NCBI GenBank assembly: GCA_009602725.1 | Contig: WELB01000024.1 | Location: 463,450 to 512,214 of the forward strand | DNA: 48,765 nt | Reading direction: 5' to 3' | DNA from: Spirogloea muscicola | Lineage: Eukaryota > Streptophyta > Zygnematophyceae > Spirogloeales > Spirogloeaceae | Shown here: positions 1 to 48,765 of the stretch, in pieces | Layout of the letters: every line of letters starts with the position of its first letter | How positions within the stretch are numbered: position 1 is the first letter of the stretch | Translations under genes and position numbers: made by a program | The notes under the pieces: generated by a model | Told to the model about the DNA's origin: nothing | Databases searched by the model: none | The model's input: only the letters and a program-made list of their open reading frames with translations

Positions 1-480
1 GGGTGTTACGGGGGTCGGTGGTCCTCGTTACTTTCGCTGCTGGCCTCTCAAGCTGACCAGCGTCGCCGGGAACGGGGTGCAGCCCTTCCCGGTGGCTCGG
101 TGCCTTTGGGTCTTGTGTCCTGCTACCGTATGCGCTTGTCTATGTCCCTACAGCGGTCCCAGGCGATTGCTTTGCATCGCCGGGCTGGTCGCGCCCTTGC
201 AGCAGCCTCTGGTTTGCGCAGCGGGGTTGCTCTTCCTCCCCTCAGCTCATGTAGCTGCTAGATGCTAGCTGCTACGTCATAAGATGTGCTTACCTCTGTA
301 CTTGGCCATACTGGCCTTCGACTGTTTCAAATACACGAAATTTTCTCCGCTCATCTGACTTCCTACTGCTGACTCGGGGGTATTGAGGGCGCCCTGTCTG
401 CCTAGCCTTTGGCTCCGTCATGAACACCTGTATGCATCTGGCTGGCAGTTTACAGGCCGATTTTTAAACATCAGCAGCCG
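1..480 (+). mobile_element. Non-LTR retrotransposon 3' ends (two nested tails)
   Basis: This gene-less start of the window holds two retroelement tails. Roughly 120-264 read in frame as the LINE C-terminal region seen elsewhere in the window, with the pieces RMRL-x-MSLQRS and GRALAAASGLRSGVALPPLSS. Then 281-345 carry a 3'UTR motif (AGATGTGCTT, then TACTTGGCC, then AATACACG) that recurs at 21366-21430 and 41165-41225. From about 357 a second copy begins with the conserved protein end L-L-L-T-R-G-Y-stop. It is followed by a tail (TCATGAACACC ... CAGCAGCCGC) that recurs at 36245-36310 and 45422-45485. No intact reading frame is present. The tail stops about 100 bases before the start codon of the next gene. 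Confidence 0.7.
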
Positions 481-582
481 CTACTTCTACCCTCTTCCCA
501 AATCCCCAAACCCCGGCAAGCCCCTGAAGTTCCGCCTGAGCCGCAGCCGCCGCCGCCGTCGCCGCCGCCGAGCGCTGCGCCC

Positions 583-2048
583 ATGTGGAAGCAGCGCTGC
601 GTGGCGCTGCCGGCCGCCAGCCGCGGCTGCCACCTCGTCACGCGGCAGGTCCGCCCGCACGCCCGGGCCGCGCCAGCGCTCCGGGCTGGCCCCGGAGTCC
701 TGCCGCAGCTGACGGCGGCCGTCGCGCCGGCCCGTCTCCGAGCGCTTGTGCAGATCGTGAAGGATCTGGAGAAGGACCTGGCAGGCTTCAAGTGCGGCCT
801 CGCCCACCTGTTCCGTGAGTCCTCCCGATGCCACCGCTGCAACCCAGTGCCGGCGCGCCCGAGCCCACGCCAGCTTCATGCCCCACAGAAACTCGTTTCC
901 AGTCACGGCCTCGAGGGATCGTTTCAATTTGCGCCTATCAATGGTCCTGCTGCGCAAACACAGCTTGTCGGCGTAGCTTATATGCCCTGATCATTCGAAG
1001 TGTAGGCCTTGAGGCCAACCTTAAATGGGCTGGCTCGGAGTTGACGTTCGCTCCGGCCTGTGCCGCTCTCCTGGCCCCCTGGCTGCTGCAGTGCAGCACA
1101 CGAGCGCGTCTATCACGCTGAATGAGAACTACGACGCCGACGTCCGTGCCGACACCGAGACGTTCCTCAGTAGCATCGTGCCGGAGGTGCACAGTAGGAG
1201 ACACGGCATTCTCCATCACACCGGCAGCCAGGCTAGCCTTTGGCTTGAGCATTGCCGAGCGCCCGAAAGAGGCAGGCGTGCCGGAGCTTGGCGCAGCCCA
1301 CCTCAGGCTGATGTCTGAGGTGGGCTCTTGACGCCCAAACTCAAGCGCGTGCTTTGCTCCGCTGCCATAGGGCCGCAATGCCCCCTGGCGTCACACCATC
1401 GAGGGCCCTGACGACATGCCCGCGCACATCAAGTCCAGCATGCTTGGCTGCGAGCTCACGTGAGTGCCGGCCACCCGGCTGGCCGCGCCCTCCACCTGGA
1501 TGATATGGCCGAAGCAGGCTACGAGAAGAGCATGCGGCGATGGAAGCAACTCATCTGCAGGATAGTCTTGATGGTCCTATATGCGCTAAGTGAGGGCTGG
1601 TGACTCTCAGTAAAGCTGCAGATATATCATGCCCAGAGATGGCCCAGCGTTCTCAAGAAGCATGCTTATTGCATCATCCACCTCTGTGCTGGCTCCTCAT
1701 GACTGCGACATGACTCTCTTGCGGATGCAGGATTCCCATCACCGATGGCCGACTCAATCTGGGCACGTGGCAGGTTGTCCTGCACCTGACCTTACATTGC
1801 AAGCATATCAATAGGTCATTAGGCCTTGCTTATGCATCACTTGGTGTCAATTGCACATGCACAAGCCGGTTCTGCTATGCCCTCTCCCCCCAGCCTTGTA
1901 CTTGTTAGCGACACCCTGCAGGATTTGCATCACACAAGAGATGGTTGTTCTCCATGGGCAGGGCATCTGGCTCTGCGAGCACCGGGACAATGCAAGTTCT
2001 CGAAGTATTGTGGTGACAATGACTGGTGCTTCAACGACGGGTGCTTGA
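583..2048 (+). CDS. YjbQ/UPF0047 family protein (secondary thiamine-phosphate synthase family)
   Basis: Six exons: 583-648, 754-814, 1092-1186, 1371-1459, 1731-1773, 1962-2048. They join to 438 coding bases plus stop, 146 residues, the usual family length of about 140. Family landmarks appear in order: RGCHLVT near residue 15, [12 protein letters not shown] followed by [38 protein letters not shown] and GIWLCEHRD near the end. The family is a small homotrimeric beta-barrel enzyme; bacterial members have been annotated with thiamine-phosphate synthase side activity, but the physiological role is unsettled. I see no clear targeting peptide. Intron 1 (649-753) is 105 bases with no in-frame stop, so retaining it would insert 35 residues. 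I treat it as an intron because removal restores the family alignment. The gene runs tail to tail with the E2 gene. Confidence 0.9.
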
Positions 2049-2353
2049 GGCAGCCGCAACAATCTGTAACACCCATGGTTCTCTCAAACTCATCATGCTG
2101 CCATGATCATTGCCACACTCGCCTGGCACATGCTTGTAAAACACAAGTGTCGCTTACAATCAGGTGTCAAATTTGACACATGTAAATATATACTGCATTG
2201 GCATCTCATCCAATTTCTACGGGCCAGTGGGTCAGCAACTCAGCAAGAAAGAGCCTGCATAGGGACAAAGCTACACAAAGCAAGTGCTTCAGAGCTTGAG
2301 GTGTTCTGTGAGGTTGCCCGCTATGTGTAGTCACAATATGTCTATCTCTACGC
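2049..2353. other. Convergent 3' intergenic region
   Basis: This 305-base gap separates two stop codons facing each other. TGTAA motifs, the usual chlorophyte polyadenylation signal, occur on the plus strand at about 2134 and 2181. One also occurs on the minus strand at about 2154, so the two transcripts may overlap. Nothing else is recognised. Confidence 0.45.
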
Positions 2354-4448
2354 TTACTCCACAATGCCATAGGCCTTCAGCACCTTGCGAAGCAGCAGCG
2401 CCGCTATTGCCACTGCCAGTGCAGCTGCCAGGCACGTGAGGGCACGGTCACTTGGCTGCTGCTTTGCCAGCACCATCTGTGCACCTGTTGCTAAGGCAGG
2501 CATCACCTGGCACCCATGAGGAAGATCCGGCTGGGTTGGCGTCGGGCTGGTGTCTGACATCCCAGTACTAAGGACAGCATGTCTAGTATCAATTGCACAA
2601 CCAGCATCAAGGACCTGCTCCTTGGTAGGAGGAGGTAGGCCATCAGCGAGTGCACTGCGGCAGGCATCTACTTGAGGCCTGATGTCATCAGCAGGTCCCA
2701 CCAGCGGCCCACTTTCCCTAGACACACCAGGTTCTAGAGCAATTTCCGCTTCTCGTGTCACTTCTTCTTCCACTCCATTTGTTTCTCTCTGCACCATATT
2801 TGGGCTTGGGCTTGACTCTGAGACCCGTTGGATGTCAGGTATGGGCGGGGCAGTCTCCAACATCTGCTGATGAAGCTGAACAATGGCAGCATATGCAAAT
2901 TTGTATTGGCAAGGGTAATCATGGCCAAGCGCGGAATCATGCAAACTACAAGCAAACTAGCCAAGCACAAACAACCAGACCTGTCGTGTACGTAAAATGC
3001 ACCTGGCAGAAGTGCAGAGGAGCTATGAAGGAAATGCCATTTGACAAATTATTTACGGGGGGAGGGGAGGGGGGGGAGGTGAATCACAGTACCTCATCTA
3101 TTACCCTCTGGCAGGCTGGGCTGCCAAACTTGGGCGGTGCAAGCCGCGACTTGATGGCCAGCATCCTGCGCTCCTCCTTGGTATAGTCAAGCGAGCCCAA
3201 GGCTCCGTCGGGCTTGGTGGGGAGGAACGCAATCAGAGCAACAAGAGCAGTCCTGACTGAAGAGATGACCACAGGGGCAAATGAAAATCAGAAGCTGTTG
3301 GTGGCATGGCAAACACTGGCTGGACTGCCGCTGCAACATGAAGAAGGACAGTGTGTGATGCTAGTCCACCCCACTACAATCTATGACGAAGACGCAAGCT
3401 GCAGTCCCTCACAGCACCTGATCCAGCTCTAATGAAAATGGTGCAGCTGCTTTCATGAAAGGAGGTAAAAGCCCCTCTGACTAACAGCAAGTCACTTGTG
3501 ATTGCAAACACTTTCCTGCACATGAGAAGTTACAAAAGGACATACGTATTGAGGAGCAGAGATTGGACTTACTACTCCAGGAGGGCTGCCAGTGTTCTGG
3601 GTGGTGCTGAGAGATGCTCAGGCATATCTTGCTTTGGACCTCGAACCTGCCACTGGGCTGAGCCAATAAAGACCAGAATAGTGAACCACATTGATGTGCA
3701 ACACAGGACAATGCAACTCCATATGGCAGTCATGAATACTTTTAAATACTGCTCTTAGGTGACATCCTTAGCAGTTGCCAGGGAGCCCAGCACTACATCC
3801 ATAATACACAACAGGGCGGTTAGTGCAATAAGTTATAGAACGCAATGTTCGTACCGAGAGGAGCATGAAGGCAGGAGGCTTGAAGGGGTACTCGGCAGGG
3901 AGTATTATCCGCCCATGGTAGATGCCACCCTCAAATTCCGTGTCACGTGGCCCGTGGATCGCAAATTGCCACTCGAATATGTCCTCCTGATTAGGGATGA
4001 TTTCAGCGTCACAACTCCTGGTTTTACTCTAGACAAAGCACGTAGCAACATATGCTGATCGAGGCAAGGGGACTGGTGCCATGTGCTGCTACCTGATCCA
4101 TTGCCTAGATGCCTCCGAAAAGGAGACTGTAGGAGTCCAGACTGCAGGCAGTCTACAGACTGCAGGACTACAGTCTGCGATAACTGTATCCCGCGGCTTA
4201 CGCCCCCTGTCGTGCGGACGCCCGCTTGCCGTTGCAGGTGGCACAGCGTGGGAGGGGCTCGTGAGAGCCGCCACCAAGTCGGCCAGCGCAGCCTGCGACA
4301 GGATGGCGGTGGTGCCGCTTACCTCCAGGGGCATGGAGGAGTAGTCCCGGCTGGGGTCGCGGCGCATCTCCTTGACCTCTTGCAGGATGCGCTTGACGGC
4401 CGGGTTCTTGAGGTTGTACTGCGGCTTGGCGTCGTCGGCGGCCGCCAT
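2354..4448 (-). CDS. ER-membrane ubiquitin-conjugating enzyme E2, UBE2J1/UBC32 type
   Basis: Five exons on the minus strand: 4448-4323, 3986-3855, 3657-3573, 3256-3093, 2875-2354. The product is 342 residues. It transfers ubiquitin in ER-associated degradation and is tail-anchored in the ER membrane. Residues 10-20 read YNLKNPAVKR, the J-family N-terminus, followed by FEWQFAIHGP, GGIYHGRIILP and YPFKPP. The active-site cysteine is Cys98 in KICLSIS, followed by HHPEHWQPSWSIRTAL. After the fold come GSLDYTKEERR and a low-complexity acidic/proline linker. A hydrophobic anchor follows at about 314-331, with basic residues (RK-x-x-K) after it. One oddity: the residue equivalent to the catalytic Asn of the family TxNGRF motif is Ser88 (PSGRF). 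All exon joins are GT-AG and in phase. The start ATG precedes AAADDAKPQ; no upstream in-frame ATG is nearby. Confidence 0.93.
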
Positions 4449-5300
4449 GACGGCCGGCCGGGGGGCGACGCCCCCGGGAGGAGGCCGTGGCCCCGGCAGC
4501 GGCCTCCCCGAGCGCCGGCTGCGGGGGCCGCACCACCCGCAAAAGCCCCGTCGCCAGCGGCAGAGGTACTGTCTCAGATGGGATCAGCGCGGATGGCAGG
4601 GACGCCGGCTTGACCACACCGCGATTCACGAGCGGCGGCTCCTGGCAGCTCCCTCAGGCACGCCGCCACCGCCGCGGCTGTCGCCGCCGCTGGCGCCACC
4701 CCCGTCCCCGCCGCCACCGCCGCCGCGACTGCCGCCACGCGTGGCGAGCCTGGAGGCAGAGCGCGCGACGGCGGCGGCGGCGGCGACGGCGCTGCTAATG
4801 ACCGCCAGGCTCTGCAGCCGTGTCCTCGGAGCATAGAGCGGCCGGCCAGAGACCGGAACCGGGCCCTCTTCACACTTCCGGCCTCGATATTACACCGTGG
4901 CCTGGACTTGAAGTCGAGCGCCTGTCAGGGCCGTCAAGGGCCTGTAGCATCCGCAGCGGCAGGATTTAGGGCCGACTCGGCCCTAGCGCGTCGCGGTGCG
5001 GGTGAAAGGCTTGTATGTGGGAAAGCATTCCCTGACTGATTCACACAGGTGGCCCGGGCGCGGGGCAGGCCGGAAGGTCGCCCGGCCCTGGCGACGCCTC
5101 CGATTGGCTGGCCGGCTGGCTGGCTGGCGCCTCTGATTCGCCACTCGCCCCGGAGCGACGTGGCGCTCAGCTGTCGAGAAAAGGCCTCCCTATAGCGGCG
5201 GGTGCAGCCGGGCAAGCTGCCCGTTATGTCGTCGACAACTATATAGGTCGGTAGCCTGGCCTGCCCCCAAGCCGGCCCCCTTGGCTTGGGGGGGCCGGCT
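4449..5300. other. GC-rich 5' flank of the E2 gene
   Basis: This stretch is CpG- and CCG-rich (4680-4800 is strongly so) and carries only chance open frames on both strands. Around 5100-5125 there is an ATTGGCTGGC box (inverted CCAAT) followed by GGCTGGCTGGC repeats. A TATATAGG sequence lies at about 5240. A 12-bp perfect palindrome spans 5269-5301. I see no gene; it is probably the promoter region of the minus-strand E2 gene. Confidence 0.4.
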
Positions 5301-5301
5301 T
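5269..5301. repeat. Perfect 12-bp inverted repeat
   Basis: AAGCCGGCCCCC at 5269-5280 is matched by its reverse complement at 5290-5301, with a 9-base spacer. It sits at the boundary between the GC-rich E2 flank and the retroelement cluster. Confidence 0.75.
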
Positions 5302-5303
5302 GT

Positions 5304-5662
5304 TCCGCCGTGCCGTTCACTCTTTTTTGGGCTGGCTATTCCTGCCCCTATCCTCAGTCAATCTGGCCGCGCTTCTTCTGTCCTCAATGGGCGAGCACTT
5401 TCATCTTGGGGGTCGCATGCGGAGAAAGGCGCGTGGTGCACATGTACCAGAAAGGAAGGTGCTCGCCCATTGAGAAGAGGGGCTGGCAAAGCCAACCCAA
5501 AAAGAATGGACAATGTTCAAAGCCAAAGAAAGAGGTGCTGAAAAAGGACTACACTACAAAGTGCAAGACGGTGCAGAGGGAGATGCAGATGGCTGTTCAG
5601 TATCCACGTGTGAGCAACAGCAGATCAGAGTAACTCGGAGCAGGAGAAGCGGCACTTTGCCG
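5304..5662 (-). mobile_element. LINE 3' end with inverted pair of hairpin modules
   Basis: Two copies of the GGCTGG/CCAGCC hairpin module face each other. A minus-sense arm lies at 5310-5400, ending GGGCGAGCAC. A plus-sense arm lies at 5459-5530, starting GTGCTCGCCC. The right arm continues at 5540-5662 into a minus-strand LINE C-terminus that ends L-T-R-G-Y-stop (TAC TGA on the minus strand near 5595). The segment 5459-5662 is nearly the same as 47705-47903. There is an ambiguous base at 5663. The frame is broken and the copy is 5'-truncated. Confidence 0.7.
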
Positions 5663-5970
5663 NGCCAATACATTGTTCAGGCAGAGTCGAGTGCAGACTA
5701 AACAATGCTATATAATACGGAGACCTAATCTAAGGTACCTAAGATGACATTAGTACCCACGGGTGAGCACAAACAAATCTGACAAGCTAACTTGGGGAGC
5801 TGGAGCGCCGCCACGAAAGCCGGAGGCCTGACTTAGAGCGCGCCCTGCACGTTGATGAAGAGCTGGAGGAGATACAACCAGCCACTGCCAAAGGCCCCGT
5901 GTACGTCAACGGCCAGTGCCGCGAAGGCATCGCCTGGAGGGTGGTCAAAGTACTTGCGCTCCTTACAGCT
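5663..5970 (-). mobile_element. LINE 3' fragment, tail subfamily b
   Basis: Read on the minus strand, this holds the protein pieces VDVHGAFGSGWL (about 5880-5925) and FVCAHPWVLM. The second is a shifted form of the FVLTRGY end at about 5750-5775. A distinct 3'UTR (5665-5745) follows, containing GGTCTCCGTATTATA and CTGAACAATGTATTGG. The same tail recurs at 46946-47153, partially at 46023-46090, and its start in inverted form at 35408-35500. An internal deletion joins the GAFG block to the tail. Confidence 0.7.
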
Positions 5971-6480
5971 GGGTGACTGCGTTGTTTATGTCAAAAGGGC
6001 ACAAGTAGTGACAAAGCTGGGGGCTACACAAAGCGAAGCCCCAGGCTAAGTGGGGCTGAGCTGACTGAGCGACAACCACAGCTGGAGGGTATCTCAATAA
6101 TCGTCCAGCGAGCACATATAGGACCAGCCAGGCTACCATTGGGAGCCGGAGCACCGCAAGCCAGTACACTATGTAAGTAGGAAAGAATTTTTACAGGGGC
6201 TACGTTTACAAAACAAAAAACACAACTGAAGGGTAGCAAGCGGAGTAATCGCCCGATTCATGCCTTTGGGGGCTGGCCTCTCACATGGAGATGCCAGGGC
6301 TTTCCGGCCCCTTCAAACCTTGTCCATCTTTTCGGGCTGGCCTCGCTCTTGCTCCCCTCGGAAGTTGTAGCTCTGCCACTGGAAGAAGTAAGATCCTCGA
6401 AAGGGGGAGCTTGGAAGAGCTTATTTCTTACGGAAGAGCTTTCCCAAAGCTTTCCCGTAAAATGATCACTCATAACCTCT
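5971..6480. repeat. Degenerate repeat with a hairpin-module relic
   Basis: A hairpin-module relic lies at about 6310-6365 (CCGGCCCCTT, CCTTGTCCA, then GGGCTGGCCTC). The rest of 5971-6300 has no recognisable coding signal. Confidence 0.4.
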
Positions 6481-6484
6481 AGTG

Positions 6485-6960
6485 AGGAGCCGCAAACCAG
6501 AAGACTAGAAGCGCGGAAAGCAATCCCCCCAACGAAAGCCAGAGGCTGCAGCTAAAGCACGGCCACGACGCAGATGCCAGGCGTGGGCCATGGACCGCTG
6601 GAGTGATCTGAACAGGCGAATGCGAAACACCTGCACTAGCGAGCCAGCAGCGTTGAAGGCGTCTGCTTGCCTCGCCTGCGGGACACAGCGCGTCGCGCAA
6701 GCCGGCCCAATATGTCAAGCCACTGAGACCCGAAAGCCCCGTGCACATCTATGGCCAGTGGGACGTACTCGTCCCTGTACTGGACGAGCTTACAGAGGAA
6801 GGAGTGAGTTCTTCCAAGACTATGCAAGTATCATGCAGGATAATCACTTAGTAACCTCTTCTTAGCAGCCTGAAGTTAGAAAGACTACCCCCCCAAGGAC
6901 CAGTCCCCTTGACGAAAGCCAGAGGCTGCAGATAGAGCACAGCCAGCACGCAGGTGCAAG
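6485..6960 (-). mobile_element. LINE C-terminal fragment
   Basis: On the minus strand about 6640-6790 read YVPLAIDVHGAFGSQWLDIL followed by GRLARRAVSRR. This is the block following the nuclease-like region in the other copies. It has no start and no 5' part. Flanking sequence up to 6960 resembles the tails of other copies (CCAGAGGCTGCAG twice). Confidence 0.7.
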
Positions 6961-6984
6961 GCGTTAGCCATGCTCAGGTATGTG

Positions 6985-7435
6985 CTTCAGCGCTTTTCTT
7001 CTTTTTTTGGCCCCTTCGGGCCTCGTCGATTCTTTGCGGCCTGGCTTTTCAAAGAAGAATTGCGCGCCCATAGAGAAGAGGGCTGGCAAAGCCAGCCCAA
7101 AAAGAATGAACAATGTCCAAAGCCAAAGAAAGAGAAAGCGCGGCCAGATTGACTGGTGGCTGGGAAAGAAAGAGGTGCCGTAAAAGGACTACACTACCAA
7201 ACACGACAACGCACTAGGGACCTCAGTGCCCTCGAGTGAGCAACAGCAGGTCGGAGTAGCTCGTTGCTGGGAAGGAGGCACTCCGCCGAGACCCAGAGGC
7301 AGCGGCCATAGCACGTCCTGCTCGCCTGTAGACGGCCTTGGGCAAGGGATCGTTGGAACGATACCGCCAGGCGCATGCGGAAGACCTGGGCTAATGAACC
7401 GGCGGCGTTGAAGCCGGGCGGCGTCACTCTCGCCC
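6985..7435 (-). mobile_element. LINE 3' end with hairpin module
   Basis: Minus-strand C-terminal residues PGFNAAGSLAQVFRMRLAVS are encoded at about 7360-7420, followed by frame-broken sequence towards 7200. The downstream 3'UTR holds a GGCTGGCAAAGCCAGCC hairpin at 7081-7097, and a facing module lies at 7005-7060. The element ends about 250 bases upstream of the ARP4 start codon. Confidence 0.7.
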
Positions 7436-7684
7436 GACGTCAAATTAGTCTTCTTCAAGTTAGTGCTCCCAACGCCGGTCTGCAATCCCTCGGCCGCCAC
7501 CGCGGCCACCCCGCCGCACTCCCGGCACGCCGCGGCCCGCACCCGAGCTCCAGCGGCCATGCCGGCAGCTCCAGCGCTGGAGACGCGGCCGCGCCGCCAA
7601 GGCCTTGTCGCCGCCGCCGCCCGCCGAGGCCTTCAGCGCCGCCGCTGAGCGCTGCGGCCTGCCAGCGGCGCCGCAGCGGCCACC

Positions 7685-10600
7685 ATGTACGGTGGAGGTG
7701 AGCTGCTTTCCCAGCTGGCCTCAGCTTTCAAGACATAATAGCTGTGCGAGGACCAGCCGTCGGGCCGGAGGCGCGCAGGCCCGTCTTCCGGCAGGGCAGG
7801 ATCGACGGCAGGGGCGCTTGCCTGAGCCCCTGCGATGGTGCTCACCCGAGCGGGGCGTCCGCCGCAGACGAGGTGTCGGCGATCGTGCTCGACTTGGGCT
7901 CCCACGCCATCAAGGCCGGCTACGCGGGCGAAGACTCCCCCAAGGCCGTCTTCCCCTCGGTGAGAGAAGGGGCTGCTGGAAGGTGGCTCGCTGCTGCTGC
8001 CTGTCCAGCCAGCGGGCCCATTGCCATTGGCAGCAGGAGGGCACGGCAATGGCTAACGACAAGGCCCACTGAGCTTCCTGCAGACCAAGCACCCCGTCCC
8101 TCAGAACCCCTGAGCATGAAAGCAGTGCCTACCAAACCCCAGGCTAACCTTGCTTGGCGCAGGCCGTCCTTCGGGACGGCCGACTTCAGCCATGACCTGA
8201 CTATACTCAGACGCGCCCACTCCCTGGGACGGGCCAGAGGGCTACGGCTCGACATAGATCTCCTGGCGCCGCCGTGGAGCTCCATGCACGCCCTTGTGGC
8301 CATCAAGCTCGTACAGCCGAAGCAGCAATAAGGACACAGACTCTTAGTTAGTACACCAATGCTGCAGGTTGTGGGCGTCGTTGCTCAGTCCGAGGCCGAC
8401 CATAATGGTGTCAGCCACCCAGCTGCCAATGGCAAGGAAGGCTCACAGCAGAAGGGCGCAAGGAAGCTCTATGCCGGGGCCTCTGCGCTGGGCTATCGGC
8501 GCGATCAGTGCGAGGTGGCTGCTCTTGAACATGCCCCTTCACTCCATTTGAAGTAGCCGTGCAGGTGCCTGCATTTCGAATATGCTCAATGGAAATCTTC
8601 TGCATCTGCATGCTCCAGGTTCTAAGCGAGCCACATCTTGCCACCATGCTCTTACGCCAATGAACATCCGTGCAGTGCAGGCCATTCCTGCTATGAAGGA
8701 TGGTCAAGTTGCAGACTGGGAGCTGGTGGAGGCCCTGTGGAATCACGCACTGAGGTGCGCCGAGCACAGCCTTGCCCACGCTCCAAGAAGCTTCTTCTTG
8801 CGATTGCATACACGTAGACCGCAAATGGCAAGGTCCCCATTCTGACAGGATAGCGGGCTCGGGAGTGTGCGCAGAGACAGGCTGCTCATCAACCCCCAGG
8901 AGCATCCTATGCTGCTGGCTGAGCCCTCCTTTGTCGCAGCGTCACTGCGAGAACGGTGAGTTGCACCTGCCGCCTTGAGGTGGGCAGCCACCATCCAGTA
9001 CTCGTAGCCCGACAGAAACAATTTTGTCCTCGGATATGTAGCGATTATAGCCATATATATCTGGCGCGAATAAGGCGGATATATAGCCCCTCTATTTAAT
9101 AGCTTATTACAACTTTTACTTTGACCTGCGGGTGTAACGTGGGCAGCTTTGTTGAGCCCATTTTCGAGACAGCCTGATGATAACAACTTTACCAAAGTCC
9201 ATGGCAGCGTGGCTACTGACCTGCAAAACCTGTGTGAGCAGGTGTGTTGAGCTCATGTTTGAGACACAGGCCGTGCCTGCACTTTTTCTCGCCAAGAATG
9301 CCGTGAGTTCGCAAATGTGCCTCCCTCGATATGACCTTGCACACTGTCTAGGGAGTCCACAGCATACTTGGCACTTAGAAGAGCCCACCTTGCAGCAGGC
9401 ACCACCTTGCATGGTGGCACTTGAAGGACTGAAGAAGACTGACGAAGCGCTTTGTCTTTCTTGAACCTGTCTTTGGCTCTTGGAGAGATAAGTGCATGCA
9501 CTTTTACCAGCGAGACGAAGGTGGCGGCGTTGGTAATATTGAGGCTCACACATTGTGTCATGCTACCCAACTTGCAGGTCCTGACTTCGTTCGCTTCAGC
9601 TCGGTCGACGGCACTTGTGGTGGACAGGTGAACGGACGCACTGAACAACTTGATTCAGCAGTCATTGGCAAGCAGCTCTGCAGCTTGTACAAAGCTTAGA
9701 AGGCAGGACATTGCTTGCACAGGAGCACTACGCTCTTCAGTCGTGCCTCAATGTAAAGTGCGCGTTCTGCAGCGTACACGATACTAATCTTGCAAACTGC
9801 TCACCATCCTTAGCGGAGGCTCTGGGACTACCATTGCTGCTGTCCACGATGGATATGTTCTGCAGAAGGTGTGAACGGTGTAGCTTGCTTGCACTCAGCC
9901 ACTTATTAGATTACTTCTTCTATGTGCACTGATAGTTGTGACTGCCACGCCCACCATCTAGAGCTTGGCACCCTATCCTGCCTTAGTGAGCCACTCTCCT
10001 TTGCTCAATGAGTACTGATGCAAAGTCACCATTCCTGCAATCATAGTCCATCGGGAGGACAGTGATCGGAGGAGATGTTTTGACGGAGTGCATGCTCAAG
10101 CTAATGGAAGGCAAAGGAGTCACGGTAAGCACCTAAGGCCACCGCACAAGTGCATGAGCAATGTATCCACTTAGACAAATGGGACAGCATTCGGACAGCC
10201 CGTGTCTCATTCGCAGAGTGCCTATCCTGGACGTGAGAAGTGTGACTGCTTCTTGCCGTGATTTTGCCTCGAAACCTGTCTCAGTGGGTGCAATAAGTAA
10301 TGTGACACCTTGCAACCTTTGGATCAGATCAGGCCTCGATATTCCTTCAAGCGGAAGGAGGTGCAGCCTGGGGAATTTGAGGTGCTCATCTGCAGTGTCC
10401 GCGCACCCTGCTTGACCTGCAGAACGTGCTTGCAACTTTTGGCAAGACCCACAAGTGGGATAGTATGCTCTCTTGTGCTCCAGTCAGACACTTCAGAAAT
10501 TTGAAATCTGCAGTCTCATGCTCAGGTTGTCAACCTGGAGTTCTCAAAGACTGCAGAATCCTATCGGGTGTACATGCAGGTTCATTTGTATATGCTATCC

Positions 10601-12699
10601 CTACTTAGATTAGCAATGTTCTTGTTTAGCAGGTTGATTTCCAGCGTTGTGCAGAATCTAAGATATACACATTCAAGTACAATCTCTACTCCCATCGTGT
10701 GACCCCCAAGGGACAGCAGACCACCATAAGCAGAGCGGCACTGGCCCTGAAAGTAGACAAGTTTGCCTCATGCAGAGGGCAGTGGCAGCAGATATGAAAG
10801 AAACAGTCTGTCGGGTACCTGATTCAGCTTTTGAAGGTAAGAAGCAGCCTGCAGCTGACAAGACTTCCTGTTGCCTGGATAGATATGAAGTGTTAGCTAT
10901 TGTATAGAGTTAGACGTTTGAGGGTTCAGACTATAGTTCTGACCACCTTTCACTTGCACTTTTTCACAAGAATTGCGCACATCTTTGCAACTGCTTGAAG
11001 TTGCTCAGTCTGCACAGTGCTTTGCATTGTTTGACGCCCTAATCGTCATTGGTCTTTCTCATTGCACAGAAAGCGCCTACACCAACATCCCTACCACTCC
11101 CTATGAGCTACCTGATGGCCAGTACGCTCTAAGCACGCCTGTTCGACTTTGACGTAGGATGATAATAGGGATCATTAGATCACCTTCTGGTCAAGTTCTT
11201 GCATGATTTGCATAACCTTTACCTAGGCCGTTCATAGTTAGTGCAGCAGGTGTGCCCCTGATTCAGACCAGTGTCTGTCTGTAGATATGGCACTATCTAC
11301 GACAATGTATATTGCTGCTTCTATGACACTCTGGGTTGATCTCCACATCTCCTGCTGCATGTCATACATCATATTTGGTCCATGTTGTAGGATGATTGAA
11401 GTCGGGAGTGATCGCTTCAGAGTGGCTGAAGCCTTGTTCAACCCCGCCATTGTGAAGGTGAGCACCTTTTCAATAATTACCTCGGACGTACTTAACCTCA
11501 CACAGATCATTCGTAACCTCTGTACTGCTGATACTGCAGACAAGAATCAATTCGTGAATAATACCTGCGTCATATGACTCTTGCAGACTGTACCAAAGAT
11601 GGAGGACTTTTCTATTGAGGGCTTGCAGGGTCTTCCGCAAATGGTATTCACCTGCGAACCTTCATGGGCTGGCAGACAGTACAACACATTGTTGCACCAT
11701 ATGAGCTGGTTCAATATCTTTTGAAGCTGCCTCACCACCCGCCTTCTTGGCTGCATATTCTTGACATTTGCGTGCGAGCGATACCAGGTCATCGAGAGCA
11801 TCAACAAGTGTGACGCGGATGTCAGGCGTGATCTTTTCAGCAGCGTCCTGGTACTCTCACTGAAGCAAGATCTTTTCTTAAGCCATGCATGCCCTCAAGC
11901 GCCCTATTTCAAATTCGACTTGACTGACTTTAGTGAATTGGTCGAGAATGCTTTCTCGACCAATTCATTAGTGCTTTGCTGTGCACCATCTTTCACACTT
12001 ACTCCTGCTGGCTCCACTTGATGAACTAGTTGTCAGGAGGCAGCACCGTCATGCAGCAGATGAAGGAGCGACTTGAGAAGGAGCTCCTAGACGTGAGCTC
12101 CGCTGTCCTTATGCTTCCCTTTCCTTGACAAGCGGTGCGTCTTTCTAATTGTGCCAGAATCGTTCTAAACTTCTCATATTGAATTCCGAGGAATGGTCTG
12201 TGACTGTCTTATGACTTTCTGCTTTTCTCTCATTGTGCACGCATGGCTTCAGGAAGCACCTCCAGCGGCACGGGTGAAGGTCCTCGCAAGCGGCAACAGC
12301 ATTGAGCGCCGCTTCAGGTACCTCTCATTTTTGCTAAGTGTGCTTGCATCAGCTAAAGTGTGCCAGATTATTCTTGTGGATGTATTTGAAAGCAGAGTGC
12401 TTAAACACCCATCTGAAATCTGTGACGTCTTCTGGTGGCAGCGTCTGGATTGGCGGCAGCATCCTGGCGTCCATGGGGTCGTTCCAGCAGATGTGGTTTT
12501 CTAAATCTGAGTAGGTTTCTCATGCTGGAACTTTGTAAATATGTGACATATGCATCTCACATGCACCAGCTGCTATGGTGTCACACCGCAGCTTGAGAGT
12601 GTAAACTGAGATAAGTCTGCCGTTCAGTTTCTGACCTTGCGTGGCTGAGCCAGGTACGAGGAGCACGGTGCCCATTACGTGCACCGGAAGTGCCCGTGA
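7685..12699 (+). CDS. ARP4: Actin-related protein 4 (BAF53 type), chromatin-remodelling subunit
   Basis: Twenty exons: 7685-7697, 7868-7959, 8368-8514, 8681-8754, 8875-8955, 9242-9302, 9578-9627, 9814-9868, 10047-10124, 10328-10381, 10526-10579, 10776-10836, 11070-11121, 11391-11457, 11587-11643, 11788-11850, 12030-12092, 12253-12317, 12442-12510, 12654-12699. They sum to 1302 bases, 433 residues; plant ARP4 is about 440. ARP4 is a nuclear actin-fold subunit of SWR1, INO80 and NuA4-type complexes. Landmarks: MYGGDEVSAIVLDLGSHAIK at the N-terminus, KLYAGASALGYRRD, INPQEHPMLLAEP, VPALFLAKNA, SGGSGTTIAAVHDGYV (phosphate-binding loop), IRPRYSFKRKEV, GSDRFRVAEALFNP, VIESINKCDADVRRDLF, SVWIGGSILASMGSFQQMWF and the terminal EEHGAHYVHRKCP. 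The first coding exon is only 13 bases. The insert between residues 36 and 65 is charged and variable, as in plant homologues. All introns are GT-AG. Expression should be constitutive; no regulatory site is evident. Confidence 0.95.
11931..11970. repeat. 18-bp inverted repeat inside an ARP4 intron
   Basis: GAATTGGTCGAGAA at 11935-11948 pairs perfectly with 11953-11966 across a 4-base loop (TGCT). The pairing extends outward to 17 of 18 positions. It lies in intron 16 (11851-12029), between the exons coding VIESINKCDADV and LSGGSTVMQQM. Confidence 0.8.
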
Positions 12700-13950
12700 C
12701 TCTTGCTGGTGTGCATTGTACGGGGTACTAGCTCTGCTCATTGCGGGAGGATAGAGTGAGCATGGTGCTTGCATGTCAGCACAGTGGAGACGCCCTTATG
12801 AGTGGCTGGTCGAAGTCACTGTTCCCGCTTGCTGTGTCTCTTGTTGCTTGTGACTTGCGCTCTTGGCTGCTCTCTTCCATCTGATCCTTCATGCTTATTC
12901 AAAAGCCTTCCTTTTCCTTGGGTCTGGCCCGGTGATCCATGGGATGGAGCCCGTGGTTGGCTATCATCCAGACAAGAGCCAAAACATGGCTTTGATGAGA
13001 GGCATGTGACGACACATGCCAATTACAGGCTCTACTTTCTTCACAGGCACCCTGTATCTGTGTGGGACCCCTCCTTTGCTTGCTTGTCCTTGTCCTGACA
13101 CTCAGACGGTCCTGGTCTCTGTGAGCATAACAAGCGTGCGCTCTGATTGCAACAGCAAGACTTAGAAGATGAGAGGCTAAGCGAAATGAATGGAGATTGA
13201 CCTACTCAAGGCTACTTTGAGCTGTTGGCCATCTCCCAGCTTGCAAAGCTGTTCATTGCAGACCTCACACCAGCGATCCTACAAGAAGCCGAAGTCTGTG
13301 AACCTACACAAAGCCAAGTCAGTCAGGGTGCCAATGTTCCACACAGCATCGGCCCCTGGCTGCATGCCGGCTGCGCTCTTTCTGCAACTCCTCTGCCCCC
13401 CCTGCTGGCAGCATTCCACACACTATGTGGTGTGACAAGGCAATCAATTTTACGATGAATCAGGTAAGGGGAAGTCACGAGTACAAGATACACGACCGGA
13501 AAGCAAAGAGGGTTATCTTCCACAGTGGCGGTGGCTGAGCAGGGCCGGGCCCAAAGCAGGGGCAAGTGTCTGCATGACAGGAGTGACTGTAGTAGGAGAT
13601 CAGAGCAAGTGGAGTGTCATACCCTGTCTTGGGCTGGCCAATCACAGCCGCCGCCCTCTACTGCAAGAGTCTTTCTTCGAGTGGAGTGCCTGTCGGCTCT
13701 CAAGGAAGAGCTCAGAGTCGGAGTGCATGGTGAAGTTGGGGTGCTGTGAGGCCGCCGCCGCCGCCGCCTGAGCTGCGCCCGGCGGCCGCCAATAGCCATA
13801 CCGCGCCCGTCCCTGACGTGAGGCGCCGGTCGGATGCGACGCAAGCGGGCGACGGCGGCGTCAGCGGCGGCCCCATGGGCGCCATAGCGGGAGCGCCGCC
13901 ACAGCCGCCGGCCCTGCCTCACTCGTCGCAGCCCGCAAGTGGTCGTTTAC
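12700..13950. other. Intergenic region between ARP4 and the TPP carrier
   Basis: No gene is recognised. Two overlapping open frames at about 13190-13458 lack any known motif. From about 13740 the sequence becomes GCC-rich and is probably the 5' leader and promoter of the carrier gene. Confidence 0.4.
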
Positions 13951-16223
13951 ATGAGAAAGGCGCCGGATGCCGACGGCGGCGACGGTGGGGGGGCCTCGCC
14001 GAGCACCCACAGGCCGCGCATCCCGCGGCCTCTGGTGGACGCCATCGCCGGCGCGGCAGCGGGGGCCGCCGCGCGCGTCGTCGTCTCGCCCCTCGACGTC
14101 ATCAAGATCCGCTTCCAGGTCCGTCGCCAGCGCCATGCCTGCAGGCGAGACGTCGGCTCTGCGCCACGCTTGGTGTACCGCTTGGTGTACAGCTTGGAGT
14201 CGAGGCGATGCGCTGGCTCGAGCCCGCATTTCTAATCTCGAGTCGCTGGGCTGCCCCTTTGCTGGGCATCTTGCAGTCGAGCCCCACGGCACGCCTCCAC
14301 CTTCCCTTGTGGGACTTAAGGTCCTGTCAGTGATTGTGAGTGGCTCACGTTCAGCGTGTGCACCTCCTTTGGGTCTCCCCCACCAGGTCCAGCTTGAGCC
14401 TACAGGCCAGCAGCTGATGCGTCAGGACCGCAGCGCGGTCGCAGCCGTCGCCTCCAAGTACACAAGCGTGCTGCAGGCGGCCCGGGAGATATATCGCGAG
14501 GAAGGCATCAGAGTCAGCACCAAGCCCACACTTGCATTCTCATATCCTATTTCCCCTTAAAGCCAAAAGCTACTGTCAGGCTGGTGTCCTGGTCAGGTGA
14601 CTGTCTTATCCAGAAGACCAGCGGATGGCCTGCTGCAAGCCCAGATTGTGCTACACAAAGAGAACAGAGCAGCACTCCAAGAACACAGCGCTTGGAGTTT
14701 CCAATGCTGGTGCTCACTCACAGCGTATTCGCCTGCCGCTGCATCGCAGGGCTTCTGGAGGGGGACCGTCCCCGCGCTGCTCCTGGTGATGCCCTACACT
14801 GCAGTGCAGTTTGTGGTCCTCTACAAGTTCCGGTTCTGGGTGCTCGGCCCAGCTGCGGAAGGTGCATACTTGCACCCCGGGGACAACCATGCCAAAGTGT
14901 TGAGTGTGGCGTGGTGGCTGCCTGCCACTGCCTGCAGCTCCTGGATAAGCTGTGGCATAGTCGGAACCTGGTCTGAGTAGCTTCAAGAGGGGCGCGGCGC
15001 TTTTGCGGGGTCACTGGTAGCAGACGACGAGCGGAAGCTCAATCCGACCCTGTCGTTTGTGGGAGGAGCACTGGCGGGCGCTGCGGCAACTGTTTGCTCC
15101 TATCCCTTCGACCTCCTCCGCACCATCCTGGCGTCGCAGGGTGAGCCCAAGGTTCGTGCCGGGCTGACAGGCAAAGCGGTGCAGAACCACGCAGCTTCAC
15201 TATCAAATATGACTGAGGTCATAGTCCATGTGGTTTTCAATGTGTTTGAGCCAATTTCTCAAATCCTGACCCCAACCTCAGCTGCTTGCATAGGTAATGG
15301 GTGGCCACAGTTGAGGCATTGACAACTAGACACTGCTGATTGCATTGCAGGTCTATTTGTCCATGAGTTCTGCTTTGCTAGCCATCCTGCGGACCAGGGG
15401 AGTTCAGGGCCTGTATGCTGGCCTCACTCCCACACTCGTGGAGATTGTGCCGTATGCCGGCCTCCAGTTCGGCCTCTACGATATATTTAAGGCCTGGGCA
15501 GCGGTATGGCCAGCACCAATCTGCGCTCCTTTGCACCGTGCTGACGGGCTCCACTCAGCCTCAGGATGCTTGAGGCAGCGGAGTTGAGACATCCCTTATT
15601 CTCAGCGTGGCTGCCGGTGGCCCGGGTGTGCCGCTGTCATCTGCAGCATTGGAGGCGGCAGGCCTACACCACATCACGGGCGCGAGATGACCCAGGTGCC
15701 GAGTTGACAACCATGGACCGATTCTTATCGGGGCTGGCTGCCGGTACTATTGCCAAGACAGTGTGCCATCCCTTAGACCTCGTGAAGAAACGCTTCCAGG
15801 TCCCAGCACAACCAAACCCCTCCATATCTGCAACCTTTGCCCAGCATTGCAGTGGGTAACCCCCCCGACATGTTTGCAGCAGCTCAAGCATTGACAGGTT
15901 ATCTGTAGTTGTTCAAGGCGTCCAACCATCAGTGTACAGTGTGCTTCATGCAGTATTTGATTGTTAGAATCTCTTGGTGCTCTGCATCACATACTCAGGT
16001 GGAGGGCCTGGTGAGGGATCCGCGTTATGGTGCACCAATCCAGGTGAAGGCTTACCGGAACATGGGTGACGCTGTGCGCAAGATCGTGCAACTCGAAGGC
16101 TGGCGGGGACTTTACAAGGGCACGCTGCCATCAGTAATCAAGGCCGCACCCTCAGCTGCCATTACGCTTGTTGTGTACGAGAGAGCTGTGCGATGGCTGC
16201 GGCAATTTACCACGCCAGCCTGA
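13951..16223 (+). CDS. Mitochondrial thiamine-pyrophosphate carrier (SLC25 family)
   Basis: Seven exons: 13951-14118, 14387-14512, 14750-14861, 15024-15151, 15351-15503, 15647-15799, 15999-16223. They give 354 residues. The product should exchange thiamine pyrophosphate across the mitochondrial inner membrane. Three mitochondrial-carrier repeats are visible, with signatures [11 protein letters not shown] (from residue 46), [12 protein letters not shown] (from 162) and [11 protein letters not shown] (from 270). Each is followed by a glycine-rich second half: [62 protein letters not shown] after the first signature and ASQGEPK after the second are typical of plant TPP carriers. I chose the ATG at 13951; the frame is open 12 bases further up but without ATG. 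All splice sites are GT-AG. Substrate assignment rests on overall similarity to the plant TPC group and is inferred. Confidence 0.9.
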
Positions 16224-17087
16224 AACTTTTGCCACTGGTCTGTCCTTGAATGTCCTTGGATTGGCTAAATCAACCAAGCCATTGAGCTTAGGAAGTTGGT
16301 AGGTATTCTGAAGAGTCGCTCAATGATGCTCTGAAGATGAATTAGCGAACTCAGAAGGAGGGGAAGCATGAGTATGTGGTTGAGCATAAGCCAAGGAGGA
16401 CATGCAGGGAGGGCAACCGCATGTAAGGGGCTTCAAGTAATCTGCGAGGGCGAGTAGATGTATTCGATACTTCACAGCAGCAAGCCTGTGGAGTTAGGAG
16501 GAAGCAGCAATTGCAGCGAGCGGGTTTGAGGCAAGTATGAATGCAATGGTTTCAGTGACAAGGCATATAGAGGAGCAAAAGCATATTATAAAGATACGAC
16601 TTCCCAACACAAGCTCGGGCTCGGGCAGGATTGAAGGGATGATGAAAAGCTCATATATATGGTGAAAGGGCTCAGGCCCATGTTTGCACATTTGAGACCA
16701 CAGGGAGCTCAAATCTTCACTCAGAAAGTTGTGGGGCTCAGGCCTCACAGGTGCCCGGAGGCACGTACTTTGCCAGGGTGCGGACCCAGCAAGTTGCTTA
16801 TTGTTAGCAGTGTGTGCCAAAATAAAGAATCTGAGTGTCTGGGGGATTGACTGGATAGCGATCGCGCGGCGGTTGGCGCCAAGTGCTTAATCGCGTGCTG
16901 GTGGGTGGAAGAAGGAGTCTGGGCAGGCAGCGAGGCCTGTGCTTATGGTGATCGTGGCTGGCGGCGGAAGCGGGAGCCACAGAAGCAGGAGGGCACGCAT
17001 GGGGTTGTGAGGGTCACAACTCAAGCGGCTTTTTATTGAGCATGCACTGCTGGGTGGAGGGAGGTGGCAGTGGTGGAGTGCAGGCAC
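16224..17087. other. Convergent intergenic region
   Basis: This is the 3' flank of both the TPP carrier (+) and the root-cap-domain gene (-). A TGTAA motif lies at about 16424. No open frame carries recognisable motifs. Confidence 0.4.
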
Positions 17088-19133
<2,046 letters not shown>

Positions 19134-19350
19134 CGCGGCAGCCGGGCTTGCTAAGCGGCGGCGAAGAGGGAGGCGGTGGAGGGCAGGCCTTGGTCCAGAG
19201 GTGGTGCGTGCTCGTGAAAGGCTGCTACGGGCAGGAGAGATAGGAGGCGGTACAGAGGAGCTGTGTGAGGAAGCGTGGAGCAGCGCAACTTCTTATACCC
19301 CTGCCACGGCTTTCCCTCCCCCCTCCCCGTCCCCCCCCCCCCTTCTCTCT

Positions 19351-19411
<61 letters not shown>

Positions 19412-20200
19412 NNNNNNNNNNNNNNNNNNNNNNNNNNNNNNNNNNNNNNNNNNNNNNNNNNNNNNNNNNNNNNNNNNNNNNNNNNNNNNNNNNNNNNNNN
19501 NNNNNNNNNNNNNNNNNNNNNNNNNNNNNNNNNNNNNNNNNNNNNNNNNNNNNNNNNNNNNNNNNNNNNNNNNNNNNNNNNNNNNNNCCCCACCCCCCGT
19601 CCCGGCGGGCTCCCCGGCGCCGCCCCGCCGCTGCCCCCCCGGCTCGCCGCCGCCACCGCCGCGCCTGTGGCGCCGACGGTGCGGGAAGAGGAAGCAGCGC
19701 GCCTGCTGCCATCAAAACAAACGGCTGTGAACGCCAGCCGGGTGCATGCCGGGACCCGAGGAGGGAGGGAGGAGGGAGGCGAGCGGGGGTGGGGTGCCAG
19801 CATGGCGACAAACGTGGGGTGGTGGCAGGGCGGCCCGCCCGCGCCCTGCCCTGTGGAGCTGGCCCCCGGCCCAGGGGGCCCACTGTTGGGCGCGACCCTC
19901 CGCACCGCTCCCATTGGCCGCCGGGCATCCGGGCGTTGACCTCGCGCGCCACCTGTGGATCCGAAAGCGACAGCATGCGCACATCGCGACCCGGCCCGGC
20001 GGCGACGCCTGCTGTCGCGGCCCGGCCCGGCACCGGGGGGCAGGCCACAAGCCGCCACGCGCATTGCGGCGCCCAGGGCGTCGGCGCGGGAGGGGGAGGT
20101 GCCGCCCAGCGTCTGGCGCCTCTCCCGCTTCCGCCACCACCACATGATAAGTTTATCTTTCTCAAAAAGGGGAGAGTGCCGCGGTAGGCACTCTCCCCTT
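19134..20200. other. Promoter-side region with poly-T run and assembly gap
   Basis: A pyrimidine-rich stretch (19315-19353) leads into 58 consecutive T (19354-19411) and then 176 N (19412-19587). The far side (19588-20130) is very GC-rich, with no recognisable coding motif. The open frames that bridge the gap are not real. A 14-bp perfect hairpin spans 20167-20200 (AAGGGGAGAGTGCC, 6-base loop). Confidence 0.7.
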
Positions 20201-20620
20201 CTTTCGTTACTATCAGCACGCCGCGTCCCAGAAAAAGGCCAGCCCAATGTGGAACTTGTTCAATTCTCAGGGCTGGCTTTTCACAGCCCTCGCCCCCTTC
20301 TGATAGAGGGGCACAATCCAGACTGGTTACGGCAGTGGAAGACGATCGCCGCAGAAGGTTGAGGAGGCTGCCAGAGATTCAGAACAATCCAAGGAGCTTG
20401 GCAAGACTGACTTCTCTGGCCACACCTGGTGCCACTGACTGAATCACCTCTCCCCCCGTCGCCAACGCCTTCAGCATCAGCTCCGAGGCCTTTCGGTTTC
20501 TGTATCTTAGCGCTTCCCCTGGCCCCCTTCTCGTACTCTGTTCATTCTTTTTCGGGCTGGTTGTTCCAGCCCCTATTCTCAATGGGCGAGCACTTTCTTC
20601 TTTCGGACATCGCTTCAACT
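20201..20620 (+). repeat. Two hairpin modules (LINE 3'UTR fragments)
   Basis: Modules lie at about 20250-20320 (GGGCTGGCTTTTCACAGCCC) and 20505-20600 (GGGCTGGTTGTTCCAGCCCC, then AATGGGCGAGCACTTTCTTC). The second begins CGCTTCCCCTGGCCCCCTTC, the same lead as at 46553 and, inverted, at 46780. They are 3' tails of retroelement copies; the second directly precedes the next LINE fragment. Confidence 0.7.
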
Positions 20621-20639
20621 CTTCCTCGGCCTCCCACCT

Positions 20640-21440
20640 AATTGCCTGATTGGGGTGCGCCAGTGCGAGTACGGCTTCCGTGCAGAGGGTGCTGTGCTCG
20701 CCACTCACATGCTGAGATGCCCCACTGGACCAGAAGTGGTGGGCATTCACAACCTCCTTCGCGATGCCCTGGCGGGCTTGATGCGCGACGCCGGCTACCG
20801 TGCGGTCGTGGAAGTCAACAATATTATGCCTATCACCACGGACGCCCAGGGACGTCATCATCGCCCGCACACTTGACATTGTGGGCGTGCAACCTGGTGG
20901 AGGACCACGGGCCCTGGTCGACGTTGTTGTTACGGAGGCATATAAAGGCCCAGCATCGACACACATCGCTGGGCACGCAGTGGGCGGCGCAGAAAAAAAA
21001 ACTTGCGGCATTACTCCGATTACCCCAGATGCGATCAGCTCCTGCCAGCGGCAATCGACATTTTTGGCTGTCTGGGTCCTCGTTTTCACACTCTCCTGCA
21101 AAACACCGCCAATCTAGGCTACACTCGACGTGCAGATGTGTTTCCGGCTGACATGGGCTTGCCAGCTGCCTATCTGTTGCTCTTGCGACGACGAGATTCG
21201 GCCTGTTTGCAGCGTGCTCAGGCTAGTGCCTTGCACCAGAAAGCTGGGCAAGCTCTAGTTGGTGGCAGACGGGCTCCGTTTCTGGTATTCATGCATCGAG
21301 TAGTGACTTATTTTTTGACCCGTGCTTATTGAGCGGGTCAATCTGCTGTAGGTTATGTAGATCTTTAGATGTGCTTGCCTTTGTACTTGGCCATTTGGCC
21401 TACATTTCTTTCTAATACACGGCATTCCCTTCGGAAGAGC
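20640..21440 (+). mobile_element. LINE C-terminal region with zinc-knuckle and nuclease-like block
   Basis: Read across two frames this is one of the longest copies. RQCEYGFRAEG ... THMLRCPTGPE is a C-x-x-G / H-x(3)-C knuckle. It is followed by HNLLRDALAGLMRDAGYRAV and VEVNNIMPITTDAQGR. After a frameshift near 20870 come LDIVGVQPGGGPRALVDVVV and GHAVGGAEKK. The end is LVFMHRVVTYFLTRAY-stop near 21330, and a 3'UTR of the TGTGCTTGCC type follows at 21366-21430. The order matches the 47840-48520 copy. The reverse transcriptase part is missing, so this is a 5'-truncated, inactive copy. Confidence 0.75.
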
Positions 21441-22960
21441 TTGAGTTCTGATGAAGAGTGGACAAGGGCCGAGGAGGCCTGTATAGTATGCGTACGTTCG
21501 CCCCATTCGAGGCCTGCCCCTCCGCCACACTCCCCCGGAGGGCAACGTAGCGGAGAGGGGCCAGCCCGCAAGACATACATCGGTGGCTTCTCTCGACTGC
21601 AGCGTCCGCAGAGAGGTTGATATACAGGCCTGCTAAAAGGGAAGAATGAGATAAAGGAAAAGGAAGACGGTCTTCTAGGCGCTTCGTCCTGTATTTCAGA
21701 AGGAACGCCCGTAACATATACCTCTTATCGTGCAACCAGCTAATTGATCCTCCTTGATGCACCGGCTGCAATTTTTGTCCATGGAGCATCTCGTGTTACA
21801 GAGACAGTGTCACACACGACTCATTGCCCTTGCTTCAAGATTTACATGGAATGTGTAAGTCATACCATTCTGACTTTATTTCGCTCATCAAGACTGGACG
21901 ATAGTGCGTCAAGTTCCTTGCTAAGAGTATTTCGTTGGTCGTTGAAGCAAAGGTACCGCTGCTCGTCTTAGAATTTTTGATTTTCTATTACCAAATCAAA
22001 TTTATTTGGACTATTTTACAGTTGTGATACTGACGAGTGCCTGCATCAGTACATCCATGCAGCCTGAGCTTGAAGGGCAGAGCCACTAACATCCTTGCAA
22101 GGTATCAGAAACAATGCCATTGTAAAGTGGCCAGACGGATGCTGGAGTCATCTAGCTAGCTCGCAGAAGTGGCTGACCCAGAAGTGGCACACCCAGAGTC
22201 GTCACACGAGATGGCTGGCATGGTAGGGAAGCTAGCGTGGGAGCTTGGCCACACGACGGTAACGGAATGCTCCCTGTGGAGGCTTCCGCTGGTCGGTCAT
22301 CATAGGTGCTCACAGGAGTCAACTAGGAGTTGGCCCAGCCCGGGGAAGTGTGCTTTGCCTGTCGAAGAGCAAGCAAGCAAAAGGCCGAAGGCATTCAGTC
22401 CCTGGTATTATGGCGCCAATTGCGTATAAGACTTGGGCTGGCCTTTCACTGCCACCACCTCTTTGTAGAGAGGGGAGGTTCTCTAATAAGAAAAACTATT
22501 GTATGGTGCCGCACACCTCTGCGGTCGTACCATGTCCTTCTTGTGTATCGAGCTTGGCTTGTCGATGCACGATGGCTTGACAGCATGGGGGCATCCGACG
22601 ACCCTTTTGTCCTTGTAGTAAGTGGTTGTCATCGTTACAGTTTTGAATTTCTTACTTTCAAGAAATTCTAAAGAAGAGCACTCCATGTTCACGTCATTGC
22701 TACTTCACCATGATCTGCCAGCAACCTCTATTGAAATGCAAATCCATATTGTCGACAGGTCAGGACGATGACGACCTTGGCAATTGCACCTTCTTAGCTG
22801 GATTCAGAAGTCCTCACTCATCAAGTATGCAAGCGCTTCTTTCTGCCTTGTTGGAGCAGCTCCTGTCACGATGATGATTTCGCCATGTAGGACAAGGCAC
22901 AATGTGCACTCTGTTGATGCACGAAGGCTGACGACCTGTGACTTAAGCACAACAAGAGGG
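21441..22960. other. AT-richer gene-less stretch
   Basis: No coding motif is recognised on either strand. A 9-bp inverted repeat (GAATTTCTT ... AAGAAATTC) lies at about 22645-22670. Open frames near 22169-22671 show no family likeness. Confidence 0.35.
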
Positions 22961-23290
22961 CTAGCGGGCCACTGATTTTCGGCTGCTGCTTCTGGGCTCC
23001 GCTATTGTGACACTTTCCGGGCTTCTTCAGACCTTGTTCAGTCTTTTTGGGCTGGCCTCTCACGGCCAAATCCTTAACGGAAGAGCTGTTGCTTCTTTGG
23101 CTGCAAGCTATTCTGTCTTGCGGCTGCTAGAACTCATTGAGCACCTTCCTTAGTAGCCACTGCAGTAGCTGTGCATGTGTGCATTTTCCGGCTGACCCGG
23201 ACCTTGTCCGTGCCTTCGAGGCTGGCCTTTAACAGCCACGCCCCCTTTGGAAAACTGTCTTGCTGGAGCTTGCCCAAAGCCGATTAAGTG
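22961..23290 (+). repeat. Two tandem hairpin modules
   Basis: Modules at about 23015-23100 (CAGACCTTGTTCAG, GGGCTGGCCTCTCACGGCCA) and 23195-23260 (CGGACCTTGTCCGT, GAGGCTGGCCTTTAACAGCC) are spaced about 180 bases apart in the same direction. They are diverged 3'UTR tails of the LINE family. Confidence 0.6.
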
Positions 23291-23882
23291 CAGATCGATG
23301 TACATCAGGCGACCTTACTTAAACCCTAAACCCTCATACAGCTCTTGAAGGCTCTTCTGGGCTGGCAGTTGTCCTCTTTGCTCATGCAGGCTTCGCAATC
23401 TGGCCGGTGTGGCCCTGAACACGACGGCCGATGGCGATGACGATGGCCGCTTGGATGCTTGATAACACTTCATCAACAGGCGGCTCTTCCACGTGACGGT
23501 CCCATTGGAAGGCCACGGTCTTAGGGGCGCGTGGAAAAGGCGTGCCCCACGCATGGAGGCCCCGCGGTTGACGCTGATGCTGACACTCTGAGCGCGGAGC
23601 TGACGCGGCGCCATCTCAGCTGGCCACTTGGCGAGGACTTCCGGCTGCGGCGGTACGGCTGCGTGGCTGCCAGTCTCAACATCTTCGCTAACTTGGCGCC
23701 ACTGGCGCCAAATCTGCGGCGAACGGGTCCGCCGTTGGTCGAGCGCCTGTCCAAAATAGGTCAGCGCTGCCAAATGTGGAGGCGCTGTCAAATTAGGGGT
23801 GCAGCCAGGAGCGTGGAGATATTTTCTCGCACTTTTTCAAGTTCAACTGTCGCATAGCGCAATTGCCGCCGCAGTCGCCGCC
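23291..23882. other. 5' flank of the J-domain/ferredoxin gene
   Basis: Two CCCTAAA-type telomere units (AAACCCTAAACCCT) lie at 23321-23334. The region 23500-23860 is open in several frames on both strands but none starts with a convincing ATG or shows a known motif. I read it as promoter and 5' leader. Confidence 0.4.
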
Positions 23883-26479
23883 ATGGCCTGTGCCGCCACC
23901 GCCGCCGCCGCCGCGGCGAGCGCCGTGGTGGCAGGCCCCGGCAGGGCGGCAGGCTCCGGCAGAGGCCCTCAAAGCGGGGCAGGCCGGCTCGTCCCGCGCA
24001 AGCGGCCGCTCGTCCACCTCGTCCCGGGCAGGCCGGCCCGCCGCAGCCCCTGCACTGGCATGGCGCGGGCCGCGCGATCGCCGGCCTCCGCGGCACCGCC
24101 CAGCCACGGGCTGGACTACTATGAGATCCTCGGCTTGGACGCGGCCGCGACGCCGGCGGAGATCAAGCGCGCATATCGGTGGCTGCAGAAGCGCTGCCAC
24201 CCCGATGTTGCCACCGGCGGCCTCGGCCACGACATGGCCACACTGCTCAACGAGGCCTACAGCGTGCTCAGCGACGCTGACTCACGTTCGGTATACGATC
24301 AGGTGAATGCAACACGGACGGTCTGTGCTGTCGCATCAAACATTATTGCCAGCATTGGCAGCAAAGCCATGATTGCCAGCTATAATGCTTGCCTGCCATC
24401 ATGCTACTGCTTGCCTGCCTCTGACTTTCGATTGAGCTGTTTTCCAGGATTCATGTACTTTCAATGTTGTACAGTCACTTATTTGATTGCGGCAATCAGT
24501 CCATTGTAATGTTTGTTCGTAGTAAAGCATTGCTGCGTTCTGGTGGATAGTGGACGCTTCAGTATGATCGAAGTTGCGTCCGGCACTCCATCCTCTACTG
24601 AGTGCAATTGTGCATTCGACACGGACTGGCTGCCTGCAGGTGCGATTGACCTGGCTCGAGCATGACGATTACACGGGGAAACCGCTCTATTCCACCTGGC
24701 TGGGACACCCCGAAGAGAAGCAGGCCGCTTTTGTGGACGAGTTCAGCTGCATAGGCTGCCTCCAGTGCGCTCTCCTGGCTGATCGCACCTTCAAGATCGA
24801 GAACCAGGGCGGCCGTGCACGCGCCGTCTCCCAGTGGGGCGACGATGAGACCACCATCAATGCTGCCATGGCAGCCTGCCCAGTCGACTGCATCCAGTAG
24901 GCTGCACTGTCGCCCTCCCTCTTCGGTTCTGTTCATATATGTCGTGACCGTCTCACTGCAGCTAAGGGCGTTGGACACAGGTTCATATCTGTAGGTGGCC
25001 TTCTAGGTGTTCTAGATGAAGCATTCAGAGATTCTACGTGCTTGGAATTGGTGGCTCACTGTGGCCTTGGTCGTCATGCAATTCCTCACAAAAGTGTGAA
25101 TGCTGCCACATGATTATGAATGTGCCGTTGTTTACTGTGTCCTATGTCGACCTGGAACAGCTGGGTGCCAAGGGAGCAGCTTCCTATCCTGGAGTACCTT
25201 ACCTCCAAGCTGCCGAGGATGGAAGTAGGCTTGATCAACCACAGTGGCGGTGGAGGCAGGAGGATGCCAGAGGATGTATTTTCTAGTGCTGACACCTTCC
25301 TGAAGAAGCGGGAGAAACAAGAGCAAGAAAGATCTCGGCATCAGGTAGTTGTTCAGCGGACAAGAGAGCTGTGTCCTCCCTCTTCTGCCCCTCTCCCATC
25401 AGTTGTATTACATACAATTGTCTGGAAAGAAAGGGCAGAGTGTTGTGACTTCTTTGATATTGTCCTCTAAGTCTCTTGTCACCCTTAATGCCTTACTCCT
25501 GCCACCCTGTTGCAATGCAGGAGACTCCAGCGCAGAGGAAAGCTCGCGTTGCGGCAGCCAGCGCCATTCAGACTCGTGCTGGGCGCTGGTGGCAGCATCA
25601 TGGTGCTCAAGGCGGGAAATCAAATTGGTCTGCTGACAATGTGGACGGGGTACAGGGACCCCTCATCCCCTTGTCGTGGCTCACAGAAGAGGAGAGGGTG
25701 GCAGGTGCCGCTGCTGCAGCAGCGCAAGCCTCAGCAAGACTGGCAGACGGCTCTGTCCTGCCTGACGACCTCCGTCGGTTGCAAGAGGCTGCAGAGAAGT
25801 TGCGCAAACAGGAGGTGGAGGGTGGCAGGTGAGAATGTCTTTCTGCCGATGCTCTTTCTCAAAGCCTGGTCAGGGATGTTCTCCCTTGATCTCTCTTAAA
25901 TATAATCATGAGCTGTCATAATCTGAGATGCTGGGGCTATTACACGGCCGTGCTCAATTTGCTCGCTTCTTTGACTGCAACTTTGATGCAATTGTCATGC
26001 ATACTATGAACAGGAGTAAACCACTGCAGGCTACAGCTGATTACTGGAAGCCCCGCAAAGCTAACAGTTGCTACGTACCATTCGCCGACATGGCCGAGGC
26101 TACTTCTCACGCAAGAGCTTGTAAAACAGCCTCGCCAACAAGCCACGTCAGCAGCGCCAGATCTACTCCAGCGGCTGCTGCATCAGACATGAAATCAGGC
26201 GCCAAGTTGGAGGGATTCCTCTCCATGGCGCCGCTGCTTGTGGCAGCTGCGGCTGCCATAGCGGTGGCCCTGACGAGTAATACAGAGGCTGCACAATCTG
26301 CACCTGCGGTGGAGAGCATACTCCTCCCTGCTGAGATGACAAGCGGCATCTATGCGCGCTCATTGCAGGCAGCAGTGGTTTGGTACACCCTCTCTGCGAT
26401 GGTTACTCATAGCATTGCCCTTCTGTCAGGCACTGTGGCAAGTGAGACATCAAAGGGTAGAGAGGGAAAGAGCGATTGA
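23883..26479 (+). CDS. Plastid J-domain plus 4Fe-4S ferredoxin protein (DJC76/DJC77/DJC82 type)
   Basis: Clear exons: 23883-24302, 24640-24896, 25161-25344, 25521-25828; a fifth probably starts at 26030. Residues 1-73 are Ala/Arg/Pro-rich, as expected for a chloroplast transit peptide. The J-domain spans about 75-140 (LDYYEILGLDAAAT ... RCHPD ... LNEAYSVLSDADSRSVYD) with the HPD triad at 106-108. A ferredoxin domain follows: FSCIGCLQCALL with Cys177, 180 and 183, and ACPVDCI with Cys220, a complete 4Fe-4S set. Then come HWVPREQLPILEYL and a charged alanine-rich helix (LTEEERVAGAAAAAAQ ... LQEAAEKLRKQE). The exon 5 junction is unsettled. With the strong donor at 25829 the frame ends at 26192. 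With a weaker donor it reads ATADYWKPRKANS and continues to 26479 with hydrophobic segments. Such proteins are stromal in plants, with a suggested link between chaperone and redox or Fe-S functions. Confidence 0.85.
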
Positions 26480-27242
26480 TGTAGTTCATTCACTGCTCTT
26501 TAGATGTCAGGTCACAGTTTTACAGTGTACAAACTCTGCATAAATTGCTTGTATAGTTGTAGATCATCTCTGCTGCAGTGGCTCACATGCCACGGCACTG
26601 TAGTGGTGCAGCCACATTGGCTGCAGCACAGTATATAGCAGTAGTAAGTTCTGAGGGTGTGCGCAAGTGACTCTCTGTGAGCCGCTAATCAAGGCAAGTG
26701 ATTAGCACAAGGCTGGTATTGTGCTTGATGAGATTTGAGGAACACATTACCTGCGCATGCAGCTTCCAATACTGCACCGCAGCATCAAAAGCATCTGTTA
26801 CAATGTTGCATTCAGAATGAGCCAATACTGATTGGCTTTAACTTGAAGGACTGCTACTGACCACATGTGCACAATCCTTCATTGCCCCAAGAAATAGCAG
26901 ATGTAGATAATTAGGCAACCACTTCTTCTTTGATGGGGGGCAACTTCGCTCCTTGTGAAAAAGCAACCGACTGTGAACAAGGAAATTGCCTTTAAAACTG
27001 CGACGCAATCTCTGTGGCGATTCCGGGCTTCCATTGTGGCAACACAGCAGACTGCTTCAGGGGCTCCGGTGCTGCAGCCGGCTGCAAGTGGCTCTTGTTG
27101 TACTACATGAGAAGCTCGCACTATGAAGGCAAGGAGCGAAAGGAGTGGAGGATTGCTGTCTTCTTTTGGCTAGGTGCAGGGTCGCTGAGTGGCAGCACGT
27201 GCAGGGTGGACAGCGAGGGTGTGGGCTGGTTGCGCCAGACTT
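26480..27242. other. Convergent intergenic region
   Basis: This is the 3' flank shared by the J-domain/ferredoxin gene (+) and V-ATPase subunit H (-). No gene or repeat family of this window is recognised. Confidence 0.4.
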
Positions 27243-30067
27243 CTATTGCAAATAACTGACGTACTTGGAACTGAGGAGGAGCTTCTGGACACACATGAGT
27301 GCTTGCTTCTGCACTTCGGGGTCAGGATGTGCCATGTGCTTCAGAACCCGCTCCTTGGCCTTGAGGTCCGACACTATGCCACGCCCAGCAGGGTGCACCT
27401 GGATGAACTGGCCCACATCATAGCATGCCACAGCCAATGTCCGCGAGTCCCGTGATGAATCGAGCAATGTCACCAGCACCCGCAGGACCTGCCACAGAAA
27501 AAAGCACTGGCATCAGCAGCATGCTCTGATCTTCAAGCAGCTATTGGCTTGCTCCTTTTAATAAGAACCGAGAACATCCACATGCCAAAATATCTGGTTG
27601 ACTTTGTGGATCTGTGGCAAGTCTTGCCTGGAAATCATTCTCCTCGAATCGCATGATATTCTCGCGCCAGAAGGTTGCATCCTTGTGCATTGGCGTCCAG
27701 TCCAGCGTGCCCGACAGCACTTCCTGCTTGTATTTGTCAAATGAGCTTAACGTCTTAATGTTCAGCTTGAGGCCCTCCTCAAGGACCCTGAGCGCTTCCC
27801 TTAAGTCCTGCACCAGGAAGTACATACAGCACAGTTGGGGTGTTTGGAGCCCACTAAGCACGAAGAGCTGCTCTCATGCTGGCCCCTCAACAATGTACTT
27901 GGAGACAGGAAAATCTTGTCTATTTGAAACAAACAAGAGACAGGTAGTCAGCAATTGAAGAGGCCACTTAGCGAGACCACATCAGTGACTGTACCTCGTC
28001 GACCCAAGCATGGAGCTGGAGACTGGCCACAAGCTTTGGAAGGCCGAGCTCAACCATGGTGTTGCCAAAGCTGCCCTTGGGCATCAGGTTCTTGAAGGTC
28101 AACACTGCAACCCTGACGACCTGCCGTGCCGTACAATGACTTCATTAAGAATCTGCAGTTGCTCTGCCCTCCATGCTGTGGCATAGCAAGAGCCACTTCC
28201 ACATTATTGTACAACTGCTTCAAGTTAGCGCTCACAATCAGTAAGGTGCACCCTTGCTCAGCAGCACAATGCAGCACGCATGCAGGCGACAGTGATGATG
28301 ACTTCTGGGAGTGCAGGTGGTTGCGGGGTCAGAAGTTACCTTCTCCTTGGTTGAGGTCTTGACAACCTCAATAAGGCGGGGGAGGATGCGGGTGTTGGCA
28401 ATCGCGTTTACTGCCGCGTCATGGAAGGAGAGGAGCCAGACACAGAGCGCGGTCTCATACAGCAGCTGCATTTGCCGAGGGCGACGAGGCATGTGTAAGA
28501 TGGCCTCGCGCAGTGAGTACAGGCCAAGGTGATGGGCCTCAAGCTGCTGCAATGTAGGACAACACAAGAATGGGCCAGCAAAGCAAGCAGGGCTGAGAGA
28601 GGACAACGCTGTCGACCTGCATGTACTGCTGGCTGGAAGCCGGCGAGAGGAGTGGCGCCAGGAGCTTGACACCGTCGGCGCTCACGAACATGGCTCGCAC
28701 GGGCACCTCCCGCAATAGAGTGGTAAGAGCGCTCACAGCCGTGGGGATCGCTCGTGCCGCGTGCGCTGGCTGCTTCAGCTGCGCTCCACATAGTGGTGGG
28801 CCATTGCCATCACTCACCAATTATATCATCGATGCAAGCAGTGCTGAACCTGCCCGCTAACTGATGTACCTCTGAGGCCGTCTGAAAGCATCAGCAGCGG
28901 CGCACCTGCCCACAGAGCCACTCCACAAGCGTGCGCTGAATGTCCTCCATCGACTGGCCCGGGGCCGCCGAGGACGAGTTCACAACGTTCGCAGCAGGCA
29001 TGGCAGGAGCCGGCAGTGGTGCGGCGTGCTTCGATGGGCGGGCGCTGCCACGACAGCTGGGGCGCAATGATCAGCGAAGCAAGATGCTGTTGCCTCAAGC
29101 GCTGCCCTTTTGCTCAGCAGGTGGGCGCGCGTCCAGAGCCGCCAGCCAGAGGAGGCTCCTCCCCCACGACAGCTGCAGTTCTGCAGAAGCAGCAACGATA
29201 CGACAGCTGCAGCAGCGGCAGCGGTGATGGCATCCATGTCTGCCCTCACCTGATCACGAGGGTGAGGATCTTGGCGCTCTTCTCCAGCGTGAACCAGCTC
29301 TTGCATGAGAGCAGCCTGCACCACGACGAGGCGTGAGTCCAAGACCAGCCAAGTCAAGCGGGTCGGCAGCCGCGAAGCTCAATTACTCGCAGGGCTTCCG
29401 AAGCCGCAGGCCAAGTCCGGGACCTGGCAGTCCAAACCTGAGGAAGGGCCCATAGACGTCCTCGCCAGCGAGCGCGGGGTCGTGGAAGAGCGCGGCGTGC
29501 TTGGGGCTGTTGGCCAGGACGTCCTCCACGAGCGCGAGCGCGTACTCCACCGTCTCCTCCTTGGTCACATTGCGCAGCACCGCCAGGAACGTCCGCACAT
29601 ACGCCAGCCCGTCCTGCGCAAGGCCGCAACTTCATCTGGGCGTCCGAGGTGGCCGACCGGCGAGCTCGCTGGGCGCCATGGGCTGCAGCGGAGGCGAAGG
29701 GGGACCTATGGGCCTTCTTCTGTACCCAAAACTCATGCGCTACCAGCTTGCACTGTAACTTGCTATCGTGCTACGTCTACTTGTAGCTGGTCATGTGGGC
29801 GAGCTACTGTGATACTGGTATAGCTAATGCAACTCCTGTGGTTGTAGACGACACTAGTACCTGGTTATGGGTACAGTTTCCCACTGTCACTATCAGTGGG
29901 GCCCTCACCTCGGCCAGGAGGGCGGCCTGGACCTCCGGGGAGCGGTGGTCGTAGCGGCGCAGGAGCTGGAGGTCAGTGCCACTGATCAGCTTCGCAGTCA
30001 TGTACGTCTCCCACGGCACGTCGCGCCGCAGCACCTGCTCCTTGCTCACGTCCCCGCCCTCGCCCAT
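27243..30067 (-). CDS. V-type H+-ATPase subunit H
   Basis: Nine exons on the minus strand: 30067-29909, 29613-29438, 29315-29250, 29044-28906, 28778-28617, 28465-28340, 28120-27995, 27807-27628, 27488-27243. The product is 459 residues, the usual length of about 450-480. Subunit H is a cytosolic armadillo-like regulatory subunit bridging V1 and Vo, needed for proton pumping and for silencing free V1. Landmarks: [124 protein letters not shown] and [16 protein letters not shown]. The end is [20 protein letters not shown] followed by SSKYVSYLQ-stop. Intron 8 uses a GC donor (CAG|GCAAGA); all others are GT-AG. The segment at about residues 110-140 is Ala/Pro/Ser-rich and longer than in plants. 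The start ATG precedes GEGGDVSKE. Confidence 0.94.
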
Positions 30068-30179
30068 GGCGGCGGCGCCGGCGGCGACGGCGGCGGCGCC
30101 GGCGCAGAACAGCCCCGGGCTCCGCGGCCGCCGCGCCGGNGATCGAGTGCTCCGTCCTACCCCACTTCTGAGATAGCAA

Positions 30180-30335
30180 TTTTGGCCACTTCGTAATATG
30201 GCCACTTCGAACCTTGTCAATTCTTTTCGGGCTGGTTTATCATAGCCATTGCCTCCATCGAGAGTGCCCACTTCTTACTGGAAGAAGTGGCTCTCCCAAT
30301 GGGGGCAAGGGCTGTGAAAAGCCAGTCCAGGTTGG
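30180..30335. repeat. Foldback element built from two hairpin modules
   Basis: A minus-arm module (30205-30285: CGAACCTTGTCAATTC, GGGCTGGTTTATCATAGCC) faces a plus-arm module (30286-30335: AAGAAGTGGCTCTCCCAATG, GGGCTGTGAAAAGCCAGTCC). The two are separated by 5 bases (ACTGG), forming one long imperfect inverted repeat. It sits in the shared promoter region of the divergent V-ATPase H and choline-transporter-like genes. The rest of 30336-30832 is CCG-rich promoter/leader sequence with no gene. Confidence 0.7.
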
Positions 30336-30832
30336 CTGCCGTGGCTGCCAGTGTGAAACTCCGACGGTGGTGTGAACTCCAGGTTGAGGGCCCCGTTGAA
30401 ATAACGGCACTCCTAAACGTCGATCGAGTTGCCGCACAGTCGAGTCACCTGGCGCATCGCCGTCGCCGTCGCCGCCGCCGCAGCCGCCGCCGCCGCCGGA
30501 GCTTGGCGCTGGCGGCCCCCCCGTGGGAAGCGCCGCTGCGCGGGGATCCCCCCCGCGCCGCTAGCTGCGGCTGCCGCTCCGGCGGGTTGTAGCGCTTCCT
30601 GCGAGCCGGCCATAGCACGTCCTCGGAGCTCACGCGGCGGGAGGGGCAGTCGGGGCATGGCTTCCGGGCCGGCGATCTTCCTCCGCCGCCGTCGCCGCGC
30701 CATAATGGCGCCGCCGCCTCCTGGAGCAAGGAGGTCTTGCAGCGCTCGGTTTGCGCTCGGGCCTCCCGCCTCCTAGCGGCCCGCCTCGCAAGCGCCGGCG
30801 GCCCCGGTAAGGCCAGCGAGAGCAGGGGAGCG

Positions 30833-33552
30833 ATGGCGAAGGCCGCCGCGCCGCCTGCCGTGGGGGCGCCCCCCTTCGCCGTGGCCGCTGAGGTGAGCCA
30901 ACGCCAGGACTTTCTCACTACTGATCTTTGTCTCCTCTCTCTGCATGGCACACAGTGGCCGCCTTCCTGTGACACGCTCGCCAGCCCTATCGAGCTCCGT
31001 GCCTGAGGCGACAGGGTCATGGCCCGCCGCATCCCGTCTGCCAATCCACTTCATCTTGCCTCTTCAATTCACTTCATTCTGCCCGCCCAGAATGCGTGGG
31101 CGTACGACCTGCCGCCGGCAGCGGCGATCACCAAGGGCCGGCGCAAGTTCCAGGACCCGCTGTGGGTGCCGGTATTTGTGCTGCAGGCCGGAGCTGTCAT
31201 GGGCCTCGGCATCTGGATAGGCTGGCAGCAGTGAGGCACCTTAACATTTTCTCCAGTGGTCACTTCTCGCCACTTGTCTGTCGTCCCTCCTGCCACTGGA
31301 GTGCATCAGGTCGCTGGAGGACTACCTCTCATGCTCACACAAGCTACACACTCTGGCTCGCTCGAGCTGAGACACTCAGCTACTTTATGGGCGACCAGAG
31401 GCCTTTGCTATTCCATAGAGCATGACATTTGGGAGCTGGTGCTGTTGCACAGGTGGTCAACGGGCCGGCTGGAAACGCTCAGATTCTGGCCGGTGCTCGC
31501 TGCAGCCGCTGGCTGGGGCTGGGCGTATGCCATCATCTTCCTCATCCTCCTCTACGCAATCCCATACCCGCTCATCTTTGTCGCGGTCTGGCTCGGCCCC
31601 GTCAGCACAGGCATTGCCGCGGCCCTCACCTTTGTACGTGGAAGCTACGTCATTGGCATCCTCACGGCCATCCTCTTCGTCCTCGCGGTCCTGTGGGCAA
31701 TTGCACTCACCAGGAGGTCAGTGTCGGCCCTTTCCGGCAGGCAGCCTAGCTGCATTGGCGGGCACTGCCAGGACCTCCGTGACGTATATTGTCAGACTGC
31801 CGCAGGATTCCATTTGCCGTGGTAATGATTCGGCGGGCACTTCTCCTCTCTCGACAGTTTGCCTCCCTCTACGTTGCTGCATTTGCCACAATCTGCGTGT
31901 ACCTGGTATGAGCTCTTTGCTGTGCAATGCCCAACGAAGCTGTAGTGCTACCATGCCATTTTTGCAGTCGCCATCCCACTATCTAGAGAAGTGGATATTG
32001 TCTGATGAGGTACCAGACTGTGCAGGGCGGGTCAAGCATAAGGGTCTAGGGGTCAGATTCAAGGTTAACTAGTGTACAATCTAGTCTCAGGTTCCTGTGG
32101 TGGTGGATCTTAGCCATCATGGCGCTGCACTGCCTGTGCAGGTATACGATGCAGCGTGGACAGTGGGCGTGTCGGGGACTTTGTCCAAAACCAACACGAA
32201 CTACTGGTGGATCCTGACGCTTGCGATGCTGTCGCTCTTCTGGACGTCCGCAGTGGCCACCAATGTTGTCACTGTCACTGTGGCTGGCACCATTGCAGCC
32301 TGGTTCTACGCCAACGATGCCGCCTCTGCACCGCTGCACGCAGCCACGGCCGTCCACCACCCCGTGGCCCGCTCCCTATTCCGCGCCATCACGTACCACC
32401 TCGGGAGCATCGCCTTTGGCTCGCTCCTCACCGCACTCATTCAGACACTGCACTGGGTGGTGAGCAGCACTGCCTTGCTGCTGGATTCAGGCAGTGCAAC
32501 TGTCCTAGCTTCGCTCCTTGCAGCCATAGTTAACTGCAACCTTTGCCTCACGCTGGTGCATTGTCAAACTCTTGGCTAGCGGTGCAGGTCCAGCAAATTC
32601 GTCGCAATGCGGGGCAGGCCGGGGAGTTCGCTCAAGTGCTCCTTTGTGTGGTGGAATGCCTGATTGGCTTTTTGGAGAGCATGGTCCGCTTCTTCAACCA
32701 TTATGCCTATGTTGAGGTAAGAAATTGGGAGTCAAACACACCTGGGGCATCAGCTCAGGGTGCAGGGAGGAGGTGGAAGTGGTCTATATTTGTTGAGGAG
32801 TGTGAGAGTATTGTCTCTTGGCCTGTAAGGTCTCTTCCTTATCTTATTTAGCACTGTCATCCCTCCTGTCCCACCTCGTCTTCCCTCTTCCACTTCAAGC
32901 GATTGTCTATATTATAGTATTCAATTGCCAATTTTGCCACTCCCCTTCCCTGCCAAATTTCCTTCCCCTGTATGTGCCCAAACATCAAATCAACAAGCCT
33001 TATGTTTGTGTCTGGCAGGTTGCCATCTACGGGAAGCCGTACACTTTGGCGGCACGGGACACGTGGGAGCTATTCCACCGTCGTGGCATGCAGGCTCTCG
33101 TGCAGTATGACCTGACGCGCAGCGTGCTGCACCTTGGGGCGCTAGTTGGCGGCGTTGCGGCCAGCCTTGCTGCGGGCTTGTGGCTCAACTACACGGAGAA
33201 TGGCCGCTATGATGACCGTGCGGTTGTTGTCGCTTTTGCAGCACTTCCCACCGCGGGCCTGATTGTGAGGCCCCCCTTCAACCCTACCCCCAACCCACTC
33301 ACTCCCGCCCTCTTTCACAGTAGTTTTGAGTCCTCATTACTGGTGTGCCTATGTCTGCTACCTGTCGTTGTTAGCGACCCCTTCTGACACCTGGCGTGGC
33401 TTTGAGTGATGCAGACGGGTATCCTTTTTGAGGTGATTGGGAGCATTGTTACTACGTTGTTCGTTCTATATGCAGAGGAGCCGACGCGCTTGCAGCGCCT
33501 GGAGCCCGCGTTCTACCAAGAGCTCCAGGCAGCGCACCACCACAGGAAGTAG
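30833..33552 (+). CDS. Choline-transporter-like protein (SLC44/PNS1 family)
   Basis: Eight exons: 30833-30892, 31091-31230, 31453-31716, 31806-31905, 32142-32459, 32588-32716, 33019-33264, 33415-33552. They give 464 residues. CTL proteins are polytopic plasma- or organelle-membrane proteins implicated in choline or ethanolamine transport. Visible hydrophobic segments: WVPVFVLQAGAVMGLGIWIG, AYAIIFLILLYAIPYPLIFV, YVIGILTAILFVLAVLWAIA, FASLYVAAFATICVYL, WWILTLAMLSLFWTSAVATN, then a long hydrophobic run, VLHLGALVGGVAASLAAGLW and GSIVTTLFVLYAEEP. Family hallmarks are TRRRIPFAVVMIRRAL after the third segment and RFFNHYAYVEVAIYGKPY, followed by AARDTWELF. Joining exons 3 and 4 as AG|G restores the RRRIPFA motif, which fixes that boundary. 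The C-terminus is short and His-rich (AAHHHRK). Confidence 0.9.
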
Positions 33553-34319
33553 TTGCAGCCCCATAAGCATTCAGGATGACTCTGCAGACCTGCTGCTTGG
33601 GAATACCTGCTGGTGGTAACAGGGGTAAACGACAACCGCGTGAAATGTAGGCAATAGCCGAGCATGCTCAGGTACAGCAGGTGAGGCGTCCTTAGTGCAG
33701 GGGGAAGCCACCGTCCAATCTCCATAGTGCTGCCAGAGTTGCTGCAGTTGGAGGCCGCGCTTGCTTTCGGAGCGAGTGAGAGGAAGAGAGCCAAAGAGGA
33801 GGGAAGGTTGTCCATAGCACTGCTAGCCATTGGGCTTGCTTGTGATGAGGACCCCCTTACCTGCATCAACGTCTCTGGCCGTTTGTCGCTTGCTGAGGTC
33901 CCTGGGCCTCTGGGCATAGCAGAAGCTGGGTTGCTTCTGCTGATCAAGCGCAGGTGGCCTGGTGCTGGCCCTTAGTGCCTTCACAGCTCTCCACCTGCAG
34001 GTGAGTGACATGGCGAGTAGGCTGCCTCATAAGGTGCCCAAAGCGAACTCCCTTGTAATCTCATGCAGTAAGGAGCAGGCCAGCAGGCAGCAGCATGCTT
34101 GCAAGGGCCAGCGTGTGAGGCAGCTCGATTGGGCTGGGTGGCAATTGACTCTTGGTCGAGAGGAAGGGTTGAATAGTATATGATGGCTTATGCGGTGTGG
34201 TGCAGTAGAGGCTGAAGGTCTTGTCGCCGCATACAGTGAGTGGTTGGTGGCACTGGTCAGGGAGAGCAAGTGCTTCAAATAAGAGGCAGTCTGTCTCTCC
34301 CCTGTTTACCATTGGCCCC
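33553..34319. other. 3' flank of the CTL gene
   Basis: No gene is recognised. The open frame at about 33727-33975 shows no family motif and overlaps another open frame on the opposite strand. Confidence 0.35.
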
Positions 34320-35340
34320 CTTCATTTTTAGCTCCTTCAGAACTTGTTCATTCTTTTGTGGGCTGGCATTTTCACAGCCATCGCCTTTTCCTCCTCTTCA
34401 CAACCCTCGCCGCCTCCCCAATTTGCATTTGTTGTCTTCAGGTTATAGAGCGTCCATACACAGAAGTAAGGGATACTAATTTCGTGAATCTTGCGCCTTC
34501 TGGCCCTTGCGGGCCCTGTTCTGTCCTTTTGGGCAGGCCTCTCACAGCCATGACCTTACCGTGTAAGAGCTATTTCTATTTTCACAGCCCTCGCCCCCTC
34601 TACTATCTGCTTTGATTGACTAGAGATGATGGAGCTTCCATTTGCAAAAGTCACATTGAGGAGTTTCGTTTGTTTGCGCCTTCCGGCCTTTCAGACCTTG
34701 TTCACTCTTTCTTCATCTAGGCTGGCCTCTCATAGGCATCCCTTCCTTTGATAAAGCCTACTGCTTGCTTCTTTGAGACATGCGGCTCTCCTTCCCACCT
34801 CAGCATTCCCGGGCTCATGCAGTGCACCTGTGGGCATGTCGTGCTTTGGCTGCTGCTTCTGGCTTCCATCGGGGTGACTCTTTTTCCAGTTGACAAGTAC
34901 TCAGACTTACGGATGCTGACTGGGGATTGCTGAGCTCCCATATGCAGTGATATATTGCTCCACTTGCATTGCGGTGTGGGTAATAGCACCTTTCGGCTTT
35001 TTGGACCTTGTCTGACTTTTAAGGGTCGGCTCTTCACCACCCTCCGCCCCATTAGAAGAGCCACTTTCTCTGATAGAGCTTACAGCCATCGACTGACCTT
35101 GGAGGAGCTATGTTTGGAAGAGCTGCCTCTTCTAGGGGGATTTTGCATTGTGCCCTCACCTTGTGCTTGGCCGCTCAAGGCCTCCATCACTCATCATCAA
35201 GCCGGTCGAGCCTCTGCAGCAGCCTCTGCCTTGCGCAGCGGGGTTGCTCTTCCTCCCCTCAGCTCATCTGGCTTCCTAGTGATGACACGGGGGTACTGAG
35301 AGCGCCCTGCTTGCCTAGCCTCTGGTCCGCATAGTTGCAA
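34320..35340 (+). mobile_element. Array of four hairpin modules ending in a LINE C-terminus
   Basis: Four same-direction modules start at about 34335, 34497, 34684 and 34988. Each reads as a C-C-TT-GTTC-like lead followed by GGGCTGGC or a variant and a partly complementary arm. Downstream, 35195-35299 encode the LINE C-terminal piece GRASAAASALRSGVALPPLS followed by GFLVMTRGY-stop (TGA at 35297-35299). This piece closely matches 190-260. The array looks like serially inserted or template-switched retroelement tails. Confidence 0.65.
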
Positions 35341-35399
35341 ATTACAGAATGCGGCCCTTGCTTACTTTGCTTCGCTCTCCAAGCTCTCGCTGTTCATCA

Positions 35400-36310
35400 G
35401 CGTGCTGGGCGTGCTCTAAGTCAGGCTAACGGCTTCTGTGGCGGCTCCCCGGCTCCCCAAGTTAGCCTGTCAGATTTGCATGTCCTCACTCGAGGGTGCT
35501 AGCGTCACACTTGTACCTTCTAATAGGGCTTCGTTCATGTAGCCTCAACTTTTGCACAAGCATCTGCCTGAATAGTGTGTTAGTTTGACTTGGCCAACCT
35601 TGCATTTCAAATGTTGACCGCGCGCCTTATTTCTGGCTCTGTTGACCTCCTTCATAGAAGTAAGCTCTTCCAACGGAATAGAAGTGGCTCTTCCGAAGGA
35701 AGAGAAGTGGCTGTTCCAAACGGGCCGGGGGCTCTGAATGGCCAGCCCAGAAAGAATGAACAAGGTCCAGAACGGCCGAAAGGCGCCAAAACCACACAGG
35801 TATGCAAGAGCCACACAGCACATGGAAGCTAAGTAACCCCAATTCAGAAGCCGCAAGTCGAAATGAGTCGCAGCTGGAAGCGAGGCACCCCAACGAGAAG
35901 CAGCAGCCATAGCACGGCCTGCCCGCAAACGCACTGCGTGAGCCTAAGACCGTTGGAAGGACATGGATAGCCGCATGAGAAGAAAGTGGCTCTCCCAACT
36001 GGGAGAAAGGCCCTCAGACAAGCCAATCCGAAGAGAGTTGACAAGAACAGCATAAGGAACACCTGACCCCGGCGGCGTTGAGCCGGGCAGTACACCTTGC
36101 TGTCGCCGTCGACGATCGATGGCCCGCCTCGCAAGCCGCTGCAGAAGGTCCAGCCACCGACTGCCAAACGGCGACAGAAAGCAATAACGCCGACTGCCTG
36201 TATGCTCCCGGCCGGCTGGCTTCAAGTCATGTCTTTCAGCGCTTTTCGGCAGTCACGAACACCCTCTGTATTCACCTGGCCAGCTTTGACGGCTGCTCAT
36301 TTAATATCAG
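35400..36310 (-). mobile_element. Nested LINE fragments upstream of the DUF2252 gene
   Basis: 35408-35500 is a copy of the subfamily b element in reverse orientation to that at 5760-5840. 35680-35790 and 35985-36045 are hairpin modules (GGGGGCTCTGAATGGCCAGC then CCAGAAAGAATGAACAAGG). 36090-36160, read on the minus strand, encodes FCSGLRGG or, in the next frame, GSRWLDLLQRLARRAIDRRR, the block after GAFG. 36245-36310 repeats the plus-sense tail seen at 412-480 and 45422-45485. All are broken. Confidence 0.65.
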
Positions 36311-36798
36311 CAGCCGCAGCCTTCGCCCGGGCCAGGACCTGCGGCGGGCGGCGAGGAGGCGCGCGCCAAGCCGGCGCCCAGGCCTGCCGGCGACCTCCCT
36401 CCGGCCAGCCGCTGCAGCCACTGCCCTCCTCCTGTCTCTCCACCAGCCCTGCTCGTTCTCCTCGTCTTGCCGCTGCTTGGGCCGGCCGCGACCGCCGGCC
36501 GGCAGCCGGATCCGGCCGACGTGGCGTCGAGAGAGCTGCGCCTCGCCAGACCCACGTCGGGCTTTCTGCAAAACCCCGCGTCCCTGGCGGCCGCTGCGGC
36601 CGCCCCGCCGCCGCCGCGCTGGATTACTTGGCCGAGTCGTCGCTGGCCGGGCAACTTAATCGGGGCAAGCCGCCGCAGCCGCCGCGCCCAAGTGGGGCGT
36701 CGGGCGACGCCGATGTTAAGCTTGCCGATGCTGACGGCAGCGGCGGCGGCGTCGCGGACGACGATGCTGCCGCTGCTGCCCCGCCGCGCGAGCGGGAG

Positions 36799-39111
36799 AT
36801 GCACGTCATCGCGGCGATCGAGGAATGGAACCGCGCGCTGCCGCCGGCGGCGCTGCACGCCAAGTACGCCGGCATGGCGGCCTCGCCGCTGGCCTTCTTC
36901 CTCGCCACAAACCACCTCTTCTGGGCCGACTTCAGGTCTGCGGATGGCTTGGCACTGAGATGCACATAATGTGGGCCACGGCTTGGCCTCGACTGATCCT
37001 CTTCAGTCTTCTCAGAGGTTGTCAATGCGTCAGCTATACGAGTTGCAAATATGGCTTCTGGGTGTCTCTTTCACTAGTGCAGCCTGATAAGTGCAGCTTG
37101 GCCTGCTTGTTGTAACGAGTGGCCGAATCACGCACTGTGCGCAGCGGCGACGACCGGCTGAGTAAGTTTGGGAGCGAGGCAACACGGACGTGGATCTGTG
37201 GTGATTGCACCACCGAAAGCTTTGGCACGTATGGTGGGGAGGAGCAGGGCCCACTGTATGGCATCACGGCGTTCGACGAGGCTGTCATCGGCGACTACCA
37301 GGTCAGCCCATTGACCTCATAACCAGTGCATCCTCTTAGCAGCTGGCTTGGCTATCACTAGTGCTGCTGCATTCAGACCAGATCATAGAAACCCAGGGAT
37401 GACAAGTACAATCTGTGGTGTCGGCAGTACGACGTGTGGCGCCTCGCTGTGTGCATCGTTCTGGTTGCTGAGGCCAACGGTGGGACCTGCACCACTGAGC
37501 CCGTCAAGGTGCGCACATGTTCACCACTGCTCAGCATAGGCGCTCGTGGTTGCACTAGGAGCACTGACGCAAGCACGGGCATTGACGAGCGCGCATGCAG
37601 ACAAAAGCAGTAGAGGCATTCGCAAGAAAGTACCTCCGCACAGTGGTGGCATCAAAGCATGGCGAGCCTGCAAGCGTGCACGAGCCACTTGGCTCCCCAG
37701 GAAGCCGCAGGAGCAAGCTAGTGCATTTCCTCGCTACTGTGGAGCGCGACAATCACCGTCGGCGCTTCCTACGCAAGTGGTATGTGAATGCGACGTGCAG
37801 TGTCGCAGAAATGCTGTCATGCTCTGCCCCTCATATCCTCACAGAGGGTGACATTATTGTGCACAGCATACTTGACCTGCTTATCTGTATGTCATAGTAC
37901 TGCTTTGTCGTGGCCTTCCCCTTTGTGCAGGGTCACGGATGACGAGGCCGCCGAGCCCAAGCTGCGGGCAGTGGAGGGCCAGCTGCAACCATGCCCACTG
38001 CACGAGCGGGCAGCAGTAGCTGCGGCTCTCACGCAGCACTTCAAGAGGGTGGGCAAAGTAGTGAATGCAGAGGTGAAGGATGTTGCACGGTACCGTGACG
38101 ATGGAGTCGGGCACTCTGCAAGCGGGCTGCCCCGATACTTTGCACTCGTAAGTCAAACTCTCAGAAGGACAGCTTGTTGCACATCTATCATATGCAGCAA
38201 GGCTCATTCTGTACGCCACTTGTTGGCCCCTGGCTGATGACAGAGCTGGTGGCTGTGGCCTTGAAGGTGAATTGTTACGGCGTGCTCCACATCTTGGACA
38301 TAAAGCTGCAGGCAAAGCCGACCGCGTACCACTTCATGCAGCTGGAGGACCGCACCGCATTCAGGCATCAGTTTCTCAATGATGCAGCGCGGCGAGCAGA
38401 AGCAGCATCCACACTGGGCGGCTCTGCTGCTCTGGACGCCTTTAGCGGCTGGATTGAGCTTGACGTAAGCTATGCCTGCGGCATGGGGCCTATTCATGAT
38501 CGGCTATGGCAGCAATGACTTCTAGATGCCACTGGGCAGAGAAGAGTTGGCAAGTACGGTATGATGAGGCGGCACATTTTGATGCAGTCTGGATGCTTGG
38601 TGGTGGCACAGGAGGAGGTGCATCCAGCTGCTGCAGGATACTACTCAGTCAGCGAGTTGTCGCCGGTGTATGAGCGCTTCCCTGCTGTCGCTCACGACGG
38701 CGTCCGCGCCAAGCTGCGTAGCCTTTCGCCACAATCGCTGGCAAGCTCCTAGTAGCCCTCCTCTTTTTCGTGGACAGTCAAACTGCAACAGGGTCGTAGC
38801 TCTAGGATAGTATATCAGTGCGAGACTGACATGTTTGCGCTGGCCACCAGGAGTCACTGCTAGAGATGGCAGAGGTGTGGGCGGCGGGGCTGGGTGGGGC
38901 GCACATACAGGCCGCCAGTACTCTCGAGGGGGTGTCCACCACAGGCGTCCGAACGCGCTTTGCCCGCGAGGTGGGTGCCCTGGCGCGTGCCAACCGCGGC
39001 GGTTTCCAGCAGCTTGTATGCCAGGTGGCCAGCCGGTATGCAGCACAAGTGGCGCTCGACCATGCGGCATATGCCCGACACCTGCTGCCGGTGCAGGCTA
39101 ACGGCTTGTAA
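36799..39111 (+). CDS. DUF2252 family protein (kinase-like fold family, unknown function)
   Basis: Eight exons: 36799-36935, 37145-37301, 37428-37508, 37601-37779, 37931-38147, 38267-38464, 38588 to about 38717, about 38864-39111. The product is about 448 residues, normal for DUF2252. Matches in order: MHVIAAIEEWNRALPPAALH, AKYAGMAASPLAFFLATNHL then FWADF, WICGDCTTESFGTY, ITAFDEAVIGDYQYDVWRLA, KTKAVEAFARKYL, KDVARYR, GVLHILDIKLQAKPTAYHFM, AFSGWIELD, YYSVSELSP and AEVWAAGLGGAHIQA near the end. The usual GDxHxxNFG reads GDCTTESFG, so the His and Asn are missing. The exon 7/8 junction is not settled (38717/38864 or 38701/38851, both in phase), and the exon 6 acceptor is weak. The true start may lie further up: the frame is open back to 36229, into a retroelement tail, and could encode a targeting peptide. 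Confidence 0.75.
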
Positions 39112-40430
39112 GGGGCCCCACAGCTGCAGGCCCAATTTTTGCTCCTAGACCCTTGGTGTTGGAGTGTGATACGAATCGAGGGCGTTCTCATAGTTGCTGA
39201 GTAGTCAGCTAGGCAGTCAATTTGTCAACATGTAGTTGCCTTGCTACAGCTCGTGGATCAGTGCATTTGTGAATAAGGATTCTTAGCTGGGACGGTGGAG
39301 AAAGCCTTAGCATGCTGCACGAGGCACTCTGGCATCCTCTGCAGAATATGTGGGACCTGCTCCATGAGAGGCAAAAGCTCCCCTTAGCGTGGGCTGCCCC
39401 TCTAGGAGATTAGCAGGCAGGGTTGGTGGGTTTCCAAATTTGGCAAAAGTGCAGCTCTTTATGAGGGCAGTCGCTGAGGACATAGAGATCACAGCCTATG
39501 TCGGTCCGTCCGCAAGAGGAGAAGCTCGAGGGAGTGGATCTGGTCACTGTGAGAGACAGCGCCGAGAGTATGGAGAGTCACTTGGTAGGAAGAGGGTCTT
39601 ACAAGGGGGTGATGTCACTGATGGCTGCCACCCAAGAGCCAGAATGACAACCTTCGCCCAGCAATAGGGCCAGCATAAGAATAATGGAAGGATGGCGGCA
39701 AGAGGGGCGGCCGCAGAAAAGAAGAACACAAGCGTTTGCGAAGCCGTGTGCGGCCAGCCCGAAGAAAAGGAGAAGCCCATGGAGGATGTGCCAATGCCTT
39801 GAAGGCAGTGCTGGCCAGTTGGCCATCACGTCTGGCCCGGGAGCCCCCGTAATGGGGTGCTATATGCGAAATGTCAGCCCCGAAACAACAAGGTCTGAAG
39901 GGGCCTGAAAATGCTACCCTGCACAGCTAAACAAGTGGCTACTGCAGATAGTGCTCAAATACCCTAATCAGCAGCCGCAAGTCACAGTAGCTTGCAGCCG
40001 AAAAAGTGTTAAAGTCAACAAGTATCACTGAGGATCACCTCCAGCGGCTTCCTTGATGGGTGGTGGTCCAACAGCAGGGGCATGAAGAAGAGCAGGTAGA
40101 TACTGATGAAGGCGATTGCTGGCAGTCATGCATTCGACGGATTGAGCAATTCCAGGCGCTCATTTTGCATCTGCGTGCAGGCCGTCCCTTGGCTGTCGCC
40201 TCCGAATACCCACCAGGCTTCAAGCTTCGAGCTTCTAGGTATCCCAAATAGCGGGTGTTGACTAAAATCCACAGGGTGCATCCTTTAGCCACTTTTGGCT
40301 GAAAGGTCTACATATCTGGAATTTTGGGTCCCTGACCTTGATCATCAACTTTGGGCTCCATGTAACAGCTATTCCCTACATTAAGAAAGAGCCTTTCCTC
40401 TACGTGTTGACCCGCAGCTAATGAGCAGCT
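39112..40430. other. 3' flank of the DUF2252 gene with a degenerate repeat
   Basis: 39112-39640 holds no recognised gene; the open frame at 39389-39667 starts with GTG and has no motif. 39680-39990 resembles a minus-oriented LINE tail (GTGTGCGGCCAGCCCGAAG, and CAGCAGCCGCAAGTC at about 39968). 39991-40430 shows nothing recognisable. Confidence 0.35.
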
Positions 40431-41440
40431 TGTCATAGCAGCAACCGACCCATACTTGCAGAAGTGCTCGCCTTGGTAATCGGCCGCTCAGGCCCTCCAT
40501 CATTGAGCAAACGCTTCTCTCTACTCCTCCCTGCAGGAGGAGGCGTGCGCAGCGGAGTGCCCGTGCCTCCATTCAGCTCAACTGACTTACTGTCGCTGCT
40601 GACACGATGGTATCAAGGGGGCCTGAGCTGCCTAGCTGGGGCTCTACGTCTTGCAGAAAGTGCAAACGTGCCCTGTATGCACTTGCTGGCCTCTAAATTT
40701 ATTTTGTACAACCTGGTGGAGGACCACGTACCTTGCAATGCAGCGTCGAACTACCTAGCTGGCCACGCAGTGGGTAGTGCAGAGAACTTCGCAGCACTAC
40801 TTCAACTTAGCCCGCTGAGATCGCCTCCTACTACCCGCTGTCAACATCTTTGCACAGGTTGCACAGGTCCTCGTCTCCACATCGAAGTCGAGAATATTAC
40901 TATGAGGATATGCACGACGCGAGGATGTGCTTCCGAGGGGAATGGGCCTGCCTGCAGCATAAATGTCGTTCTTGCGCCATCTTGTGGTCAGCCTGTTTGC
41001 AGCGAGACTAGGCTCATGCTTTGCACCAGGAAGCTGGACAAGCTTCTCTTGGTAGCAGAAGCGCTTGAGATTTGCCGTCCGGTGTTTGGCCATCGATCAG
41101 CGACCTCTGATCGCTGACTGTGATCACTGAGCGGGCCGGCTTGGCAGCAGGTGATGTACATCTGGAGATGTGCTTGCCTTGTACGTGGCACTCAGGCACT
41201 CCATCACCCAATACACGCTTTTTGCTTCCACAGTGTTCCTGCTACCAGCAGCCGCTTGTCATGTCCATCCTTCCCCCTTTTCTGGGGAGCTTCTTGCATG
41301 CGCCTGGCCGAGAAGGCAAGCGGCTACTGAAAGAGAAAGACCCAGTAGAGGGCGATGGCTGTGCTTGGCCAGCCCAGAAAAAAAGCAATGAATAACTGCG
41401 AAGGGGCCAGAAAAGCATGATTTCAGCGCATTGCTGAAAA
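40430..41440 (+). mobile_element. Two degenerate LINE C-terminal copies
   Basis: 40500-40620 read SLLLPAGGGVRSGVPVPPFS followed by LLTRWY, a mutated L-T-R-G-Y end. A second copy follows. It has NLVEDHVPCN and GHAVGSAENF (the nuclease-like block), then SETRLMLCTRKLDKLLLVAE. Its 3'UTR is at 41165-41225 (GGAGATGTGCTTGCC, AATACACGC). Next is a hairpin module at about 41350-41420 (GGCTGTGCTTGGCCAGCCC, GCGAAGGGGCCAGAAAAGC). Frames are broken. Confidence 0.6.
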
Positions 41441-41753
41441 CAAGGGGCGGCTGTGGAAGCCAGCCGGGTGCATGCATGCCCGGCGGACGAGCATGAGAGC
41501 TCCCCCCCGCCTGCAGGCGGCACCCTGAAGCCGCGCTGTCAGGCGCTGCCAGTCGCGCCCCTTGCAGAAGCGGCCCTCCTGAGCGCGCCTCGGCGGCCGC
41601 CTGCCCTGTGGACGAGGGCGTCACGTGAGACGCAAGCCGCCAAGCTTGCCGGTGGTGCTGCAGTGGTCAGCTCGTCGCTAGGCCTCCGCCACTGCGCCCG
41701 GAGGCCAAAATAAGCAATTCAGCGGCGGCGGCGGCGGTGGCTGTGCTCCCAGC

Positions 41754-42970
41754 ATGGCGGCGAATTCTGCTACGCCGAAGCCCCGCTTCAACGATCGCGA
41801 CACGGCGGACCTTCAGCTGACCGTGGTGGACGACTCTGGCGACGGCGCCACCAACCTCCGCCTTCACAAGGCCGTCGTGTGCCAGCAGAGCCCGTTCCTT
41901 GCTGCGCGATGCTCTGCAGTATTGGCCGGCAGCAGTACTGGCAGCAGCGGCGCGTGACGATGGTGGTGTTGACGGCGGTGGGCGGCACCAGCGCTGGCAG
42001 CACACTCGAAGCCTACCGTGCGATCGCTGGTGCCATGTACGAGAAGCCTGCGCTGGCGGTGCCGCTGCAGTGCTTCGACGAGGCGCTGCGCTTCTTGCTG
42101 TTGTCCGCCGAGCTCCTGTTCCAGGACGGCGTCATCCACGCCGTCAAGGACTCGGCCCGCATTCCATGGACTGCTGCAGAGGAGGCGGCCATCACGGCCC
42201 TTGTCACCGCCATTCCCCTCAACGACAGCGGCTGCAAGAAGCTCTTCGCCCGTCGCGTTAGTGGATCTTTTACGGCCCGATGAGTTGGTGCGTCGCGTCA
42301 CGCGGGCGCTGCTTGATGACGCGCTCGACAATATCGCGCAAAGTTCCGGTCCCAAGGAAGCGGCAACAGTCAAAACCCATGAGGCCAAGCTCACGCCATG
42401 CTTAAGAATCTCGCTGGCACGGACCGCGATGCCCTCCACCACCGTGTGGAAGACGGCGTCTTTGATGTCCTTAGCAGGCAGTTCTTTCTCGCGCAGGGAA
42501 AGGACCCCAGTGGGAGGTTGCCAGCCAAATTCATCTGGCTGCTCGAACAGGTCCACGGCCTGGGATTCCGGCAGAAGCTCGCCGAGCTGATTGCTTCGCA
42601 GGAGTGGCTGGCCGGCTCATCACGACTATTATCGACTGCGACACACGCCCCATCGTCGACGTCATCGTGCGGAGCTTACTCTGCGACCTTGCGACGGGGC
42701 GCCTCTCTTGAGGCCAGCAAACGGAGCTCTTTCCTCCTCCTTTGGGTGCCCACCTTGGCCTACGTCAGCTGCCACCGCAACTGGGGAGAAGCGATGTTTG
42801 ACAAGCTATATGCTGATACGAGCAAGGTGCTCAGCACGTTCTCCATCAAGGAGCAGGCTGACACCATAATCGAACTCATGAACAGGACGAAAGTTCAGGT
42901 TAGCAAACGGCATCACCTTTACGGTGGACTGTGGAGAATGCTGCTCAACCTCTACAAGATTTACAGCTAA
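41754..42970 (+). pseudogene. Intronless, frameshifted BTB/POZ-domain gene relic
   Basis: The ATG at 41754 opens RFNDRDTADLQLTVVDDSGD and NLRLHKAVVCQQSPFLAARC, a BTB/POZ start with the LHKAVV strand-helix core. The reading then changes frame several times: about 41910-41980 to AVGGTSAGSTLEAYRAIAGA and CFDEALRFLLLSAELLFQDG; about 42255 to VDLLRPDELVRRVTRALLDD; about 42390 to DALHHRVEDGVFDVLSRQFF; about 42612 to RLITTIIDCDTRPIVDVIVR; and about 42710 back, ending KEQADTIIELMNRT and LNLYKIYS-stop. Nowhere do GT-AG introns explain the shifts, while every other gene here has introns. I read it as a decayed, possibly processed (retrocopied) gene. Alternatives are a single-exon gene with assembly errors or cryptic short introns. 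An intact BTB protein would probably act as a CUL3 ligase adaptor. Confidence 0.6.
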
Positions 42971-43099
42971 AGGTACACACTAGACCGCTCTTTAGATTGA
43001 GTAGGTCTACTACTGATGGTGTTCGACCAATTTTGCATCAAGTGCCCATCTGATGGACGTCGTGCATGTCAAATGCTTGTCAGGCCTGACCAACTTCGT

Positions 43100-44101
43100 G
43101 TCATTCGCCAACAGTTATATTGCCCACTCGCATACTGATCGGATCCTTTCTTGATAAATGTCTTTGTAAATGCAATTATGGTCTGCAGTTCATCATTTGT
43201 GGGCCCAGCCCCATGTCAGAGTAAGCTTGCAATGGCAAGTGCAAAGGCTATTGTGTAGCATATGCGCCCTCCGCGACGAGAATGTATAGAGTAGCTTTCC
43301 CACCTTACACAATTTCTGCATAGCTCAGGAGCCTGAGAGGCACATCCCACTTGCCCTTGCAAAATTTCGTGAGCAGGGCAAGTAGCTTATCCTCACAGGC
43401 AATATCTGTAACCAGCGCAACAAAGAGCTTGAGGGCCCACAGAACCTGAAGAGCCACCTAAGTCAATGTCTGTGCCACTCCGCCACTGGCTTTGTTCTCA
43501 GGTTAGATTGCTGACAGTACGTTTTGCCCTGCTCCACTGAGAAGTACATCGAAAAGACCGATCGAGAAAGATTTTGCGCTTGCTAAGTTCGCACCTGAAA
43601 GCTTAAGAGGACGACCGTCTCCTAGTTGCAGCAATAGCCCACCTTTCCGACTGGGCTCCTCTACATATACTTGGCTGCAATGATGACGTCTGATAAAGCT
43701 GCACAGCGTCAGTATGCTTCTGCTTCTGTAATTCACCGGGGCCTGCCCAGGCGCCTGGCCGTGCCCCGAAGGCGTTCGGACGAATGAAAATGATGCCGTG
43801 CACCTTATCATAGTGGGAGAGTAGCCAAGAAGTGCTGGAGAAGTCATCTGGACGATGGCAATGGACACGGGAAAGATATTGTGCTTCAATCGAGAACATG
43901 GAGAGGGAGGACGTCGCTGTTCACTGTTGACGCATGGGGAGGAGCACTGCAAGTCGCTGCTTGAAGGGACCTGCGCTTGACATTCATCTTGACGATGGGC
44001 ATGACATGCGGTACTTCGATCAGGTATACGTTGCCACCCAGCAGTGCCGCAGCAACGCCTGCCTCCCCATATCCAAGGGGACCGATCAGCTCAGCCAGTT
44101 C
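43100..44101 (-). CDS. Possible exons of a METTL21/Methyltransf_16-like protein
   Basis: Two minus-strand segments look like exons with plausible splice sites. 44101-43971 reads ELAELIGPLGYGEAGVAAAL then LGGNVYLIEVPHVMPIVKMN. This resembles the SAM-binding glycine loop and the following acidic strand of lysine methyltransferases, where L-T-D-L-P-x-V-L-P is usual; the glycine motif is degenerate. 43445-43311 (135 bases, phase 0 on both sides, CTTCAG before and GTGTAAG after) reads VLWALKLFVALVTDIACEDK then LLALLTKFCKG and LLSYAEI. A last piece may start at about 43180 (TIIAFTKTFIKKGSDQ). A further candidate lies around 43605-43520 (SIGLFDVLLSGAGQN). I cannot join them into a full gene, and it may be a relic. 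Confidence 0.3.
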
Positions 44102-44716
44102 CTATGCTGGCGCAACCGCTAAAAGCTTTTCACGACGCTTTCACAACTCACGCCTTGTGTCTCAGCACGGGAAGCTAGGAGCAGGATCGCAGCTTGACGG
44201 CTTGCCCAGCATAGTGCACTGCTGTAGGTAAGTCGCAAAGCATCTAGGACGTAGCTGTCGCCGCCGTAAATAGCAGCTCGCGTGAACAGGCAGGCGACGT
44301 GGGGGGCATCTCCGCTGCGGAGCTGCTTGGCCGTAGCTTCGCGAGTAGCCCTAAACTACTTACAAAGCCCCTCTTTGCCGTGCTCTGTAGAAGAATCTCG
44401 TTAGCTAGACCACGCCGAGCGACCCCGCGACTCGGCCGCGGATCGCCGGCAGGGCCGGAGCTCGGCGTGCCGCCGGCCCAGCCCGTGCTCGAGGCAAGCA
44501 GGGCTGGGGTGCTCGTGCCGGAGGAGCTGCCTGAGGCTGACCTTCGCGTCAGCGAGCTTCCTTTCCTCATCCTCATCTCATCGCTTGGAACACGCAGCTG
44601 CGGCTTGCGGCAGCTGTGAGCACGGGCGCTGCGGCGCCCGACCTGGCTCGAAGACCTCACCGCAGGCAGAGGCGTCCTCGCCCTCCCGCCCCAAGAGGCG
44701 GCAGCCACGCCCCCTC
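44102..44716. other. GC-rich stretch without recognised gene
   Basis: Both strands are open over 44300-44620 but neither frame has a known motif. The long minus-strand frame continues antisense through the neighbouring retroelement and is not credible. It could be the 5' part of the putative methyltransferase gene. Confidence 0.3.
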
Positions 44717-45510
44717 CTTCGCAGCCTCTGGTTTGCGCAGCGGGGTTGCTCCACATCCCTCCGCTCATCTTACTTCCTATGCTTGACACCGATGTAGTGA
44801 CAACTGACTGCATCGACTCCGCCATTTCCGCCAGATCGGCGTCGTTTGCAGGGCACGCGGTCGGCCTGGCGGCCCGGGGCAAGGAGCGAAAATAGTCCCG
44901 ATCACCCGGGTGGTGATGAATCCGCTGCCCTGGCGATAAATGTACACGGGGCTTTCGGCAGCCGCTGCCTGGATCTTCTCCAGCGGCTAGCCCGTCAGGC
45001 CATTGACCGGCGGCCGGGTCTGCCGGGGCGATGCCCGGCTTCAACGCCGCCAGTTCGCTCGCCCAAGTCTTCCGTATGCGCCTGGCGGTATCGTTTCAAC
45101 GCTCCCTTGCCTATGCCGTCCACACGCGAGCAGGCCGAGCTATGACCGCCGCCTCTGGGTCTCAGCGCAGTGCCTCTTTCCCTGCAGCAAGCTACTCCGA
45201 CCTGGTATTGTTCACTCGCGGGTACTGAGCTTCCCTCTGCATCGTCTTGTGTTTGTAGTGTTTTGCAGTGCAGTCCTTCGGCACCTCGTTCTTTGGCTTT
45301 AAACATTGTCCATTCTTTTGGGCTGGCTTTGCCAGTCCCTCTTCTTAATGGGCGAGCACTTTCTTCTGACTCGGGGGTTCTAAGAGCGCAGTATCTGCCT
45401 AGCTGGTGGTTCCATTAGTATGGTCATGAACACCCTCTGTATGCACCTGGCCAGCTTTACAGCGGCTCCTCTGAAAATCAGCAGCCACACTCTTTCTTTT
45501 GGCTCTTGCT
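44717..45510 (+). mobile_element. LINE C-terminal copies with hairpin 3'UTR
   Basis: 44717-44800 repeats the ASGLRSGVAPHPS end. 44800-45000 carries, in shifting frames, DCIDSA and FAGHAVGLAARGKERK. 45031-45228 is a clean C-terminal frame, PGFNAASSLAQVFRMRLAVS through DLVLFTRGY-stop. The 3'UTR follows at 45229-45370 with hairpin GGGCTGGCTTTGCCAGTCCC and AATGGGCGAGCAC. At 45372-45490 a further tail (CTCGGGGGTTCTAAG, TCATGAACACCC, CAGCAGCCAC) recurs from 366 and 36245. The copy lacks any reverse transcriptase domain. Confidence 0.75.
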
Positions 45511-45529
45511 CCCCTCAGCTCATCCCTGT

Positions 45530-46165
45530 ATGAGAGAGAGACTCTTCCAGTAACGGCGAGGGCTGTGTTCGGCCAGCCAGGAAGAAGAATGAGCAAAGTC
45601 CGAAGGGGCCAGAAAAGCGCTGAAGTACACACAAGCGACCTAAGAGGCCACTTGATGCTCCGTATCCCCAATTGAGCAGCCGCAGGTGGGAGAATCTAAT
45701 ATCCGAGCAGCGGGTCCCTGTTCAGCTGCCAGAGCTGCAACCAAAGCACAATCAGCAAGCACATGACGCGCGTGTGCGCGCGTGTGCCCTGGACCCCTGC
45801 AGAGAATCTGACATGCGCATGCCATACACCTGGGCGAGAGCCTGCCGAATAGACTTCGGCCTGCTCATCTTGAGAATGTTGGGAGACTGCATTGCACGCG
45901 AGCCGATGCAGGAGCTCGAGCCACCGAGCACCGAGCGCCCCGTGCTTACAAGGACGAGAAGTCATCCTCCGGCTGATAGAGGATAGGGATAGAGAGAAGG
46001 CGCGTGGAGCGCATGAATGAATGGGAGGCCAATTTAAGCCAATACATTGTTCAGGCAGATTTCAGTGCAAAGTAAACAAGGCTACATTATACGGAGATAG
46101 AGGATAGGGGCTGGGAACGGCCAGCCCAAAAAGAATGAACAGGGTACGAAGGGGATTGGGAGAGC
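45530..46165 (-). mobile_element. LINE fragments, minus strand
   Basis: A hairpin module lies at 45540-45620 (GGGCTGTGTTCGGCCAGCC, then GTCCGAAGGGGCCAGAAAAG). Minus-strand coding relics GALGARWLELLHRLACNAV lie at about 45890-45950. A partial subfamily b tail lies at 46023-46090 (CCAATACATTGTTCAGGCAG). Another module lies at 46095-46150 (GGCTGGGAACGGCCAGCC). Confidence 0.65.
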
Positions 46166-46640
46166 CACTTGCTCAACCAGCTCTCACGTCACGCCATCGT
46201 CCACCACTTTTATGGGGAGCCGGTGGACTTCCATGCAGCCGGGTCGCTAGCGCAGGTGTACCGCATGCGCTTGGCCGTCTCGCTGCAGAGGTCTATGGCC
46301 TGCGCGCTGCCCCTCCGTGCCAGAAGAGCCCTCGCTGCTGCCTCTGGCCAAAACCCGCTTCCAGGAGCCACTTTCTCTGGCCTGAGGCTGCTTAGCAGGC
46401 GTTACTGAGTGATTCGAAGCTGCTTACTTTCTATTTGTGCTTCTTTTTCTCCTCTTTCTTTGGCTTTGGACACTGTCCATTCTTTTTAGGCTGGCTTTGC
46501 CAGCCCCTCTTCTCGATGGGCGAGCACTTTCTTTCTTCTTTACTTAGTGCTTCCCCTGGCCCCTTCTCGTGCTTTGTTCTATTTCTATTTTGGGCTTGTT
46601 TTTCCAGCCGCTATCCTCAATGGGCGAGCACTTCTCTTCT
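46160..46640 (+). mobile_element. LINE C-terminus with two tandem hairpin modules
   Basis: The frame 46169-46408 reads LNQLSRHAIVHHFYGEPVDF, AAGSLAQVYRMRLAVSLQRS and LRLLSRRY-stop, the family's conserved C-terminus. Its 3'UTR holds two successive modules. The first, at 46465-46540, is GGCTGGCTTTGCCAGCCCC then GGGCGAGCAC. The second, at 46553-46640, is diverged and starts CTTCCCCTGGCCCCTTCTCG. This is the clearest example linking the hairpin to the protein end. Confidence 0.78.
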
Positions 46641-46669
46641 CTCACTGCATGCGCTGCCTTTAGGAATAA

Positions 46670-46920
46670 GAGGAAGAATGGGAGGATAAGAAGAAAGGGC
46701 TCGCCCATTGAGGATAGTGGCTGGAAAAGCCAGCCCAAAAAAGAATGAACAAAGTACGAGAAGGGGGCCAGGGGAAGCGCTAAGGAAAGCAAGGACAAAA
46801 AGAAATAAAGCAGCTACGAAGCACTTAGTACCCCGTGCTAAGCAGCCTCAGATCAGAGAAGCTGGGCTTCCGGAAGCTGGTCCCCTGGCCAGCGAGAGAG
46901 AGAGAGAGGAGAAAAGGCGC
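46670..46920 (-). mobile_element. LINE 3' end, minus strand
   Basis: GGGCTCGCCCATTGAGGATA and hairpin GGCTGGAAAAGCCAGCC at about 46720-46736 precede, on the plus strand, the inverted tail CGAGAAGGGGGCCAGGGG. Then, near 46830-46915, comes the inverted LRLLS-T-G-Y-type end. It faces the plus-strand copy at 46160-46640, so 46465-46790 forms a large inverted repeat. Confidence 0.7.
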
Positions 46921-46939
46921 GCGGGGCGCATGGAAGGAA

Positions 46940-47520
46940 AGGGAGGCCAATTCAAGCCAACACATTGTTCAGGCAGAGTCTAGGGCAAACTAAACAAGGC
47001 TACATAATACGGAGACCTAAAGTTAGGTGCCTAAGGTGATACTAGTACCCACGGGTGAGCACAAACAAATCTGACCAGCTAACTTGGCGAGCTGGAGCGC
47101 CGCCACAAAAGCCGGAGGCCTGACTTAGATCGTGCCCTGCACGTTGATGAAAAGCCAATGCTTGCGAGCGCTGCAACGTAAGCAATAGCCGCATGCTATC
47201 ATATGCAAGTAAGGCTTGCGGAATGCTGGAGTGGCCCAAGCTGCCCCCCCGACTTCGACGGCGCGCATCAACCAGCCGGGCCAGATGTTGGATCAGGGAG
47301 GACCATTTCACGCCGTAGCCTCCGCAGATATCCATGGCACACGGGTAAAGATGCCCCCCCCCGGGGATGGTCCTGGTAGTGCCGATCCTTCTTGCGCTCC
47401 GCGCTGGACGTTGCCCAGCCAGACACGGTTGACGCGGGTGCGCCAGCCTTGTATGCGTCGATCAGTACCACGTCCAAGAGCAGACGAGGCCCACTGCCCC
47501 GGGGGTTGGCGACCACGTCC
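46940..47520 (-). mobile_element. LINE copy with subfamily b tail
   Basis: The minus-strand frame 47335-47042 reads MDICGGYGVKWSSLIQHLAR through MRLLLTLQRSQALAFHQRAG and ends SWSDLFVLTRGY-stop. Upstream, in a shifted frame (47500-47380), are LLLDVVLIDAYKAG and GWATSSAERKKDRHYQDHPR, the nuclease-like block. The 3'UTR at 46946-47041 equals that at 5665-5745 (GGAGACCTAA, ACATTGTTCAGGCAG). Confidence 0.75.
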
Positions 47521-48530
47521 AGAGAACAAAGTGCTCGCCCACTGAGGATAGGGGCTGGAAAAGCCAGCCCACGTCCAGACGCCCCACGTATGGCTTGCCG
47601 CACCTTGAGGAGATTGGCAAAGACTCCCAATGGGGGCAAGGGCTGTGAAAAGCTAGCTCGACAACAATTGACAAAGGTTCGAAGGGGCCAAAACGAAGAA
47701 TAGCTCGCCCATAGAGGAGGGGCTGGCAAAGCCAACCCAAAAAGAATGGACAATGTCCAAAGCCAAAGAAAGAAGTGCCGAAAAAGGACTACACTACAAA
47801 GCGCGAGACGGTGCAGAGGGAGATGCAAATGGATGCTAAGTATCCACGTGTGAGCAATAGTTGATCAGAGTAACTCGAAGCAGGAAAAGCGGCACTCTGC
47901 CGAGACCCGGAAGCAGCAGCCTTAGCACGGCCAGCGCGCGCGTGGACCGCATGAGCCAAAGAGCGCTGTAGCGAGACCGCCAGCCTCATCCGAAAGACCT
48001 GCGCGAGGGAGCCGGCAGCATTGAAGCCTGGCGAACCCTGCCGCCGCTCGATGGCCTCCCGGGCAAGCCGCTGGAGGAGATCCAACCAACCACTGCCGAA
48101 GGCCCCGTGTACGTCAATGGCCAGTGCCGCGAAGGCATCGCCTGGAGGGTGGTCAAAGTACTTGCGCTCCTTACTCCGAGCCGCCAAAGCGACCGCGTGC
48201 CCGACGAGCGTCGCCGACTTCGTGGGGTTGGCCGAATCAACGCAATCTGCAGTCACCAGATCAGCGATGATATGCGGACCTCCTCCGGGCGGGATGGCAA
48301 CGAGGTCCGCGCGGCGGGTGTGAAGCTGTCCGTCAGCGCCCCGCAGGATGGGCATGATCGTCGAGTTCCCCACTGCCACCTTGTGGCCGGCCTCCAGGAA
48401 CACACCCTGCATGGCGTCTCGCAGGAGGTCGTGTGAACCTGTCCGCTCGCCTCCGTGCGCGCAGCGGAGCATGTGGGCCGCCAGCGCCGCAGGGTCATCG
48501 TGGCGGGCACCGCACTCGCACCAGAAAGAA
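47521..48530 (-). mobile_element. Longest LINE C-terminal copy, minus strand
   Basis: Three hairpin modules (47525-47575, 47625-47695, 47702-47760) precede, on the plus strand, an open minus-strand frame from 48472 to 47789. Its order is: CECGARHDDPAALAAHMLRC (knuckle, just upstream of the frame's ATG), GSHDLLRDAMQGVFLEAGHK, NSTIMPILRGADGQLH, RRADLVAIPPGGGPHIIADL, GHAVALAARSKERKYFDHPP, AIDVHGAFGSGWLDLLQRLA, PGFNAAGSLAQVFRMRLAVS, and LLLTRGY. The usual TGA after LTRGY is TTA here, so the frame runs on about 19 codons. The copy begins abruptly at the knuckle, directly behind another copy's tail, with no reverse transcriptase. Confidence 0.8.
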
Positions 48531-48765
48531 GAAGAAGGGCTCGCCCATTAAGAATATGGGCTGGAACAGCCAGCCCAAAAAAGAATGAACAGAGTACAAG
48601 AAGAGGGGGGGGGAAGCCAGGCGAAGCCCTAAGGCGAAGCAGCAGAAATGACAAGCACACAAGAAAAAACAAAGCAGCTACTAACCACTCAGTAACCCCT
48701 GCTAAGCAGGCGCAGGTCGGAGAGGCTATGCTCCTGGAAGTATGTCCCCTGGCCAGAGCCAGAGG
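48531..48765 (-). mobile_element. 3' end of a further LINE copy, cut by the window edge
   Basis: On the plus strand: GGGCTCGCCCATTAAGAATA, hairpin GGCTGGAACAGCCAGCC (about 48559-48575), AAAAAAGAATGAACAGAGTA, then, read on the minus strand, SLSDLRLLSRGY-stop at about 48690-48735. The tail of this copy adjoins the truncated start of the next one at about 48530. The element continues beyond the window. Confidence 0.72.

Follow-up and report, generated by a model that had tools for sequence, protein, structure and literature searches.

The hairpin with the arms GGCTGG and CCAGCC, found at positions 46489..46505 (+) of the window (the whole stretch of 48,765 nucleotides analysed here), is a constant component of the 3' terminus of a retrotransposon with an R2-type protein, and it probably serves as the tag by which this protein chooses its own RNA and starts reverse transcription. 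With its loop CTTTG the hairpin reads GGCTGGCTTTGCCAGCC and belongs to a module at 46450-46538, where the stretch 46465-46540 (+) reads CTGTCCATTCTTTTTA, GGCTGGCTTTGCCAGCC, CCTCTTCTC, GATGGGCGAGCAC. A preliminary description of this DNA had placed a hairpin module at 46465..46540 in the 3' UTR of a retroelement. The module is real and its sequence had been given correctly save for one- or two-base differences, the loops listed from other copies being partly in antisense spelling (GGCTGGCAAAGCCAGCC is the complement of GGCTGGCTTTGCCAGCC). The assignment to a retroelement 3' UTR is borne out by the counts given below.

The copy under study (46166-46536) consists of the last 80-odd codons, a TGA, the hairpin and the end. 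Its C-terminal coding remnant at 46166..46405 (+) matches residues 982-1064 of the reading frame P0001 with 69% identity (tblastn), the stop codon follows at 46406-46408 (+), and the hairpin begins 80 nt past the stop within the 3' UTR of this 5'-truncated copy (46409..46536, +), which was delimited from the sequence, the C-terminal end and the drop in likeness between copies. Its 3' end should lie at about 46533-46536, because the likeness of other copies ceases 28-31 nt past the hairpin. A second module stands head-to-tail right behind the first in the same orientation (46538..46649, +, profile), followed by a module in opposite orientation at 46686..46792 (-) with a LINE C-terminal end at 46828. 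Two longer coding remnants, of residues 919-1064 (44% identity; 44782..45225, +) and residues 837-1064 (61% identity; 47840..48520, -) of P0001, are accompanied by modules at 45278..45375 (+) and 47696..47784 (-), the latter with its 3' end 144 nt past the coding end. Further modules defined by profile and C-terminal end lie at 48502..48637 (-; C-terminal end at 48692) and 35680..35783 (-; C-terminal end at 35833), and one found by profile at 20495..20611 (+) belongs to the TTGTT-loop lineage and has a hairpin identical to that of the ORF-bearing copy L051. The LINE remnants in the window were detected by tblastn only, and a Pfam test of 40 of its 155 open frames (at least 110 residues) gave no reverse transcriptase match. 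The window also holds host gene exons on the forward strand, namely of actin (7702-8328), a DnaJ domain (23760-24506) and a choline transporter (32085-33384).

The module is far more frequent than expected by chance. A profile built from copies bearing the hairpin gave 25 rows in the window at E<=0.01, 13 on the forward and 12 on the reverse strand, so that about 25 copies on both strands replace the approximately 27 counted earlier; the rows 5315-5357 and 5378-5409 may be two halves of a single copy. A strict pattern with at most two mismatches had 2858 forward and 2892 reverse matches (5,750) in the 153-Mb genome and the reversed control pattern had 0 in the same whole genome, while within the window 4 matches compare with a mean of 0.00 in 100 shuffles. 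A search of the window against Rfam at the gathering score found no family, and within the open-access literature searched no publication dealing with this element came to notice.

The module forms the 3' terminus of a non-LTR retrotransposon. P0001, an unbroken frame of 1064 residues that ends 30 nt before one module, matches the reverse transcriptase family RVT_1 (E 1.3e-17), and a profile of 38 aligned sequences finds R2 chains at 2.8e-48 to 3.3e-24, no L1 chain scoring better than 1.3e-13. In a Foldseek search with the predicted model, R2 structures take the first seven places. The residues C837, C839, H852 and C856, which form a CCHC knuckle, are nearly invariant among relatives, and in two R2 chains the profile match extends to residue 1137 (length 1169) and residue 1359 (length 1390); conserved residues and profile extent thus indicate both the knuckle and a C-terminal restriction-like endonuclease domain. 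For this C-terminal domain the fold alignment alone is undecisive, as L1 chains also align up to the C-terminus, and the assignment of its catalytic residues is tentative. A C2H2-like motif was noted by eye, unscored, upstream of P0001 in a different reading frame, and also in P0002, the eukprot protein (probably of Spirogloea muscicola) that is the best relative and that matches a translated segment of L040 with 100% identity along 102 residues. Taken from profiles and a predicted model, these observations place the protein and its reverse transcriptase with the R2 kind. Two other assignments were rejected. Membership of the L2 clade (UnaL2) is ruled out by the R2-type protein together with the missing Exo_endo_phos_2, which had no match in the whole genome; of 10 matches to Exo_endo_phos, none was at a listed copy of the R2-type element. 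R2 proper, with its one site in 28S rDNA, does not agree with copies on many contigs that have differing 3' flanks and differing short duplications. In the genome as a whole, a first look gave 20,105 candidates for the R2-type family, several scored copies having open frames near 1,350 residues. There are also 150 scored RVT_1 matches, up to about 500 nt long, in open frames such as one of 1,237 residues, which are likely to be LTR elements.

The hairpin is tied to the 3' end of the element rather than to the stop codon. Part of the evidence comes from a non-redundant sample of 280 kb, drawn around good module matches, so that its densities are not genome averages. It contains 93 protein C-terminal ends, 70 of them immediately followed by TGA. 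Among the 90 ends with sufficient room, 63 have a module within 400 nt downstream on the same strand and 21 on the opposite strand, and random positions have a downstream module in 586 of 4773 cases (12%); in 48 of the 63 the module ends at 125-190 nt. Fifteen 3' flanks were then considered that had been selected by protein match from 46 listed places, spanning identities and independently of module matches, and all 15 carry the hairpin, 65-113 nt past the stop (the hairpin was sought by pattern, from which arm identity within the pattern follows). Past the hairpin, the identity between copies is 0.69 at +28, 0.55 at +29 and 0.39 at +31 and is at background from about +35. These values come from 386 pairs of closely similar copies at separate loci; since the pairs were admitted on 90% likeness as far as +20, only the fall after +20 is informative. 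The distance to the stop is variable and that to the end of likeness, 28-31 nt after the hairpin, is constant, and the tie is therefore to the 3' end; the fixed distance to the element end that the preliminary description had anticipated is in agreement with this. An inverted repeat with a predicted RNA fold thus stands in a fixed position close to the 3' end, as does the stem-loop of stringent LINEs. One copy of the TTGTT lineage (L058) diverges from 10 nt past the hairpin, and here an end nearer to the hairpin may be possible.

The hairpin is a strongly conserved inverted repeat, and a structure at the RNA level is likely on folding predictions. The arms GGCTGG and CAGCC, again sought by pattern in protein-selected copies, are common to all eight lineages, the loop being alike at 0.60 and the flanks at 0.57 and 0.53. 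Since copies chosen for their pairing make a pair table circular, an alignment by sequence profile was used instead; the hairpin-selected set had kept 193 copies and missed 63 without a clear hairpin, and the invariant columns of alignment A2, in which copies were mostly picked for a visible hairpin, are not independent evidence. From 228 profile hits, 154 entered the tree-aware test, with duplicates and rows of more than 12 gaps dropped and with 60 null alignments. The five best stem pairs are paired in 95.5-98.6% of cases with no double change, and the inner pair 72-79 shows one cell with a double change. No column pair had an E below 0.467 in this test, and a counting-based covariation tool agrees in giving no stem pair a significant compensatory signal. 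The covariation test has low power because the stem hardly varies, and it therefore does not distinguish a structure from conservation of the sequence as such. The statement in the preliminary description that inner pairs vary and the outer pairing is kept was right, the variation being due to loss of inner pairs and to changes on one side, with two-sided changes not above controls. Its further view that this is the pattern of a selected RNA structure is not borne out by covariation, no significant compensatory change being seen in a nearly invariant stem; a true retroelement 3' end had been seen and a likely kind of function guessed, while the covariation argument fails.

It is possible, if rather unlikely, that the arms are recognised by their sequence, be it in RNA or in DNA, rather than as a stem, protein binding being what keeps the inverted repeat. 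The identical arm letters in eight lineages with no significant covariation would fit this explanation, as would the single changes in the stem, which disrupt pairing in 27 cells and preserve it as G-U in another 27, and the conservation without a partner of part of the stretch upstream of the hairpin. Against it, the arms stay complementary while both the length and the sequence of the loop change, and in six of eight folded sequences, those of the window copy and of seven lineages, the predicted folding energy is below that of shuffles (z -1.96 to -3.60); it is at background in the other two, and the best predicted fold differs for two lineages. An additional outer stem, TTCATT/AATGGG, was considered and rejected. 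One double change, from TCCAT/ATGGG to TCAAT/ATTGG, hinted at it but fails across families: the observed mean in 28 representatives was 10.89 as compared with 10.87 when permuted, with 199 of 400 permutations as high, and in the counting-tool test this outer stem was not above shuffles.

The hairpin may also make or protect the 3' end of the RNA, as a terminator or processing signal, in which case the fixed distance would result from end formation rather than from the reverse transcriptase recognising the RNA. The end 28-31 nt past the hairpin, followed by unrelated flanks, is what would be expected, but known R2-type elements and stringent LINEs are described as using 3' UTR stems for recognition by the protein, and we consider this explanation improbable. 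Recognition by the element's own protein is the reading that we prefer. The RNA would fold as a hairpin in the cell, and the R2-type protein would bind this 3' stem-loop, probably through an N-terminal extension that precedes the reverse transcriptase, by analogy with R2Bm, whose protein is described as binding two 3' UTR stems via the extension ahead of its reverse transcriptase (PMC10499050). The bound stem-loop would set the 3' end of the RNA at the nicked target, where target-primed reverse transcription would begin. Such placing of the RNA end is suggested because an R2-type protein occurs together with a stem-loop at the place that it has in R2 and stringent LINEs. The loop, which differs among lineages, may aid each protein in knowing its own RNA.

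A third explanation, in which the module would be a palindromic repeat in its own right, SINE- or MITE-like, that by chance lies near LINE remnants, would account for the 160 of 255 modules with room that lack a LINE C-terminal end at a distance of up to 400 nt, but it is very improbable given that all 15 protein-selected copies bear the module at their 3' ends, that 5' truncation accounts for the short copies, and that there is no tRNA-like head (ARAGORN found no tRNA gene in 31 sample sequences). The 5' ends of copies vary widely, and most copies are short through 5' truncation. Direct repeats of at least 9 nt at the break were found in 13 of 170 copies, compared with 1-4 in eight shifted controls, with breakpoints set by homology; another duplication search was discarded, nested repeats having raised its control rate to 32%. 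These direct repeats begin near the 3' end, seven of the eight longest starting 26-29 nt past the hairpin, and a few include element sequence. Target duplications of 9-14 nt are seen in a minority of copies, which would fit old and decayed insertions. In the window, a short copy cut at the foot of the hairpin (47524..47568, -) lies between 11-nt duplications CCACGTCCAGA (47513-47523 and 47569-47579), base 47569 being assignable to either. Truncated, duplication-flanked copies are the signature of target-primed reverse transcription that often aborts.

Neighbouring modules no more than 20 nt apart in the 280-kb sample are on the same strand in 56 cases, convergent in 10 and divergent in 0. Head-to-tail examples, with different lineages in succession, are found at L036:5707-6323, L040:3859-4130 and window:46450-46649, and either nested insertion into a 3' tail or template jumping could produce such arrays. 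Pieces consisting of the tail only (ATGGGCGAGC without hairpin) are joined to the tail of another copy in L033 (-) and at L034:7591, L040:4035 and 4100, and L050:3543; the 3' arm is absent within 30 nt upstream at 12 of 105 ATGGGCGAGC sites, at some of them merely through mutation. One may tentatively imagine that for co-resident lineages the stem with its identical letters is a common docking key and the loop a lineage password, and that mutual spread by way of 3' tails gives rise to the head-to-tail arrays. If this were true, exchanging loops between the lineages of one genome could give direct access to the recognition code.

Related elements carry different 3' ends. Of 27 C-terminal ends without the GGCTGG module, 13 seeded another conserved 3' UTR, which gave 33 hits and extends for about 95 nt from the stop to an end near AATACAC. 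In the window this sister-clade 3' UTR was found at 21330-21438, 41128-41233, 273-349 and 40453-40522 (all +), and it also occurs in L039, L046 and L045. The first of these (21330..21438) is without the GGCTGG hairpin and has other predicted hairpins. A 7-bp stem is predicted for the clade, and a GGCC hairpin about 22 nt from the end was noted on visual inspection, although indels obscure it in the alignment. In the 7-bp stem one pair has both C-G and U-A forms (E 51, not significant), and the helix score was matched by 38 of 300 null sets, which amounts to no significant covariation.

R2-type proteins are reported to serve now in RNA-templated gene insertion, and detailed knowledge of the RNA element that they read concerns few animals. 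The present family is dispersed, has long open frames and occurs in what is probably a green-algal relative of land plants; it comprises at least eight lineages of the same stem and different loops. Their natural variation lends itself to the question of which portion of the 3' RNA serves general and which serves specific recognition.

In comparison with known systems, the element resembles R2 (R2Bm, R2Tg) in the profile from the reverse transcriptase to near the C-terminus and in the predicted fold, possibly in a C2H2-like motif upstream (seen by eye), and in having 3' UTR stems near the end, of which two are described as resolved in R2Bm, while for R2Tg the part described as being read is a pseudoknotted element within its final 67 nt (PMC12222951). 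It differs from R2 in that it does not occupy one 28S rDNA site and has copies with different 3' flanks, in its thousands of short copies, and in its single short stem with letters constant across lineages. The analogy with UnaL2/L2 drawn in the preliminary description is apt for the kind of function only, as the protein is R2-type and not L2 (by profile, Foldseek and the lack of Exo_endo_phos_2). The stringent LINEs of the L2 clade (UnaL2, ZfL2-1, ZfL2-2) likewise have a stem-loop at the 3' terminus, which they are described as requiring, separate parts reading stem and loop (PMC4176376). The constant stem and variable loop found here fit the proposal of Hayashi et al., as set out there, that in stringent LINEs the stem is recognised generally and the loop specifically (PMC4176376). 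Unlike these LINEs, the element studied here has a protein of the R2 type and a pyrimidine-rich end in place of TGTAA repeats.

The hairpin of plant L1 elements and monocot SINEs described by Ohshima is a further hairpin at a 3' end in the green lineage, and CGAG after the stem, described there (PMC3747384), also occurs in five of the eight lineages here. In the window CGAG is contained in GGGCGAGC past the hairpin (46515-46527), which is found in other copies as well, and the likeness may be a coincidence. The conservation is reversed: in the plant hairpin the stem letters are described as varying with compensatory changes and the loop letters as conserved (PMC3747384), whereas here the stem letters are conserved and the loop is variable. 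The head-to-tail arrays of 3' ends are similar to those of Zepp and Zepp-like LINEs of chlorophyte algae, where tandem arrays mainly of 3' ends are described as arising by nested insertion and 5' truncation (PMC8226300); the Zepp elements are L1-type, in contrast to the R2-type element of the present study.
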